DNA from: Millisia brevis NBRC 105863
GTDB taxonomy: Bacteria; Actinomycetota; Actinomycetes; Mycobacteriales; Mycobacteriaceae
Assembly (NCBI RefSeq): GCF_001552615.1
Contig: NZ_BCRN01000011.1
Location: 1-64,000 of the forward strand
DNA length: 64,000 nucleotides
Direction: 5' to 3'
Shown here: positions 1 to 64,000 of the stretch, in pieces
Numbering within the stretch: position 1 is the first letter of the stretch
Layout of the letters: each line of letters begins with the position of its first letter
Program-made: the position numbers and the translations under genes
The notes under the pieces: generated by a model
What the model saw: only the letters and a program-made list of their open reading frames with translations
What the model was told of the DNA's origin: nothing
Databases searched by the model: none

Positions 1-67
1 GATGACTATCCGTTTCAATCGGCAATTCGGCACCACGACCGCAGCCGGAGGCACCCGTAGCTGTCGG

Positions 68-141
68 TGGCCCCAGTCGGGCTCGAACCGACACTGGGCG
101 GATTCTAAGTCCGCTGCCTCTGCCAATTGGGCTATGGGGGC
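68..141 (-). pseudogene. Degenerate tRNA-Leu-like copy (anticodon UAG)
   Basis: On the minus strand this 74-nt segment folds as a class I tRNA and is nearly identical to the intact tRNA at 1509-1582. It differs in three ways that matter. The anticodon loop reads CTTAGAA, so the anticodon is UAG (codon CUA) instead of UAA. Acceptor pair 2-71 is C-C, a mismatch. The bases after the discriminator A are CCG, so the encoded CCA is lost. It lies next to a truncated copy of the ppx 3' end, as the intact tRNA lies next to the real ppx. I infer a decaying duplicate, although the anticodon change would still give a Leu codon, so residual function is not excluded. Confidence 0.6.
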
Positions 142-528
142 GCACCGGCCGGAGCCGGTGACGGCGCGATCATCCCACGATCGACAGGGCGATGCCGTCG
201 AGGATGTCGTGTTCGCTGACGGTCAGACCGGTGACGAGGGATTCCTCGGCGATGGCGGTGGCCAGGGTCGCGGTGATCAGCGATCCGGCGCCGATGACGT
301 CGACGCGGCCGGGGTGCATCGGGCCGAGGCCGGCGCGTTCCGCACGGGTCATGCCGAGGAGACGGGCACAGATGGCGTCGATCTGTTCGAAGGATAAGTG
401 CGACAGGTGGATGCGCTCGCTGTCGTACTTCGGCAGGTCGAGTGCCAGGGCGGCGATGGTCGTGACGGTCCCCGCGACACCCACCCAGGTACGCGCATCC
501 TTGACCGGCACGGACGCCGGCGCGGGGC
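68..528. repeat. Left copy of tRNA/ppx-3' direct repeat
   Basis: This segment matches 1509-1972: the tRNA followed by the 3' end of ppx. From about 164 to 335 I count one mismatch against the right copy. From 335 to about 510 roughly one base in six differs, and beyond that the match fades. The left edge of similarity is the tRNA 3' end. The repeats bracket about 1 kb carrying one foreign-looking gene, the geometry of an insertion beside a tRNA. Confidence 0.75.
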
Positions 529-535
529 AAACCGT
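170..535 (-). pseudogene. Truncated 3' fragment of ppx/gppA
   Basis: The minus strand encodes about 120 C-terminal residues of an exopolyphosphatase/GppA protein, including KDARTWVGVAGT, ALALDLP and the ending LDGIALSIVG. These match the intact protein encoded at 1614-2564. The actin-like N-terminal half with the phosphate-binding loops is absent. Upstream of about 535 the open frame continues to 685 but no longer resembles ppx. I infer a non-functional remnant. Its divergence from the resident gene suggests either an old duplicate or a fragment from a related species. Confidence 0.75.
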
Positions 536-705
536 AAAGAAGTTGCCCCGGACAAGTCGACAGACGACAGGCACCAATCGAATCCCCGTCATCAGCGTTG
601 ATCCGCCCGTGCTCGGACGAGTAGGTGCCATCGACGGCCGAATCCATTTGCCGCGAAATGAATGATTCGGCTGAATGATCAACAATCGAGTGTCATTCTA
701 CACTT

Positions 706-1284
706 GTGGGAAACACGACGTTGCCGGGCATATTTTGCATCGAGAGCGACTGGGTGATCTCGATGGAGAGCAAACAGAGCGTCGAGCCTGCACTTCAGGC
801 CCTCGAGAGAGCAGGCTACATCCGGTTGATCAGAAGAAGCGCGAACACCGCCGCCGAGCTGGAACTGTACCTGGACCGTTGGTTCGAGTACCGTCTGCGA
901 TCGTTCACGTTGGCCTACCTCGGCTTCCATGGAACAGCAAGGACACTCCACCTCCGGGATCAAGAGCTGAACCTGCCCCACCTCGCCGGCCTCATCCATG
1001 GCAGAGCCGAAGGTAAGGTCCTTCATTTCGGATCATGCCGAGCCATGGCAGGCGATGAACAGGAACTGCAACAGTTCTGTCGTGCCACAGGAGCTGCTGC
1101 GATCACCGGCTACACGAAGAACATCGAGTGGTTGGAATCGTCCGCGTTTGAGCTACTGCTGCTTCCGGAGCTCATGGACGCCGTCCGAATGAAATCGGCC
1201 CATGACCGCATAGTTCGCAGGTATCCAGATCTTGCCGAACGCCTCGGATTCCGTATGTCGCATGCAACCTGGACCTCACCGTAG
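706..1284 (+). CDS. Caspase/CHAT-like protein (DUF6642-type)
   Basis: This 192-aa protein starts LPGIFCIESDW after six residues, a beginning I associate with the DUF6642 family. A hydrophobic strand ends in YLGFHG (His75-Gly76) and a second ends in HFGSC (Cys111). That His-Gly/Cys spacing is the catalytic-dyad layout of clan CD peptidases (caspase, CHAT). GYTKNIEWLESSAFELLLL follows, then an Arg-rich tail. The GTG at 706 is used because the conserved PGIF segment lies upstream of the next ATG (757); no Shine-Dalgarno is visible, so it may be leaderless. AGA codons and lower GC than the neighbours suggest transfer. It stands alone between the duplicated tRNA/ppx segments. Family name is from memory; peptidase activity is inference. 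Confidence 0.7.
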   Translation: MGNTTLPGIFCIESDWVISMESKQSVEPALQALERAGYIRLIRRSANTAAELELYLDRWFEYRLRSFTLAYLGFHGTARTLHLRDQELNLPHLAGLIHGRAEGKVLHFGSCRAMAGDEQELQQFCRATGAAAITGYTKNIEWLESSAFELLLLPELMDAVRMKSAHDRIVRRYPDLAERLGFRMSHATWTSP

Positions 1285-1505
1285 CAGCAGAAACGTCGTT
1301 GGATCGACAGCTGTCAGCAGGCACCCGACGGCGTGCGTATCTCAATATCCAGTTCGACTCAGCCCATCCAAGAGTGACTGAACGGTTCGATACCGTCCGT
1401 TCCGTGTACCGCCGTTCGGAATACGTCGGCGGTAAAGTCCGACAGCCATGCGATTGACCACTCGAATCATCTACGTTCTCAGCAACGAAATCGGCCAACC
1501 GTAAT
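1285..1505. other. Gene-free spacer with weak hairpin
   Basis: No convincing coding sequence. An inverted repeat with 8-bp arms (1407-1414 and 1427-1434, TACCGCCG/CGGCGGTA, 12-nt loop) could end transcripts of the caspase-like gene or of the tRNA, but it has no T-run. Confidence 0.35.
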
Positions 1506-1582
1506 TGGTGCCCCCAGTCGGGCTCGAACCGACACTGGGCGGATTTTAAGTCCGCTGCCTCTGCCAATTGGGCTATGGGGGC
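1506..1582 (-). tRNA. tRNA-Leu (UAA), class I fold, CCA encoded
   Basis: The minus strand gives acceptor GCCCCCA paired perfectly with TGGGGGC, anticodon stem GCGGA/TCCGC with loop CTTAAAA (anticodon UAA), a short variable region CCAGT, T-arm GTCGG-TTCGAGC-CCGAC, discriminator A (1509) and encoded CCA (1506-1508). The anticodon reads UUA, so the call is leucine. Bacterial tRNA-Leu normally has a long class II variable arm, which is missing here, so amino-acid identity is less certain than the fold. I recall a short UAA tRNA near ppx in Mycobacterium but cannot verify it. It is upstream of nothing on its own strand and follows the ppx stop codon. Confidence 0.75.
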
Positions 1583-1972
1583 CCACCGGCCGCCTGCCGG
1601 TTTTACGGCGCGATCATCCCACGATCGACAGGGCGATGCCGTCGAGGATGTCGTGTTCGCTGACGGTCAGACCGGTGACGAGGGATTCCTCGGCGATGGC
1701 GGTGGCCAGGGTGGCGGTGATCAGCGATCCGGCGCCGATGACGTCGACGCGGCCGGGGTGCATCGGGCCGAGGCCGGCGCGTTCGGCGCGGGTCATACCG
1801 AGCAGGCGGGCGCAGATCGCGTCGATCTGTTCGAACGAGAACGTCGACAGGTGGATGCGGTCACGGTCGTACGCGGGCAGGTCCAGAGCGAGGGCGGCGA
1901 GGGTGGTCATGGTGCCGGCGACGCCGACCCAGGTGCGGGCCTGCTTGACCGGCACGGTCGCCAGCGCCGGGG
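1509..1972. repeat. Right copy of tRNA/ppx-3' direct repeat
   Basis: Intact counterpart of 68-528. It contains the complete tRNA and the authentic end of ppx. See the left copy for the identity gradient. Confidence 0.75.
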
Positions 1973-2564
1973 CGAAACGTTCGGTGACGAAGTCGCGGGC
2001 GGCGGCCACCTCACCGGCGGTCGGTGGGTCGGAGTGCAGGGACCGTTCGGTGACACGCACACAGCCGACGTCGGCGGAGTAGGCGGCGGTCACCCCGTCG
2101 GCATCCCCCAGCACGAGTTCGGTGGAACCGCCGCCGAGGTCGACGACCAGGAAGGGGCCGTCCGCAGGATCGAGGTCACCGACCGCACCGGAAAACGACA
2201 GTCGCGCTTCCTCATCCCCGGAGATCACCTCGGCGATGGCGCCGTCGGCGACGGGGGCCAGCGTGCGGGCGGTCATGTCGAAGAAGTGGTCGCGATTGGC
2301 CGCGTCGCGGGTGGCGGAGGTGGCGACCATCCGGACGGTGTCGACCCCGCCGGTGGTGCCGATGATGCCGACGAACTCCTCGAGGGCGACGCGGGTGCGT
2401 TCGATCGCCTCGTCGGCGAACGTCCCGGTGGCGTCGACACCCTGACCGAGCCGCACGATGCGCATCTCGCGGGCGATGTCGGTCAACGCACCGTCGGCGC
2501 CGATGTCGGCCACCAGCAGGCGGATCGAGTTGGTACCGCAGTCGATCGCTGCCACCCTGCTCAT
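1614..2564 (-). CDS. ppx: Exopolyphosphatase / guanosine pentaphosphatase (Ppx/GppA)
   Basis: A 316-aa member of the Ppx/GppA phosphatase family, acting on polyphosphate and/or pppGpp in the cytoplasm. It begins MSRVAAIDCGTNSIRLLVAD, the first phosphate-binding loop of the ASKHA (actin-like) fold. A second loop, VVDLGGGSTELVLG, follows near residue 140, then the VGVAGTMTTLAAL segment of the C-terminal actin-like domain. The length fits the short actinobacterial form without an HD domain. ATG at 2562-2564 overlaps the stop of the upstream DUF501 gene (ATGA), so translation is probably coupled. The order ppx-DUF501-ftsB-eno matches Mycobacterium, where this gene is ppx2 (Rv1026). The 3' end is partly duplicated at 170-535. 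Confidence 0.93.
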   Translation of the reverse strand: MSRVAAIDCGTNSIRLLVADIGADGALTDIAREMRIVRLGQGVDATGTFADEAIERTRVALEEFVGIIGTTGGVDTVRMVATSATRDAANRDHFFDMTARTLAPVADGAIAEVISGDEEARLSFSGAVGDLDPADGPFLVVDLGGGSTELVLGDADGVTAAYSADVGCVRVTERSLHSDPPTAGEVAAARDFVTERFAPALATVPVKQARTWVGVAGTMTTLAALALDLPAYDRDRIHLSTFSFEQIDAICARLLGMTRAERAGLGPMHPGRVDVIGAGSLITATLATAIAEESLVTGLTVSEHDILDGIALSIVG

Positions 2565-3100
2565 CGGGATTCCTCTCGGTTCACGGTGAACGGCAGGTCC
2601 GCGAGCCGCGGCCAATCCGCCGGGATCGCCGTTCCCCGTAGCTGCCCCTCGGCGGCCAGGGCCACCGTCTCGTCGCCGAGCGGATTGACGCCGGGCCCCT
2701 TCGCCAACGAGTGGGCGATCAACACATGCAAACACTTCACCCGGTCCGGCATCCCACCACCGGTGAAATTCGTTCCGAGGGACTCGATCTCGTTGCGCTC
2801 CGTCAGATACGATTCGTGCGCTTCGCGATACGCCGCCGCCAGATCCGTGTCGACGGCCAACCGTTCGGTCATCTCCCGCATCACACCGGCGGACTCCAGC
2901 CGACTCGCCTCGGCGGTCAACCGGGGATCGGTCAGGTAGTAGAGCGTGGGAAACGGTGTGCCATCGGCCAATCGGGGGGCGGTCTTCACCACGGCGGGCA
3001 GACCGTCCGGCGTGCGGTAGGAGATCTCCAGGACTCCGCGCGGCTCGCGGCCCAGCTGCCGACCCACCACGTCGAGATCGGCGGCGGTGGGTGCGGTCAC
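2561..3100 (-). CDS. DUF501 family protein
   Basis: A 179-aa protein of the DUF501 family, found next to ppx and ftsB in actinobacteria; no biochemical role is known to me. Features seen are the N-terminal QLGREPRGVLEISYRTPDG, the central PTLYYLTDPRLTAEASRLES, and a conserved Cys-containing stretch GGMPDRVKCLHVLIAHSLA followed by GVNPLGDE. The GTG at 3098-3100 is chosen because it overlaps the ftsB stop (GTGA); a longer frame reaches 3193 but would run inside ftsB. The other end overlaps ppx by four bases. Both overlaps indicate one transcript ftsB-DUF501-ppx. Confidence 0.9.
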   Translation of the reverse strand: MTAPTAADLDVVGRQLGREPRGVLEISYRTPDGLPAVVKTAPRLADGTPFPTLYYLTDPRLTAEASRLESAGVMREMTERLAVDTDLAAAYREAHESYLTERNEIESLGTNFTGGGMPDRVKCLHVLIAHSLAKGPGVNPLGDETVALAAEGQLRGTAIPADWPRLADLPFTVNREESR

Positions 3101-3756
3101 CCGCCGACCCCGGAGGTGTCGATCAGCGGGATCGGGTCGGGGATATTGCGCACGGTCTGCTCGTCCTCGGGGGTTTCGTTCAACTGCGTCCACAGCTCGC
3201 CGTACCAGTTGCCGCTTGCCGTCGGCTCGGGAACCTCGACGTCATTCTTCGGTCGAGCGCCGGGGAGCTGCACCTGGTACGGGGTTTCGCCGGGCGTGAC
3301 GTAGCCGAGCCGCTCGCGGGCCTCCGCGCGCACGTACGACTCGTCGTGAATGCGGTCCTGTTCGGCCTGCAGGTCCGCGACCTCCTGCCGCAGTTGCTCC
3401 GACTCCGACAGCGCGGTGATGAATTCGCTGCGCTGGGACAGATAGGTGCGGATCGGCACGGCGAGGGTCAGCGCGAGGCCGATCACCACCGCGGCCAGGA
3501 CGACCAGCTTCGCGGTGCTCAGCCCGGCGAAGCGACCCTGCAGACGGGATCGGATGCCTCCACCGGCGGGGCGACGCATCGCCGGGGTGCGCCGCGTGGA
3601 CGCACCCCGGGACGTCGTCTTCGTGGTCGCGCGGGACGCGGATGACGCCGGGCCCGAACGGGACCCGGACGTGCCGCGCCCGCCGGACCGGGCGGACGTG
3701 GAACGACCGGTCGACGGCGATCCCTGCCGCCGCCGGTCGTTGCCGCTGTCCGCCAT
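3097..3756 (-). CDS. ftsB: Septum formation initiator FtsB/DivIC-like
   Basis: A 219-aa divisome protein of the FtsB/DivIC family, which links FtsQ and FtsL in the septal membrane. The first 75 residues are a Ser/Arg/Gly-rich disordered cytoplasmic tail typical of actinobacterial members. One membrane span follows at about residues 83-102 (LVVLAAVVIGLALTLAV), then a coiled coil (LSESEQLRQEVADLQAEQDR) and the family's ARERLGYVTPGE motif. The C-terminus is extracytoplasmic and Pro-rich. It sits five bases downstream of eno and overlaps DUF501. Long coiled-coil proteins are hard to tell apart, but order and motif together make this secure. Confidence 0.9.
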   Translation of the reverse strand: MADSGNDRRRQGSPSTGRSTSARSGGRGTSGSRSGPASSASRATTKTTSRGASTRRTPAMRRPAGGGIRSRLQGRFAGLSTAKLVVLAAVVIGLALTLAVPIRTYLSQRSEFITALSESEQLRQEVADLQAEQDRIHDESYVRAEARERLGYVTPGETPYQVQLPGARPKNDVEVPEPTASGNWYGELWTQLNETPEDEQTVRNIPDPIPLIDTSGVGG

Positions 3757-3761
3757 ATGCG

Positions 3762-5096
<1,335 letters not shown>

Positions 5097-5260
5097 TCAC
5101 GATCGCCGACCGGGGTCTCCGGCGTCGACCGCCCACGCGGGGGCCGGGCAGGGCGACCCCGACGTCAGCCTAGTCGGGACGACCGGGAGCGCGCATCAGG
5201 CGCGCGGTCCGGATGGTGGTCGCCACACCGATTGCCCGCCATCGCACCGAACCCGGACGG

Positions 5261-6163
5261 TCAGCGCGGTTCGATACCGAGCGCGTATGCGGCCGCCCGG
5301 TCGCGCACCTCCATCTGATAGGGCCGCGAGAGGTTGTAGGCGTACAGCGCGGTCGACCATCCCTCGGGGGTGGTCAACGTGCCGCCGCGGGCGCAGAGAT
5401 AGCGGGCCGCGCTCAGGGCGGCGTCGTCGATATTGTCCGGCGAGGCGACACCGTCGCCGTTCGCGTCGACACCCCAGGTCTGCCAGGTCTCCGGGATGAA
5501 CTGCATCGGTCCCATCGCCCGGTCGAGTTCCGCATCGCCGTCGAGCGCGCCGCCGTCGGTATCGCGGATCTCGGCGCGGCCGCCGTTTCCGTCGAGGGGC
5601 AGACCCCGGATGACGGGGACGACGTCGCCGTTGCTCTCGATCGAGGCGCCGTTGTGCCGGCCGTGGTCGCTCTCGACGCTGCCGATGCCGGCGAGGGTGG
5701 TCCAGGCGATCCCGCAGGCGGGTTCGCGGGCGGCGAAGACCGCGGCCGCGTAGCCGTAGGCCTCGAGCGCGGTGACCGGGATGTCGGTGGTTGCGGCGAT
5801 CCCCGCGGCCCAGTCGGCCAGTTGGTCGGCGGTGCGGCCGGGGGCGTCGACGTCGATCGCGGGCAGCGCCGCACCCGGAGCGGGTGGGACGTCGGTGGGG
5901 ATGTCGATGGCCGGACGACCGCGATCGAGCAGCCCGTAGATACCGAGTGCGCCGCAGCCGGCCATCACGAACAGCAGGGTGCCGAGGATCAGGGCGAGAC
6001 CGGTGAAGCGCCGACGCGGCGGCGGTGCGGGCGGCCGGTACGGACTCCAGGAGGGCGAGCCGGCGCCATAGGCGCTGTAGGAACCGACACCGACCGGTTG
6101 CCGCAGCGGCTCCGATTCGGGCCGAGCCCCGATGGGCTCGGTCGGTCGATGCGAATTGTCCAC
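5261..6163 (-). CDS. Membrane-anchored lytic transglycosylase (LpqU-like)
   Basis: A 300-aa peptidoglycan lytic transglycosylase. A Pro-rich cytoplasmic N-terminus is followed by one membrane segment (about 54-77, GLALILGTLLFVMAGCGALG). The domain after residue 110 is SLT/MltB-like: LAGIGSVESDHGRH with probable catalytic Glu164, AMGPMQFIPETWQTWG, DANGDGVASPDNIDDAALSA and LYAYNLSRPY. It would cleave glycan strands outside the membrane. The Cys at 70 lies inside the span without a clear lipobox, unlike mycobacterial LpqU, which occupies this position. Start is the GTG at 6161-6163; its ribosome binding site is weak, so the start is not certain. Confidence 0.85.
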   Translation of the reverse strand: MDNSHRPTEPIGARPESEPLRQPVGVGSYSAYGAGSPSWSPYRPPAPPPRRRFTGLALILGTLLFVMAGCGALGIYGLLDRGRPAIDIPTDVPPAPGAALPAIDVDAPGRTADQLADWAAGIAATTDIPVTALEAYGYAAAVFAAREPACGIAWTTLAGIGSVESDHGRHNGASIESNGDVVPVIRGLPLDGNGGRAEIRDTDGGALDGDAELDRAMGPMQFIPETWQTWGVDANGDGVASPDNIDDAALSAARYLCARGGTLTTPEGWSTALYAYNLSRPYQMEVRDRAAAYALGIEPR

Positions 6164-6317
6164 TCGCCCATGATGCCGACGTCGGGTGCGTCAGCCGCGC
6201 AGCCGCGGGCCCACGTCGCGATCGGCCGGTCCCCGCCCACGACGCGATTATGGGCCGCGACCTGCGATCGGACTCGCGACCGCGTCGGATATGTCCGCTC
6301 TGGGTGAACAGCCTTCG

Positions 6318-7112
6318 TCAGACCTCGGTGACGTCATTCGTGACGTCACCGTCACCATCGATGACGCCGGCGCTCGGCGCGGGCCAATGGGTCCGCCAGC
6401 GCTCGGCGGTCATCTCCCCCGGTCCGATTCCGGCGTCGGCGGCGGCGCGCTCGGCGGCCCGGATGCGCGCCGCGAAGGCGAGTACCCGGCGGCGTAGATC
6501 CCCTTCGACGTCGCCGTCACCGTCGGTCGGCAGGGCGATGCGGGTGATCGATTCGGGCACCAGGTCCGCGGGCAGCCCGGCGCCGGCCGCCCGGCCGAGA
6601 ACCTTGCTCGCCAACGCCAGCGCGGGCAATCCGAGCGCGATGCCGTCCACACAGGATCGGCGGCCGGGCTTCTCCACCGCCTTGGCCGCCTGCCAGGCGC
6701 TCTCCTGGGCGGCGATATCCATCGTCAGATCGGGCGTCGTCAACAGCGGGCTGCGCCGGCGCAGCTTGGCGACCAGCGCCGCGGCGACGTCGTCGATATC
6801 GAAACTGCCGGAGTCCTGTGCGATGCGGGCGTGAAAGAGGACCTGCAACAACAGGTCCCCCAGTTCGTCGCGCAGTTCGGCGGCGTCCCCGGTATCGATC
6901 GCGTCGAGCACCTCGTAGGTCTCCTCGACCAGATAGGGGCGCAGCGATGCGTGCGTCCGACCGGACTCCCAGCTTCCCAGTCGACGCAGGGTGTCCATCA
7001 CCTCGATCGCCTCGGCGACCGCCGAACCCGCCGGGAGGCCCACCGCCGCGGGATCGCCCCCGAGCACTGCGGGATCGCCACCGAACACGGCCGGATCCTC
7101 GTGCGCGGTCAC
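6318..7112 (-). CDS. mazG: MazG-family nucleoside triphosphate pyrophosphohydrolase
   Basis: A 264-aa all-alpha NTP pyrophosphohydrolase that hydrolyses (d)NTPs, possibly damaged ones, to NMP and PPi. The core reads [16 protein letters not shown], then [13 protein letters not shown] and [19 protein letters not shown], which supply the EExxE and ExxD metal ligands. A second, degenerate MazG-like half follows, with [13 protein letters not shown] near the end. The GTG at 7110-7112 overlaps the mfd stop (GTGA), so mfd and mazG are coupled, as in Mycobacterium (Rv1020-Rv1021). The first 30 residues are a short repeat-like GGDPAV stretch and could be trimmed if a later start is used. Confidence 0.9.
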
Positions 7113-10100
7113 GCGCCGCCGCGCTCGAAGGTGCTCAGATCCACGGTGTCGGCGGGCCGTCCGTCCAGGGAGAGCAGGACATTGACCACGAACTGCAGCA
7201 GTTCGACGTCCCGCACCCGCGGCGCACCGACCCCGCCGGAACCCGACCGCGGCAGCGGCACGGTGACCGCCGACGTGGTCGCCCGATATCCGGCGCTCGG
7301 GAAGAGGCGCTTGAGGCGGATCTGCTTGGAATCGGGCAATTCCAACGGCGAGAGCCGCAGGGTGGAATCGGTCGCCGTCACCTCGGTCAGCCGATACTCG
7401 CGGCAGAGGTTGCGGGTCCGGGCCACCGCGACCAGACGCGAAACCACCTCCGGCAGTGGACCGTAGCGGTCGACCAGTTCGTCGACCACCGCGTGCAGGG
7501 CCGCCTCGTCCTCGGCCGCCGCGAGCTTGCGGTACGCCTCCAATCGCAGGCGGTCACCGGTGATGTACTGCTCCGGGATGTGCGCGTCGACCGGCAGATC
7601 GATGCGCACCTCCTTGGGCGCGTCGTCGGTCGAGATCGGGGTGCCGTCGGCGGCGGCACGGTAGGCCTCGACCGCCTCACCGACCAGACGCACGTAGAGG
7701 TCGAAGCCGACACCGGCGATATGACCGGACTGTTCGGCACCGAGAACGTTACCGGCGCCGCGGATTTCGAGGTCCTTCATCGCGACGGCCATACCGGCGC
7801 CGAGGTCGGAGTTCTGCGAGATCGTCGCGAGTCGGTCGTAGGCCGCCTCGGTCAGCGGCTTCTCCGCCGGGTACAGGAAGTAGGCGTAGCCGCGTTCGCG
7901 ACTGCGGCCGACGCGCCCGCGCAACTGGTGCAACTGGGACAGGCCGAGCGTATCCGCGCGCTCGACGATCAGGGTGTTGGCGTTCGAGATGTCCAGGCCG
8001 GTCTCGACGATGGTGGTACACACCAGGATGTCGAACTCGCGATTCCAGAACCCCTGAACGGTGCTTTCCAGCGCCTCCTCGCCCATCTGACCGTGCGCGA
8101 CGACCACCCGCGCCTCGGGCACCAGATCGCGGATGCGGGCGGCGGCCCGGTCGATCGACGAGACCCGGTTGTGCACGTAGAAGATCTGTCCGTCGCGCAG
8201 CAACTCACGGCGGATCGCGGCGGCGACCTGCTTGTCGGCGTAGGGGCCGACGTAGGTGAGCACCGGATGGCGCTCCTCGGGCGGGGTGAGGATGGTCGAC
8301 ATCTCCCGGATGCCGGCCATGCTCATCTCCAGGGTGCGCGGAATCGGCGTGGCGGACATGGTCAATACGTCGACGTGGGTGCGCAGCGAGGTGATGTGCT
8401 CCTTGTGTTCGACACCGAAGCGCTGCTCCTCGTCGACGATCACCAGGCCGAGGTCCTTCCACCGCACCCCGGTCTGCAGCAGGCGGTGGGTACCGATGAC
8501 GACGTCGACCGTGCCGTCGGCCAGACCCTCGAGCACCTGCCGGGATTCGGCGGGCGAGGTGAATCGCGAGAGTCCCTCGACGCGAATCGGATACGACGCC
8601 ATCCGCTCGGTGAAGGTCTGCAGGTGCTGCTGAGCGAGCAGCGTGGTCGGCACCAGCACGGCGACCTGACGGCCGTCCTGGACCGCCTTGAACGCCGCGC
8701 GCACCGCGATCTCGGTCTTGCCGTAGCCGACGTCGCCGATGATGACCCGGTCCATCGGGACCGGCTTCTCCATATCGGCCTTGACCTCGGCGATCACGTT
8801 GAGCTGGTCGGCGGTCTCGGTGTACGGGAAGGCGTCCTCCATCTCCTTCTGCCACGGGCTGTCCGCGGCGAAGGCGTGGCCGGGCGAGGACTGCCGAGCG
8901 GCGTAGAGCCGCACCAACTCTCCGGCGATCTCCCGGACGGCGGCCCGCGCCTTGCGCTTGGTATTGGCCCAGTCCGAACCACCGAGCTTGCTGATCGACG
9001 GCATCTCGCCGCCGACATAGCGGGAGAGCTGATCGAGCGAATCCATCGGCACGTAGAGCTTGTCGCCGGGACCACCGCGCTTGCTCGGCGCGTACTCGAT
9101 CACCAGATATTCGCGGCGGGCGCCGCCGATCGTGCGCTCGATCATCTCGACGAAGCGGCCGATGCCGTGCTGGTCGTGCACGACCGGGTCCCCGGCGGTC
9201 AACGCCAACGGGTCGACCTGATTGCGCCGACGCACCGTCTTGGAGGGTTCGGAGCCGGCCACCCGGTTGCCGGTCAGGTCCGGTTCGGCCAACACGACCA
9301 GGCGCGCGTCGGGGAAGATGCCGCCGGTGTAGAGCCTGCCGCGCAGGACACCGACCACCCCCGACTGGGGCGCGGAACCCGGCGTGAGCAGGGCGGCGGG
9401 CACATCGGCGGCGCGCAGACGCTCGATCGTCCGTTCGGCGGAACCCTGGCCGGCCATCACCACCGCCGCGGAACCTGCGGTCGCGCAGTGTCCGCGCAGG
9501 TCGGCGAAAACGCGTGCGATCGCCTCCTCCGATCCCCCGGCGCTCGGCGCGGGTTCGATCGGCAGGACCACCTCCGAGCCGTCGCCGGAGGCCAGCGGCG
9601 AGAAGGTCCACCACTGCCGACCCGAGGCCGCGACGCCCTCGCGCACGACATCGATCGACCGGTAGGCCGAGACGCTCAGGTCGACGGGGCCGTCGGCATC
9701 GGGAACGGTCCAGGTGCGCGAATCGATCGGGGCCGCGCCGCCGAGCGAGGCGGCCGTCCAGGATGCCTCCAGGAATTCGTGACCGGTGCGGACCAGGTCC
9801 GCGGCACGGGTGCGGACCTTTTCCGGGTCGCAGACCAGTACCCGCGCATCGGCGGGCAGCACGTCGGTCAGCATCTGCATGCGGCCGTCGCCGAGGATCG
9901 GGGCGAGCGCCTCCATCCCCTCGACCGGGACGCCACCGGCCAACTTCTCGAGCATCTCGACCAGGGCGGCATCGGCGCTGTTGACCGCGACCAGGGCCTC
10001 GGCCCGGCGGCGGACCTCCTCGGTCAGCAGCGTCTCGCGGCAGGGCGGCGCGATCAATACCTCGACCGAGGCCTCGGACAGCGACCGCTGGTCGGCCACC

Positions 10101-10780
10101 GAGAAGGGCCGGATCTCGGTGACCTCGTCGCCCCAGAATTCGATGCGACAGGGGTGGTCGGAGGTCGGCGGGAAGATGTCGATGATGCCGCCGCGGACCG
10201 CGAACTCACCCCGCTTGCCCACCAGATCGACGCGGTTGTAGGCAAATTCGACCAGCCGATGGATCAGCTCGTCGAAGTCGGTGTCCTCGCCGCGACGCAG
10301 CACGATCGGCTCGATCTCGCCGAGGCCGAAGGCCAATGGCTGCAGGACCGAGCGCACCGCGCTGACCACCACGCGCAGCGGCGGACCGTAGAGGTCGATC
10401 TCGGGGTGCGCGAGGCGGCGCAGGATCTCGAAGCGCCGGCCGACGGTATCGGCGCCGGGCGACAGGCGCTCGTGCGGAAGGGTTTCCCAGGACGGGAAGT
10501 TCACCACGACCGGGCCGAGCAGATCGGTCAGTTCCGCGGTGAGTTCGTCCGCCTCGCGACCGGTCGCGGTGACCACCAGCACGGGCGCCGTCCGGGCGAG
10601 CGTGGCGGCGACGAACGGGCGGGCGCCGTGCGCACCGACGACGGTGGTGTCCCGTTCGATACCGGACAGCCGTGCGAGGGCCGCATCGGAGCCGGCAACC
10701 CCCAGCAACCCCGACAGCGGGACTGCGGATTCCTCGCCGCTCGGGGCGGCGGAGACGGCGGACGAGGACGAGACGGACAC
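7109..10780 (-). CDS. mfd: Transcription-repair coupling factor Mfd
   Basis: A 1223-aa DNA translocase that removes RNA polymerase stalled at lesions and recruits UvrA. Domain order matches the family: UvrB-like N-terminal module ([27 protein letters not shown]), RNA polymerase-interaction/CarD-like domain ([31 protein letters not shown]), then the RecG-like helicase core with Walker [24 protein letters not shown] box and TSxxR-like [22 protein letters not shown], and the C-terminal TRCF domain. Start is the GTG at 10778-10780. Downstream it overlaps mazG. A very long open frame on the opposite strand (6818-11128) is a composition artefact. Confidence 0.97.
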
Positions 10781-10913
10781 GGCGCTCCCGGATCGGAGGG
10801 GACGATCACCCGACTGGGCATCGCTCCGATTCTAGAGAGTGTGAATCGCGCACCCGAGGGGCACTCGACCGGCCGCGAACGGCCGGTCGGTCCTCGGTGG
10901 GTGACGGAACGGA

Positions 10914-11558
10914 TCAGGCCCCGAAGCGCAGGACGCGACGGGCGGCGAACTCGCGGAAGTAGTCCAGCTTGTTCTCCGGAACGAGGGACGGCAGCACGAA
11001 GAACCACATGCGCTCCATCCGACCGGGCAGCTCGTCGAGCGCGCCGGTCGCCGCGGCGACCATGTGTACACCGACGACGGCCTCGACCATCAGGGTGCCG
11101 ACCGCCTCGGCGTCCGAATCCGCGATGAAGTCACCCTGCTCGACCGCTCGCTCGGCGAGGCGCCGATAGGTGTTGCCCCACCCTTCGATGACATTCTCGC
11201 GGGTACCGCGAAAGTCGCCGATCTGATGCTTGAGTCGGAACATCGCGGCGACCATTCGATCGGTGGTCGCGAGATCGACGGTGATGTAGGAGATACCGAT
11301 CGCCGCTTCCAGCGCCGGAACCCGCGAGTCGGTCACCGACCGGCAGGCCTCCTCGAGCCGTCGACCGCCCTCGTCGATGACCGCGCGCGCCAGTTCTTCC
11401 TTCGAGCCGAAGTGGAAGTACAAGGCACCCTTGGTGACCTGAGACTGCGCGATGATCTCACTCAGGCTGGCATTGGCATATCCCAAGCGGAGAAAGACAT
11501 CGGCGGCACCGGTGAGCACCGTATCGCGAGTGATTTCCGCACGTGCCTGCCTGACCAT
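10914..11558 (-). CDS. TetR-family regulator (gamma-butyrolactone-receptor-like)
   Basis: A 214-aa TetR/AcrR repressor. The DNA-binding domain reads RAEITRDTVLTGAADVFLRL, then NASLSEIIAQSQVTKGALYF and HFGSKEELARAVI. This resembles the ScbR/ArpA type, whose ligands are gamma-butyrolactones. The C-terminal half (MFRLKHQIGDFRG, WGNTYRRLAERAVEQGDF) also fits that group. The ATG at 11556-11558 is preferred over the longer frame (11606) because GAGGTGGAG lies just upstream. It is on the same strand as mfd with about 130 nt between. No butyrolactone synthase (AfsA) gene is in the window. Mycobacterium also has a TetR gene (Rv1019) here, but orthology is untested. Confidence 0.85.
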   Translation of the reverse strand: MVRQARAEITRDTVLTGAADVFLRLGYANASLSEIIAQSQVTKGALYFHFGSKEELARAVIDEGGRRLEEACRSVTDSRVPALEAAIGISYITVDLATTDRMVAAMFRLKHQIGDFRGTRENVIEGWGNTYRRLAERAVEQGDFIADSDAEAVGTLMVEAVVGVHMVAAATGALDELPGRMERMWFFVLPSLVPENKLDYFREFAARRVLRFGA

Positions 11559-12541
11559 TCGCTCCACCTCTGGGTTCCCTACGAAAACAGCATGCTCGTC
11601 AAACAATGAATGAACGGTACCACCCGGCTGCCGTAATGCTCACCCGGATTGATTACGAACACCTATCGGCGCGTCCCAACATGACCACCGCATCCGGTAC
11701 CGGCAAGCGTTCGATCCACCGCGTTCAACTCCGGGCGATTCGACAGTCGAACGGTAGGCGACACCGATCCGACGCGGTAATCGGAACACTCACGGACCCC
11801 TGGTCGACGACCGTTTCCGCAGGCTGGGGCGGCGTCTCGGACGTACGCCCGGTTCCAACCCCCGGGACGAACGGGTGGTGTTCACCGTCTCGATACAGCG
11901 AACCGCCGGATCGAATCACTTACGCTAATATGACGTTGTGCCATAACATGATGATTGATTGCCGTTGAAACAATACCGGCGCCCATCAGCACGCCTCGAA
12001 TACCTACCAATAATCCGATTCGGTACCCGATATCCGGAGGGATCACCGGTATTAGCGACGTCCGGATCGGACACTTCGGACCGCTCGGGGACTCTCGACC
12101 CACGTCATCGGTGACCAACGGGACCGCGTACAACGCGCGCGCTCGGGACCGGGCCGCCGGCGAGCCTCGGACCGCATACACCGCAGAGCCCTCGGAACCC
12201 TCCTGGAACCCTCGGAACTGGGGGGCGCCGGAAAGCAGGGTGCGGGGCGTCCACGCCGCCGAGGCAGTTCCCACCCGCCCGGGCCGCCGGGGCGTTCCCG
12301 CCCGCCGGGGCCGCGCGATCTGCCGGACCGCGCTATCTGCCGGACCGCACGATCTGCCGGGGCCGCGCACGCCGCGGTCGAACCGCCGCCACGCCGGGTT
12401 ACCCGCCCCATGACACGCCCGGCCGTCCGACATACCCGACGCGGTTCGACGCACGGCCGCGTCTCGTGCGAGGATTCAGGGCGCCCGATGCCGCGCGCGT
12501 CCTTCGCACGAGCGGAAGATGCGCCAGGTACCGGACGGCAG
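11559..12541. other. Long gene-free stretch
   Basis: About 980 bp without a believable gene: open frames are short, disagree in codon use with neighbours, and resemble nothing I know. The middle (about 11925-11990) is distinctly AT-richer, with ACGCTAATATGACG and CATAACATGATGATTGATTG, compatible with a promoter or protein-binding region. The right half is very GC-rich and contains a short tandem repeat (12312-12362). It separates the minus-strand mfd group from the plus-strand tRNA-Gln/glmU group. Confidence 0.6.
12312..12362. repeat. Three tandem 17-bp units
   Basis: Three consecutive 17-bp units, 12312-12328, 12329-12345 and 12346-12362, share the core ATCTGCCGG and differ at two or three positions each. 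They lie in the gene-free stretch upstream of tRNA-Gln. Function unknown. Confidence 0.8.
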
Positions 12542-12612
12542 TCCGCCGTAGTGTAATGGCAGCACACCTGACTTTGACTCAGTTAGTCCAGGTTCGAGTC
12601 CTGGCGGCGGAG
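12542..12612 (+). tRNA. tRNA-Gln (UUG)
   Basis: Acceptor TCCGCCG pairs with CGGCGGA, the anticodon loop is CTTTGAC (anticodon UUG, codon CAA), and the T-arm reads CCAGG-TTCGAGT-CCTGG. The discriminator is G, and the CCA is not encoded. The 71-nt length and G73 fit bacterial tRNA-Gln. It sits about 80 nt upstream of glmU on the same strand, as I recall for mycobacteria. Confidence 0.95.
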
Positions 12613-12692
12613 CCCGCGAACGGGCGACTCCCCTGCGGAGCTCGCGAGCGAGCGACTGCGACACATGTCCCGAGCAGGATCGAAGGAGATCA

Positions 12693-14204
12693 ATGCCTTT
12701 CGATATCGCCGCCATCGTCCTGGCGGCGGGCGCCGGCACCCGGATGCGATCGAAGCGGCCGAAGGTACTGCACAGTCTCGCGGGGCGGACGCTGCTCGAG
12801 CACGCCCTCCGCGCCACGCAGGCAATCGAACCCGACGCGCTGGTCACCGTGGTCGGACACGGCCGTGAAGCGGTGGGTGCGGAGGTCGATCGCATCGGCG
12901 CGCGCCTGGGTACGCCGATCGACGTCGCCGTCCAGGATCAACAGCTCGGCACCGGCCACGCGGTGTCCTGCGGGGTCGCCGCGTTCGGCGACCGGGTCCC
13001 CGGCACGATCGTCGTCACCTCCGCCGACGTCCCCCTTCTCGACGGCGCGACGCTCGCGACCCTGGTCGACACCCACGTCGGCGGCGGCGCCGCGGTGACC
13101 GTACTGACCTTCACGCCCCCCGATCCGACCGGTTACGGCCGCATCGTGCGCGACGACGCCGGCCTGGTGACCCGTATCGTCGAGCACGCCGACGCGACGA
13201 CCGAACAGCGGGAGATCGGCGAGGTCAACTCCGGTATCTACGCCTTCGACGGCCGGGTCCTGGTCGACGCCCTCGCCCAATTGCGCACCGACAACGCGCA
13301 GGGCGAGCTGTACCTGACCGACGTGATCGAGCTCGCCCGCGCCGCCGGCCGATACGTGCTCGCCTCCCCGGTCTCCGATCCCACCGTGGTGCTGGGCGTC
13401 AACGACCGCATCCAACTCGCGGCCGCCGGCGCCGCGCTCAATACCCGCCTGCTCCACCTGCACATGTCCGGTGGCGTGACCATCGTCGACCCGGCGAGCA
13501 CCCGCGTCGACATGGACGTTCGGATCGACCCCGACGTCACCCTCCTTCCCGGGGTCCAACTGCACGGAACGACGGTCGTCGCCGAGGGCGCCACGATCGG
13601 ACCGGATACCACCCTGACCGATGTCGAGGTCGGCGCGGGCGCGCGGGTGATCCGCACCCACGGCGAGGGCGCGGTGATCGGGCCCGACGCGACCGTCGGC
13701 CCGTTCGCCTATCTGCGACCCGGTACCCGCCTCGGCGACGCCGGCAAGATCGGCACCTTCGTCGAGACCAAGAACGCCCGGATCGGCGCGCATTCGAAGG
13801 TGCCCCACCTGACCTACGTCGGCGACGCCACCGTCGGCGAGTACAGCAACATCGGCGCTTCGAGCGTCTTCGTCAACTATGACGGTGTCGAGAAGAACCA
13901 CACCGTCATCGGATCGCATGTGCGCACCGGATCGGACAATATGTTCGTCGCCCCGGTGCGCGTCGGCGACGGGGCGTATACCGGAGCGGGGACGGTCGTG
14001 CGGGCCGATGTGCCGCCGGGCGCCCTCTCGATCACGACGGGCGATCAGCGCGTGATCGAGGGCTGGGTGTTGCGCAAACGAAGTGGCACGCCCTCGGCCG
14101 ACGCGGCCGAGGCGGCCCTGACCCGAGTGGATGCGGCGCCGGCTCGGCCTCAGGAGCACAATGACAACGGCAGGCGACCGTCGACGCAGGATGGGGAACA
14201 GTGA
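12693..14204 (+). CDS. glmU: Bifunctional GlmU (UDP-GlcNAc synthesis)
   Basis: A 503-aa bifunctional enzyme: C-terminal glucosamine-1-phosphate N-acetyltransferase and N-terminal GlcNAc-1-phosphate uridylyltransferase, making UDP-GlcNAc for peptidoglycan and the arabinogalactan linker. The N-terminal Rossmann-like domain begins IVLAAGAGTRMRSKRPKVLH, with QLGTGHAV and GEVNSGIYAF downstream. The left-handed beta-helix follows from about residue 260 with hexapeptide repeats (GPFAYLRPG, YVGDATVGEYSNIGAS). The tail is longer than in E. coli and disordered, as in mycobacteria. The ATG at 12693 follows GAAGGAGATCA, a strong ribosome binding site. Its stop overlaps the GTG start of prs. Confidence 0.97.
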   Translation: MPFDIAAIVLAAGAGTRMRSKRPKVLHSLAGRTLLEHALRATQAIEPDALVTVVGHGREAVGAEVDRIGARLGTPIDVAVQDQQLGTGHAVSCGVAAFGDRVPGTIVVTSADVPLLDGATLATLVDTHVGGGAAVTVLTFTPPDPTGYGRIVRDDAGLVTRIVEHADATTEQREIGEVNSGIYAFDGRVLVDALAQLRTDNAQGELYLTDVIELARAAGRYVLASPVSDPTVVLGVNDRIQLAAAGAALNTRLLHLHMSGGVTIVDPASTRVDMDVRIDPDVTLLPGVQLHGTTVVAEGATIGPDTTLTDVEVGAGARVIRTHGEGAVIGPDATVGPFAYLRPGTRLGDAGKIGTFVETKNARIGAHSKVPHLTYVGDATVGEYSNIGASSVFVNYDGVEKNHTVIGSHVRTGSDNMFVAPVRVGDGAYTGAGTVVRADVPPGALSITTGDQRVIEGWVLRKRSGTPSADAAEAALTRVDAAPARPQEHNDNGRRPSTQDGEQ

Positions 14205-15178
14205 ACCGGAGCGTTCAGAATTCGAAGAGCCTCATGCTTTTCTCGGGGCGGGCGCACCCCGAGTTGGCTGAGGAGGTCGCCAAGGAGCTCGACATCGAGG
14301 TCACTCCGCAGACGGCCCGGGACTTCGCGAACGGCGAGATCTTCGTTCGCTTCGAGGAATCGGTACGCGGCTGCGACGCCTTCGTCCTGCAGAGCCATCC
14401 GGAGCCGCTGAACAAGTGGGTCATGGAGCAGTTGATCATGATCGACGCGCTCAAGCGGGGGTCCGCCAAGCGGATCACCGCGATCCTGCCCTTCTATCCC
14501 TATTCACGGCAGGACAAGAAGCACCGCGGTCGCGAGCCGATCTCCGCGCGCCTGATCGCCGACCTGCTCAAGGCCGCCGGCGCCGACCGCATCGTCTCGG
14601 TCGACCTGCACACCGACCAGATCCAGGGCTTCTTCGACGGACCTGTCGATCACATGCGGGGCCAGCCGGTGCTCTGTGACTACATCGCCGAGAACTACCC
14701 GACCGACAACATCACCGTGGTCTCCCCCGACTCGGGTCGCGTGCGGGTCGCGGAGAAGTGGGCCGACGCGCTGGGCGGTTCGCCGCTGGCGTTCATCCAC
14801 AAGACGCGAGATCCGTTGGTGCCCAACCAGGTGGTCTCCAATCGGGTTGTCGGTGAGGTCACCGGCCGCACCTGCATCCTGACCGACGACATGATCGATA
14901 CCGGCGGCACGATCGCCGGGGCCGCGCGCCTGTTGCTCGACGCCGGCGCCTCGGACGTCATCGTCGCGGCCACGCACGGCATCCTGTCGCCGCCGGCCGC
15001 CGAGCGGTTGGCCAACTGCGGTGCGCGTGAGGTGATCGTCACCAATACGCTGCCGATCGCCGACGAGAAGCGATTCCCGAACCTGACGGTCCTATCGATC
15101 GCGCCGCTGCTCGCCCGCACCATCCGCGAGGTCTTCGAAAACGGCTCGGTCACGTCGCTGTTCGACGGAAACGCCTGA
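14201..15178 (+). CDS. prs: Ribose-phosphate pyrophosphokinase
   Basis: A 325-aa PRPP synthetase, making 5-phosphoribosyl pyrophosphate from ribose 5-phosphate and ATP for nucleotide, His, Trp and (in mycolic-acid bacteria) arabinan synthesis. Motifs in order: SGRAHPELAEEVAKEL, DFANGEIFVRFEESVRG, LPFYPYSRQDKKHRGREPIS with the flexible loop, SVDLHTDQIQGFF, VSPDSGRVRVAEKWA and the PRPP-binding loop LTDDMIDTGGT. Start GTG at 14201 overlaps the glmU stop (GTGA), indicating coupling, as in Mycobacterium. A perfect 13-bp hairpin follows at 15211. Confidence 0.97.
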   Translation: MNRSVQNSKSLMLFSGRAHPELAEEVAKELDIEVTPQTARDFANGEIFVRFEESVRGCDAFVLQSHPEPLNKWVMEQLIMIDALKRGSAKRITAILPFYPYSRQDKKHRGREPISARLIADLLKAAGADRIVSVDLHTDQIQGFFDGPVDHMRGQPVLCDYIAENYPTDNITVVSPDSGRVRVAEKWADALGGSPLAFIHKTRDPLVPNQVVSNRVVGEVTGRTCILTDDMIDTGGTIAGAARLLLDAGASDVIVAATHGILSPPAAERLANCGAREVIVTNTLPIADEKRFPNLTVLSIAPLLARTIREVFENGSVTSLFDGNA

Positions 15179-15210
15179 CCGGCCGAAAGCCCGACAACCG
15201 GTCCATCCCG

Positions 15211-15246
15211 TCCCGAATCGGACACCTGCCCGAGTCCGATTCGGGA
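15211..15246 (+). terminator. Hairpin after prs
   Basis: Perfect 13-bp inverted repeat (TCCCGAATCGGAC at 15211-15223, complement at 15234-15246) with a 10-nt loop, 33 bp after the prs stop. There is no T-run, as is common in actinobacteria. It probably ends the glmU-prs transcript. Confidence 0.7.
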
Positions 15247-15264
15247 CCTTGGATGACCATGAGG

Positions 15265-15270
15265 TAAACT
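15265..15270 (+). promoter_or_regulatory. Candidate -10 element for rplY
   Basis: TAAACT fits the actinobacterial sigma-A -10 pattern TAnnnT and lies just after the prs hairpin, 138 bp before rplY. No convincing -35 at 17-bp spacing is visible. Confidence 0.35.
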
Positions 15271-15408
15271 GGCTGTCATTGTCTCGGCGAGGGTGCGTCG
15301 TGCACGCCACGACCACCGTGATCGACGCGGCCACGGCTGACGTCGTCGCGCGCCGCTCGCCCGGGGGGACGAACCGACTTTGTCAGCAACGGCCGTAGGA
15401 GATCTTTC

Positions 15409-16023
15409 GTGTCCAGCAACACCACCGTCATCGACGCCACCGTGCGCACCAGCTTCGGCAAGGGCGCCTCGCGTCGCACCCGCCGCGACGGCGGCGTTCC
15501 CGCCGTTCTCTACGGCCACAAGACCGACCCGCGCCACCTCGCCCTCCCGGCGCTCGAGTTCGCCGCCGTCCTGCGCGCCCACGGCACCAACGCCGTCGTC
15601 GAGCTGAACATCGATGGCGACAAGCAGCTCGCGCTGACCAAGTCCGTTGTCGTGCACCCGATCCGCAACTACATCGAGCACGCGGACCTGCTGGTGATCC
15701 GCCGCGGCGAGAAGGTTGTCGTCGAGGTCACCGTCACCGCCGTCGGCGAGGCCGGCCCGGCCACCCTGGTCACCCAGGAGGTCGACACCATCGAGATCGA
15801 GGCCGACGCGCTGTCGATCCCCGAGTCCCTCGAGGTCTCGATCGAAGGTGCCACCCCCGGCACCCAGTTCACCGCCGGCGACATCACCCTTCCGGAGGGT
15901 GTCACCCTGCAGTCCGATCCGGAGCTGCTGGTCATCAACGTCGTCGACGCGCCCACCGAGGCCGACCTGGACGACACCGCCGAGACCCCGGCCGAGGCGC
16001 CCGCCGCCGAGGCCGCCGAGTAA
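15409..16023 (+). CDS. rplY: 50S ribosomal protein L25 (general stress form, CTC)
   Basis: A 204-aa L25/TL5/CTC protein that binds 5S rRNA. The N-terminal L25 domain reads [20 protein letters not shown] with VLYGHK. The CTC C-terminal beta-domain follows ([28 protein letters not shown]). The tail is Glu/Ala-rich and acidic. The long form is usual in actinobacteria; E. coli has only the first domain. GTG start at 15409 is preceded by GTAGGAGATCTTTC. pth follows after 74 nt. Confidence 0.96.
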
Positions 16024-16097
16024 CAGGCCCCCACTGCGGTCGGCTTCGGAGCTTCCGGAGCCTGCGACGAGAGAACCGGGATTTCCGAGGTGAAGAC

Positions 16098-16673
16098 GTG
16101 ACCGATACGGCGGTCGTGGTCGGCCTGGGGAATCCCGGTTCGCGTTATGCCGACACCCGGCACAACATCGGCGCGATGGTGGTCGACGCGATGGCCGCCC
16201 GCGCCGGGGTGCGCGCCGGCACCCACAAGAAGTCCAACTGCGACGTGGCGACCATTCGCCTCGGCGACCGATCGGTGATCCTCGCCCGCCCGCGCACCTA
16301 CATGAACGAGTCGGGTCGGGCGGTCGCGGCACTGCTGCGGTTCTACTCGGCCACGCCGGCCGATCTGATCGTCGTCCACGACGAGCTCGACCTCGATTTC
16401 GGCACGCTGCGCCTCAAGCGCGGCGGCGGCGAGGGCGGCCACAACGGCCTGCGATCGATCTCGTCGGCGATCTCCGACCGCAACTACCTGCGGCTTCGTT
16501 TCGGAATCGGCCGCCCGCCCGGCCGGATGGATCCGGCCGCCTTCGTTCTCGAACGGTTCTCGACCGTCGAGCGCAAGGAGGTGCCGCTGCAGATCGAACT
16601 GGCCGCGGACGCGGTCGAAGACGTCGTCCGGTCCGGGCTCGAGGCGGCCCAGAATCGCCTGCACGCCGGCTGA
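16098..16673 (+). CDS. pth: Peptidyl-tRNA hydrolase
   Basis: A 191-aa cytoplasmic esterase that releases tRNA from peptidyl-tRNA dropped by ribosomes. The active-site residues are visible: Asn12 and His22 in GLGNPGSRYADTRHNIG, Asn70 in TYMNESGRAV, and Asp95 in IVVHDELDLDFG. KRGGGEGGHNGLRSI and the FGIGRPPGRMDPAAFVL segment follow. Length is typical. The start GTG at 16098 gives the expected N-terminus. Pairing with rplY matches Mycobacterium. Confidence 0.97.
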   Translation: MTDTAVVVGLGNPGSRYADTRHNIGAMVVDAMAARAGVRAGTHKKSNCDVATIRLGDRSVILARPRTYMNESGRAVAALLRFYSATPADLIVVHDELDLDFGTLRLKRGGGEGGHNGLRSISSAISDRNYLRLRFGIGRPPGRMDPAAFVLERFSTVERKEVPLQIELAADAVEDVVRSGLEAAQNRLHAG

Positions 16674-16825
16674 CCGACCGGACATCGTTAACTATCCGGC
16701 CATCTCGCGCGATACCGTTCAGGTAGGACGGGTCGGATCGGCCGACACCGCGTCAGTAGAACCGGTGCTGCCGGCACCCGCGCACCTCCTCGGAGGTCGG
16801 GATGAAGACAAGAGAGGCATGAGCC

Positions 16826-17878
16826 GTGATCGATATCGCTGCTGCCGAGGGAGTGCGCAACGTCGGCCTGCTCGGGATCGGGGCCTACCGGCCGCGTCGC
16901 ATCGTCACCAATGCGGAGATCTGTGAGCGGATCGACTCGACCGACGAGTGGATCGTCAGCCGTTCGGGTATCCACACCCGCCACTTCGCGTCCGCGGACG
17001 AGACCGTCCGGGCGATGTCGGTGATCGCCGGACAGCGCGCGATCGACAACAGCGGCATCGACCCGGCCGAGATCGGCGCGCTGATCCTGGCCACCTCGAC
17101 CTGGCCGCAGCAGGTACCGCACGGCGCCCCGGTCGTCGCCTTCGACCTCGGCATCAACGGTGTCGCCGCCATGGACCTGACCGCCGGCTGTTCCGGCTTC
17201 GGTCACGGCATGGCCGTCGGCGCCGACCTGATCCGCGCCGGCAGCGCCAAGTACACCCTGGTGATCGGTGTCGAGCGGATGAGCGACGGGTTGGACATGA
17301 CCAACCGCGGGAACTGCTTCATCTTCGGTGACGGCGCCGGCGCGGTCGTGCTGGGTCCGACCGAGCGCAACGGCATCTCCCCCGTCGTCTGGGGTTCCGA
17401 CGGCGAGCACTCGCAGGCGATCCGGCAGAACCACACGATCGTCGACTACATGGAGATGGGCGCGAACGCGACCGGTCCGATCGGCAAGATGACCCTGGAG
17501 ATGGACGGCTCGACCGTCTTCCGCTGGGCCGCGATCACCCTGCCCAAGGCGATCCATCAGACGCTGACCAGCGCCGGTGTCACCACCGAGGACATCGAGG
17601 TCTTCGTCCCGCACCAGGCCAACGCCCGGATCAGCGAGGTCATGAAGAAGCACCTCGGCTTCGGCGACGACGTACCGATGGCCAACGACATCGCGACCAC
17701 CGGCAACACCTCGTCCGCGTCGATCCCGCTGGCGATGGAGGAGTTGCTGCGCACCGGTAAGGCCAAGGAGGGCCAGACCGCGCTGTTGCTCGGCTTCGGC
17801 GCCGGTCTGACCTACGCCGGCCAGGTCGTCACGTTGCCGCCCGCCCCGGCGCCGGTCACCGACCCGGACCACCTCTAG
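16826..17878 (+). CDS. FabH-like beta-ketoacyl-ACP synthase III
   Basis: A 350-aa thiolase-fold condensing enzyme of the KAS III family, which joins an acyl-CoA starter to malonyl-ACP. The catalytic triad is complete: Cys122 in LTAGCSGF, His263 in VPHQANARI and Asn294 in TTGNTSSASIP. Other family marks are STDEWIVSRSGIHTRH near the N-terminus and the C-terminal LLGFGAGLTYAGQV. No acyl carrier protein or other fatty-acid gene is adjacent; it stands between pth and prfC with its own 150-nt leader and a strong terminator. It could start FAS-II chains or act in a secondary or polyketide pathway; the sequence alone does not decide. Confidence 0.9.
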   Translation: MIDIAAAEGVRNVGLLGIGAYRPRRIVTNAEICERIDSTDEWIVSRSGIHTRHFASADETVRAMSVIAGQRAIDNSGIDPAEIGALILATSTWPQQVPHGAPVVAFDLGINGVAAMDLTAGCSGFGHGMAVGADLIRAGSAKYTLVIGVERMSDGLDMTNRGNCFIFGDGAGAVVLGPTERNGISPVVWGSDGEHSQAIRQNHTIVDYMEMGANATGPIGKMTLEMDGSTVFRWAAITLPKAIHQTLTSAGVTTEDIEVFVPHQANARISEVMKKHLGFGDDVPMANDIATTGNTSSASIPLAMEELLRTGKAKEGQTALLLGFGAGLTYAGQVVTLPPAPAPVTDPDHL

Positions 17879-17902
17879 TCCTCCCGGCCCCACCGGGCCC
17901 CA

Positions 17903-17938
17903 CCGGCTCGGGCCCGCATCCGTGCGGGACCGAGCCGG
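17903..17938 (+). terminator. Strong hairpin after the FabH-like gene
   Basis: Nested stem: CCGGCTCGG (17903-17911) pairs with 17930-17938, and CCCGCA (17913-17918) pairs with 17923-17928 around a TCCG tetraloop, with one mismatch between. It begins 25 bp after the stop codon and ends about 40 bp before prfC. Confidence 0.75.
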
Positions 17939-17978
17939 CGTCCACGAACCACCCACGTCCAGATATCGGGGAAATACC

Positions 17979-19559
17979 ATGTCCGAGTTGACCGGCGAGG
18001 TCGCGCGTCGTCGCACGTTCGCGGTCATCTCCCATCCCGACGCGGGTAAGTCGACCTTGACCGAGGCGTTGGCGTTGCACGCGCGGATGATCTCGGAGGC
18101 CGGCGCCATCCACGGCAAGGCCGGCCGCAAGTCGACGGTCTCGGACTGGATGGAGCTCGAGAAGGCCCGCGGTATCTCGGTGTCGTCGACGGCTCTGCAG
18201 TTCGAGTACGACGAGCACACGATCAACCTGGTCGACACCCCCGGCCACGCGGATTTCTCCGAGGACACCTACCGGGTGCTCTCGGCGGTCGACACCGCGG
18301 TGATGCTGATCGACGCCGCCAAGGGCCTCGAGCCGCAGACCCTCAAGCTCTTCCAGGTCTGCCGCTACCGCGGGATCCCGGTGATCACCGTCATCAACAA
18401 GTGGGACCGGCCGGGCCGCTCGCCGCTGGAGTTGCTCGACGAGATCAACGAGCGGATCGGTCTGCTGCCGACCCCGCTGTTCTGGCCGGTGGGCATCGCC
18501 GGCGACTTTCGTGGTCTGCTCGACTGCACCACGGGCGAGTACGTCCGCTTCGAACGCACCGCCGGCGGTGCGACGATCGCTCCCGAGGAGCACCTCGACG
18601 CCGCCGCCGCGCTCGAACGCGAGGGCGACGCCTGGACCGAAGCGGTCGAGGAGAGCGAACTGTTGATCGCCAGCGGGCAGGAGCACGACGAGGCCCGCTT
18701 CCTCGCCGGCGAGACCTCCCCGGTGATCTTCGCCTCCGCGATGCTCAACTTCGGTGTGCGGCAGATCCTGGGCACCCTGATCGGCGACGGCCCGGCGCCG
18801 GGACCGCGGGCCCTGCAGGGCGGCGGCGAGCGCGAGATCGACGATCCGTTCAGCGCGATCGTCTTCAAGGTGCAGGCCGGTATGGACCAGGCGCATCGCG
18901 ACCGGCTCGCCTTCATGCGGGTGGTCTCCGGCGTCTTCGAACGCGGCATGGTCGTCACCCACGCGCAGACCAACAAGCCGTTCACCACCAAGTACGCGCT
19001 GACCGTCTTCGGCCGCGACCGCACGACCGTCGAGCGCGCCTACCCCGGCGACGTCGTCGGCCTGGTCAACGCCGGTGCACTCGCCCCCGGCCACACCCTC
19101 TACGCCGACCGGCCGGCGCTGTTCGAGCCGATGCCGGCATTCGCGCCCGAGCACTTCCGGGTGGTGCGCGTCGACAGCGCCTCGAAGTACAAGCAGTTCC
19201 GCAAGGCGATCGACGAGCTGGACTCCGAGGGCGTCGTGCAGGTGCTGCGCAACGACATCCGCGGCGATGCCTCCCCGGTGCTCGCCGCGGTCGGCCCGAT
19301 GCAGTTCGACGTCGTCGCCGCCCGGATGCGGGCCGAGTACGGGGTGGACGCTCGATTCGAGGCTCTCCCGTATACGCTGGCGCTTCGTACCGACAAGGAT
19401 TCCGCGGACGAGCTCGGCCGTCAGCGTGGTGTGGAGGTCTTCACACGGTCCGACGGAGCCCTGCTCGCGCTGATCAGCGACAAATGGCGGCTGCAGTACA
19501 TCGAGCGCGAACTGCCCGGTGCCACGCTCGAACCCCTGGTGGCGGCGGGCGATCTCTGA
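17979..19559 (+). CDS. prfC: Peptide chain release factor 3 (RF3)
   Basis: A 526-aa translational GTPase that recycles RF1/RF2 from post-termination ribosomes. G1 is ISHPDAGKSTLTEALAL, followed by the RF3-typical MISEAGAIHGK, the switch region WMELEKARGISVSSTALQFE, G3 VDTPGHADFSEDTYR and G4 VINKWDRPGRSPLELLDEI. The C-terminal RF3 domain contains MQFDVVAARMRAEYGVDARFE. The ATG at 17979 gives the normal N-terminus; an upstream extension to 17922 would run through the terminator. RF3 is not universal in actinobacteria, so its presence is a usable taxonomic mark. Confidence 0.95.
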   Translation: MSELTGEVARRRTFAVISHPDAGKSTLTEALALHARMISEAGAIHGKAGRKSTVSDWMELEKARGISVSSTALQFEYDEHTINLVDTPGHADFSEDTYRVLSAVDTAVMLIDAAKGLEPQTLKLFQVCRYRGIPVITVINKWDRPGRSPLELLDEINERIGLLPTPLFWPVGIAGDFRGLLDCTTGEYVRFERTAGGATIAPEEHLDAAAALEREGDAWTEAVEESELLIASGQEHDEARFLAGETSPVIFASAMLNFGVRQILGTLIGDGPAPGPRALQGGGEREIDDPFSAIVFKVQAGMDQAHRDRLAFMRVVSGVFERGMVVTHAQTNKPFTTKYALTVFGRDRTTVERAYPGDVVGLVNAGALAPGHTLYADRPALFEPMPAFAPEHFRVVRVDSASKYKQFRKAIDELDSEGVVQVLRNDIRGDASPVLAAVGPMQFDVVAARMRAEYGVDARFEALPYTLALRTDKDSADELGRQRGVEVFTRSDGALLALISDKWRLQYIERELPGATLEPLVAAGDL

Positions 19560-19748
19560 GCCGGTGGGCCGCAGGATCGCTCGACCCTCGCACCACCCCT
19601 CCGGGATTCCCGAACGAGTCGGGCGCGAACACGGTTACTCGTCGATTCACCCGTATAGTGAAGGTGAAATTCGATGGGATCGGCGTTATGGTACCGTCCA
19701 GGACAGTCGAACAGACCGAAAGTTCGTTTGCGCAAGGAGCTGTCCGAC

Positions 19749-20198
19749 ATGAGTGAACTCTCCGGCCGTTCGAAGGCTGGAAAGGACGTCGGAGGCGAAT
19801 CTGATCGGGGCCCTCGCGGCACCTCATCGCATCGGAAGTCCCCCAACACACAGAGCGAGGAAACAGTGACCACCAGCGAACAAATCTCCGAGCACGCGCT
19901 TCCCGGCACCACCGGTGGAGCCACCAGCGGTGGCTACTCCGGCAACCGCCACTCGACGACCGATCGTCGCACCGCGATGGGAATCGCCGCCATTCGGATC
20001 GCCGGTCGCCTCACCCAGAACGAGCTCTCCAGCCGTGACGCGCGTCCGATCGACGCCTCCACCGGCCCGGACGAGCTGCTCCAGCTGCTCGGCGAGTACC
20101 TGACCTCGGGTGGTCTGCAGAGCCCGGAGCTGCACGTGCGCTCCAACGGCACCTCGGTCGTGCTCGACCTGCTCAACCCGGCCAAGGGCTTCCGCTGA
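19749..20198 (+). CDS. Unknown small protein with alternative starts
   Basis: I do not recognise this protein. From the ATG at 19749 it has 149 residues; from the GTG at 19866 it has 110. Both have plausible ribosome binding sites (AAGGAG ending 9 nt before the ATG, and GAGCGAGG before the GTG). The first 39 residues are polar and low-complexity (Ser, Gly, Lys, Arg). The remainder includes a Gly/Thr/Ser-rich stretch, an amphipathic AIRIAGRLTQNELSSRD and a compact C-terminal part, PDELLQLLGEYLTSG followed by SPELHVRSNGTSVVLDLLNP. There is no signal peptide or membrane span. It is a single-gene unit with a 190-nt leader and a perfect hairpin terminator. Confidence 0.6.
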   Translation: MSELSGRSKAGKDVGGESDRGPRGTSSHRKSPNTQSEETVTTSEQISEHALPGTTGGATSGGYSGNRHSTTDRRTAMGIAAIRIAGRLTQNELSSRDARPIDASTGPDELLQLLGEYLTSGGLQSPELHVRSNGTSVVLDLLNPAKGFR

Positions 20199-20265
20199 TC
20201 GGTATCGCTGCTGCGTTGGCGGACGGCTGACGCATCGCGATCGGCCGCCAGGGGGTCAACTCGCG

Positions 20266-20301
20266 CAAGGGGTGTGTGGACACAGGTCCACACACCCCTT
20301 G
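20266..20301 (+). terminator. Perfect 16-bp hairpin terminator
   Basis: CAAGGGGTGTGTGGAC (20266-20281) and its exact complement (20286-20301) flank the loop ACAG, 68 bp after the small protein's stop. The stem's strength makes it a confident terminator; the convergent LysR gene ends beyond it. Confidence 0.85.
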
Positions 20302-20455
20302 TTGCTGTCCGGGGCAGGCCCCTGTCCTGTCTCCCCAGCCGCCGTCGCCCGCCCTTCCTCGCCGCGCGCCCCAGTCGCCGCGCGCCCCAGCCGCCCTCAC
20401 TCGGCCCGCCACCCCGGCCGACCTCCCGCCACCCCGCCACCCCGCCACCCCGCCA

Positions 20456-20502
20456 CGAGAGTGACGATTTCTATGGTTGAACCGCAGCAACCGTCACTCT
20501 CG
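20456..20502. repeat. Palindromic repeat, copy 1
   Basis: CGAGAGTGACG (20456-20466) and its complement (20492-20502) enclose an inner palindrome GGTTGAACC. The element overlaps the 3' end of the LysR gene and encodes its last residues, VTVAAVQP. A related copy lies at 23216-23259. See copy 2. Confidence 0.8.
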
Positions 20503-21412
20503 CGGCCGGGCGATCGGCGATCAGGGCGGCGATGACGGCGGCCAAGGGAGGCCAGCGGGGGCGGTCGCGGCGCCAGATCACCCGGCAGCGCAGCGAAACC
20601 CCGGGCCGCGACAGCGGGAGCACCCGAATTCCGACCGCGCGCGGCCGGTCCATGGGCAGCAGCCCCACCCCCAGCCCCGCGACCACCAGGCTCTCCACCA
20701 ACTCCAGGCTCTCGGCCGCGTGCCCGATCACCGGCTCGAAACCCGCGATCGACGCCAGGGTCCGCAGGACCCGCTCGTCCGCGTCGTTGCGCGAGTTCAC
20801 GATCCAATCCGCCCGACGGAATACCGCCATCACCGCGGCCGCATCGGCGTCGTCCGCCACCGCGTAGTCGGCGTCCGGCACCGCGAGCCCCCACCGCGTC
20901 GACCACAGCGTCGCCCCGTCGATCGCCGCGTCGATCGTCGCCGGGGCGAGGTCGTAGTCGTATACCAACGCCACGTCGACGCGATCGGCCAACAGCAGCG
21001 CGATCGCCTCGGTCGGCTCGTGTTCGACGATGCGCACCGTCACGTTCGGGTGAGCCGCCGCCAGCGGGGCGAGCGCCGGCATCACCGAGCGGCGAAAGGC
21101 CGTCGAGAAGCCTGCCACACGCACCGTCCCCCGCGGATCCGACTGCGGGGCGAGGTCGGCGCGCGCATCCTCGACGGCCTCCAGGATGGTGATCGCATGG
21201 TCGGCCAGTCGTCGCCCGGCCGGGGTCAGCCGGACCCGCCGGCCGTCCGGCTCGATCAGCGCCGCTCCCATCTCGCCGGCGAGGACCGAGATCTGTTGCG
21301 AGACCGTCGAGGTCGTGGTGTGCAGAACCTCGGCGACCTCACGCATCGACCCGAGCCGGGCCAACTCCAGCAGCATCCGCAGACGACGAGTCTCCACGGA
21401 CAAATTGTTCAT
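20471..21412 (-). CDS. LysR-family transcriptional regulator
   Basis: A 313-aa LysR-type regulator. The N-terminal winged helix reads LRMLLELARLGSMREVAEVL followed by TSTVSQQISVLAGEMGAAL and GRRVRLTPAGRRL. The effector domain from about residue 90 has the periplasmic-binding fold (GTVRVAGFSTAFRRSVMPAL and later ESLVVAGLGVGLLP). The ATG at 21410-21412 is the natural start. It diverges from the EamA permease gene with 14 nt between start codons, so it most likely controls that gene. Its C-terminus is formed by the palindromic repeat, suggesting the repeat landed at the gene's end. Confidence 0.9.
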   Translation of the reverse strand: MNNLSVETRRLRMLLELARLGSMREVAEVLHTTTSTVSQQISVLAGEMGAALIEPDGRRVRLTPAGRRLADHAITILEAVEDARADLAPQSDPRGTVRVAGFSTAFRRSVMPALAPLAAAHPNVTVRIVEHEPTEAIALLLADRVDVALVYDYDLAPATIDAAIDGATLWSTRWGLAVPDADYAVADDADAAAVMAVFRRADWIVNSRNDADERVLRTLASIAGFEPVIGHAAESLELVESLVVAGLGVGLLPMDRPRAVGIRVLPLSRPGVSLRCRVIWRRDRPRWPPLAAVIAALIADRPAARVTVAAVQP

Positions 21413-21426
21413 GATTACCGAACGGT

Positions 21427-22410
21427 ATGTCCACAAATAGCACGTGGACGCGGACGGTTGGTGACCGTTCTACTGGTCGGGTGCTTACTTCCACCACCCG
21501 CTCCGGCGTCGGCATGGCGATCACGTCGATGGTCTTCGTCCAACTCGGCCTGGCCGTCGCCGTCGGCCTGATCGACCGCATCGGCGCGGAGGGCGCCGCG
21601 TGGTTGCGACTGTTCTGGGCCGGTGTGCTGCTGGCGGTGATCGTGCGCCCGCGTCCGTCGCGGGTGTCCCGGAAGGGCCTGCTCGCGGCGTGCGCGCTCG
21701 GCGTCGTGATCGCGGCGGTCACCCTGCTGTTCATGCAGGCGGTCGCCCGGATTCCGCTGGGCACCGCCAGCGCGCTCGAATTCCTCGGGCCGTTGGGCGT
21801 GGCGCTGGTGACCGCACGCGGCGCGCTGCGACTGTGGGCTCTCGCCGCGGGTGTCGGGGTGCTGCTGCTGACCGAACCCTGGACGGGGACCACCGACCCG
21901 ATCGGTGTGGCATGCGCCCTCGCGGCCGCCGCCTGCTGGGGCGCCTACATCCTGTTGTCGCGGCGCGTCGGCGACGAGATCAGCGGAGTGACAGGACTCG
22001 GCATCGCCCTGCCGGTCGCCGGGTTGGTCACCACCGTGGTCGTCGGCCCCGGCACCGTCCTCGACACCCTGACCGTCCTGAGCCCCCTCGAGGTGGTCGC
22101 CGTCGGCGCCGGGCTGGCCCTGCTGCTGCCGATCATCCCGTTCATCCTCGAGCTGCAGGCCCTGCGCCGCCTGACCACCGCCGCCTTCGGCACCCTGATG
22201 AGCCTCGAGCCGGCGATCGCCCTGCTGGTCGGCCTGGTATTTCTCCACCAGGTGCCGGGGCCCGGCCAGGTGGTCGGCATCGCCCTCGTCGTCGCGGCCG
22301 GGATCAGCGCCGCCCGTGGCGGCAGTCGCCCACCACAGCCGAAGGCCGTGGCCGATGCCGAACGGTCCGGTTCGCACGAAGAGTCGCAGCGGCCCGCACC
22401 GCAGCGGTGA
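21427..22410 (+). CDS. EamA/RhtA-type DMT exporter
   Basis: A 327-aa permease of the drug/metabolite transporter superfamily with two EamA repeats and about ten membrane spans. Family marks include [20 protein letters not shown] and LGPLGVALV in the first half, and [20 protein letters not shown] in the second, which are typical of the RhtA (threonine/homoserine exporter) branch. The first about 30 residues are polar; the ATG at 21493-21515 region could be an alternative start, since the hydrophobic part begins [19 protein letters not shown]. It is divergent from the LysR gene, its probable regulator. Substrate is inferred only at subfamily level. Confidence 0.85.
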
Positions 22411-22461
22411 CGGACCACCGGATCGGAAGGCCGCGACGGTCGCCCAGCCGTCGGCGTCCGG

Positions 22462-23050
22462 TTGATCGCCCGCACAGCACAGAAGCTCGACGTTCTCACC
22501 GAAACGCTTCGCTCCGAGGGGATCTCGGCAGCCGGTTTCCGCGGCAACGTCTCCCGGCCCGATAGTCTCGTCGACGCGTTGACCGCCGCGAAGGACACCG
22601 TCGGTCCGATCGACGTCCTCGAGTTCTCGCCCTCCGATCCGGGGCTTCCAATCGTCGGGGTTCTCGACATCACCCCCGAGAACCTGCAACCCCAGATCGA
22701 CTTCTTCATCAACGGGGCCATAGCCGCCGTCAAAGCAGTCCTGCCCGACATGCGGGAGCGGGGCACCGGCACGATCCTCATCGGCACCGGCGGCGGATCG
22801 ATCAACCCGGTGCCGTCGTTCGCCGGGATCACCCTCGCCGGCGCCGGACTGGGTAATTGGGTCCTGAACCTACACAACACGCTCGGGCCCGAGGGCATCT
22901 ACGTGGCGCACGTGGCAATCAGCGCGTGGATCGGCAAGCGGCCATCCCGACGCCGAAGCCTCGGTGATCGCCGCGTGCTACCTCGACCTCCATCGCACCC
23001 GAACCGAACCGGAGTTGCATCACATCGCGATCACCGATCACGCGGGCTGA
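22462..23050 (+). pseudogene. Decayed short-chain dehydrogenase (SDR)
   Basis: The sequence encodes the middle and end of an SDR: ARTAQKLDVLTETLRSEG, PIDVLEFSP, DFFINGAIAAVKAVLPDMRE, TILIGTGGGSINPVPS. The first about 30 residues with the GxxxGxG NAD(P)-binding loop are missing; the sequence just upstream is the end of the permease gene. The frame then shifts near 22940: translation continues in the next frame as HPDAEASVIAACYLDLHRT and PELHHIAITDHAG to a stop at 23048-23050. The usual Tyr-x-x-x-Lys active site is not evident. Two lesions make it a pseudogene. Confidence 0.75.
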
Positions 23051-23190
23051 GCCGGGCGGAGAGCCTCCTTGGCGACGGCGGCCATCGCCGACGCCTTCGG
23101 ACGCGTCCAAGCCAGATGGGTGATCACCTCGATCAGCTCCTTCTCGGTGGCGCCGTCCTGCCTGGAGCACGTTGTCGGTGAATCCGACCA
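23038..23190 (-). pseudogene. C-terminal fragment of a carboxymuconolactone decarboxylase-like protein
   Basis: On the minus strand one frame reads QDGATEKELIEVITHLAWTR followed by PKASAMAAVAKEA, close to the conserved C-terminal helices of the CMD/AhpD-like family. It stops at TGA (23038-23040), overlapping tail-to-tail with the broken SDR gene. The N-terminal half with the CxxC-type region is not recognisable upstream, and no start is found. A LysR-CMD-SDR arrangement is common, so this is likely a remnant of one. Confidence 0.6.
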
Positions 23191-23215
23191 GGCCCGACCC
23201 ACACTCCGCTCGCCG

Positions 23216-23259
23216 GAGTGACGATATCTACGGCTGCACCGCAGAAATCGTCACTCTCG
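23216..23259. repeat. Palindromic repeat, copy 2
   Basis: GAGTGACGAT (23216-23225) and its complement (23247-23256) enclose an inner CGG-CTGCA-CCG. It matches copy 1 (20456-20502) in both arms and in the order of inner bases, and even keeps the same minus-strand reading VTISAVQP followed by a stop. Two copies 2.7 kb apart suggest a repeated intergenic element. Confidence 0.75.
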
Positions 23260-23350
23260 CGGCGCCACGGGGCGGGCGGACGGGGTGGGTGGAAAGAGGT
23301 ACCGGGGCGCCCGACTTGGAGGGTTCGACCCGCGCTTCTACCCTCGTGGG

Positions 23351-25171
23351 GTGGCGCATCTGCTCGGGGCCGAAGCCCTGCACCTCGAATTTCCCACCAA
23401 GGTGGTCTTCGACTCGATATCCCTCGGGGTGAACGAGGGCGACCGGATCGGCATCGTGGGCCGCAACGGTGACGGAAAGTCGAGTCTGCTGGCGATGCTC
23501 GCCGGGCGACTGGCGCCGGACGCGGGGCGGGTGACCGTCCGCGGCGGCGTCACGATCGGGGTCCTCGACCAGGGCGACACCCTCGACGACGACGCGACGA
23601 TCGGCGAGACGGTGGTCGGTGACCAGGCCGAACACGAATGGGCCGGCGACGCCCGCATCCGGGACGTCTTCGCCGGTCTGCTGGGCGACCTGCCGCTCGA
23701 CACCCCGATCGCCGGGCTCTCGGGCGGTCAGCGCAGGCGGGTGGCGCTGGCGAAGCTGTTGGCCGGCGAGTGGGACGTGCTGGCCCTGGACGAGCCGACC
23801 AACCACCTCGACGTCGAGGCGATCGCGTGGTTGGCCGAGCACATCAAGAACCGGTGGGCCCGATCAGCGGGCGGACTGCTGGTGGTCACCCATGATCGGT
23901 GGTTCCTCGACGAGGTGTGTACCGCGACCTGGGAGGTGCACGACCGGATCGTCGAACCCTTCGAGGGGGGCTACGCGGCGTACATCCTGCAGCGGGTCGA
24001 GCGCGATCGGCAGGCGGCGTCGATCGAGGCACGGCGACAGAACCTCGCCCGCAAGGAACTGGCCTGGCTGCGGCGCGGTGCCCCGGCGCGCACCTCGAAG
24101 CCGAAGTTCCGCATCGACGCCGCCAACGCATTGATCGCCGACGTCCCCGAGATCCGCAATGCCGTTGCGCTGCAATCATTGGCGATCACCCGGCTGGGCA
24201 AGGACGTCGTCGACCTGCTCGACGTCTCGGTCTCCTACGGCGATACCGCCGTGCTCGAGGATGTCGAGTGGCGCATCGCTCCCGGCGAACGCACGGGCAT
24301 CCTCGGGGTCAACGGCGCCGGCAAGTCGACGCTGCTCAACCTGATCGTCGGCACGGTGGAGCCGACCACCGGCCGGGTCAAGCGCGGCAAGACGGTGAAG
24401 GTCGCGACGCTCGGACAGCAACTCGACGGGCTCGAGCAGGTGATGGCCGACCCGGTGCGCGTGATCCTGAGCCGTTTGCAGACGACGTACACCTTCGGGA
24501 ACGGTTCCAAGGCCGAGGAACTCACGCCGGGGCAGCTGCTCGAGCGGCTGGGTTTCGCGAGCGCGCAATTGTCGACGCCGGTGCGCGACCTCTCCGGTGG
24601 GCAGCAGCGGCGGTTGCAGTTGCTGTTGATCCTGCTGCAGCAGCCCAATGTGCTGATCCTCGACGAGCCGACCAACGACCTCGACACCGATATGCTTGCC
24701 GCGCTGGAGGATCTGCTCGACTCCTGGCCCGGCACGCTGATCGTCGTCTCGCACGACCGGTACTTCCTCGAGCGGGTCACCGATCAGCAGTACGCGATCG
24801 TCGAGCGGCATCTGCGACACCTGCCGGGCGGTGTCGACCAGTATCTCGCCCTGCGCGCCTCCGCGACGTCCGCGTCCCCGGCCCGTGCGGCGGCGTCCGG
24901 GTCCCCCGCCCGCTCGGTCGAGTCCGCCGCGCCCGCGGACGCCGGTCTCTCCGGAGCCGAGCTGCGTTCGGCCCAAAAGGAACTCGCTGCCGCCGAGCGC
25001 AAGCTCGAACGTCTCTCCGAACGGATCAGTGCCATCCACGAGCGGATGGCCGCCCACGATCAGAACGACTACGCGGGTCTGGGCCGGCTGACCGCGGAGC
25101 TGACCGAGGCGCAGGACGAGACCGCCGCCACCGAGGAGCGGTGGCTCGAACTGTCCGAACTCACGGGCTGA
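23351..25171 (+). CDS. ABC-F family ATPase
   Basis: A 606-aa protein with two ABC domains and no membrane part, so an ABC-F type ribosome-associated ATPase. Domain 1 has Walker A GIVGRNGDGKSS (about 34-45), signature LSGGQRRRVALAKLL and Walker B LALDEPTNHLD. Domain 2 has GVNGAGKST, LSGGQQRRLQLLLILL and LILDEPTNDLD. Between them is the inter-domain linker (ARKELAWLRRGAPARTSKPK) and at the end an Ala/Ser-rich tail and coiled coil (LRSAQKELAAAERKLERLSE), most like Uup. It may resolve stalled ribosomes or give mild antibiotic protection. The GTG at 23351 begins the conserved HLEFPTKVVFDSISL. Confidence 0.92.
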   Translation: MAHLLGAEALHLEFPTKVVFDSISLGVNEGDRIGIVGRNGDGKSSLLAMLAGRLAPDAGRVTVRGGVTIGVLDQGDTLDDDATIGETVVGDQAEHEWAGDARIRDVFAGLLGDLPLDTPIAGLSGGQRRRVALAKLLAGEWDVLALDEPTNHLDVEAIAWLAEHIKNRWARSAGGLLVVTHDRWFLDEVCTATWEVHDRIVEPFEGGYAAYILQRVERDRQAASIEARRQNLARKELAWLRRGAPARTSKPKFRIDAANALIADVPEIRNAVALQSLAITRLGKDVVDLLDVSVSYGDTAVLEDVEWRIAPGERTGILGVNGAGKSTLLNLIVGTVEPTTGRVKRGKTVKVATLGQQLDGLEQVMADPVRVILSRLQTTYTFGNGSKAEELTPGQLLERLGFASAQLSTPVRDLSGGQQRRLQLLLILLQQPNVLILDEPTNDLDTDMLAALEDLLDSWPGTLIVVSHDRYFLERVTDQQYAIVERHLRHLPGGVDQYLALRASATSASPARAAASGSPARSVESAAPADAGLSGAELRSAQKELAAAERKLERLSERISAIHERMAAHDQNDYAGLGRLTAELTEAQDETAATEERWLELSELTG

Positions 25172-25175
25172 ACAC

Positions 25176-25748
25176 GTGCGGGTCACCACGTGGACGCTCG
25201 ACATGCGCGAGCCGCCGACGGGTGCGGCGCGGCCGCTGCCCGCCGGGGTGCGTCTCGAGCGGGCGGCGTCGATGACCCCGGAGTACGCCCGCTTCCTGTA
25301 CGGACTGGTCGGCGGCCCGTGGCGCTGGGTCGACCGGCTCGCGTGGAGCCGTCGGGAGTGGTCGGACGACCTCGAGGTGCCGGGTACCGAGTTCCGGATC
25401 CTCTACGGCGAGGGCCTTCCGCTCGGATATACCCACCTGCAACCGCTTGTCGTCGACGGCGCCACCCGGGTCGAGATCCGATACTTCGGAGTGGCCGAGC
25501 AGGCGATCGGTCGCGGGCTCGGCGGCCCGCTGCTCGAGCACGCCATCCGGGCGGCGTGGACGCTACCCGAACGTGCCGATCTTCCTGCCGTACAGCGGGT
25601 GTGGGTGCATACTTGCAGTCTGGACGGGCCGGCCGCATTGGCGAACTATCAGGCCCGCAGCCTGGTCATCCGCGCGACGGAGGTCACCGACGAGGCGGTG
25701 CCCGACGCCCCGCTGGGCGCGTGGATCTCCACCGGCGGCACCGCCTGA
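25176..25748 (+). CDS. GNAT-family N-acetyltransferase
   Basis: A 190-aa GNAT-fold protein. The acetyl-CoA region is IRYFGVAEQAIGRGLGGPLL, with the pyrophosphate-binding RGLGG, followed by a later helix ALANYQARSLVIRATE. The N-terminal half (YGLVGGPWRWVDRLAWSR, GEGLPLGYTHLQPLVVDG) matches a subgroup often annotated only as GNAT. The GTG start at 25176 is four bases after the ABC-F stop, so both are probably on one transcript. The substrate is unknown. Confidence 0.8.
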   Translation: MRVTTWTLDMREPPTGAARPLPAGVRLERAASMTPEYARFLYGLVGGPWRWVDRLAWSRREWSDDLEVPGTEFRILYGEGLPLGYTHLQPLVVDGATRVEIRYFGVAEQAIGRGLGGPLLEHAIRAAWTLPERADLPAVQRVWVHTCSLDGPAALANYQARSLVIRATEVTDEAVPDAPLGAWISTGGTA

Positions 25749-25789
25749 CCGGCTCGACCGCAGCCTTCGACGCCGCTCGTCGATCGGAG

Positions 25790-27331
25790 TCAGCTGCGCG
25801 TCGCCTCGACCGCCTCCGCACCGTCCTTCCGGGCCCGAATCCCGTCGTGCGGAATCAGGCGCCAGGCCAGGATTCCGGCGGCGGCGGTGAGCACCGCAGC
25901 CGCCAACGACGTGAACTGCATCGCAACGGTGAACGCATGCTGTGCATCGGCAAGCACGTTCGCGAACGGCCCGTCCGCCAGCACCCGGTCGGCCGAGGCC
26001 AGCGAGTCGGTCACCGCGTCGCGGGTGGCGGCGGGCAAGCTGTCCGGCAGACGGAGCTGCGACCGGTAGAAGAGCATCTGCAGCGAGCCGAGTACCGCGA
26101 TACCCAGCGCGATACCGAGTTCGTAGGCGGTCTCCGAGATCGAGGCCGCGGCGCCGGCCCGCTTGCGCGGCGCCGCCGCCACGACAGCATCGGTCGACAA
26201 TGTCATCGCGACGCCGATGCCGAGCCCGATCGGAATCAATGCCAGCCCGAGCCACACATATTGGGGCAGCCCCTCGGCGCCGGCCAACGCCACCAATCCC
26301 GCGGCGGCGACCAACAATCCGATCCCGATCGACCGTCCCCGGCCCCACCACAACACCATTCGCCCGATGATCAGAATGACCACGATCGAGGCCAGTGTCA
26401 GCGGAAGCTCCGCCAACCCGGCGACCAACGGTCGGAAGCCGCGCACCAACTGTAGGTACTGCGAGAAGAAGAACAGCAGGCCGCTGAGCGCGAAGATCGC
26501 GATCGTATTGGCGATCACCGCCCCGGAAAACGCGGGGACCCGGAACAGTTCGACGTCGATCAGCGGCACCGGCAACCGCCGCTGACGCCGCACGAACCAC
26601 AGCCCGGCGGCCACCGAGATCACCACGGCCGCAGCCGCGGGCAGCACCGCTCCCCCGCCGACGAGCTGCTTGATCGCGAAGACCAGCGGAACGATCGCCG
26701 CCACCGACAGCAGCGCGGACATCGGATCGATCGGCCCGGCGTCGGGATTCTTCGATTCCGGCAACAGGAGCGCACCGGCGACGATGATGACGATCATCAC
26801 CGGCAGGTTGATCAGGAAGACCGATCCCCACCAGAACTGTTCGAGCAGAGCGCCACCGACCAGCGGTCCGAGAGCGGCACCGGCGGTCGCGCCCGCGGCC
26901 CAGACCGCGATCGCGCGGGTGCGCTGGACCGGGTCGAGGAAGACGTTGCGGATGATCGACAGGGTCGAGGGCATCAACGTGGCGCCGAAGATGCCGAGCA
27001 GGGCGCGGGCGGCGATCAGCGTCTCCGCACTGGACGCGAAGGCGGCGATCACCGAGGCGACACCGAACCCGGCCGCGCCGATGAGCAGCAGCCGCTTGCG
27101 GCCGATGCGGTCGGCGAGGTTGCCCATCACGATCAGCAGACCCGCCAGCGCGAACGAGTAGATGTCGCCGATCCAGAGCAGCTGGGTGGCGGTCGGTTCG
27201 AGCGCGGCGGTCAGGGCGGGCACCGCCAGCGCGAGGACGGTGCCGTCGATCGCGAGCAGCATGACCGCCAGGGTCAGCACGCCCAGCGACAGCCATTGCC
27301 GCACTCCGGCCTTCTCGGTCGTGGTGGTCAT
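25790..27331 (-). CDS. MFS multidrug exporter, 14-TM type
   Basis: A 513-aa major facilitator of the DHA2 (14-span, EmrB/SmvA-like) group. N-terminal motif LAVMLLAIDGTVLALAVPAL, motif A in GNLADRIGRKRLLLIG, and motif C in GATAGAALGPLVGGALLEQF. Long hydrophobic spans continue to residue about 490. The MTTTTEK start at 27329-27331 overlaps the stop of the upstream Bcr-type gene (ATGA). Both are divergent from a TetR gene, a standard efflux arrangement. It resembles SmvA/LfrA-type pumps for dyes and quaternary compounds; real substrates are not shown. Confidence 0.9.
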   Translation of the reverse strand: MTTTTEKAGVRQWLSLGVLTLAVMLLAIDGTVLALAVPALTAALEPTATQLLWIGDIYSFALAGLLIVMGNLADRIGRKRLLLIGAAGFGVASVIAAFASSAETLIAARALLGIFGATLMPSTLSIIRNVFLDPVQRTRAIAVWAAGATAGAALGPLVGGALLEQFWWGSVFLINLPVMIVIIVAGALLLPESKNPDAGPIDPMSALLSVAAIVPLVFAIKQLVGGGAVLPAAAAVVISVAAGLWFVRRQRRLPVPLIDVELFRVPAFSGAVIANTIAIFALSGLLFFFSQYLQLVRGFRPLVAGLAELPLTLASIVVILIIGRMVLWWGRGRSIGIGLLVAAAGLVALAGAEGLPQYVWLGLALIPIGLGIGVAMTLSTDAVVAAAPRKRAGAAASISETAYELGIALGIAVLGSLQMLFYRSQLRLPDSLPAATRDAVTDSLASADRVLADGPFANVLADAQHAFTVAMQFTSLAAAVLTAAAGILAWRLIPHDGIRARKDGAEAVEATRS

Positions 27332-28557
27332 GCCGGCTGATATCCCTTCCGATGAGTGGCCGCGGTGCGATCCGCCGCGACCGGGCGAGCGAGCACGACG
27401 GCGAAGACCAATGCGACCGCGGCGAAGGCCAGCATCAGCCCGATCCACGAACCCGCCCCCGCCGCGGCGACGGCGCCGGCCACGACGGTGGCGACCGCAC
27501 CGAAGATGTACTGGGCACCGCCGAGCAGGGCCGCGGCGCGGCCCGCACCGTCGTCGACCGCACTCATGCACATGCTCATCAACGCCGGTTCGCAGATGCC
27601 CAACCCGAGCAAGGCGAGGGCCATACCGGCCGCCACTGCCCACAGCGATCCGCCCACCAGGACCGACCCGAGGGCGATCGCGGTGCCGGCGAAGCTGACC
27701 GCGACACCGACCAGACCGAGCCGGCCCGTGCCGAGGCGGCTCGACAGCCGGCCGGCGAGCAGCGCACCGACCAACAGCGCCAGGGCGGTCACGCCGAAGA
27801 TGGCGCCGAACGCGCTTCGACCGACGCCGAAGTGCCCTTGGTAGACGTAGGACGCCCCGCCGATGTAGGCGAAGAGCAGCATGAACATCGCCGCTACAGC
27901 GATCAGCGGAACAACGAAGCCGCGCGTGACGAACAGTCGCCCGTACCCACCGATGACCGCGCCCAAAGCGAGCGGGGATCGACGGCCGGCGGGCAGGGAT
28001 TCCGGGAGAAAGATCGTGGCCGCGGCGAACACGAGCACACCGAGCACGGCAAGCACCCAGAAGACCGCACGCCACCCCAGCGCGGCGTCCACGAAACCAC
28101 CTGCGACGGGGGCGATCACGGGCGCCAGCGCGGTGACGGTCAGCAGGATCGCGTAGAGCCGCGTCGCGCCGTCACCGTGCGTGCGGTCGCGCACCGAACT
28201 GTTCGCGACCACCACGGCGATCGCGCCGCCGAGCCCCTGGAGCACCCGGGCGACCACCAGGACCGCCATCGTCGGAGCGAGCGCGGCGACCACCGAACCA
28301 ACGACGAAGACGCCCAACCCGATCAGCAGAGGAGTGCGGCGTCCGACCGTGTCGGTGATGGGACCTGCGATCAATTGGCCGACGCCGAGCAGCAGCAGAT
28401 ACCCCGTCAGCGTCAGCTGGGTGACCCAGATCGGCGCGACGAACTCGGCGCCGATCGCCGGCAGGGAGGACAGGTACATGTCGATGGCAAACGGCACCAG
28501 GCCGACGATTCCGGCCAGCGACAGGGTGAACGAGGGGCGGATCTCAACCGCGGACAT
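27328..28557 (-). CDS. MFS exporter, Bcr/CflA type
   Basis: A 409-aa 12-span facilitator of the DHA1 Bcr/CflA subfamily. The N-terminus reads VPFAIDMYLSSLPAIGAEF, then LTLTGYLLLLGVGQLIAGP and motif A DTVGRRTPLLIGL. VARVLQGLGGAIAVVVANSS and VTALAPVIAPVAGGFV are also subfamily marks. The ATG at 28555-28557 begins MSAVEIRPSF; an upstream in-frame ATG at 28632 lies in the promoter region. It is coupled to the second pump. Two pumps under one promoter facing a TetR gene suggests an inducible efflux unit. Confidence 0.9.
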   Translation of the reverse strand: MSAVEIRPSFTLSLAGIVGLVPFAIDMYLSSLPAIGAEFVAPIWVTQLTLTGYLLLLGVGQLIAGPITDTVGRRTPLLIGLGVFVVGSVVAALAPTMAVLVVARVLQGLGGAIAVVVANSSVRDRTHGDGATRLYAILLTVTALAPVIAPVAGGFVDAALGWRAVFWVLAVLGVLVFAAATIFLPESLPAGRRSPLALGAVIGGYGRLFVTRGFVVPLIAVAAMFMLLFAYIGGASYVYQGHFGVGRSAFGAIFGVTALALLVGALLAGRLSSRLGTGRLGLVGVAVSFAGTAIALGSVLVGGSLWAVAAGMALALLGLGICEPALMSMCMSAVDDGAGRAAALLGGAQYIFGAVATVVAGAVAAAGAGSWIGLMLAFAAVALVFAVVLARPVAADRTAATHRKGYQPA

Positions 28558-28619
28558 CTCCTCGGAACCTCTCTCATCAATGACCCCGAGGGGCGTCCCA
28601 TCAGCGTACGGGAAACTGA

Positions 28620-28664
28620 TACGACTGTACAAGTTTCTCGATGTGCTGCGCTAAAGTCGTGGTC
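28620..28664. promoter_or_regulatory. Divergent promoter and candidate TetR operator
   Basis: The spacer between the pump operon and the TetR gene has an inverted repeat ACGACT (28621-28626) and AGTCGT (28655-28660). Overlapping it are candidate -10 elements: TAAAGT on plus (28652-28657), which would place the start of transcription at the TetR ATG (leaderless), and TACAGT on minus (complement 28624-28629). Such overlap suits autoregulation and pump repression. Confidence 0.4.
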
Positions 28665-29303
28665 ATGGCACCGACATCGGTTCCCGGTGTGGGCTCGCCG
28701 CCGGGCAGATCGGAACAGGATCGGGCGGTTCGCCGCCGGGCCGCGATCCTGGCTGCGGCCGGGCGACTGCTCGTGCGGTCCGGGATGAGCGCGATCAGCC
28801 ACCGTGCGGTTGCCGCCGAGGCGGATGTCCCGCTCGGGGCGATCCGCTACTACTTCGAGAGCCGCGAATCGCTGGTACTGGCCTGCATGGACCACTTCGA
28901 GGTCGTGCGCCGGGACGCCGCGGCGACGGCGATCGAGCAGGCACGGGCGCATCAACCGGACACGGCGGGCCTGGCGCGGCTCGCCCTGGTCGCCTACTAC
29001 GGTCCCGATCTGGACGACGCGACGCTGCGCGGTGCGGTCGGCTCGATGGCGGACTTCGCTCGCGAGAGTCCCGCCCTGTCCCATCGGCTCGCCGAGTACC
29101 GGGTCGACCTGGACCGCCAGTTGGACGATCTGCTCGTTGCCGCTGGCCGATCGGCGGTCTCGAACCGTCTGATGGCGGCCGTCATCGACGGGTCGATCCT
29201 CAGCGCGGTGATCGAGGCACGCACCGACATCGCCGAGCTCGCCCTGGCCGACCTGACCGAGTTCCTGGAACTGTCACCGCCCGACCGATCGCGGGACGGG
29301 TAG
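28665..29303 (+). CDS. TetR-family repressor of the adjacent pumps
   Basis: A 212-aa TetR regulator. The DNA-binding domain is AVRRRAAILAAAGRLLVRSG, then AISHRAVAAEADVPLGAIRY and YFESRESLVLACMDHF. The C-terminal ligand domain belongs to the TetR_C_6-like group (AYYGPDLDDATLRGAVGSMA). The ATG at 28665 is preferred to that at 28641, since the latter lies inside the operator region. It diverges from the two MFS genes with about 107 nt between starts, so it probably represses both them and itself. Confidence 0.87.
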   Translation: MAPTSVPGVGSPPGRSEQDRAVRRRAAILAAAGRLLVRSGMSAISHRAVAAEADVPLGAIRYYFESRESLVLACMDHFEVVRRDAAATAIEQARAHQPDTAGLARLALVAYYGPDLDDATLRGAVGSMADFARESPALSHRLAEYRVDLDRQLDDLLVAAGRSAVSNRLMAAVIDGSILSAVIEARTDIAELALADLTEFLELSPPDRSRDG

Positions 29304-29313
29304 CCGGAACCAA

Positions 29314-29346
29314 ACGTGCCCCGGCCGCTGGGCGGGCGGGGCACGT
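29314..29346. terminator. Bidirectional hairpin terminator
   Basis: ACGTGCCCCG (29314-29323) and its complement (29337-29346) flank a 13-nt GC-rich loop. It lies between the convergent ends of the TetR gene and the membrane-protein gene at 29368. Confidence 0.75.
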
Positions 29347-29367
29347 CGGGTGAGACCGAGCTTCGGA

Positions 29368-29904
29368 TCACAACAGGCGCGCCGCCTGCTGCCCGGCCGT
29401 GGCGATCACGTCCTGCTCCCTCGCGATCCCGGCGTCGATCCGCGACGCTCGGCCGGACTTCACGGCCCGATACGACACGAATCCCGCCACCCACAGCAGC
29501 AGTCCGATCGCTCCGAGCCCGGTCGACACCAGTCCGGCGGCGCCGCCGGTAATCATGAACACGGAGATGGCCAGCGGAACACAGCCGAGCAGACCGAGGA
29601 CGATCCCGACCATCGTCGGCACCGTCTTCCTGGATCGCTCCAGTTGGGTGATCCGAGCCAGTGCGCCCTCCGCCTTGCGCTGCAATTCCTGGATGACCGA
29701 GCGGCTGCGGATCTCTCGATCGCGCTTGAGATCGATGCGTACCGAATGCGCCCCGCCGCCATCGGTCGCCTCGACCGTCCACCCGAGGCTGCGATAGGCG
29801 TCGGTGTACAACGGCTCGAGGCTTTTCGGCGCGGACACCTGCGCATACTCGTAGGACACGAACGGTTCGGCCTGTGCATCGGTGGGGATTGCCGGATTGG
29901 TCAT
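29368..29904 (-). CDS. Unknown membrane protein, two spans
   Basis: I do not recognise a named family. The 178-aa protein has a soluble N-terminal part of about 95 residues (LEPLYTDAYRSLGWTVEATD then SVRIDLKRDREI and a helical RSRSVIQELQRKAEGALARI). Two membrane spans follow (about 96-118 and 124-144, with GIVLGLLGCVPLAISVFMI and LVSTGLGAIGLLLWVAGFV), then a short basic C-terminus. No signal peptide. It is divergent from the histidine kinase gene, with about 160 nt between starts, so it could be a target or accessory of that system. Similar proteins occur in several Gram-positive genomes, to my recollection without assigned function. Confidence 0.7.
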   Translation of the reverse strand: MTNPAIPTDAQAEPFVSYEYAQVSAPKSLEPLYTDAYRSLGWTVEATDGGGAHSVRIDLKRDREIRSRSVIQELQRKAEGALARITQLERSRKTVPTMVGIVLGLLGCVPLAISVFMITGGAAGLVSTGLGAIGLLLWVAGFVSYRAVKSGRASRIDAGIAREQDVIATAGQQAARLL

Positions 29905-30064
29905 GACGTACTCCCGAGAATCGACGTTTTCGCCGCGATCCTTGTGCCGCGGTGACTATTCCAGACTCTCCGGATTCCCGGCCGGGCGAATCGTCCACGC
30001 GAATCGGCCGATATACCGCGTCGGGAGTACGGGCCGGGACGCGGCCGATGGCAGGATCGAAGGC

Positions 30065-31242
30065 GTGCAGCACAGTCCGGTCCGGTCGCGCAGCGCCCCG
30101 TGGCAGCCCTCGCCGCGGGCGATCGAGGTGGGCACGCTGACACTGTTGGTGCTGGCGGGCGGCACCGGCATGATCGCCCTGGCCGTGGAGGGTGCCTCCG
30201 CGGCGGGCTATCTCGGCCCGGTTCTCGTCCTCGCCGGAGCCGCCCTCTCCTACCGACACCCGATCGCGGGCTTGCTGGTGGTGGTCGCGGCCGCCGGCGC
30301 GGTGGCCATCTCCGGCGAGGTGCCCACCGCCCCCTGGTCGATGGTCTGTTTCGCGGCGCTGCTCCTGACCTATCGGGGATTGTCCGCGGTTCTCGTCGGA
30401 TTCCTGCTGGGCGCCGCGAATTTCGTGTCCGCAGCGATCACGCTCGGCACGATCAACCTCAACGCCGACCCCACCGCGTCGGTCTTCGCGTTCGCCGCGG
30501 TGATGTGTGCGGCGATCGGCAGCGCCGTGCGGGCGAATCTGCGGTATCGCCGCGAGGTCGAGGCGCGCATACGGGACGCGGAAGCGGTCCGGATCGCGTC
30601 GGTCGACCGCGGCGTCGCCCGCGAGAGGCTGCGTATCGCCCGCGATCTGCACGACAGCGTCGGGCATCAGATCACCGTGGTCAATATGCGCCTCGGAGCG
30701 GCCGAGGTGTCCCTTCCCGGCAACCCCGGGCGCGCCATCGAGGAGATCGCCGGCGCCCGACAGGCGGTACAGGCGGTCCTGCGCGAGACCCAACAGATCC
30801 TGAAGATTCTGCGGCTCGGCGGGGACTCCCCACCGCCCGAGGCGATTCCCGATCGGGACATGCTCGACAACCTGGTCACCGGGTACCGGCACGCCGGAAT
30901 GGTGATCGAGGATCGCATCGAGGACGTCGACGGGGCGCTCTCCCCGGAGGCGCGGATCGCGGTTTACCGCATCATCCAGGAGGCGTTGACCAATGCCCGG
31001 CGATACGGGCGCGGCAGCGCCTCGGTGACCGTCGGACCCGAAGGCGCCGACACGGTACGCATCGACGTCGTCAACACCGTTGGCGCACAGACCTCCCCGG
31101 AGGGAGGCGGCGGCAACGGTCTGATCGGCATGCGGGAGCGCGCGGCGTCGGTGGAGGGCACGGTGGAAGCTCGGGACGAGGACGGTGTCTTCTGGCTCAC
31201 CGCGCGCATCCCGACCGCAGGCGGCGTCGCCGGGGCCGCGCC

Positions 31243-31246
<4 letters not shown>
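30065..31246 (+). CDS. Sensor histidine kinase (NarL/DesK type)
   Basis: A 393-aa membrane sensor kinase. About five or six hydrophobic spans fill residues 20-160 with almost no extracytoplasmic domain, so it probably senses the membrane or a ligand within it. The HisKA_3 dimerisation box is ARERLRIARDLHDSVGHQ with phosphoacceptor His196. The ATPase part has a clear N-box, AVYRIIQEALTNARRYG, and a G-box, GGGGNGLIGMRERA. The GTG at 30065 gives a compact protein; the frame remains open to 29882 but would overlap the opposite gene. The stop overlaps the regulator's ATG. Confidence 0.88.
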
Positions 31247-31917
<671 letters not shown>

Positions 31918-32096
31918 CCTGAGTGCCCCGCAGCCGCCACAACGCTCGACGCGAACTCGTCTGCGAACCGTCGCTCGCGCGAACTACTGCGGATGGATGA
32001 CACCGGTCGATTCGGGCGGACGACGCGCTCGAGCGCTCCGGCACCGAAACTGAAGGTGTCGGAGATTCCGGCGAAAGTGCAGGCAGGAGAATAACA

Positions 32097-32396
32097 ATGA
32101 CCACCGAAGACGGCACCGTCACCTCGGCTCGCGAGAAGGTGGAGCAGGCCGTGCAGGCGCACCGGGACACGATGGCCGGCAAGCTCGACAACCACCTGGC
32201 GAACAGCGGAGACCGCCTCGAGCGCGCCATCGCGAAGACCTCCGAGGCGATCGGAGATCTCGCTACCTTCGCCAAGGAGCACGCACCCGAGTCCGTCGGC
32301 GATCGCATCGAGGAGCTGGCCGACCGCGCCCGCGGCGCCCTCCAGCCCGCGACCGCCGGCAATGCCGCCGATGCCGGTGACGCCGAAACGAAGTGA
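32097..32396 (+). CDS. Small helical protein of unknown function
   Basis: A 99-aa polar protein with no Cys, no membrane span and an Ala/Glu-rich helical make-up: SAREKVEQAVQAHRDTMAGK, SGDRLERAIAKTSEAIGDLA, then SVGDRIEELADRARGALQPA and an acidic Ala-rich tail. The pattern resembles actinobacterial antitoxin-like or stress-associated helical proteins (compare MT0933-like/Rv0909-like), but I cannot assign it. An AGGAG motif lies upstream (GCAGGAGAATAACAATG). Single gene, followed by a strong palindromic terminator. Confidence 0.65.
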   Translation: MTTEDGTVTSAREKVEQAVQAHRDTMAGKLDNHLANSGDRLERAIAKTSEAIGDLATFAKEHAPESVGDRIEELADRARGALQPATAGNAADAGDAETK

Positions 32397-32423
32397 GTTC
32401 GCCGGCCCTACCCCGTCGCTCTT

Positions 32424-32451
32424 CCCGGCCCGGCCGCGCGGCCGGGCCGGG
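32424..32451. terminator. 28-bp perfect palindrome terminator
   Basis: CCCGGCCCGGCCGC (32424-32437) is followed directly by its exact complement (32438-32451). It lies between the convergent ends of the 99-aa gene and the acetyltransferase gene, so it probably terminates both. Confidence 0.75.
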
Positions 32452-32466
32452 GAGACGCCTCGGTGG

Positions 32467-32982
32467 TCAGGGTTCCGGCTGCTGTCGGTCGTCGAGGACG
32501 AGTTGCAGGAAGGCCAGGTCGAGCCAGCGGCCGAACTTCGTTCCGACGCGGGGCAACAGCCCGACATGCTGGAAGCCGAGCCGCTCGTGGACGCGGATCG
32601 AGCCGGTATTGCTCGCGTCGATCCCGGCGACGAGCACGTGCTTGCCGAGGTCGCGGGCCCGCTGAATCAGCTCGACCAATAGCGTCGAACCGATACCGCC
32701 GCCGCGTTGGTCGCTGCGGACGTAGACCGAATGCTCGACGGTGAATCGGTAGCCGTCGAAGGCCCGCCAGTCGCCGAAGGAGGCGTAGCCGATCACGTCG
32801 TCGGCGTCATCGACCGCGACGAGTACCGGATAGCGCTGGGCCTGCCGGGCGGCGATCCAGGCGCGCCGGTTGTCGGCGTCGACGACGGTGTCGTTCCAGA
32901 TCGCGGTGGTACGCAGGACGGCGTCGTTGTAGATCGCGGCGATGCCGTCGGCATCCTCGTCGCGGGCCTCTCGAATCCTCAT
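32467..32982 (-). CDS. PAT-type N-acetyltransferase
   Basis: A 171-aa GNAT of the phosphinothricin/methionine sulfoximine acetyltransferase group. It begins MRIREARDEDADGIAAIYND and continues with TAIWNDTVVDADNRRAWIA and VIGYASFGDWRAFDGYRFTV. The acetyl-CoA loop is VRSDQRGGGIGSTLLVELI. ASNTGSIRVHERLGFQHVGL follows, then GRWLDLAFLQLVL, all typical of Pat/MddA. Likely substrates are methionine sulfone/sulfoximine or phosphinothricin. A single gene, convergent with the 99-aa gene. Confidence 0.88.
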   Translation of the reverse strand: MRIREARDEDADGIAAIYNDAVLRTTAIWNDTVVDADNRRAWIAARQAQRYPVLVAVDDADDVIGYASFGDWRAFDGYRFTVEHSVYVRSDQRGGGIGSTLLVELIQRARDLGKHVLVAGIDASNTGSIRVHERLGFQHVGLLPRVGTKFGRWLDLAFLQLVLDDRQQPEP

Positions 32983-33090
32983 GCCGCTGCTTTCCTCTCC
33001 ACCACAGCTCCCTTCCCCACCGCTGCGTCCTTCCGGACGCCACGAGACCGTCCCGCCGATGATCCCCCGATCCCGCGCCGAACGCCGCGA

Positions 33091-33627
33091 TCAGGTGGCG
33101 GTCAGGTCGCCGACCAGCCAATCGCCGTCGACCTTCTCGAGCGCGACGGTCACCCGGGATCCGGTCACCGTCGGCTCCGGCGCCGCGAAGGACGTCGTCG
33201 TCTGGTTGAGGAACAGCAGCACCGTCGCCGAGGACCGCTCGACGTCGGTGACCGCTGCGCCCACCACCGCCACCTCGCTGGTCGTGCCCGTCTCGCGGGC
33301 GGACGGGATAACCACCGAGTCGAGCAGATCGCTGTACTCGGCGCCGAAGGACTCCGTCAGACCACCGACCGCGGCGCGCAGCGTGCTGTCGACGTTCGCC
33401 GGGGTGTAGGACAGCATCGCCACCGCCTGCTCGGAGGCGACGGCGACGACCTGCTGCCGGTTGGCCTCCAGCGTCGATGCCGTGGCGCGTTGATAGCCGA
33501 GGAATCCGACGATCGCGACCAGCACGAGCAGGACCGCCGCCACCGCGATCAGCGGCCGCGAGGGGAGTCCGCGTCCCGGCGCCGACGGTTCGACGCCGGG
33601 GTCGCTCGCGACCACGGGAGCGGTCAC
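33091..33627 (-). CDS. Mce-associated membrane protein (second of pair)
   Basis: A 178-aa protein with one N-terminal span (about 28-48, LIAVAAVLLVLVAIVGFLGY) and an extracytoplasmic domain in the NTF2-like style of mycobacterial Mce-associated (Mas) proteins. Typical elements are TEANRQQ-like EANRQQVVAVASEQAVAMLS, the FGAEYSDLL segment and the final VTVALEKVDGDWLVGDLTAT. GTG at 33625-33627 overlaps the upstream stop (GTGA). No mce, yrbE or mceG gene is nearby, so the pair is an orphan set; such proteins are thought to stabilise Mce lipid importers. Confidence 0.8.
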   Translation of the reverse strand: MTAPVVASDPGVEPSAPGRGLPSRPLIAVAAVLLVLVAIVGFLGYQRATASTLEANRQQVVAVASEQAVAMLSYTPANVDSTLRAAVGGLTESFGAEYSDLLDSVVIPSARETGTTSEVAVVGAAVTDVERSSATVLLFLNQTTTSFAAPEPTVTGSRVTVALEKVDGDWLVGDLTAT

Positions 33628-34553
33628 TGCACGAACTCCACATTCGTCGCCGTCGAGACGCCGTCGCGCTCGCAGACGGTGATTCGGAAGCGGAAGTACC
33701 GATCCTGCGGGTCGGGGACGTCGACGTTGGTGACCGTCGCATTGGCCGCCACCAGGGTTACCGCGCAGCCGTTGCCGTAGGACTCGATGCCCGAGGCGAC
33801 AACCGTTCCGTCGGTGTTGACCCCGGCCCCGCCGACGGTGGCGACGTACTCGGCCTGCCGGTCGGCGAACTGCTGGAGGAAGGCCCCCGAGGCGCCGGCG
33901 AGCAGCCGGTCGACGTCCTCGCGGGCGGTATCGGCGTGCAGCGTGGTCAGATTGACGGCGGTCTGCCGCGCGGTGTCGAGCAGCCGCGCCCGCTGGGCGT
34001 CGGCCTGCGCCGCCGAACGGGTGCTCAGGAACAGATATCCGGCGGCGAACACCAGGACCCCCACCAGCGCCGCGACCAGCACGATGATCGCCCACTGCCG
34101 CCGGCCGACCGCGGAGCGGAGCCGCCGGGCCGCCGTCGCGCGACCGGTGGTATCGCCGACTGCGGCGGCGACGTCCTCCGGGCGCATGGCGGTCGGCCGG
34201 ATGCCGGCCACGGTCGCGAGCCGGCCGGGGCCGCCGGGGGGTGCCCCGGCGCCGGCCGAGGTCTCCCGACCGGCGTCGATATCGTCGGGTGGGTAGCTGT
34301 CCTCGGGGGCGCGCAGCGTCGGTTGGATGCGGGGACGCTCGACCAGGACGTCGCCGTCCTCCGAGCTGTCGAGGCCGTCGACGCTGCCGGAGTCTGTAGC
34401 GATGTTGTGGGCGTCGGCGGAGCCGGTGCGCCGCACGATGCGGCGCCGAGCGGCCTGTTGTCGTTCGGCGAGCACCCGGCCGTCGCGGGGCCGATCCGCG
34501 CCCACCTCCGACGCATCGTGGCCGTCACCGAGGTCGGCAGCGTTGTTTCGCAC
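33624..34553 (-). CDS. Mce-associated membrane protein (first of pair)
   Basis: A 309-aa protein: about 150 residues of charged, disordered cytoplasmic tail, one span (about 157-178, WAIIVLVAALVGVLVFAAGY), then a Mas-type domain with ARLLDTARQTAVNLTTLHAD and AREDVDRLLAGASGAFLQQF. The end includes two Cys (NGCAVTLVAA, ITVCERDG) that may form a disulfide. The GTG at 34553 is chosen because a purine-rich stretch precedes it; the frame is open to 34640 and the start is uncertain. Coupled to the second Mas gene by a GTGA overlap. Confidence 0.75.
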   Translation of the reverse strand: MRNNAADLGDGHDASEVGADRPRDGRVLAERQQAARRRIVRRTGSADAHNIATDSGSVDGLDSSEDGDVLVERPRIQPTLRAPEDSYPPDDIDAGRETSAGAGAPPGGPGRLATVAGIRPTAMRPEDVAAAVGDTTGRATAARRLRSAVGRRQWAIIVLVAALVGVLVFAAGYLFLSTRSAAQADAQRARLLDTARQTAVNLTTLHADTAREDVDRLLAGASGAFLQQFADRQAEYVATVGGAGVNTDGTVVASGIESYGNGCAVTLVAANATVTNVDVPDPQDRYFRFRITVCERDGVSTATNVEFVQ

Positions 34554-34970
34554 GATGTTGATTTCGGTCCCCCCACCCGACTTCCGACAGTGTGTCGATC
34601 GGTTTCGTTTCGTTCGGCCGATCACCCGACGGCCGATCATGACATTTTCCGACCAACCGCGCGATCGCTGATCGTCGCCGGTCGACCCACCGTGACCGGA
34701 TCGATCACATAAATGGACCGCACGACAGTATCAAGCCCACCGGTACGGTCCGCGGGATTCCGACAATCGACGCGCCCACCGGGTGATGATGTCCCGGAAT
34801 CGTGTCGTGGACCGCGCCGGAGCGCCGGTGAGACGACGTATAGGGCCGGGTCTCGGCAATGGCGGTCGCGGCCGGCGAATACGCCGCGACACATTTGTCG
34901 GCCGGCCATTTCCGTGCGGTCCCGGATGCCGATCCCGGGCGGGGCAGGAAGCCCCATCCGCGCTGTTCGA
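34554..34970. other. Gene-free stretch
   Basis: About 420 bp without a supported gene. It contains the upstream region of the Mas pair, with an AT-richer patch around 34700-34715 (CGATCACATAAATGG). The rest looks like spacer. Confidence 0.5.
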
Positions 34971-34996
34971 GGGATCTACCATCGCCGATAGATCCC
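34971..34996 (-). terminator. Hairpin at the end of the ComB-like gene
   Basis: GGGATCTA (34971-34978) and its complement (34989-34996) flank a 10-nt loop and span the stop codon of the minus-strand gene. The 8-bp stem and overlap with coding sequence make it a modest terminator candidate. Confidence 0.45.
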
Positions 34997-35740
34997 CCGC
35001 CCGTGCGGACCGTTGTCGAGGATCGGCACCGACGTGCTGACGTCCCGGGCGATCGCGAGCTCGACGTCCCGGCCGAATCCGCGCTCGACGAGTTCGCGCC
35101 CGGAGACGCACTCGGTGATCAGCTCCGGCAGACGATCGCGCACCGCGCCGAGGGCGGCGACCGCCAGCTCGACCTCCGGCGACCCGCCGCCGGTGACCGC
35201 GGTGACGGCGGCCGCGATCGCGGCGGCGCCCAGATAGTCCTCCACCGAGGGCCGCAGGGCGCCAACATGTCCCCATCGCTCGGCCGACGGGATCACCGCG
35301 ATCGCACCGCCGTCGGCGAGTCGGATCGCCGCGTCCGCGACCGCGGCGGCATTGCGCAGGCAGCCGGCGAGGACGCAGCCGGAGATCGCGGCGGCCCGGG
35401 TCGACAGCGTCGCCCCGTTCGGCGACGGCAGGGCGAGCAGGGTATCGGCCGGCAGGTCGACCAGCGACGACGGTGCGAGCGACCAGCCGGGCTCGCTCCT
35501 GCCCACCGCGAGGGTCGCGCCCGCCCGTTGCGCCGCCTCCGCCGCCTCGGCGGCTCCGACCGACCAGGGCAACGGCCAGACCCGCGCGCCGCGGCCCACC
35601 GCGATGTCGACCGAGGTGGTGAAGGACAGCACGTCGACGATGATCGTCACCGCGCAGCGCGGGGCGAGGGCGGCGACCGCGTCGGCTCCCCACTCCAGCC
35701 GTACCCGGTAGCCGTCCTGGCCGAAGACCGATTCGAGCAT
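34976..35740 (-). CDS. ComB-like 2-phosphosulfolactate phosphatase
   Basis: A 254-aa protein of the ComB family, magnesium-dependent phosphatases that in methanogens turn 2-phospho-3-sulfolactate into sulfolactate during coenzyme M synthesis. Family marks are VTIIVDVLSFTTSVDIAVGR near the N-terminus, LPSPNGATLS, AGCLRNAAAVADAA, AIAVIPSAERW and SVEDYLGAAAIA. The ATG at 35738-35740 removes the upstream extension that would overlap the PPOX gene's promoter. Methanogens are not involved here and no comA or comC gene is near; in actinobacteria the real substrate is open. Confidence 0.85.
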   Translation of the reverse strand: MLESVFGQDGYRVRLEWGADAVAALAPRCAVTIIVDVLSFTTSVDIAVGRGARVWPLPWSVGAAEAAEAAQRAGATLAVGRSEPGWSLAPSSLVDLPADTLLALPSPNGATLSTRAAAISGCVLAGCLRNAAAVADAAIRLADGGAIAVIPSAERWGHVGALRPSVEDYLGAAAIAAAVTAVTGGGSPEVELAVAALGAVRDRLPELITECVSGRELVERGFGRDVELAIARDVSTSVPILDNGPHGRGIYRRW

Positions 35741-35795
35741 GGACCGACGGTAGTGGGTACTGGCGCGACGAGTCCCCGCCGATAAGGATGCGAGC

Positions 35796-36335
35796 ATGGC
35801 CAACCAGCGCGCACAGATCGTCATGTCGGAGGCGGAGATCGCCGACTTCCTCACCGAACAACGCATCGCCACCCTCGCGACGGTCGGTCCCGGAGGCCAC
35901 CCGCACCTGGTGGCCATGTGGTACGCGGTGATCGACGGTCGGGTCTGCTTCGAGACGAAGGTCAAGTCGCAGAAGGTGGTCAACATCCGCCGCAATCCGG
36001 CGGTCACCTGTTCGGTGGAGGCCGGGCTGACCTACGACGGACTGCGCGGGATCGCGATCGAGGGCACCGCGGTGATCCGCGACGACGCCGAGGCGATCCA
36101 CCGCGTCGGCGTCTCGGTCTGGGAGCGCTACAACGGGCCGTATACCGAGGAACAGGCGCCGCTCGTCGCGGCGATGATGAACAAGCGCGTGGTGATCGAG
36201 ATTGTCCCGCAGCGCGTTCGCTCGTGGGATCACCGCAAGCTCGGGCTGCCGCAGCTGCCGTTGAGCGGCAGCACCGCCGCCGCCGTCGTCGAGCAGGCTC
36301 GGCAGATCACGGCGGCCGCCGACACCGTGTCCTGA
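35796..36335 (+). CDS. PPOX/FMN-binding split-barrel protein
   Basis: A 179-aa protein of the pyridoxamine-5'-phosphate-oxidase-like fold, a superfamily in which actinobacterial members bind FMN, F420 or haem breakdown products. It has IADFLTEQRIATLATVGPGG, HPHLVAMWYAVIDGRVCFET, KSQKVVNIRRNPAVTCSVEA, GIAIEGTAVI and VVIEIVPQRVRSWDHRKLGL. The last motif resembles F420-dependent members. It diverges from the ComB-like gene (55 nt). Cofactor and substrate are not settled by sequence. Confidence 0.85.
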   Translation: MANQRAQIVMSEAEIADFLTEQRIATLATVGPGGHPHLVAMWYAVIDGRVCFETKVKSQKVVNIRRNPAVTCSVEAGLTYDGLRGIAIEGTAVIRDDAEAIHRVGVSVWERYNGPYTEEQAPLVAAMMNKRVVIEIVPQRVRSWDHRKLGLPQLPLSGSTAAAVVEQARQITAAADTVS

Positions 36336-36471
36336 CCGCCGCGGCGCCCGTGACGCCGTAGCGCCCTTCAGGGTTCATCCGAACGACGCCCGCGGTTGCG
36401 CCGTCGGTCGATCCCGCCGATTCAACTGTGCGGTAGTCCATGTTGGTTTCGGCGTACCCGAAGGGGGATCC

Positions 36472-37530
36472 ATGGTTGCCGCCCCGCGTATCGGCTTCCG
36501 GCGCACCGGCGCACTGCTGTCCGCGCTCACCGTCTCGATGCTGGTGGTGGTGGCCTGTTCCGAACCGGCGACCGACTCCGGCGGCGAGACGACCGGAGCG
36601 GCCGCGAGCGACGCCTCCTCGATCACCCTGTACACCTCCGAGCCGCAGGCGAAGATCGATAGGATCGTCGCCGCGTTCAACGAGGAACACCCCGATATCG
36701 ACGTCGCGGTCTTCCGGGCGGGCACGGGCGATCTCAACGCGCGCATCGCCGCCGAACTCGAGACCGGCGCGGTCGACGCCGATGTGCTGCTGGCCGCCGA
36801 CGCGGGCACCTTCGAGGGCTACAAGGATCAGGATCTGCTGCTCGAATACCGCCCGGCGGATGTCGACGCGCTCGAGCCGTCGGTGGTCGACCCCGAGGGC
36901 TTCTACGTCGGCACCCGCATCATTCCGACCGTGATCGCGCACAACACCGGCACGGTCGACACGCCTCCGGATTCCTGGCGGGCGCTGACCGACCCGCGCT
37001 GGTCCGGACAGATCGTGATGCCCAATCCCGACGTCTCCGGGGCGGCGGCGTACAACGCCGCGGTGTGGATGCTGACCCCGGCGCTGGGCGAGGACTGGAT
37101 CCGCGCCCTCGGCGCCAACGACGTGCTGGTCGCCGAGTCCAACGGCCCGGCCTCGCAGGCGGTGGCCGACGGCTCGCGGCCCGTCGGTGTGGTGGTCGAC
37201 TACCTGGTGCGCGATCTCGCCGATCAGGGATCGCCGGTCGCGGTGTCGTATCCGTCCGAGGGGGTGCCCTTCGTCTCCCAGCCGGCGGGCATCTTCCGCT
37301 CGACCGACAACCCGGACGGCGCCGAGGCGTTTGTCGATTTCCTGGTGTCCGAGCGCGGCCAGAGCATCGCGGTCGAGCAGAACTACCTGCCGGTCCGCTC
37401 GGATGTCGGCACCCCGGCGGGCGCTCCGGCCCTCGCCGACATCGCCCTGCTCGAGGTTCCGCTCGAGCAGGTCACCGCCGAACAGCCCCGTGCGGTCGAG
37501 GTCTTCAAGGAGGCGGTCACCGGGCAGTGA
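36472..37530 (+). CDS. Iron(III)-type ABC transporter substrate-binding lipoprotein
   Basis: A 352-aa binding protein of the FbpA/AfuA (class II ferric) group. The signal peptide ends in a lipobox, LVVVAC, with Cys29 as the lipidation site, followed by a Ser/Thr/Gly-rich tether. The mature part has SITLYTSEPQAKIDRIVAAF, then DLNARIAAELETGAVDADVL and PNPDVSGAAAYNAAVWML. Tyrosines near the C-terminal half (SYPSEGVPFVSQPAGIF) may bind iron. It is the first gene of a three-gene importer; the GTGA overlap with the permease indicates coupling. No IdeR/Fur box was found upstream; 2-aminoethylphosphonate or polyamine ligands remain possible. Confidence 0.85.
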   Translation: MVAAPRIGFRRTGALLSALTVSMLVVVACSEPATDSGGETTGAAASDASSITLYTSEPQAKIDRIVAAFNEEHPDIDVAVFRAGTGDLNARIAAELETGAVDADVLLAADAGTFEGYKDQDLLLEYRPADVDALEPSVVDPEGFYVGTRIIPTVIAHNTGTVDTPPDSWRALTDPRWSGQIVMPNPDVSGAAAYNAAVWMLTPALGEDWIRALGANDVLVAESNGPASQAVADGSRPVGVVVDYLVRDLADQGSPVAVSYPSEGVPFVSQPAGIFRSTDNPDGAEAFVDFLVSERGQSIAVEQNYLPVRSDVGTPAGAPALADIALLEVPLEQVTAEQPRAVEVFKEAVTGQ

Positions 37531-39203
37531 GCACTCTGCTGCGGGGCGGCACACCGGCCGGGGTGCTGCGGCGCAGCCCGGCAACCGGCCTGCTGCGCGG
37601 CAGCGTGTGGGTGGCATTGCTCGCGGTGGTGATCGCGCCGATGGGCCTGGTGGTCTCCCTCGCGCTCGGCGCCAACCATCTGCCCCAACTGCTGGCGGCC
37701 GGGCTGGTGGGTGCCACGGTGAACTCGGTGGTGTCCGCCGCCTGCTCCGCCGCCCTGGCGGTCGGGATCGCCACGGCCGCGGCGCTGCTGATCGAACGGT
37801 CCGATCTGCCCGGCCGGGGCGGCGCGCGGCTGTTGGTGCTGACCCCGCTGCTGATCCCGCCCTTCGTCGGCGCGATCGCGTGGACGGGGTTGTTGACCCG
37901 TGGAGGTCTGATCGATCAGCTTCTCGGCTTCGCCCCGTGGCAGTTCTACGGCGGCGGCGGGGTGATCTTCCTGCTGACGGTCTACTCGGTGCCGGTTGCC
38001 TATCTGGTGATCTCGGCCGCGCTCGCCCGGGTGCCGGAGGACCTCGAGGTCGCCGCCCGGATCGCCGGCGCCGATCCGACACGGGTCTTCGCCGACGTGA
38101 CGTTGCCGGTGATTCGGCCGGGTCTGATCGCCGCTTTCACGCTGGTCTTCATCGGCAACCTCGGCGACTTCGGCATCCCGGTCCTCGTCGGAACGCCCGG
38201 CGGATACGACACCCTCGCGACGATGGTCTACCGATTCCTGCAGTCGGGGACGGTCTCGGCGCCGCTGCAGGTGACCTCCCAGATCGGCCTGGTGTTGTTG
38301 GTGATGGCGATGGCCGGGATAGCGGCCGATCGGCTGCTCGCCGGCCGCGCGGTGGAGACCGACGGATCGGGGTCGGTGGGCTCGACGCTACCCCTGGGCG
38401 CGCTGCGGACCCCCGCGGCGATCGTCGTCTGGGTCGTCGCACTCGCCGTGACCGTCGGCCCGCTGCTCGCGCTGCTGGCGCGGGCGCTGCTGCCGGCGCC
38501 GGGGGTGGCGTTGACGTTCGCCAACCTCACCCTGGCGAACCTCCAGCGCGCCCTGACCGCCCCCAATACGATTCAGGGCCTGACCAATTCGGTGCTGCTC
38601 GCGCTCGGCGCGGCGGTGCTGTGCGGGGTGCTGGGCCTGTCGATCGGATTGCTGACCACCCGCATGCCCGCCCGCGGGGACGGCGTGCTGGTCTTCCTGG
38701 CATTGCTGCCCCAGGCGATTCCCGGCCTGATCATCGCGGTCGGGTGGTTGATCCTCGGCCGCTATACCGATCTGTACAACACGCTGTGGGTGATCCTGGG
38801 CGCGTACGTGACCGCCTTCACCGCGTTGGTGGTGCAGGCGGTGCGCGGCCCGCTGGCCGGGATGAACTCCTCGTGGGAGGAGGCGGCCCGAATCAGCGGG
38901 GCCGGGCCGGTGCGCGCGCTGACCGACACCAGCGCGCGGCTGGCGATCCCCGCCGCGATCGCCGGGGCCGCGCTGGTCGCCGTGACCGCGGTGCGGGAAC
39001 TGACGTTGTCGGTGTTGTTGGTGGCACCGGGAACTCAGACGCTGGGGGTGGTCATCTTCGGCTACCAACAGGCGGGCGACTACAACGCCTCGTCGGCGCT
39101 GTCGCTGGTCTTCATGATCGTTGGTGTGGCGGCGGTCGCGCTCGTCGTCCCGGGAGCCGGCGGCCGCATCCGCCGCAGACCGACCGCGGGAGAAACGCTA
39201 TGA
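37527..39203 (+). CDS. Iron(III)-type ABC permease, fused two-domain
   Basis: A 558-aa FbpB-type permease made of two homologous BPD_transp_1 halves in one chain, with about 12 spans. EAA loops appear in both halves: EDLEVAARIAGADPTRVFAD and SSWEEAARISGAGPVRALTD. Other marks are LLIPPFVGAIAWTGLL and LPQAIPGLIIAVGWLILGRY. GTG at 37527 overlaps the binding-protein stop; its own stop overlaps the ATPase ATG (ATGA). This fixes the operon order: binding protein, permease, ATPase. Confidence 0.9.
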   Translation: MSTLLRGGTPAGVLRRSPATGLLRGSVWVALLAVVIAPMGLVVSLALGANHLPQLLAAGLVGATVNSVVSAACSAALAVGIATAAALLIERSDLPGRGGARLLVLTPLLIPPFVGAIAWTGLLTRGGLIDQLLGFAPWQFYGGGGVIFLLTVYSVPVAYLVISAALARVPEDLEVAARIAGADPTRVFADVTLPVIRPGLIAAFTLVFIGNLGDFGIPVLVGTPGGYDTLATMVYRFLQSGTVSAPLQVTSQIGLVLLVMAMAGIAADRLLAGRAVETDGSGSVGSTLPLGALRTPAAIVVWVVALAVTVGPLLALLARALLPAPGVALTFANLTLANLQRALTAPNTIQGLTNSVLLALGAAVLCGVLGLSIGLLTTRMPARGDGVLVFLALLPQAIPGLIIAVGWLILGRYTDLYNTLWVILGAYVTAFTALVVQAVRGPLAGMNSSWEEAARISGAGPVRALTDTSARLAIPAAIAGAALVAVTAVRELTLSVLLVAPGTQTLGVVIFGYQQAGDYNASSALSLVFMIVGVAAVALVVPGAGGRIRRRPTAGETL

Positions 39204-40306
39204 GCCAGGTCGCCCTGCACTCGGTGAACGTCGCGTTCGGAGCGCGGCGGGTGCTGACCGACGTCACCCTCGACGTTCCGGACGGCGCCATCCTGGCGCT
39301 GCTCGGAGCGTCGGGTTCCGGCAAGACCACCCTGCTGCGATCGATCGCCGGGTTCGTCGATCCGGTCGCCGGCACCATCCGGGCGGGCGAGCGCGTGCTG
39401 ATGTCCGCACAGGGACGGCGACCGGTGTCGATCCCGCCGGAGAAGCGCAACCTCGCGATGGTCTTCCAGCATCACGCGGTGTGGCCGCATATGTCGGTCG
39501 CCGACAACGTCGGCTATCCGTTGCGGCGCGCCCGCGTCCCGGCTGCGCAGCGGCGCGATCGGGTGCGCGAGGCATTGACCGCGGTCGATCTGGCCGACTT
39601 CGCCGACCGCCGCCCGGATACTCTCTCCGGCGGCCAGCGCCAACGTGTCGCCCTCGCCCGCGCCATCGTCGCCCGCCCGGACGCGCTGCTGCTCGACGAA
39701 CCCTTCTCGGCGGTGGACGAACCGTTGCGCGCCGCTCTGCGGTTGACGCTGCGGCGGCTGGTCGATACCGAGGGGCTGACGGTCATTCTGGTGACCCACG
39801 ACCGGGACGAGGCCCTCGCCTTGGCCGACCGGATCGCCGTACTCGATCGGGGTCGGCTCGCCCAGGTGGGCAGCCCGCGGGAGCTGCTCGAACGTCCCGG
39901 CTCCCCCGAGGTCGCCCGATTCCTGCAGGACGCAACGATTCTCGACGGCTCGATCGATGTCGACGGCTCCTTCCACCTCGCCGACGGCCCGCTGCGGGTG
40001 CCCGCGGGGCGGATCGACGGTGGGGTCCCGGGGCCGACCAGGTTGGCGCTGATACCGCGCGGTCTTCACATCGCCCCCGACTCGGTCGGCGGCAGTCTGC
40101 CCGCCGAGGTGGAGGCAACGTTCTTCGGGCGCAACGGAAGTACGGTCGTCTGCCGCTGGCTCGGCCACCGGGTGTCGGTCTTCGCCGCGACCGCGGAGGT
40201 AGCGGGGTTGCAGCCCGGCGACCCGGTCGAGTTGTTGATCGACTACGCGGTCGCCTACGCCGCCGGCCCCGAAGCGCGCCGGGCACAGCCGGTTCCGCTC
40301 GGCTGA
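39200..40306 (+). CDS. Iron(III)-type ABC ATPase
   Basis: A 368-aa FbpC-like ATPase. Walker A is LLGASGSGKTTLLRSIAGFV, Q-loop MVFQHHAVWPHMSV, signature LSGGQRQRVALARAI, Walker B LLLDEPFSAVDEPLRA and H-loop ILVTHDRDEALALA. After residue about 240 a TOBE-type domain (LALIPRGLHIAP, ATFFGRNGSTVVCRWLGHRV) would sense or regulate. ATG at 39200 overlaps the permease stop. Together the three genes form one importer; the metal is inferred from family membership. Confidence 0.9.
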   Translation: MSQVALHSVNVAFGARRVLTDVTLDVPDGAILALLGASGSGKTTLLRSIAGFVDPVAGTIRAGERVLMSAQGRRPVSIPPEKRNLAMVFQHHAVWPHMSVADNVGYPLRRARVPAAQRRDRVREALTAVDLADFADRRPDTLSGGQRQRVALARAIVARPDALLLDEPFSAVDEPLRAALRLTLRRLVDTEGLTVILVTHDRDEALALADRIAVLDRGRLAQVGSPRELLERPGSPEVARFLQDATILDGSIDVDGSFHLADGPLRVPAGRIDGGVPGPTRLALIPRGLHIAPDSVGGSLPAEVEATFFGRNGSTVVCRWLGHRVSVFAATAEVAGLQPGDPVELLIDYAVAYAAGPEARRAQPVPLG

Positions 40307-40385
40307 CCGGTCGGCCGCCGCGGGTGCGGCCGGACGTCGACGCGGTGGGAGCGGTCGGTCGCCCGCCCCGGGGTGCGGTCGGGCG

Positions 40386-41012
40386 CTACCGGCGCACGAG
40401 CATCGTGGTGCCCAGGCCGACCAGCATCACGCCGCCCGTCGCCCCCATCACGTCCAGCCGGCGCGGCTCGCGGGCCAACCAGCGCCGGGCCCGACCGGCC
40501 ACCGCCGCCCATACGCTGTCGGACGCGCAGGCCAGTACCGCGAAAACCAGTCCGAGCAACGCGATCTGCGGCATCGCGGACGCGCCCGGGTCGGTGAACT
40601 GGGGCAGGAACGCCACCATGAACACCACCGTCTTCGGGTTGGTCACCCCGACGGTATAACCGACGAGCAGCGACGCGCCCGCCGCGGGCTCCGGCGTCGG
40701 GTCGGCGAGCGCCGCCCGCGCGGCCCCGCGATGTCGGATCGCCCGGATACCCAGCCAGATGACGTAGCAGGCGCCGACCACCTTCAGCGCGGTGTACGCG
40801 GTGGCGCTCGCGGCGACCAGCGCGCCGAGCCCCACCGCGACCAGCAGCGCCTGGGTGACCAGCCCCGCCGCATTGCCGACCACCGACAGCAGCGCGCGGC
40901 GCAGCCCGACGGTCAGCACGCGCCCGAGGATGAACAGCAGGCTCGGGCCGGGGACCTGGATGAACAGTATGGAGGCGAGCAGGAACGCCGCCCATTGTCC
41001 GGACGAAGGCAT
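40386..41012 (-). CDS. LysE/RhtB-family exporter
   Basis: A 208-aa amino-acid/metabolite exporter of the LysE superfamily with about six spans. The family N-terminus is visible: FIQVPGPSLLFILGRVLTVG (the GPSL motif) and LLSVVGNAAGLVTQALLVAV. Next come VVGACYVIWLGIRAIRHRG and the second-half motif VGVTNPKTVVFMVAFLPQF. It ends convergent with the ABC operon. Substrate unknown; homoserine/threonine-type are most common for RhtB proteins. Confidence 0.9.
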   Translation of the reverse strand: MPSSGQWAAFLLASILFIQVPGPSLLFILGRVLTVGLRRALLSVVGNAAGLVTQALLVAVGLGALVAASATAYTALKVVGACYVIWLGIRAIRHRGAARAALADPTPEPAAGASLLVGYTVGVTNPKTVVFMVAFLPQFTDPGASAMPQIALLGLVFAVLACASDSVWAAVAGRARRWLAREPRRLDVMGATGGVMLVGLGTTMLVRR

Positions 41013-41107
41013 CGCCTATTGCAGCACGCCCGGCCGGTCGCGGCTGTTCGGGTCGACCAACGTCCTATACGCCCCGATCCGATCGACACCGATCGGACGT
41101 ACCCCGA

Positions 41108-42058
41108 TCAGCCGGGGAAGCCTTCGACGGTGCGCTCGACGGTGCGGGCACCCCCGACGGGGCCGGAGGCGAGCCGGATCGTCCGCGATACCCCCGCCCC
41201 GGCGAGTTCGGCGGCCACCTTGAGGGCGGCGTCACCGTCCGCGCACAGGAAGGCACACGTCGGCCCGGAGCCGGACACGATGCCCGCCAACGCCCCCGCC
41301 TCGACACCGGCCCGCAGCGTGCGCCGCAGGATCGGCATCAACGACAGCGCAGCGGCCTGCAGGTCGTTGCCCAATGCGGCGGCGACCTGATCGACGTCGC
41401 CGGCGGCGAGCGCGCGCAGCAGCCCGTCGGGCGAGGCCACCCGCGGCGGGTCGCCCGCGGCGCGCAGTCGATCGAGTTCGCCGTAGACCTCGGGGGTGCT
41501 CAGGCCGCCCTTGGCCAGGGCGAGCACCCATTCCAGCCGCCCCCGCGACAGCGTCGGCACCAGACGTTCGCCGCGGCCGGTACCCAGAGCGGTGTTGCCG
41601 TGCAACGAGAACGGGACATCGCTGCCCAACTTCGCCGCCAGAGCGGACAATTCGTCGCGGGACAGTTCGCAGCCCCAGAGCGTGTCGAGGGCCAACAGGG
41701 TGCCGGCGGCGTCGGCGCTGCCGCCGGCCATCCCACCGGCGACCGGGATCCCCTTGCGGATGGTGATCGCGACGTCCGCGGGCCGCCCGACCTTGCGGGC
41801 GAGCAATTCGGCGGCGCGCCAGGCGAGGTTCGTGCGGTCGGTGGGCACGACGGCGGACTGCTCACCGATCACCGCGACCGACAACTGAGCCGCCGGAAGC
41901 ACCTCGATCTCGTCGTAGAGCGAGACCGCCTGGAAGACGGTGCTCAGGTCGTGATAGCCGTCCGGGCGCAGATCCCCCACGCCGAGCAGCAGATTGATCT
42001 TCGCCGGCGCCCGGACGACCACCGGATCGCGCACCACGCGCAGCCCGCCGTCAGACAT
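41108..42058 (-). CDS. ispE: 4-diphosphocytidyl-2-C-methyl-D-erythritol kinase
   Basis: A 316-aa GHMP kinase, the fourth step of the non-mevalonate (MEP) isoprenoid pathway. [20 protein letters not shown] is the family N-terminus. The ATP-binding loop is [20 protein letters not shown], the C-terminal motif is [20 protein letters not shown]. The ATG at 42056-42058 overlaps the ksgA stop by 8 nt. The order rpfB-ksgA-ispE matches Mycobacterium (Rv1009-Rv1011). Confidence 0.95.
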
Positions 42059-42962
42059 CGCCGTCCACCGCCGCAGCGGCGAGGTCGCCGCGGGTGACCT
42101 GAGCGAGCCGCACGAAGTCGGCGACGTCGAGGGTCTCGCCGCGCGCGGACGGGTCGATACCGGCGGCCCGCAGGCGCAGCTCGGCCGCCGGGGCACCGCC
42201 GGCCCAGGAACTCAGCGCGCCGCGCAATGTCTTGCGCCGCTGGGCGAACGCCGCGTCGACGGCGGCGAAGGTCTCCGCCCGCAGTTCCGGATCGGTCGGC
42301 CAGGGCGACCGGTCGTAGCGGCGCACCCGCACCAGGCCGGACTCGACGTTCGGCTCCGGCCAGAAGACCGCCCGGCCGACGGCGCCGGCGCGGTCGACCG
42401 TGCCGTAGAAGCGGGCCTTGACGCTGGGGACGCCGTAGGTGCGCGAGCCCGGTCCGGCGGCCAATCGGTCGGCCACCTCGGCCTGGACCATCACCAGGGC
42501 GGTGCGCAGCGTCGACACCTCGGCCAGCAGGTGCAGCAGCACCGGCACGGCGACGTTGTAGGGCAGATTGGCGACCAGAGCGGTCGGGGCCGGTCCGAGC
42601 CGGTCGGCGGTCACGTGGAGGGCGTCGGCGGTGACCACGGACAGGCGCTGGGCCGCGGCGGGCGCGAACCGCGCCACCGTGGCGGGCAGCCCGCCGGCAA
42701 GAATCGGATCGATCTCGACCGCGACGACCTCGGCCCCCGCGTCGAGCAGCGCCAGGGTCAGCGAGCCGAGACCCGGACCGACTTCGAGGACGCGCTCGCC
42801 GGGTTCGATGCCGGCCGCGGCGACGATTCGGCGGACGGTATTCGCGTCGTGGACGAAGTTCTGGCCGCGCTGCTTGGTCGGGCGCACCCCGAGATCGGCG
42901 GCCAGCGCACGGACCTCGGCGGGCCCCAACAGTCGGGTCCCCCCGGTGCCCGGATCACTCAC
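42051..42962 (-). CDS. ksgA: 16S rRNA (adenine1518/1519-N6) dimethyltransferase
   Basis: A 303-aa SAM-dependent methylase that dimethylates two adjacent adenines near the 3' end of 16S rRNA during small-subunit maturation; its loss gives kasugamycin resistance. Motifs: [37 protein letters not shown] (SAM), VEIDPILA, and catalytic [29 protein letters not shown] follows. The GTG at 42960-42962 is used; the frame extends upstream into rpfB's end region without a better start. rpfB ends 10 nt before it. Confidence 0.95.
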
Positions 42963-42972
42963 GCAGGAAACG

Positions 42973-44400
<1,428 letters not shown>

Positions 44401-44407
44401 TCACGGT

Positions 44408-44436
44408 ACGGTAACGACTCGCACGCGGACCGGCAA
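44408..44436 (-). promoter_or_regulatory. Candidate sigma-A promoter of rpfB
   Basis: On the minus strand TTGCCG (complement of 44431-44436) and TACCGT (complement of 44408-44413) are separated by exactly 17 nt, a good match to the housekeeping consensus with a TAnnnT -10. Transcription would begin near 44400, giving a leader of about 70 nt. Confidence 0.5.
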
Positions 44437-44495
44437 CCCGGAGATGTCCGAGCCGAGCGGCCCTCCCCCCTCATCACCGCCTCCGACCAGTGCGT

Positions 44496-45329
44496 TCAGG
44501 GTTCTATACCAAAGATTGACCGGGCGGTCCGTGTCGTCGCTTCCGCGAGGTCTTCCGGGTTTTCCCCACGCAACTCGGCGATCCCGCGAACGGTATACGG
44601 CAGGACGTAGGACTCGTTCGTGGTGCCGCGGTACGGATGTGGCGTCATATAGGGCGCATCGGTCTCGACCAGGATGCGATCGATCGGCGCCGACGCCACC
44701 GCCTCGCGCAGGTCGAGCGCATTCCGGAACGTGGCATTGCCCGCGAAACTGAGGATCCAGCCCGCGTCCAGACAGGTCTTCGCCATCGCCGGGCCGGACG
44801 AGAAGCAGTGCATCACCACCGTCTCCGGGGCCCCCTCGGCGCGCAGGACGTCGAGCAGATCGTCGTCGGCTTCCCGGTTGTGGATCATCAGCGGCTTGTT
44901 CAGTCGCTTGGCCAGGTCGATATGCCAGGCGAAAGCCTCGCGCTGGGTGTCGGGCTCCGCGACGCCCTCGCGCTTGCCCAGCCAGTACCAGTCCAACCCG
45001 GTCTCACCGATCGCCACCACCCGCGGGTCGGCCGCCAACCGCGCCAGTTCGGCGCGGTGGGCATCGTCGAGTTCGTCGACGTCGGTGGGATGGACCGCGG
45101 TGGCCGCGTAGACCCGCTCGTCCCAGTGCGCGGCGTCGACCACCCACCGTGCCTGGGCCATATCGCAGGCGACGGTGACCACCGCGCCCACGCCGACGGC
45201 CGAGGCCCGGTCGAGCACTCGGGCGACCTGCTCGGGGGTGCGGTTGCCGCCGGAATCGATATGCGTATGGGAATCGATCAGCGGGGCGAGGCGCTCCGGA
45301 TCCGGCGGTGGGGGCTTGCGCTTGCTCAC
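44496..45329 (-). CDS. tatD: TatD-family metal-dependent deoxyribonuclease
   Basis: A 277-aa TIM-barrel hydrolase with 3'-5' exonuclease activity on DNA/RNA in characterised members. Metal ligands are visible: LIDSHTHID at the N-terminus, IGETGLDWYW, PLMIHNREADDDL, TVVMHCFSSG and ILVETDAPYMTPHPYRG. The GTG at 45327-45329 (SKRKPPPPDP) avoids an upstream extension that would overlap the metG start. Divergent from metG (77 nt) and upstream of rpfB on the same strand, as in Mycobacterium (Rv1007-Rv1009 region). Confidence 0.93.
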   Translation of the reverse strand: MSKRKPPPPDPERLAPLIDSHTHIDSGGNRTPEQVARVLDRASAVGVGAVVTVACDMAQARWVVDAAHWDERVYAATAVHPTDVDELDDAHRAELARLAADPRVVAIGETGLDWYWLGKREGVAEPDTQREAFAWHIDLAKRLNKPLMIHNREADDDLLDVLRAEGAPETVVMHCFSSGPAMAKTCLDAGWILSFAGNATFRNALDLREAVASAPIDRILVETDAPYMTPHPYRGTTNESYVLPYTVRGIAELRGENPEDLAEATTRTARSIFGIEP

Positions 45330-45406
45330 CGCGCCAGAATAGGGGCCCGCTACGGCCGGGCGGCGATCGGCGGACGCCGATGGACGGGCGCTAGGGTTGA
45401 TCCACC

Positions 45407-46996
45407 ATGACTGCAGCAAGCGACCCCACAGACCGGTCGGAGACCGGTGGCGCAGGCGCGCCGTTCTACATCACCACGGCGATCGCGTACCCCAACGGCG
45501 CACCGCATATCGGCCACGCCTACGAGTACATCGCCACCGACATGGTCGCTCGCTTCAAGCGCATGGACGGCTACCGCGTCCGCTATCTGACCGGTACCGA
45601 CGAACACGGCCTCAAGGTCGCGCAGAGCGCGGCGAAGGCCGGCGTCTCGCCCGCCGAGCACGCGGGCCGCAATTCCGATGTCTTCGAACGGTTGCAGCGC
45701 GCACTCGGCATCACCTTCGACCGCTTCATCCGCACCACCGATCCCGATCACTACGCGGCCAGCGCCGCGATCTGGGAGCGGATGGCCGCCAACGGCGACA
45801 TCTACCTCGGCGCCTTCGAGGGCTGGTATTCGGTGCGCGACGAGGCCTACTACACCGAGAACGAGACCACCGTCGGCGAGGATGGTGTGCGTATCGCCAC
45901 CGAATCGGGCACCCCGGTCGAGTGGACCGAGGAGTCGTCCTACTTCTTCCGCCTCTCGGCGTACCAGGACAAGCTGCTCGAGCTCTACGCCACGCAGCCG
46001 GGTTTCGTCGAGCCGGCGACCCGCCGCAACGAGATGACCGCATTCGTCTCGGGCGGATTGAAAGACCTGTCGATCTCGCGGGCCACGTTCGACTGGGGCG
46101 TTCCGGTCCCCGGCGACGAGAAGCACGTCATGTACGTCTGGGTCGACGCGTTGACCAACTACCTGACCGGTGCCGGCTTCCCGGACACCGACAGCGAGCT
46201 CTACCGGACGTTCTGGCCGGCGGATCTGCACATGATCGGCAAGGACATCACCCGCTTCCACACCGTCTACTGGCCGGCCTTCCTCATGTCGGCCGGACTG
46301 CCGCTGCCCAAGCGGGTCTTCGCCCACGGCTTCCTGTTCAACAAGGGCGAGAAGATGTCCAAGTCGGTGGGCAATGTGATCGACCCGCTGGAATTGGTCG
46401 CCGAGTACGGCCTCGACCAGTTGCGGTTCTTCCTGCTGCGCGAGGTGTCGTTCGGACAGGACGGCAGCTACAGCCACGACGGCATCGTCACCCGCATCAA
46501 CGCCGACCTGGCCAACGAGCTGGGCAACCTGGCCCAGCGGTCGCTGACGATGGTCGCCAAGAACTGCGACGGCGTCGTCCCGCAGCCCGGCCCGCTCACC
46601 GCGGACGACGAGGAGCTGCTCGCCAAGGCCGACGCCCTGCTCGCGCTGTCGCGCACCCACATCGCCGATCTACAGCTGCATCTCGTGCTCGGGGAGATCT
46701 GGCGGGTCCTGGGAGAGACCAACCGGTACTTCTCCGCCCAGCAACCGTGGGTACTGCGCAAGACCGATCCGGCCCGGATGGCCACCGTGCTGTGGGTGAC
46801 GCTCGAGGTGCTGCGGATCGTCGGCTTGCTGGTCTCCCCGGTGATGCCGACCAGCGGCGCGACGCTGCTCGACCTGTTGGGCGTCGACGAGGCTGGTCGG
46901 ACATTTGCCGCAATCGGCAATCGATTGGTTCCGGGCACGCCGCTTCCGGCGCCGGCGCCGATTTTCCCCCGGTATATCGACGCGCCTGCCGAGTAA
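45407..46996 (+). CDS. metG: Methionyl-tRNA synthetase
   Basis: A 529-aa class I synthetase. HIGH-type motif is [20 protein letters not shown], preceded by [11 protein letters not shown]; the KMSKS-type motif is [20 protein letters not shown]. The connective peptide lacks a Cys4 zinc knuckle, and the C-terminal dimerisation/tRNA-binding domain is missing, so it is the short MetG2-type enzyme usual in actinobacteria. [10 protein letters not shown] and the anticodon-domain region [14 protein letters not shown] are further marks. ATG at 45407. No SAM riboswitch-like leader is apparent in the 77-nt spacer. Confidence 0.97.
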
Positions 46997-47141
46997 TCCC
47001 GGGCCGAATGGGACCACGTACCTCTCCATTCGGGCAGGATTTACGCCACGTCACGTGATCCACGCCATAAAAGGCTGCTCATTCCCCGATATTTGACCAA
47101 TCGTCATGTCATCGTTGGTCTTCGGGGACGAGGAGGTCACC

Positions 47142-48176
47142 GTGACCATTCACATGGAAACGTCGGGAACCCGAAATACCGGCGCCGCAACACCGATCGC
47201 GGCTCCACGACGCGTCGAGATCACCGGCACCAGCGTCGCCGCCCGCCTCTTCGGTTGGGGATCGCGGCTGACGGTGCGACCGGTGATCGCCGCCTGGGCG
47301 ACCGAACCGCGCCTGCCCTGGCCGGCCTGCCTGGTCGACGCGGTCGCGGGCGCCCTGCCGGGCCTGGCGGGTACCCGAAATACGTCGATCCGGCTGCCGA
47401 AGTGTCGGGCCGAGTGGATCGCCCCCACCGACCGGTCGACCGAGACCGACGGACGGGCGGTCCTCTATACCCACGGCGGCGGCTTCATGGCCGGCGGACT
47501 GAACACCCATCGCCGCCTCGCCGCCCGGATCGGGCGCAGCTGCCGCGCCGACGTGCTCGCGGTCAACTACCGCATGCTGCCGCGCTACAGCATCGACGAG
47601 GCGATCGAGGACGGCCTCGACGGCTACCGATACCTGCTCGGCCGCGGCTACGCCCCGCAGGACATCGTGATCGCGGGCGACTCCGCCGGCGGCTTCCTGG
47701 CCTTCTCGATCGCCCTTGCCGCCCGCGACCGCGGCCTGCCGCTGCCGGGGTCGATCGTCGGGATGTCCCCGCTGACCGATCTCGATCCGACCGGCAAGCT
47801 CGCGCACCCCAACGTCGATCGATGCGCGGTGATCCCCGCAGCGGCTCTGCGCCGTCTGGTCGAGTCGTCGGATCGCGCCGACGCGCGCCGCGGCGGCAGC
47901 GACCGCATCAGCCCGGTGGACGCGGATCTGCGGGGTCTGCCGCCGGTGCTCATCCAGGTGGGTTCGACGGAGATGATCGTCGCCGACGCCGAGTTGATGG
48001 CGCAGCGGTTGGCCGCGGCGGGTGTCGACTGCGAACTGCAGGTCTGGCACAACCAGTTGCACGTCTTCCACATCGTCGCGGACGCGGTGCCGGAGGCCGC
48101 GCGCGCGATCGAGGCGATCGGCACCTGGTACGACCAGATCGTCTCCCATCGATCCGAGCACGCCACCGTCGGCTGA
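47142..48176 (+). CDS. Alpha/beta hydrolase, HSL-type esterase
   Basis: A 344-aa esterase/lipase of the hormone-sensitive-lipase group. The oxyanion motif is LYTHGGGFMAGGLNTHRRLA, the nucleophile elbow IAGDSAGGFLAF, the acid GSTEMIVADAELMAQ, and the His VWHNQLHVFHIV. The GTG at 47142 is chosen over the ATG at 47106 since AGGAGG (47131-47136) lies 5 nt upstream. Mycobacterial chromosomes have the 16S methylase rsmI between metG and the mannosyltransferase; this gene takes that place. Short acyl esters are the likely substrate class. Confidence 0.88.
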   Translation: MTIHMETSGTRNTGAATPIAAPRRVEITGTSVAARLFGWGSRLTVRPVIAAWATEPRLPWPACLVDAVAGALPGLAGTRNTSIRLPKCRAEWIAPTDRSTETDGRAVLYTHGGGFMAGGLNTHRRLAARIGRSCRADVLAVNYRMLPRYSIDEAIEDGLDGYRYLLGRGYAPQDIVIAGDSAGGFLAFSIALAARDRGLPLPGSIVGMSPLTDLDPTGKLAHPNVDRCAVIPAAALRRLVESSDRADARRGGSDRISPVDADLRGLPPVLIQVGSTEMIVADAELMAQRLAAAGVDCELQVWHNQLHVFHIVADAVPEAARAIEAIGTWYDQIVSHRSEHATVG

Positions 48177-48273
48177 GCCCAACCCGGCCCCAACCCACGT
48201 CCAATCGCCGCCCGACCGGCACGGCCACCCGGCGCCGTCGGGTGCCGGTTCGCCGACGGCCTACTATCGTCCG

Positions 48274-49830
48274 GTGGCCGTGGTGATTCAGGAACGTCGG
48301 GCGTCCGGCGAGGGATCATCGATCGCCTCCCCCGGACCGATCGCGACGGCCGAGTCCTTCGGCCCCACCGATCGACGCCGCGGTTGGATCGTCACCGCGG
48401 TGATCGGCGCCCTCGCCGCGATCACCCGGCTGACGCTGCTGAACTATCCGACCGACGCGGGCACCCCGGTCTTCGACGAGAAGCACTACGTCATCCAGGC
48501 GTACCAATTGCTGGGCAACGGCTGGCTCGAGGACAACCCCGGCTACGGCCTGGTGGTGCACCCACCGGTCGGCAAGCAGATGATCGCGATCGGCGAACTG
48601 CTGCTCGGCTACAACGCCTGGGGGTGGCGCATCATCGCCGCCCTGAGCGGGGTGGCGATCGTCGTACTGGTCACCCGGATCGTGCGCCGCATGACCCGCT
48701 CGACGCTGATCGGCGCGATCGCAGGGCTGCTCGCGGTCTTCGAGAGCGTGCTGTTCATCTCATCGCGGATGGGGATGCTCGACATCTTCCAGGCGCTCTT
48801 CGTCGTCGGCGCCTTCGGCTGCCTGATCGTCGACCGGGATCGGGTGCGCGAACGGATGGCCGCCGCGGCGGCCCGCGGCACGATCGGCCTGAGCGACTAC
48901 GGGCCGCGTCTGGGCGTGCGGTGGTGGCGCTTCGGCGCGGGGGTGCTGCTGGGTCTCGCGTTGGGCACCAAGTGGTCGGGGCTCTATTACATCGCCGTCT
49001 TCGGTCTGATGTCGGTGGCCTTCGACGTCGCGGCGCGGCGGGCGTACGGGGTGCGCAAGCCCTGGAAGGGCACCGCGATCCGCGATATCGGCCCCGCGCT
49101 CTACGCGCTGACCGGCATTCCGCTGGTCGTCTACCTGCTCAGCTACCTGCCGTGGTTCGCCTCGGAGACCGGCGTCTATCGACACGTCGTCGGCAATCAG
49201 GTCCCCGAGGGGGGCTTCTTCGGCTGGGTACCCGACGATCTGCGGGCGCTGATCTACTACTCGGCGCAGTCGCTGAAGTTCCACGAGGGGCTGACCAACT
49301 CCGCGGGCAACCACCATCCGTGGGAGTCGAAACCGTTCGCCTGGCCGATGAGCCTGCGTCCGCTCCTCTATTACTACGTCGACAGCGAGAACGTCTCCGG
49401 CTGCCGGACGGAGTCCTGCGTCAAGGCGATCCTGCTCGTCGGGGTGCCGGCGATGTGGTGGCTGAGTCTGCCGATGCTCGCCTGGCTCACCTGGATGGCG
49501 ATCGTGCGCCGCGATTGGCGCTACGGGACGGTACTGGCCGCCTACGGCGCCGGGATCGTGCCCTGGTTCGCGTCGCTGGATCGACAGATGTACTTCTTCT
49601 ACATGGTTCCGGCGGCACCGTTCATGGTGATGGGCTTCGCCCTGGTCCTCGCGAGCGTGCTCGGACCCGCCGATGCGTCGGTCGAGCGGCGGCGTACCGG
49701 GCTGTTGGTGGTCTGTCTCTATCTGGCGGTGGTGATCGCCAACTTCGTATGGCTGTGGCCGATCCTGACCGGCCTGCCGATCAGTACCGGGATGTGGCAG
49801 CAGGAGCTGTGGCTGCCCAGTTGGCGCTGA
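48274..49830 (+). CDS. pmt: Protein O-mannosyltransferase
   Basis: A 518-aa integral membrane GT39 enzyme that transfers mannose from polyprenyl-phosphate mannose to secreted proteins. The catalytic Asp-Glu pair is in the first loop: TPVFDEKHYVIQAYQLLGNG. WGWRIIAALSGVAIVVL, FISSRMGMLDIFQALFVVGA, LALGTKWSGLYYIAVFGLMS and YHxW-like NHHPWESKPFAWPMSLRPLL are typical of the Rv1002c family. There are about ten spans. The exact start is unclear: GTG codons at 48274, 48280 and 48283 are all possible, with no clear ribosome binding site. Confidence 0.9.
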   Translation: MAVVIQERRASGEGSSIASPGPIATAESFGPTDRRRGWIVTAVIGALAAITRLTLLNYPTDAGTPVFDEKHYVIQAYQLLGNGWLEDNPGYGLVVHPPVGKQMIAIGELLLGYNAWGWRIIAALSGVAIVVLVTRIVRRMTRSTLIGAIAGLLAVFESVLFISSRMGMLDIFQALFVVGAFGCLIVDRDRVRERMAAAAARGTIGLSDYGPRLGVRWWRFGAGVLLGLALGTKWSGLYYIAVFGLMSVAFDVAARRAYGVRKPWKGTAIRDIGPALYALTGIPLVVYLLSYLPWFASETGVYRHVVGNQVPEGGFFGWVPDDLRALIYYSAQSLKFHEGLTNSAGNHHPWESKPFAWPMSLRPLLYYYVDSENVSGCRTESCVKAILLVGVPAMWWLSLPMLAWLTWMAIVRRDWRYGTVLAAYGAGIVPWFASLDRQMYFFYMVPAAPFMVMGFALVLASVLGPADASVERRRTGLLVVCLYLAVVIANFVWLWPILTGLPISTGMWQQELWLPSWR

Positions 49831-49868
49831 CCGGCCGCTCCCCCGTCACGTGATCCGACCGGTCCCGG

Positions 49869-50345
49869 TCACTTGATGAGGGTGCCCGCGATGCTGATCT
49901 TTCCGGGACCGTGGGCCGCCAACAGAATGCAAGCGGCGCCGAGCGCGGCGACCAGTTCATATCCGCCGCCCTCGAAGGGTGCGTTGACCAGCAGCACCCC
50001 GTTCGACATGTGCACCAGCAGGAACGCACCGAACAGGTTGATGGTCAACAGGATGCAGACCGTCTTGATCAGGAATCCGACGATGATCGCCAGCCCGCCG
50101 AGCAGTTCGAGGAAGGTCACCAGATAGGCGATCACGGTGATGGCACTCGACGGGGTTTCGATGCTGATTCCGTTGATCAACGTGATGTTGGACAGCGCCG
50201 CAGCGAACCGCGCGACCGTCACGTCCATGCCGTCCTGGATCAGCTTGCGCCAGCCGTGAGCGATGAACACGACACCGAGGGCGACACGCGCAAACAGCAA
50301 CGCCAGGTTGCTCATGCCACTGCTCATATCGAACAACGTCGCCAC
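49869..50345 (-). CDS. DoxX-family membrane protein
   Basis: A 158-aa four-span protein of the DoxX family. Marks are LLFARVALGVVFIAHGWRKL near the start, YLVTFLELLGGLAIIVGFLI in the middle and the C-terminal YELVAALGAACILLAAHGPG. In mycobacteria some DoxX proteins join thiol and superoxide defence complexes; here no such neighbour is seen. Convergent with pmt, ending about 40 bp after it. Single gene. Confidence 0.87.
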   Translation of the reverse strand: MATLFDMSSGMSNLALLFARVALGVVFIAHGWRKLIQDGMDVTVARFAAALSNITLINGISIETPSSAITVIAYLVTFLELLGGLAIIVGFLIKTVCILLTINLFGAFLLVHMSNGVLLVNAPFEGGGYELVAALGAACILLAAHGPGKISIAGTLIK

Positions 50346-50532
50346 TCCCGTTCAGCCCCGGCCCGGCCGACTATGCCGGCTCTCCGAATCGAGAGTGCCC
50401 GATCACCGAGGCATCCGTCGACCGACAGGCCGAACAACCACCCCGTGAATACGGTGCGAATCGGGCGACCGGAAGCGTGCCGTAACGGGTCCCGCGGTGG
50501 GATCGGGCGTTCCGGACGCCGGGCGACGGGGC

Positions 50533-50904
50533 TCAGCCGGCCTCGACCGGCCCCCGGACGGCGCCGTCGACCAGGGCGACGATCTCCTCGTCACGGACAC
50601 CGAGCCGCCGCGCGATGCGCACATACTCGGCGGCGGCCCGTTCGGCGGCGGCGCGAGAGGGGTCGACCCCGTCGGCGATGAACGTCCCGGAGCGGCCGCG
50701 GGTGACCAGAACTCCCTGGCGTTCGAGTTCGCGATAGGTGCGGGCGACGGTATTGGGAGCGATTCCCAGTTCCGCCGCGAGACCGCGAACGGTGGGCAAT
50801 CGAGTTCCGGCGATCAACACGCCGTCGCGTACACCGACGACGATCTGCATACGCACCTGTTCGAAAGGCGGAACCGAAGACGAGGGATCCACATGAAAGC
50901 GCAC
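50533..50904 (-). CDS. Short GntR-family (YtrA-type) regulator
   Basis: A 123-aa regulator with only a winged-helix GntR domain and a short helical tail, the YtrA subfamily form. It reads VPPFEQVRMQIVVGVRDGVL, then RLPTVRGLAAELGIAPNTVA and RTYRELERQGVLVTRGRSGT. The last 40 residues (RAAAERAAAEYVRIARRLGV) form a dimerisation helix. GTG start at 50902-50904. YtrA-type genes usually precede ABC exporters, which are not adjacent here; the DrrAB pair lies 5 kb away. Confidence 0.88.
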   Translation of the reverse strand: MRFHVDPSSSVPPFEQVRMQIVVGVRDGVLIAGTRLPTVRGLAAELGIAPNTVARTYRELERQGVLVTRGRSGTFIADGVDPSRAAAERAAAEYVRIARRLGVRDEEIVALVDGAVRGPVEAG

Positions 50905-51133
50905 CCCCGTCGCCTAGCCGACGCTCGATAAGAGAAGGCCGGTCCGAGTCATCCCCAATTCCTCCATTCCGCCCACCCATGTGATGCCACCGAAGAAGGC
51001 ACGTCCCGACCCGCCTCTACCAGCATGCACGATTTTCCTGCCGGCTGACGCCAAGGTTGAGACACAAATGGCTTACGAGTCGCGAACAGTTGCCGGTTTA
51101 TCCAGCGACGAACCGGTTATCGGTACCCGATCG

Positions 51134-52354
51134 TTATTCGCCGGGGGGCAGATGCCCGTAATCGAGCTGATCGCCGACATAGTGGGTATTGTCCGTCGAA
51201 ATTTCCCGTTGTCCGGACCGCGCGATCAATCGATCGATCCGCGAATCCATCGCGGCCGCGGCCGAAGCCGCGGGCGCGGCGGCGATATGCCGGTCGGTGT
51301 CCTCGAGCAGATCGACCAATCGCGCACAGGCCGCGACCCGCTCGACCAGCTCCGACCAGACCGGCTCGAGCGCGGCACGCCGCTTGCCGATCTCGCGCAC
51401 TCCCACCTCGTCCGCGGTACCCGACTGTGCGGTGCGTTCGGTCTCGGTGCGCTCGACGCGAGCCAGTTCCCGATCGAGCCGGCGCAGTTCCTCGATATCG
51501 ATCGCGGTGTCGATCAGTTCGGTCACCGGATCGATCTGGGCCCGCTGGACGGCGAACCAGTCCGAGTACCAGGCGCGCGAATGCCGGATGCGGTCGTAAT
51601 AGTTCCCCGCCAGGTACCGCAGCGTGTCGTAGCGATCCGAGAATCGCGCCTCGTCGGCGCCCGCCGCCCGCCGCAGTCGTTCGGCGACCTGGCGGGGGTC
51701 CGGAGCGGCGATCGCCCGCGGCGCCCGCGCCCACAGGGCGGCGCTGCGCGGGTTGTCGACCACCCGGGCGGTGGCGGTCAAGGACCCGGCGACCAGTCGC
51801 GCCAGCGGTGCGGGGCCGGCGCCGAGCGGGGTCGGGGTCCAGGTCAGGGCGTCGAAGAGCGCGGCACGCTGTTCGAGATCCAGATAGGTGCCGTCCCGGC
51901 GGTCGCGGCGAATCGCGCGCATCCCGGTGGCGAAGTGGTCGGCGGACAGTTCGATCCGTCCGCGCAGGTGCCGGATCCGCCGGGTCAACGCGGCGCGGCG
52001 CTGGGCGAGCACCGCACCGGCGACGGCGGTCGGATGCCGCTCGGCGAGGTCGTCGAGCCAGCGGACCTCCTCCCGAATCCGACGCAGGTCCCCGAAACCA
52101 CCGATGGAGGGAATCCCCCGTCCGGCGGCGCGGCGGGTGGCCAAGGTGCGGCGGGTCCGCGGATCGAGCAGCCCCTCGGCGACCAGCAGGGCCGCGTCGT
52201 CGGACAACTCCGGATGACTGCCGGGCAGACGACCGCTCTCGCAATAGCCGGCGATGCGCTCGACCCATCGTGCGCGGGCGCCCTCGAGATCGCCCGCATC
52301 CGTGGATCGACCGGCGGAGGCGTCGGACGCCTCGAAACCGCCGGTATCGTTCAT
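51134..52354 (-). CDS. Unknown 406-aa helical protein
   Basis: I do not recognise this protein. It has no signal peptide or membrane span and is rich in Arg, Ala, Asp and Glu. The order of recognisable stretches is: SDDAALLVAEGLLDPRTRRT; an Arg-rich helix EVRWLDDLAERHPTAVAGAV; LARLVAGSLTATARVVDNPR; a Tyr/Trp-rich IRHSRAWYSDWFAVQRAQ; long coiled-coil-like LIDTAIDIEELRRLDRELAR; and a C-terminal ILE-like VAACARLVDLLEDTDRH. The combination suggests a cytoplasmic, protein-binding or structural role. Start ATG at 52352-52354. It is divergent from malQ over 450 nt. Confidence 0.7.
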   Translation of the reverse strand: MNDTGGFEASDASAGRSTDAGDLEGARARWVERIAGYCESGRLPGSHPELSDDAALLVAEGLLDPRTRRTLATRRAAGRGIPSIGGFGDLRRIREEVRWLDDLAERHPTAVAGAVLAQRRAALTRRIRHLRGRIELSADHFATGMRAIRRDRRDGTYLDLEQRAALFDALTWTPTPLGAGPAPLARLVAGSLTATARVVDNPRSAALWARAPRAIAAPDPRQVAERLRRAAGADEARFSDRYDTLRYLAGNYYDRIRHSRAWYSDWFAVQRAQIDPVTELIDTAIDIEELRRLDRELARVERTETERTAQSGTADEVGVREIGKRRAALEPVWSELVERVAACARLVDLLEDTDRHIAAAPAASAAAAMDSRIDRLIARSGQREISTDNTHYVGDQLDYGHLPPGE

Positions 52355-52804
52355 CGCCGCCTCCGTTCCCGCCCGATCGTGCGTTCCCGGGCGAACGCAC
52401 TGTCCACTGTCCCAGAATTCCCATCGGCCGGCATATGCCTATGCCCGCCGTGTCCGGCCGAACCCGCCTGCGGCCGACCGACCCGCGTCGCCCGACCGCC
52501 CGGGCCCGCATATTCGGCCGGTCGAACGGGAAAAACCGCGGCCGGACCGCCACGGGATCGCGGTCGCCGCCGGTTCGGGCAGAGCGCCCCGAGTCCGACC
52601 CGTTTCACCCCCGCGTCCGGGCCGTTATCACCGCCGACCGCCCGGCAGGGCACCGCCGGGCGGTCGGCGGATGGTCGCCGTATTAGGCACGCCGGCCGGG
52701 CGCGGAACGGGCAGGTGTCGCGGCGATCGACACCGATGGGCGGCCCGGCGAACATCACCGGCCGAGCGGTCGACAGAACCGGTCCGGTGCACAAGGATCG
52801 AACC
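52355..52804. other. Divergent spacer upstream of malQ
   Basis: About 450 bp between divergent genes with no convincing open frame. It includes an AT-richer patch (AATTCCCATCGGCCGGCATATG at about 52418-52439 is only partly AT-rich) and a perfect hairpin at 52631-52670. A small RNA or leader could be encoded here. Confidence 0.5.
52631..52670. terminator. Perfect 16-bp hairpin between divergent genes
   Basis: CCGCCGACCGCCCGGC (52631-52646) and its exact complement (52655-52670) flank an 8-nt loop, AGGGCACC. It lies 134 bp before the malQ start and 277 bp from the other divergent gene, where no gene end is present. It may end an unannotated short RNA or act as an attenuator. Confidence 0.55.
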
Positions 52805-54976
52805 GTGCCGGATTCCTCCCCCGAACGGTCCGAACTCCTCCGCGACCTGGCCCGCCGTTGCGGGCTCGCCATCGACTACATCGGTTGGGACGGCCGACAA
52901 CGCGCGGTATCCGAGGACACCCTCGAGGCGGTCCTGCGGGCGTTGGATCACCCGGTCGACACCGTCGAGGAGCTGCGCGCCGAGATCGCCGCGACCGAGC
53001 TCGCCCCGTGGCGCGACATGCTGCCGCCCGTGGTGGTCACGCGCGCCGGCCGACCGGCCGAGGTCGCCGTGCACGTCCCGCACGGCGCGCCCGCACACGC
53101 CGGCGTGGTCCTCGAGGACGGCGTCGAGATCGACCTCGAGCAGCTGGACGTCTGGGTCGATCCGCGCACGGTCGACGGGGTCCTGACCGGACGGGCCACC
53201 TTCGCCATCCCCACCGACCTGCCGCTGGGCTGGCATACGATCCGGGCCGGCACCGAGGTCGACGGCGAGGCGCGGATCGCCGAGACGCCGCTGGCTGTCA
53301 CCCCCGATCGGTTGGACACCGCCGACCATCTCGGTGATCGCCTCACCGGCATCACCACCCAGCTCTATTCGGTGCGGTCGACCCGTTCGCGCGGTGTCGG
53401 CGACTTCGCCGACCTGGCCGATCTGGCCACCATCTTCGGCTCCGAGTACGACACCGACTTCGTCTCGATCAACCCGGTGCACGCGGGAGCTCCCCCGGTG
53501 GCGCCGTTCGAGAACTCCCCCTATCTGCCGACGAGCCGCCGCTTCGTCGACCCGCTGTACATCCGTATCGAGGACATTCCCGAGTACGGCTATCTCAATC
53601 CGAAGGTCCGGGCGGGCATCGCGGAGACCGGGCGTCGGTTCGCCCACGAGAACGTCAATCCGCGGCGGATCAAGCGCAGCAAGGTCCTGCGGGCCAAGTA
53701 CGACGCGCTGGCCCATATCCACCAGGTGCCCCGGTCGGCCGCCCGCGAGTACGCGTACCGCAGCTTCCTCGAACGCGAGGGCGAGAGCCTCGAATTGTTC
53801 GCGATCTGGTGTGTCCTGCGCGAGCGGCTCGGCGCGGACGACCCCCGGTGGGCGCAGAAGGCGGCCGATCCGTCCGGCGAGTGGGTCCGCAAGCAGGCCG
53901 CCAAGCACGCCGACCGCGTCGACTTCTACCGCTGGCTGCAATGGGTGACGCAGGAGCAGTTGGCGACCGCGCAGGCCGCCGCCCGCGAGGCGGGGATGCG
54001 CATCGGCATCGTGCACGATCTGGCGGTCGGGGTGGCGAGCGACGGCGCGGACGCCTGGGCGCTGGCCGATACGCTGGCCCGATCGGTGACCGTGGGCGCT
54101 CCGCCGGACGTGTTCAACCAGATGGGCCAGAACTGGAGCCAGCCGCCCTGGCGCCCGGATCGGCTCGCGCAGAGCGCATATCGGCCGTTCCGCGACATGA
54201 TCGCAGCGGCGTTGCGGCATGCGGGCGGACTGCGGGTCGACCACATCCTCGGGTTGTTCCGGCTGTGGTGGATCCCGGCCGGGATGACCCCCGAGCAGGG
54301 CACCTACGTCTACTACGACCACGACGCGCTGATCGGCATCCTGGCGCTCGAGGCGCAGCAGGCCGGCGCGGTGATCATCGGCGAGGACCTCGGAGTTTTC
54401 GAGGGCTATGTGCAGCAGTATCTGAGCGAGCGCGGCCTGCTGGGTACCTCGATCCTGTGGTTCGAGCACGACGACGACGTGCCGCGTCCCCCGGAGGTCT
54501 ATCGCAACCGCGCCATGACGGCGGTGACGACGCACGATCTCCCGCCGACCGCCGGTTACCTTGCGGGTGAACACATCACATTGCGCGACCGGCTCGGCCT
54601 GCTCGAGCGTCCGGTCGAGGAGGAACTCGCCCTGGACGCGAAGCGCCGCAACGCGGTGCTCGATCTGGCCCGGCAGCGGGGGTTGCTCTCCGACGAGGAG
54701 GCGGCGTCGACCGAGGGGACGATCGTCGCGCTGCATCGGCTGATCGCGTGCACGCCGTCGCTGTTGGTCGCGGCGGCCCTGGTCGACACCGTCGGCGAAC
54801 ACCGCACGCAGAACCAGCCGGGAACCGACGAGCGGATGTACCCGAACTGGTGCATTCCGCTGGCCGACGCCGACGGCAAGGCGGTCTCGGTCGAGCAGCT
54901 GTCGGACAACCCGCGGGTGCGGGCGGTCATGGCGGCGCTCGCCGGCTCCGAAGCGGTCGAGGATCCTTCGCCGTAG
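52805..54976 (+). CDS. malQ: 4-alpha-glucanotransferase
   Basis: A 723-aa GH77 amylomaltase that transfers alpha-1,4-glucan segments in maltodextrin and glycogen metabolism. The first about 170 residues form a MalQ-specific N-terminal domain, then the TIM barrel. It contains IGIVHDLAVGVASDGADAW, LAQSAYRPFRDMIAAALRHA, the nucleophile region GLRVDHILGLFRLWWIPAGM, the acid/base Glu in IIGEDLGVFEGYVQ, the stabiliser Asp in TTHDLPPTAGY, and the C-terminal DTVGEHRTQNQPGT. GTG at 52805 follows AAGGAT with 7-nt spacing. Divergent from the unknown 406-aa gene. Confidence 0.95.
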   Translation: MPDSSPERSELLRDLARRCGLAIDYIGWDGRQRAVSEDTLEAVLRALDHPVDTVEELRAEIAATELAPWRDMLPPVVVTRAGRPAEVAVHVPHGAPAHAGVVLEDGVEIDLEQLDVWVDPRTVDGVLTGRATFAIPTDLPLGWHTIRAGTEVDGEARIAETPLAVTPDRLDTADHLGDRLTGITTQLYSVRSTRSRGVGDFADLADLATIFGSEYDTDFVSINPVHAGAPPVAPFENSPYLPTSRRFVDPLYIRIEDIPEYGYLNPKVRAGIAETGRRFAHENVNPRRIKRSKVLRAKYDALAHIHQVPRSAAREYAYRSFLEREGESLELFAIWCVLRERLGADDPRWAQKAADPSGEWVRKQAAKHADRVDFYRWLQWVTQEQLATAQAAAREAGMRIGIVHDLAVGVASDGADAWALADTLARSVTVGAPPDVFNQMGQNWSQPPWRPDRLAQSAYRPFRDMIAAALRHAGGLRVDHILGLFRLWWIPAGMTPEQGTYVYYDHDALIGILALEAQQAGAVIIGEDLGVFEGYVQQYLSERGLLGTSILWFEHDDDVPRPPEVYRNRAMTAVTTHDLPPTAGYLAGEHITLRDRLGLLERPVEEELALDAKRRNAVLDLARQRGLLSDEEAASTEGTIVALHRLIACTPSLLVAAALVDTVGEHRTQNQPGTDERMYPNWCIPLADADGKAVSVEQLSDNPRVRAVMAALAGSEAVEDPSP

Positions 54977-55002
54977 TCGGCGGCCCTTCCGGCGCCCGGC
55001 CG

Positions 55003-55038
55003 CGACGGGCCGATCGGAGGGCCCGCTTCGGCCCGTCG
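55003..55038 (+). terminator. Hairpin after malQ
   Basis: CGACGGGCCG (55003-55012) and its complement (55029-55038) with a 16-nt loop, beginning 26 bp after the malQ stop. A likely terminator. Confidence 0.6.
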
Positions 55039-55084
55039 GAACGGCGGCCGCGCCGGTCCTGTGGGACGAAACTAGAGTCGGCGC

Positions 55085-55714
55085 ATGCGATTCTATGCGG
55101 AGCGTCCGGCCCGGCTGGCGCGCCAAGTCTTCGGGGATCTGATCGCGGTGGCCTGGGTGGCCGGCTGGATTCTGGTCGGCACCCTCGTCTTCGATCTCGT
55201 CGGCCGGTTGCGGGGACCGGCGGACGCTATCGGGCAGGCCGGCACCTTCATCGGCGATACCTTCCAACGCGCGTCGGATGCGACCTCCGATGTGCCGTTC
55301 ATCGGCGACAGCCTCGCGAACGCGCTCGGCTCCGGCACCGCCGCCGGTACGACGTTGGCGGAAGCCGGTCGCTACCAATCGGATACGGTCGGCACGATAG
55401 CGCTCGGGTTGGCGATCGTGATCGCGATTACCGGCATCCTGCCGATGCTGACCATCTGGTTGCCGCTGCGGCTGCGCTACGCGCGCGCCGCCGGTTCCGC
55501 GGCGGCGGCGCGGGCGCTCGACTCCGATCTGCTGGCGCTGCGGGCCCTGACGACCAAACCGGTGCGCAAGCTGGTGGCGATCGACCCCGATCCCGCCGCC
55601 GCCTGGCGCAACGGCGATACCGCGGCGATCGAAAGGCTCGCCGCCCTCGAGTTGGCCGAGCTCGGTTTGCGCGCGCCCGCCCGCCCGGTGCCGCCCACCG
55701 CCGCGTCCCGGTAG
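55085..55714 (+). CDS. Conserved membrane protein of unknown function
   Basis: A 209-aa protein with two long spans: about 20-40 (LIAVAWVAGWILVGTLVFDL) and 104-127 (IALGLAIVIAITGILPMLTI). Between them lies an extracytoplasmic loop of about 60 residues with Gly/Ala/Ser-rich character (FIGDTFQRASDATSDVPFIG). The cytoplasmic C-terminal part, RYARAAGSAAAARALDSDLL, is helical, and ends Pro-rich. I recall similar proteins annotated only as hypothetical in Gordonia/Rhodococcus relatives. It lies 131 nt upstream of the drrA-like gene on the same strand; a link is possible but not shown. Confidence 0.75.
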   Translation: MRFYAERPARLARQVFGDLIAVAWVAGWILVGTLVFDLVGRLRGPADAIGQAGTFIGDTFQRASDATSDVPFIGDSLANALGSGTAAGTTLAEAGRYQSDTVGTIALGLAIVIAITGILPMLTIWLPLRLRYARAAGSAAAARALDSDLLALRALTTKPVRKLVAIDPDPAAAWRNGDTAAIERLAALELAELGLRAPARPVPPTAASR

Positions 55715-55845
55715 CCCGCCGCCGGCGACGACAAAATCGGATGCCGGGTGTCGGAGGGCCGTTGTAGCGTTGGCCGCGTCCATGTACCCGTTGTGTCCGA
55801 ATGTGGGCCCACGACGAGAGGCGACTGACGGATGCGGAGCACACG

Positions 55846-56826
55846 ATGGTGACCGCGACGGACGACTACGGGATCGTGGCCACCGGCCTGATCAAGCGAT
55901 ACGGCGATGTGACCGCCCTCGACGGAGTGGATCTCGCTGTCCCGCGCGGCACGGTCTTCGGCCTGCTCGGACCGAACGGCGCCGGCAAGACGACCACCAT
56001 CCGGGTCCTCACCACCCTGCTGCGGCCGGATTCCGGCACCGCGGTGGTCGACGGGATCGACGTCCTCGCCGACCCGGGCACCCTCAAATCTCATATCGGG
56101 GTCTCCGGCCAGTACGCCGCGGTCGACGAGCACCTCACCGGCTTCGAGAATCTCGACATGGTCGGGCGGCTCTACCACCTCGGACGCAAGCGGGCCCGCG
56201 AGCGGGCACGTGAACTGTTGGAACGCTTCGATCTCTCCGACGCCGCCGACCGGCCGGTCAAGGGGTACTCCGGCGGTATGCGCCGCCGACTCGACCTGGC
56301 CGGCGCCCTGGTGGCAAACCCTGCCGTGCTGTTCCTCGACGAGCCGACCACCGGCCTCGATCCGCGCGCCCGACTGGGCCTGTGGGACGTGATCCGAGAG
56401 CTGGTCGCCGGGGGGACCACCCTGCTGCTGACCACCCAATACCTCGAGGAGGCGGATGCTCTGGCGGACCGCATCGCGGTGATCGACCACGGTCGGGTGA
56501 TCGCCCTGGGCACCGCCGACGAACTCAAGCGGCGCACCGCGGGCGAGCGCATCGACCTCGGCTTTGCCGCCGGCGACGCCGATCGGGCCCGCCCGGTCCT
56601 CGAGGGCGTCTGGCCCGGCGCGCTGCAGGTCGACAGTGCCGACGACCGCATCTCGGTATCGGTCCCGGCGGCGTCCGCGGCGCTGATCGACGCGCTGACG
56701 ATCCTGCGCGACCACGACATCACCCCGATCGACGTCGGCATCGGGCGCCCGACCCTCGACGACGTCTTCCTGACCCTGACCGGTTCCCCGGCCGAAACGG
56801 CCACCGCCACCGGAGATCCCGCATGA
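55846..56826 (+). CDS. DrrA-type drug-export ABC ATPase
   Basis: A 326-aa ATPase of the DrrA (daunorubicin resistance) group. Walker A is GLLGPNGAGKTTTIRVLTTL, signature YSGGMRRRLDLAGALVA, Walker B LFLDEPTTGLDPRARLGLWD, H-loop LLLTTQYLEEADALADRIAV. After residue about 225 is the DrrA C-terminal domain ending RPTLDDVFLTLTG. The ATG at 55846 is preceded by GGAG; another ATG at 55801 in frame is possible. Its stop overlaps the permease start (ATGA). Export cargo cannot be told. Confidence 0.92.
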   Translation: MVTATDDYGIVATGLIKRYGDVTALDGVDLAVPRGTVFGLLGPNGAGKTTTIRVLTTLLRPDSGTAVVDGIDVLADPGTLKSHIGVSGQYAAVDEHLTGFENLDMVGRLYHLGRKRARERARELLERFDLSDAADRPVKGYSGGMRRRLDLAGALVANPAVLFLDEPTTGLDPRARLGLWDVIRELVAGGTTLLLTTQYLEEADALADRIAVIDHGRVIALGTADELKRRTAGERIDLGFAAGDADRARPVLEGVWPGALQVDSADDRISVSVPAASAALIDALTILRDHDITPIDVGIGRPTLDDVFLTLTGSPAETATATGDPA

Positions 56827-57626
56827 ACTCACCTCTGACCGTGCTCGACGACAGCCTCACCCTCGCCAAGCGCAATCTCATCAAGATCAAACGTCTGCCG
56901 GATCTGCTGGTCTTCACCCTGCTCTCGCCGGTGATGTTCGTGCTGGTGTTCGCCTACATCTTCGGGTCGGCGATCGAGATCCCCGGCATGTCCTACCGCG
57001 AATTCCTGATCGCGGGCATCTTCGTGCAGACGATCGTCTTCGGGTCGACCTGGTCCGGGTTGAGCCTGGTCGAGGACCTGCAGAAGGGCATCATCGACCG
57101 GTTCCGCACCCTGCCGATGTCACCGTCGTCGGTGCTCTTCGGCCGCACGATGAGCGACGTGGTGATCAACGGAATCAGCCTGGTCGTCATGGTGCTCACC
57201 GGACTGGTGGTCGGCTGGCGCATCCGCTCGTCACCGCTCGAGGCGTTGGCCGCCTTCGCGCTGTTGTTGTTCTTCGGCTACGCGCTGTCCTGGGTGATGG
57301 CCACCATCGGCCTGTCGATCAGCAGTCCCGAGGTCTTCAACAACGCGAGCTTCATCGTGATCTTCCCGTTGACGTTCATCGCCAACGCCTTCGTCCGGGC
57401 GGAGGACCTGCCGGGCGTGCTGCGCGATATCGCCTACTGGAATCCGATATCGGCGGTGGTCCAAGCGACCAGGGAGCTATTCGGCAATACCAATCCGCTC
57501 GACCCTCCGCCGGATGTGTGGCCGCTGCAGAACCCGGTGCTCGCGAGCCTGCTGTGGTGCTTCGTCATCCTGGCGATCTTCATCCCGGTGGCGTCCTGGC
57601 GGTTCCGCAAGGCCGTCAGCCGCTGA
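56823..57626 (+). CDS. DrrB-type ABC-2 permease
   Basis: A 267-aa six-span ABC-2 permease, partner of the ATPase just upstream. The DrrB marks are SPVMFVLVFAYIFGSAIEIP, FLIAGIFVQTIVFGSTWSGL, EDLQKGIIDRFRTLPMSPSS and ISSPEVFNNASFIVIFPLTF, and the C-terminal ISAVVQATRELFGN. The ATG at 56823 overlaps the ATPase stop. Convergent with recD, 50 bp from its end. Confidence 0.92.
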   Translation: MNSPLTVLDDSLTLAKRNLIKIKRLPDLLVFTLLSPVMFVLVFAYIFGSAIEIPGMSYREFLIAGIFVQTIVFGSTWSGLSLVEDLQKGIIDRFRTLPMSPSSVLFGRTMSDVVINGISLVVMVLTGLVVGWRIRSSPLEALAAFALLLFFGYALSWVMATIGLSISSPEVFNNASFIVIFPLTFIANAFVRAEDLPGVLRDIAYWNPISAVVQATRELFGNTNPLDPPPDVWPLQNPVLASLLWCFVILAIFIPVASWRFRKAVSR

Positions 57627-57675
57627 CCATTCCGCTCTCGGCCGGCGGTGTTGCAATCGGTTCGGGACTCGGCGA

Positions 57676-59610
57676 TCAGCGCAAGCCGCTGGTGCGCTGG
57701 ACGCGGCGGCGGACCCCGGCGGCGAGCGCCTCGGGAGTGCCGATCAGACGCACCCGGCTTCGCGCCCGGGTGATCGCGGTGTACAGCAACTCTCGGCTCA
57801 GCAGAGCGGAGGGAGCCGCGGGAAGGATGACCGATACCTCCTTGAACTGGCTGCCCTGGCTGCGGTGGATCGTCATCGCATAGGCGGTCTGCACCGCGGA
57901 AAGCGCACTGGGGTGCACCAGCCGCGCCGATCCCCCGGCGACCTCCGGTGGGAAGGCGGCCATCGGCACCCCGTCGGGACCGCTGACGATCACCCCGGTG
58001 TCACCGTTGTAGAGGCCGAGGCGATAGTCGTTGGCCGTCACCAGGAGCGGTCGCCCGGGGAACCAGGGGGTGCCGCCGCCGCGGGTGTCGACACCGTCGT
58101 CGTCGAGCCATTCGCGCACCCGCCGCGCCCAGGTCCGCACCCCGGACGGGCCGGCGCGGTGCGCGCAGAGCACCCGGTGGGATTCGAGGATGTGCAGCGC
58201 CGCGGCGGCGTCGCCCACGGCGGCCGCCTCGGTGGCCGCCCGGGCCGCCCGGACGGTGTCGGCGCGCACCGGGCCGAGCCGGTCCGGCGCGTCGAGGACG
58301 ACCTCGTCGCCACCGGCCGCGAGGATGTCGAGCACCAGATGTTCGTCGCCGCGCTGCACCGCGTCGGCCAGGTCGGCGATGCGGCCGCCGAAACGGTGCG
58401 GGCGGACCAGCCGCACGATGCCGGACGGATCGGTCGCCACCGCGGCCTCCGCACCCGACGCCACCTCGACATCGGCAGCGCCCGACGCCACCGCGGTGTC
58501 GGCGGCCGGAACGGGCCGGATGTCTGCGCCCGAGTCCGCACCGGACCCGGTGCGCGAGGCGGTGGCGGACGGCTCGCGGGTGGACGTCGCGACCAGGTCG
58601 GCCAGCACCGCCCCGGCTTCGACCGAGGTCAGCTGGTCGGGATCGCCGACCAGGATCAGCCGGGCATCGGGGCGCAGCGCCTCGAGCAGCCGGGCCATCA
58701 TGGTCAGCGGCACCATCGAGGTCTCGTCGACGACCACCACATCGTGCGGAAGCCGGTTGTGCGCGTCGTGCTCGAACCGGCTCTGGGTCCCCGGCTTGCT
58801 GCCGAGCAGTCGGTGCAGGGTCATCGCCGAGAACTCGTTGGTCAGGCCCACTTCCGCGGCCTGCTGGCGAACCAACTCCTGCATCCGCGCCGCCGCCTTG
58901 CCGGTCGGTGCGGCCAATGCCACCCGCAGCGGCCGGTCGGCGGTGCGGATCAGCGCCGCCAGGATGCGGGCGATCGTGTACGTCTTACCGGTGCCGGGAC
59001 CGCCGATGAGGATCGTCGTCGCATGCGTGGCCGCCATCAGTGCTGCGCTCCGCTGCCGATCGTCACCGGCGGAGGGGAATAGCGTGTCGAGCTCGCCCTG
59101 CAGACGGGCGAGGTCGATCGGGTAACGCTTGTCGGCGCGCTCGGCGAAGATGCTGCGCACGACCTCCTCCTGCCGGTAGTACCGGTCCAGGTAGAGCAGC
59201 GCGATCCCGTCGGCGCGCTCGACCAGACGCAGCGGCCGCAGCGGGCCGGCGGGGCCGCCGATCACCAGGGGGCTGCGCCGCAGCGCGGCCAACGTCTCCT
59301 CGGGGCTGGGCCAGTCGAGGCTGTCCGGGTCGATCGGTGCCGACTCGTCGGGGGCCACCCCGTCGTCGACGACGATCTCGCGCATCCGGCCGATCTCCAG
59401 GCAGACCGAGCCGATGCGGACCGCCCGCACCGTCAATGCCGTTGCCAGCAGCACGGTTTCGTCGGCCTCTCCCGCCAGCGCGCCGAGCCGCAATGCGACA
59501 TGGACGTCGGCGGCGGTCAACACCGCGGCGGTGTTGAAGTCGGCGAGCAGGCCACCGGCCCGCTGCAGCCGTTGCACCCGCTCGACCCCGAAGGTGAGAT
59601 CCACCGTCAT
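57676..59610 (-). CDS. recD: Exodeoxyribonuclease V subunit alpha (RecD)
   Basis: A 644-aa SF1B helicase, the fast 5'-3' motor of RecBCD in double-strand-break repair and Chi recognition. Walker A is LIGGPGTGKTYTIARILAAL, motif II VVVDETSMVPLTMMARLLEA, motif III ILVGDPDQLTSVEAGAVLAD, motif V/VI AYAMTIHRSQGSQFKEVSVI and LYTAITRARSRVRLIG. A Ser/Ala/Asp-rich insertion of about 60 residues after motif III is unlike E. coli RecD. ATG at 59608-59610 follows GGGAGGGCGGGA, which sits inside an 18-bp direct repeat of the recB 3' end. Confidence 0.95.
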   Translation of the reverse strand: MTVDLTFGVERVQRLQRAGGLLADFNTAAVLTAADVHVALRLGALAGEADETVLLATALTVRAVRIGSVCLEIGRMREIVVDDGVAPDESAPIDPDSLDWPSPEETLAALRRSPLVIGGPAGPLRPLRLVERADGIALLYLDRYYRQEEVVRSIFAERADKRYPIDLARLQGELDTLFPSAGDDRQRSAALMAATHATTILIGGPGTGKTYTIARILAALIRTADRPLRVALAAPTGKAAARMQELVRQQAAEVGLTNEFSAMTLHRLLGSKPGTQSRFEHDAHNRLPHDVVVVDETSMVPLTMMARLLEALRPDARLILVGDPDQLTSVEAGAVLADLVATSTREPSATASRTGSGADSGADIRPVPAADTAVASGAADVEVASGAEAAVATDPSGIVRLVRPHRFGGRIADLADAVQRGDEHLVLDILAAGGDEVVLDAPDRLGPVRADTVRAARAATEAAAVGDAAAALHILESHRVLCAHRAGPSGVRTWARRVREWLDDDGVDTRGGGTPWFPGRPLLVTANDYRLGLYNGDTGVIVSGPDGVPMAAFPPEVAGGSARLVHPSALSAVQTAYAMTIHRSQGSQFKEVSVILPAAPSALLSRELLYTAITRARSRVRLIGTPEALAAGVRRRVQRTSGLR

Positions 59611-59616
59611 TCCCGC

Positions 59617-59666
59617 CCTCCCAACAGGTCGGACCGTGTCATCGCCGTCCTCCCAACAGGTCGGAC
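59617..59666. repeat. 18-bp direct repeat at the recB/recD junction
   Basis: CCTCCCAACAGGTCGGAC occurs at 59617-59634 and again at 59649-59666. The second copy encodes the C-terminal SDLLGGR of RecB. The first copy lies just after the recB stop and carries the recD ribosome binding site. This looks like a short duplication. Confidence 0.85.
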
Positions 59667-62600
59667 AGGGCCACAACCAATTCGGCGGGCGGCTCCCAGG
59701 TGAAGACGCCGAGATCGTCGGGGGTGTCGGCGCCCACCATCGCCCGCACGAACAGGTACTTCATACCGCCCAGGTGCCGGATCGGGTCGTATCCGGGCAG
59801 CCGCCAACGCAGATAACGGTGCAGCGCAACCGCATAGAGGATCGCCTGGAGCGGATAGTGCGAGCGGATCATCTCGTCGGCCATCGCGGCGCCGTCGTAG
59901 CCGCGGATGTCGACCGCCTCCCCGCCGACCCGGTTGGTCTTGTAGTCGACCACCACGAAACGCGGGCCGGGCAGTCGCAGGACCGAGTCGATGCTTCCGG
60001 TCAGGTAGCCGCGCAGCCGCGTCGGTTCGAGCCGCGCGAGGTGGTCGGGGTAGGCGGCGAGCGGGTCGTCCGCCGGCAGCATCCGGCGCATCAGCCGAGC
60101 GATCGAGGCGATGGTGATCGGCCGACCGTCGGGGGCGGAGCCGGCCAGCGGAAGCTCGAATTCCATCTCGGACAACCGATCCGATGGTCCGACCGCCGCC
60201 AGGGTCTCCGCGCCCGCCCCGAGCGGGGTGCGCAGCACCGCGGTCAGCGCATCGGCCAGGGCCTCGACGTCGACCTCGAGGCCGCCCTCGCGCTGCGCCT
60301 GTGCGCAGCTTCGGGCGACCTCCGCCCGCAGATCGTCGGCGGAGGTGTCGATGAACTGGAGCACCTCGTGGACCACGACACCGAAGTCGGCGCCGGCCGG
60401 GAGATCCGCCATCGGCGAACGGAAGCGCGCCGGCACATCGGGATCGTCGATCACCTCGGCGACCAGCGCGGGCGGGTCCTCCACGGGGATGTCGTCCCGA
60501 TCGATCTCGACCTCTTCGGCGGGCGCCGGCTCGTCGATCACCACGGCCGGCCGTTCAGCCTCCGCCGGCGCCGCATGGGCTCCGGCGGTCAGCGAGGTAT
60601 AGGACAACCGTCGCCAGGTCGTGTCGACGGTGCGATCGAATCGTGCCGCCCGCAACCGGTCGACCGGAGGGGTCGGCGGCTGCCAGGTCACCGCTTCGGC
60701 GGGTTCGCCGCGCAACCGCTCGATCGCGATCGCGCCCTCCGGCCCCTCGCGCGCCCAACGCCGCAGCACCGCGTCGACCGCGTCGTCGGTCGACGGCAGC
60801 AGCGCGTCCGCCGGCACGGTCGGCGATTGGGCGGGGCGCGAGAGCATGCGGTGCAGCGGCGATTTGGCGGTGACCACCGAGGGCGCCCACCACAGGATCA
60901 CCCGGCTCTCGGCGCGGGTGAGTCCGACGTACATCAGCCGCAGATCCTCGCCGTCCATCTCGGCGGTGGCGCTACCGGAGCGCTGCGCCGCCCCCGGCGC
61001 CTGCCAGCCGCCGACGTCGAGCAGCCGCTGACGACTGCCGTCGTGCAGCACCATCGTCTCCGGTTTCGGATTGCGCGCCGCGTCCCACAGATAGGGCAGA
61101 CAGACCACCGGGAATTCGAGGCCCTTGGTGGCGTGGATCGTGGCGAGCTGGACCGCGTCGGCATCGCTGTCGAGGCGTCGAATGCGTTCGTCGCCGGCCG
61201 ATTCCGGCTCCGCGATGCGGCGTTCGAGCCGGCGTACCGCGGTCGGCACCGGCGGGATCGGGCCATCGGTGTCGAGTAGCTCGGCGATATGGCGCAGGTC
61301 GGTGATGTCGCGGCCACCGGACGACAGCCGCAGCAGTCGACTCGCCAACGGAACGTCTCCGACAAGCGCCAACCGTTCCAGCGCCGCCGAGTACCCGACC
61401 CGTTCGATCAGCCGCGCCGCGGCGATGAGCTCGTCGGCCACCCGGGCGACGATCCCGTCGGGGTCGCGATCGAGGTCGGCCGGGGTGTAGCCGAATACCG
61501 GTGTCAGGGCGGCCAATCGGACCAGACCGTTGCGGGCGGGCTGTTCGACGGCCTGCAGTACCGCCAACCACCATCGGGCGGCGTCGGTGGCGTAGACGCT
61601 GGTCCCACCGATCGGGACGGACGGCACCCCGACGGCGTCGAGATGCTCGCGGACGGCGGCGACCTGGCCGTGGGTCCGCACCAGGACGGCGATATCGCCG
61701 GGGCTCAGCGGTTCGGTCGCGTCCCCGTCCGTCCGCCGCTCCGTGCGGTCGAGCAATTCGACGATCCGGCGGGCGACGTCGGCGGCCACCGCGGCACGCA
61801 TATCGGCGACCGGCGGGAACTCGCGATCGGCCGGGGCTCTCGCCGCGTCGCGTCCCAGCATGCGCAGGACCAACGGCGCCGGCGCGGCGCCGGTCGCCGG
61901 GTCGATCAATCGAGAGCGCGTCCGATGGGCCCCGGGCCTACCGACGACGATCTCCGGATTGCCGAGTTCCGCGCCTCCCTGCAGGTGGTCGAGCCCCGCG
62001 ATCAACAGCTGGTCGGTGCGGCGATTGGTGGTCAGCGCACCCCCGTCGACGGCATCGTTGCGCGCCCGCAGATAGCTGAAGATGTCGGCGCCGCGGAAGG
62101 CGTAGATCGCCTGCTTGGGGTCCGCGACGAGGATCAACCGGTTGGCGTCGCCGCCGGCTCCGAACGCGGTGCGCAGGATCTCCCATTGCCGGTCATCGGT
62201 GTCCTGGAACTCGTCGACCAACACCACGGTGAAGCGTTCCCGAATCCGTCGCACGGCCTCGGTCCCCGAAGCGGGGTCGGTGATCCGCTCGAGCAGGGCC
62301 TCCTGGAGGTCCTCGAAGTCGCGGATACCCGACATCGCCTTGCGTCGGCGCAGTTCTTCGCGGGCGGCGGCGGCGAAGGCCACCCGCTCGGCCGCATCGG
62401 TGCCGTCGACATCGGTCGGCGCCAACGCCGCCTGCCGATCCCGCATGGCGGCTTCGGCGATCGCCGAAGCCGCCCGACGATCGAAGGGCGGCGGCTCGGC
62501 GGATCGGGCGTAGGTGCGCAGGTAGAGGTCGTCGACGATCTCGCGGGTCAGCTCGGTCAGATCGGTGCGGGTCGACCCGTCCGATTCGCCGGCCCCGATC

Positions 62601-63028
62601 GCCCCCAGGCCGTCCAGCATGCGGCGGCAGAAAGCGTGGGTGGTCACGATCGTGGCGGCGTCGAAATTGCCCAATGCGGCGGCGAGACGATCCCGGCGCG
62701 CGGCGACCTGCTCGGCGGTACCGGCCCGCAGCAACTCGACCACCGGGTCGGCGGCGACATCCGCGGCGGGCGGCGCCTCGAGCCCGCGCAGGGTCTGGAC
62801 CAGGCGCAGCCTCATGCGCTCCTGCAGCTCCCGGGTGGCCGCCCGACTGAAGGTGACCAGCATCAGGTGCTCGGCGTCGACCACCCCCTCGGCCAGGAAC
62901 CGGGTCGCCAGCGCCACGAGGGTATAGGTCTTGCCGGTACCGGCGTCGGCTTCGATGAGAGTTGTTCCGGGAGCGGGGAGTTCTCCGAGAATGTCCAGTT
63001 GCCTGGTCTCGGTTCGACCGGCGGTCAT
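59639..63028 (-). CDS. recB: Exodeoxyribonuclease V subunit beta (RecB)
   Basis: A 1129-aa 3'-5' helicase plus nuclease. The UvrD-like part has Walker A IEADAGTGKTYTLVALATRF, motif II VLVDEFQDTDDRQWEILR, motif III LILVADPKQAIYAFRGAD and TIHATKGLEFPVVCLPYL with LMYVGLTRAESRVILWW. The C-terminal PD-(D/E)xK nuclease shows FVVVDYKTNRVGGEAVDIRG and SHYPLQAILYAVALHRYL. Start ATG 63026-63028 overlaps the recC stop (ATGA). The order recC-recB-recD is the standard one; in mycobacteria this complex serves single-strand annealing while AdnAB does resection. Confidence 0.95.
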   Translation of the reverse strand: MTAGRTETRQLDILGELPAPGTTLIEADAGTGKTYTLVALATRFLAEGVVDAEHLMLVTFSRAATRELQERMRLRLVQTLRGLEAPPAADVAADPVVELLRAGTAEQVAARRDRLAAALGNFDAATIVTTHAFCRRMLDGLGAIGAGESDGSTRTDLTELTREIVDDLYLRTYARSAEPPPFDRRAASAIAEAAMRDRQAALAPTDVDGTDAAERVAFAAAAREELRRRKAMSGIRDFEDLQEALLERITDPASGTEAVRRIRERFTVVLVDEFQDTDDRQWEILRTAFGAGGDANRLILVADPKQAIYAFRGADIFSYLRARNDAVDGGALTTNRRTDQLLIAGLDHLQGGAELGNPEIVVGRPGAHRTRSRLIDPATGAAPAPLVLRMLGRDAARAPADREFPPVADMRAAVAADVARRIVELLDRTERRTDGDATEPLSPGDIAVLVRTHGQVAAVREHLDAVGVPSVPIGGTSVYATDAARWWLAVLQAVEQPARNGLVRLAALTPVFGYTPADLDRDPDGIVARVADELIAAARLIERVGYSAALERLALVGDVPLASRLLRLSSGGRDITDLRHIAELLDTDGPIPPVPTAVRRLERRIAEPESAGDERIRRLDSDADAVQLATIHATKGLEFPVVCLPYLWDAARNPKPETMVLHDGSRQRLLDVGGWQAPGAAQRSGSATAEMDGEDLRLMYVGLTRAESRVILWWAPSVVTAKSPLHRMLSRPAQSPTVPADALLPSTDDAVDAVLRRWAREGPEGAIAIERLRGEPAEAVTWQPPTPPVDRLRAARFDRTVDTTWRRLSYTSLTAGAHAAPAEAERPAVVIDEPAPAEEVEIDRDDIPVEDPPALVAEVIDDPDVPARFRSPMADLPAGADFGVVVHEVLQFIDTSADDLRAEVARSCAQAQREGGLEVDVEALADALTAVLRTPLGAGAETLAAVGPSDRLSEMEFELPLAGSAPDGRPITIASIARLMRRMLPADDPLAAYPDHLARLEPTRLRGYLTGSIDSVLRLPGPRFVVVDYKTNRVGGEAVDIRGYDGAAMADEMIRSHYPLQAILYAVALHRYLRWRLPGYDPIRHLGGMKYLFVRAMVGADTPDDLGVFTWEPPAELVVALSDLLGGRR

Positions 63029-64000
63029 CGGCGCCCCCGTTCGAAGGCGACGGTCTCCGCGTCGAGCAGGGGGGCCCACAACCGGCGCGCGTACGCACCG
63101 AAAGCTGTCGGTTCCTCTCCGGGCGGGGCGGGCATCGCAGTGGCGAAGGAGCCGAAATCAACGGCGCCGAAGCAATATCGGAGCGCCTCGTCGTTCGAGC
63201 CACCGAAGCGATCGCTGAAGCGACGCTCGGCGGCATCGAACGCCTCGTCGGGGGTGTCCCCCGATTCGCGGCGCCGCGCGTAGATCTCGGCCGCCTCGGG
63301 CGAGACCGGAAGCGGTTGCGCCATACCGGCATCGAACATATCGAGCAGGTCCCGCAGCACCGCGATCGGGTCCTCCGGCGGCAGCAGCGCCGCCCGGGCG
63401 ACCGGGCGTCGGCCGCGGATCGCCCGACCGCTGATCGCCGCGCCGCGGACCGCCGTTCGACCATCCGCCAGGACCGCCAACAATTCGATCCACCCCTGCA
63501 TGCGCTGTTTGACGCCCAGTCGCGAGAAACTCGCCCGCGCGATCACCCCGTCGTGAATGCCACCGACCGCACCGATCAGCCGGCGGCCGTCGCCGAGGTC
63601 GACGTCGATATCGGCGACCGTCGCCTCGCCCGGACGGTCGGCCGCCGCGGCGGCGGCGAGCGGGACCGCGTCGCCCGCGGCCTGCTCGAGCGCCCGCCGA
63701 CCGAATTCGAACGGCGGCAGGAGACCTCGTCGCCACTCGGCGGCGCGGACGTCCTCGATGGTCCGCCCGGTCAACAACGACCCGACGATCCGGTCGCCGA
63801 TCTTCCATCCGTCGAGGGGTCCGAGGTCGCTGGTCAGCTCGTCGCTGCGATCCGGCTCGACCGAGTTCGGCCGCACCCCGAGCCGCGCGGCGAGGAATTC
63901 GGCGATCGGGTGGGCGGCGAACCGCATCAACTCCCCCACCCCGATGGTCTCGGTGGTGCGCGGCGCCAGGACGAACCGCGCGTAGCGATCCGCCGCGGGC
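63025..64000 (-). CDS. recC: Exodeoxyribonuclease V subunit gamma (RecC), C-terminal part
   Basis: The C-terminal 325 residues or so of RecC; the rest lies beyond the window edge. The visible sequence includes RFVLAPRTTETIGVGELMRF, AAHPIAEFLAARLGV and RRGLLPPFEFGRRALEQAA, LSRLGVKQRMQGWIELL and a late DEALRYCFGAVDFGSF. These fit the C-terminal RecC domain that contacts RecD and holds the inactive nuclease fold. The stop overlaps the recB start. Completeness cannot be judged. Confidence 0.9.
   Translation of the reverse strand, partial: PAADRYARFVLAPRTTETIGVGELMRFAAHPIAEFLAARLGVRPNSVEPDRSDELTSDLGPLDGWKIGDRIVGSLLTGRTIEDVRAAEWRRGLLPPFEFGRRALEQAAGDAVPLAAAAAADRPGEATVADIDVDLGDGRRLIGAVGGIHDGVIARASFSRLGVKQRMQGWIELLAVLADGRTAVRGAAISGRAIRGRRPVARAALLPPEDPIAVLRDLLDMFDAGMAQPLPVSPEAAEIYARRRESGDTPDEAFDAAERRFSDRFGGSNDEALRYCFGAVDFGSFATAMPAPPGEEPTAFGAYARRLWAPLLDAETVAFERGRR

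Follow-up and report, generated by a model that had tools for sequence, protein, structure and literature searches.

The window analysed here, a 64,000-nt stretch of contig C11 of Millisia brevis NBRC 105863, opens with a duplicated tRNA/ppx junction that flanks a single gene (positions 706–1284, + strand). The gene is accessory and was probably gained by horizontal transfer. It codes for a protein of the Pfam family DUF6642 (PF20347), for which we predict a minimal caspase-fold (clan CD) cysteine peptidase on the strength of the family match, a conserved catalytic dyad and AlphaFold and Foldseek analyses. The full interpretation, in which this minimal peptidase is the cargo of a genomic island and a latent protease effector of defence, has in our view an even chance of being correct.

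The preliminary description of this DNA had proposed an imperfect direct repeat made of a tRNA and the 3' end of ppx, and the repeat is real. The tRNA parts (66–151 and 1507–1592) are 97% identical and the ppx parts (161–535 and 1605–1980) are about 90% identical. The left copy comprises a degenerate tRNA-Leu with the anticodon UAG (66–141, − strand), called by ARAGORN and scoring 51.1 bits in Rfam with an extra mismatch, and a truncated 3'-end fragment of a second ppx (161–535, − strand), recognised by comparison with the resident gene. The right copy consists of an intact tRNA-Leu(UAA) (1506–1582, − strand; ARAGORN and Rfam), whose 3' part forms an attachment-like core, followed by the resident full-length ppx (1614–2570, − strand), an exopolyphosphatase-family gene identified from the list of open reading frames and its matches in relatives. 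The two copies flank a foreign, low-GC insert of 970 bp (536–1505, no strand assigned), as first described, but their tRNAs are not equivalent. In the right tRNA the acceptor stem pairs perfectly and the CCA is encoded; the left has a C-C mismatch at acceptor pair 2:71 and lacks the encoded CCA. DNA of the tRNA and/or ppx was matched in 58 of the 61 relatives searched, and the locus tRNA has the anticodon UAA in every relative where it was called. Judged by its sequence, the left copy of the tRNA has degenerated and its anticodon has shifted from UAA to UAG. It is redundant because the same genome carries a separate class II tRNA-Leu(UAG) on contig C3. A match to the Rfam family Plastid-ycf2 at both tRNAs was rejected as an antisense tRNA cross-match below the gathering score. 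The insert sits downstream (3') of the functional tRNA, which is still adjacent to the resident ppx, and no inverted repeats were found at the insert ends.

Codon-by-codon comparison of the 3' ends revealed that the left ppx fragment is a mosaic relative to the resident gene. The two copies differ at 1 of 168 nt over the last 56 codons and at 40 of 192 nt (21%) over the next, distal 64 codons, where 27 differences fall at third positions (p = 1e-5). Across the two copies, third codon positions hold 28 of 38 differences (p = 4e-7). Relatives are about 30% different from the resident ppx over its last 32 codons, so the near-identity of the two copies at this end is not general conservation. At the sequence level, the pattern indicates a foreign source for the distal segment of this fragment, a ppx shaped by selection in a different genome. 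The mosaic is best explained by homologous recombination, through a single crossover or conversion, that would have joined the foreign ppx DNA to the resident end. Thus, incoming DNA with a diverged tRNA/ppx junction may have recombined with the resident junction and produced the duplication. Neither a straightforward tandem duplication nor a repeat simply generated by an integrase fits the mosaic well. The preliminary description had likened the repeat to those of integrative elements and remarked on the missing integrase. Indeed, we found no integrase gene in the insert, but the presence of the foreign, mosaic ppx segment means that the repeat itself does not mark a boundary made by an integrase. 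A weak 27-aa hint of an integrase remnant (1456–1536) is largely tRNA sequence and was not accepted.

Simple tandem duplication followed by decay was rejected on the codon-position bias of the differences. The wider alternative, that the junction is a decayed in-place duplication or an assembly artefact and that the island reading of the locus is wrong, seems to us very unlikely. Contig C11 ends at window base 1, which hides the true left boundary and cuts off the left part of the island, and the proximity of the left copy to this end (65 nt) speaks for the alternative. So does a tract of at least 108 nt identical in both copies, where a mis-join could arise. Yet the third-position bias fits a ppx selected elsewhere rather than decay, the divergence between the copies jumps abruptly along the gene, and a relative, Rhodococcus sp. 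BP22, independently carries an island with a homologue at the corresponding tRNA.

The composition of the insert sets it apart from the surrounding chromosome. Its GC content is 56.5% versus 69.8% for the whole window, and all 610 of the 966-nt stretches sampled elsewhere in the window were richer in GC than the stretch compared (540–1505), the poorest having 60.5%. The deviating codon use noted at the outset was also borne out: the GC content at third codon positions (GC3) is 0.68 in the DUF6642 reading frame and 0.89 in ppx and eno. No promoter-like sites were found between 500 and 1620; two terminator-like sites in the same interval were not clearly above chance.

The closest homologue of the window protein (72% identical) is in Rhodococcus sp. 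BP22, at the site that corresponds to the tRNA-Leu/ppx junction, in agreement with the idea of a tRNA-adjacent hotspot. The BP22 tRNA-Leu(UAA)/ppx locus (C31:166975–168171) shares its contig with a 38-nt copy of the tRNA 3' end (C31:146687–146724). The approximately 20 kb between them contain the homologue (at 155921), McrBC, an intact tyrosine recombinase, an IS3-type transposase and, at the tRNA, an integrase C-terminus. Two stretches of this island (L091:2427–7051 and L038:3581–6827, both from G242:C31) show the McrBC pair, a GIY-YIG gene and the integrase C-terminus abutting the tRNA. The DUF6642 gene is thus very probably island cargo. BP22 makes a strong case for the island reading by analogy, and the picture at the window locus itself is incomplete. 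The 3' end of tRNA-Leu(UAA) is probably an island site used repeatedly in this family of relatives of Rhodococcus, which would make the tRNA-Leu(UAA)/ppx site worth mining for islands.

Two further loci display related arrangements. In genome G015, the corresponding tRNA-Leu(UAA) is split into pieces about 45 kb apart (L092:1881–1929 and L093:7529–7754), and the intervening island supplied a replacement tRNA-Leu(UAA), which lies on the opposite strand. In the window's own genome, 42 nt of the tRNA-Leu 3' end recur on contig C4, 847–888 nt from its end. In this region (G000:C4:1–900, L006), a PIN_12 gene (PF16289, 3e-13) adjoins the 42-nt copy and the contig end resembles an IS3-type terminus. 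It is plausible that contigs C4 and C11 adjoin; no synteny of the C4 flank was found in relatives.

The 706–1284 reading frame has a GTG start and encodes 192 amino acids, of which residues 9–184 match DUF6642 (E = 8e-23; 81.4 bits versus a curated cut-off of 27). All 13 members of our alignment A1 match the same family. His75 and Cys111, in that order, are invariant in 17 of 17 aligned homologues, confirming the residues and numbering initially proposed for the dyad. C11, E13, W16, W59, G76 and G135 are also invariant in the 17 aligned sequences; a homologue from Desulforamulus putei lacks the N-terminal strand bearing C11, E13 and W16. A LexA DNA-binding match to the product (E 0.035) fell below the Pfam cut-off and was discarded. 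Changes relative to the BP22 homologue number 42, 26 and 108 at codon positions 1, 2 and 3, respectively, and this concentration at third positions is what a selected protein would show. The broken pieces around the gene (the degenerate tRNA and the truncated ppx) would suit a decayed, non-functional remnant. However, the same third-position bias, the full-length domain match and the retention of every catalytic and core residue make such decay most improbable.

DUF6642 genes are sparsely distributed. Within the host's bacterial family, 14 of 401 genomes carry one, as do 4 of 396 genomes of its phylum (both counts including the window's own genome), always as a single copy. The gene is not tied to ppx and is not a fixed resident between the tRNA and ppx, contrary to one of the conditions named at the outset as refuting the idea. 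One homologue is on a plasmid (Brevibacterium), and none was found in the phage records searched or in IMG/VR contigs. No conserved neighbour, partner, sensor or operon was found across the DUF6642 loci examined. The lack of a fixed partner is unusual for a defence effector.

Structural modelling assigns the product a caspase/CHAT-like (clan CD) fold, a prediction in which we have high confidence. The AlphaFold model of the window protein (pLDDT 73, pTM 0.74) is of moderate confidence, as is that of the Desulforamulus homologue, both having been built from 3-row alignments. All 50 of the 50 matches listed by Foldseek against the PDB are caspases (best E 6.7e-6, probability 1.00, TM 0.57), at sequence identities of about 8–14%, in line with the caspase-like structure anticipated in the preliminary description. 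The model of the Desulforamulus homologue matches Csx29/TPR-CHAT, SAVED-CHAT, legumain and caspase-7 as well as DdvA, a transmembrane anti-sigma factor. In clan CD peptidases, the catalytic His is at the C-terminal end of β3 and the Cys at that of β4 (PMC4357240). The window model places both accordingly, with β3 (residues 69–73) followed by H75 and β4 (105–108) by C111. A profile search of the PDB gave the active-site segments of legumain (HGS and EAC) as the best, sub-significant match (E 0.04). In both MALT1 and TbMCA2, the S1 pocket is lined by acidic residues on α1 (PMC4357240). By analogy, the invariant Glu13 after β1 hints that the enzyme favours basic residues at P1, as metacaspases and paracaspases do. 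Among viral structures, the best match to the DUF6642 model was an uncharacterised 320-aa protein of Myoviridae sp. ctWaE18 (BFVD A0A8S5MXG5; E 1.2e-7, TM 0.70).

The neighbourhoods of the homologues are rich in defence genes, which fits the initial impression of an uncharacterised defence module. We used PADLOC to compare the neighbourhoods of 16 homologues (genes up to about 4.8 kb away) with 16 control regions of the same genomes. The families matched numbered 70 near the homologues versus 9 in the controls, and specific defence systems, known or candidate, were attributed at a minimum of 6 of 16 homologue loci versus 0 of 16 controls (Fisher p = 0.009), counts that are approximate because genes were called with a simple composition-based script and systems attributed by hand. 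The systems are Dnd (L075), GmrSD/type IV (L071), type IV restriction with PDC-S11 (L081), PDC-S11 (L074), PDC-M55C (L076) and a NERD-helicase (L078). Outside this set, McrBC is immediately upstream of the Desulforamulus DUF6642 gene, and an abortive-infection gene is found near the copy on the Brevibacterium plasmid. The window protein had no match among PADLOC models at E up to 10, and no defence gene was recognised among the window's own chromosomal genes that border the insert. Taken on its own, a defence role for the DUF6642 product is as probable as its absence.

The same caspase-fold peptidase could instead be a narrow processing or regulatory protease, acting for example on an anti-sigma factor or maturing one island protein, with no part in defence or cell death. 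We consider this doubtful. The resemblance to DdvA, the lack of a fixed defence partner and the 10 of 16 loci without an attributed defence gene all speak for it, but a processing enzyme would normally be expected alongside a fixed substrate gene, none of which is common to the loci, and the over-representation of defence genes nearby also speaks against it. Less likely still is an addiction or competition module, in which the protease would serve the stability of the island or antagonism rather than phage defence. A patchy, island-borne, single-copy gene is compatible with such a module, as is the PIN-domain gene that adjoins the att-like copy on C4. Against it, no conserved antitoxin- or immunity-like gene accompanies the homologues, and the PIN gene is on another contig, whose linkage to C11 is no more than plausible.

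Under the defence interpretation, the product would act as a minimal single-domain peptidase with His75 and Cys111 at the ends of β3 and β4. It may be kept latent until a phage- or stress-derived signal switches it on, possibly via co-resident restriction or defence systems. The active protease would then cleave host or phage proteins and stop growth, leading to abortive infection. We infer the activity, trigger, substrates and defence phenotype in this scheme. To our knowledge, the known bacterial caspase-like defence proteins have a sensor or target that is fused to them or encoded in the neighbourhood. More tentatively, and with the odds against it, DUF6642 could represent a hitherto undescribed class of bacterial caspases, single-domain proteins that work alone, sensing infection and killing the cell with no dedicated sensor or partner gene, as add-on effectors to the restriction and modification systems of the island (McrBC, GmrSD, Dnd, type IV). 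If so, a lone caspase-fold enzyme of about 190 residues beside many unrelated defence systems would be a minimal effector of this kind and an easy test case for the switch-on and substrates of bacterial caspases. It would also offer a hypothesis of function for a Pfam family that has none.

The window protein does not differ from DUF6642, which it matches over its full length and to which Pfam assigns no function; no paper using this name was found in the open-access literature searched. The caspases, metacaspases and paracaspases (C14) and legumain (C13) share its strand order and the positions of His after β3 and Cys after β4. Unlike the C14 members, it has no match to the Pfam Peptidase_C14 caspase domain, even at E 10, and is distant in sequence from its PDB matches. 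The CHAT proteases (TPR-CHAT/Csx29 of Craspase and SAVED-CHAT) also have the clan CD fold, with TM values of up to 0.60 for the Desulforamulus homologue. However, the window protein is a single domain without TPR, SAVED or CRISPR partner and does not match Pfam CHAT (PF12770), to which one homologue has a weak match (E 0.04). In the Canu caspase-nuclease defence system (CanABC), a caspase-fold protease is found near other defence genes and transposases (PMC12799240), as is DUF6642. Yet neither a nuclease downstream nor a second partner gene recurs at the DUF6642 loci examined, and the 192-aa protein is all peptidase domain, with no room for an Ig-like domain.
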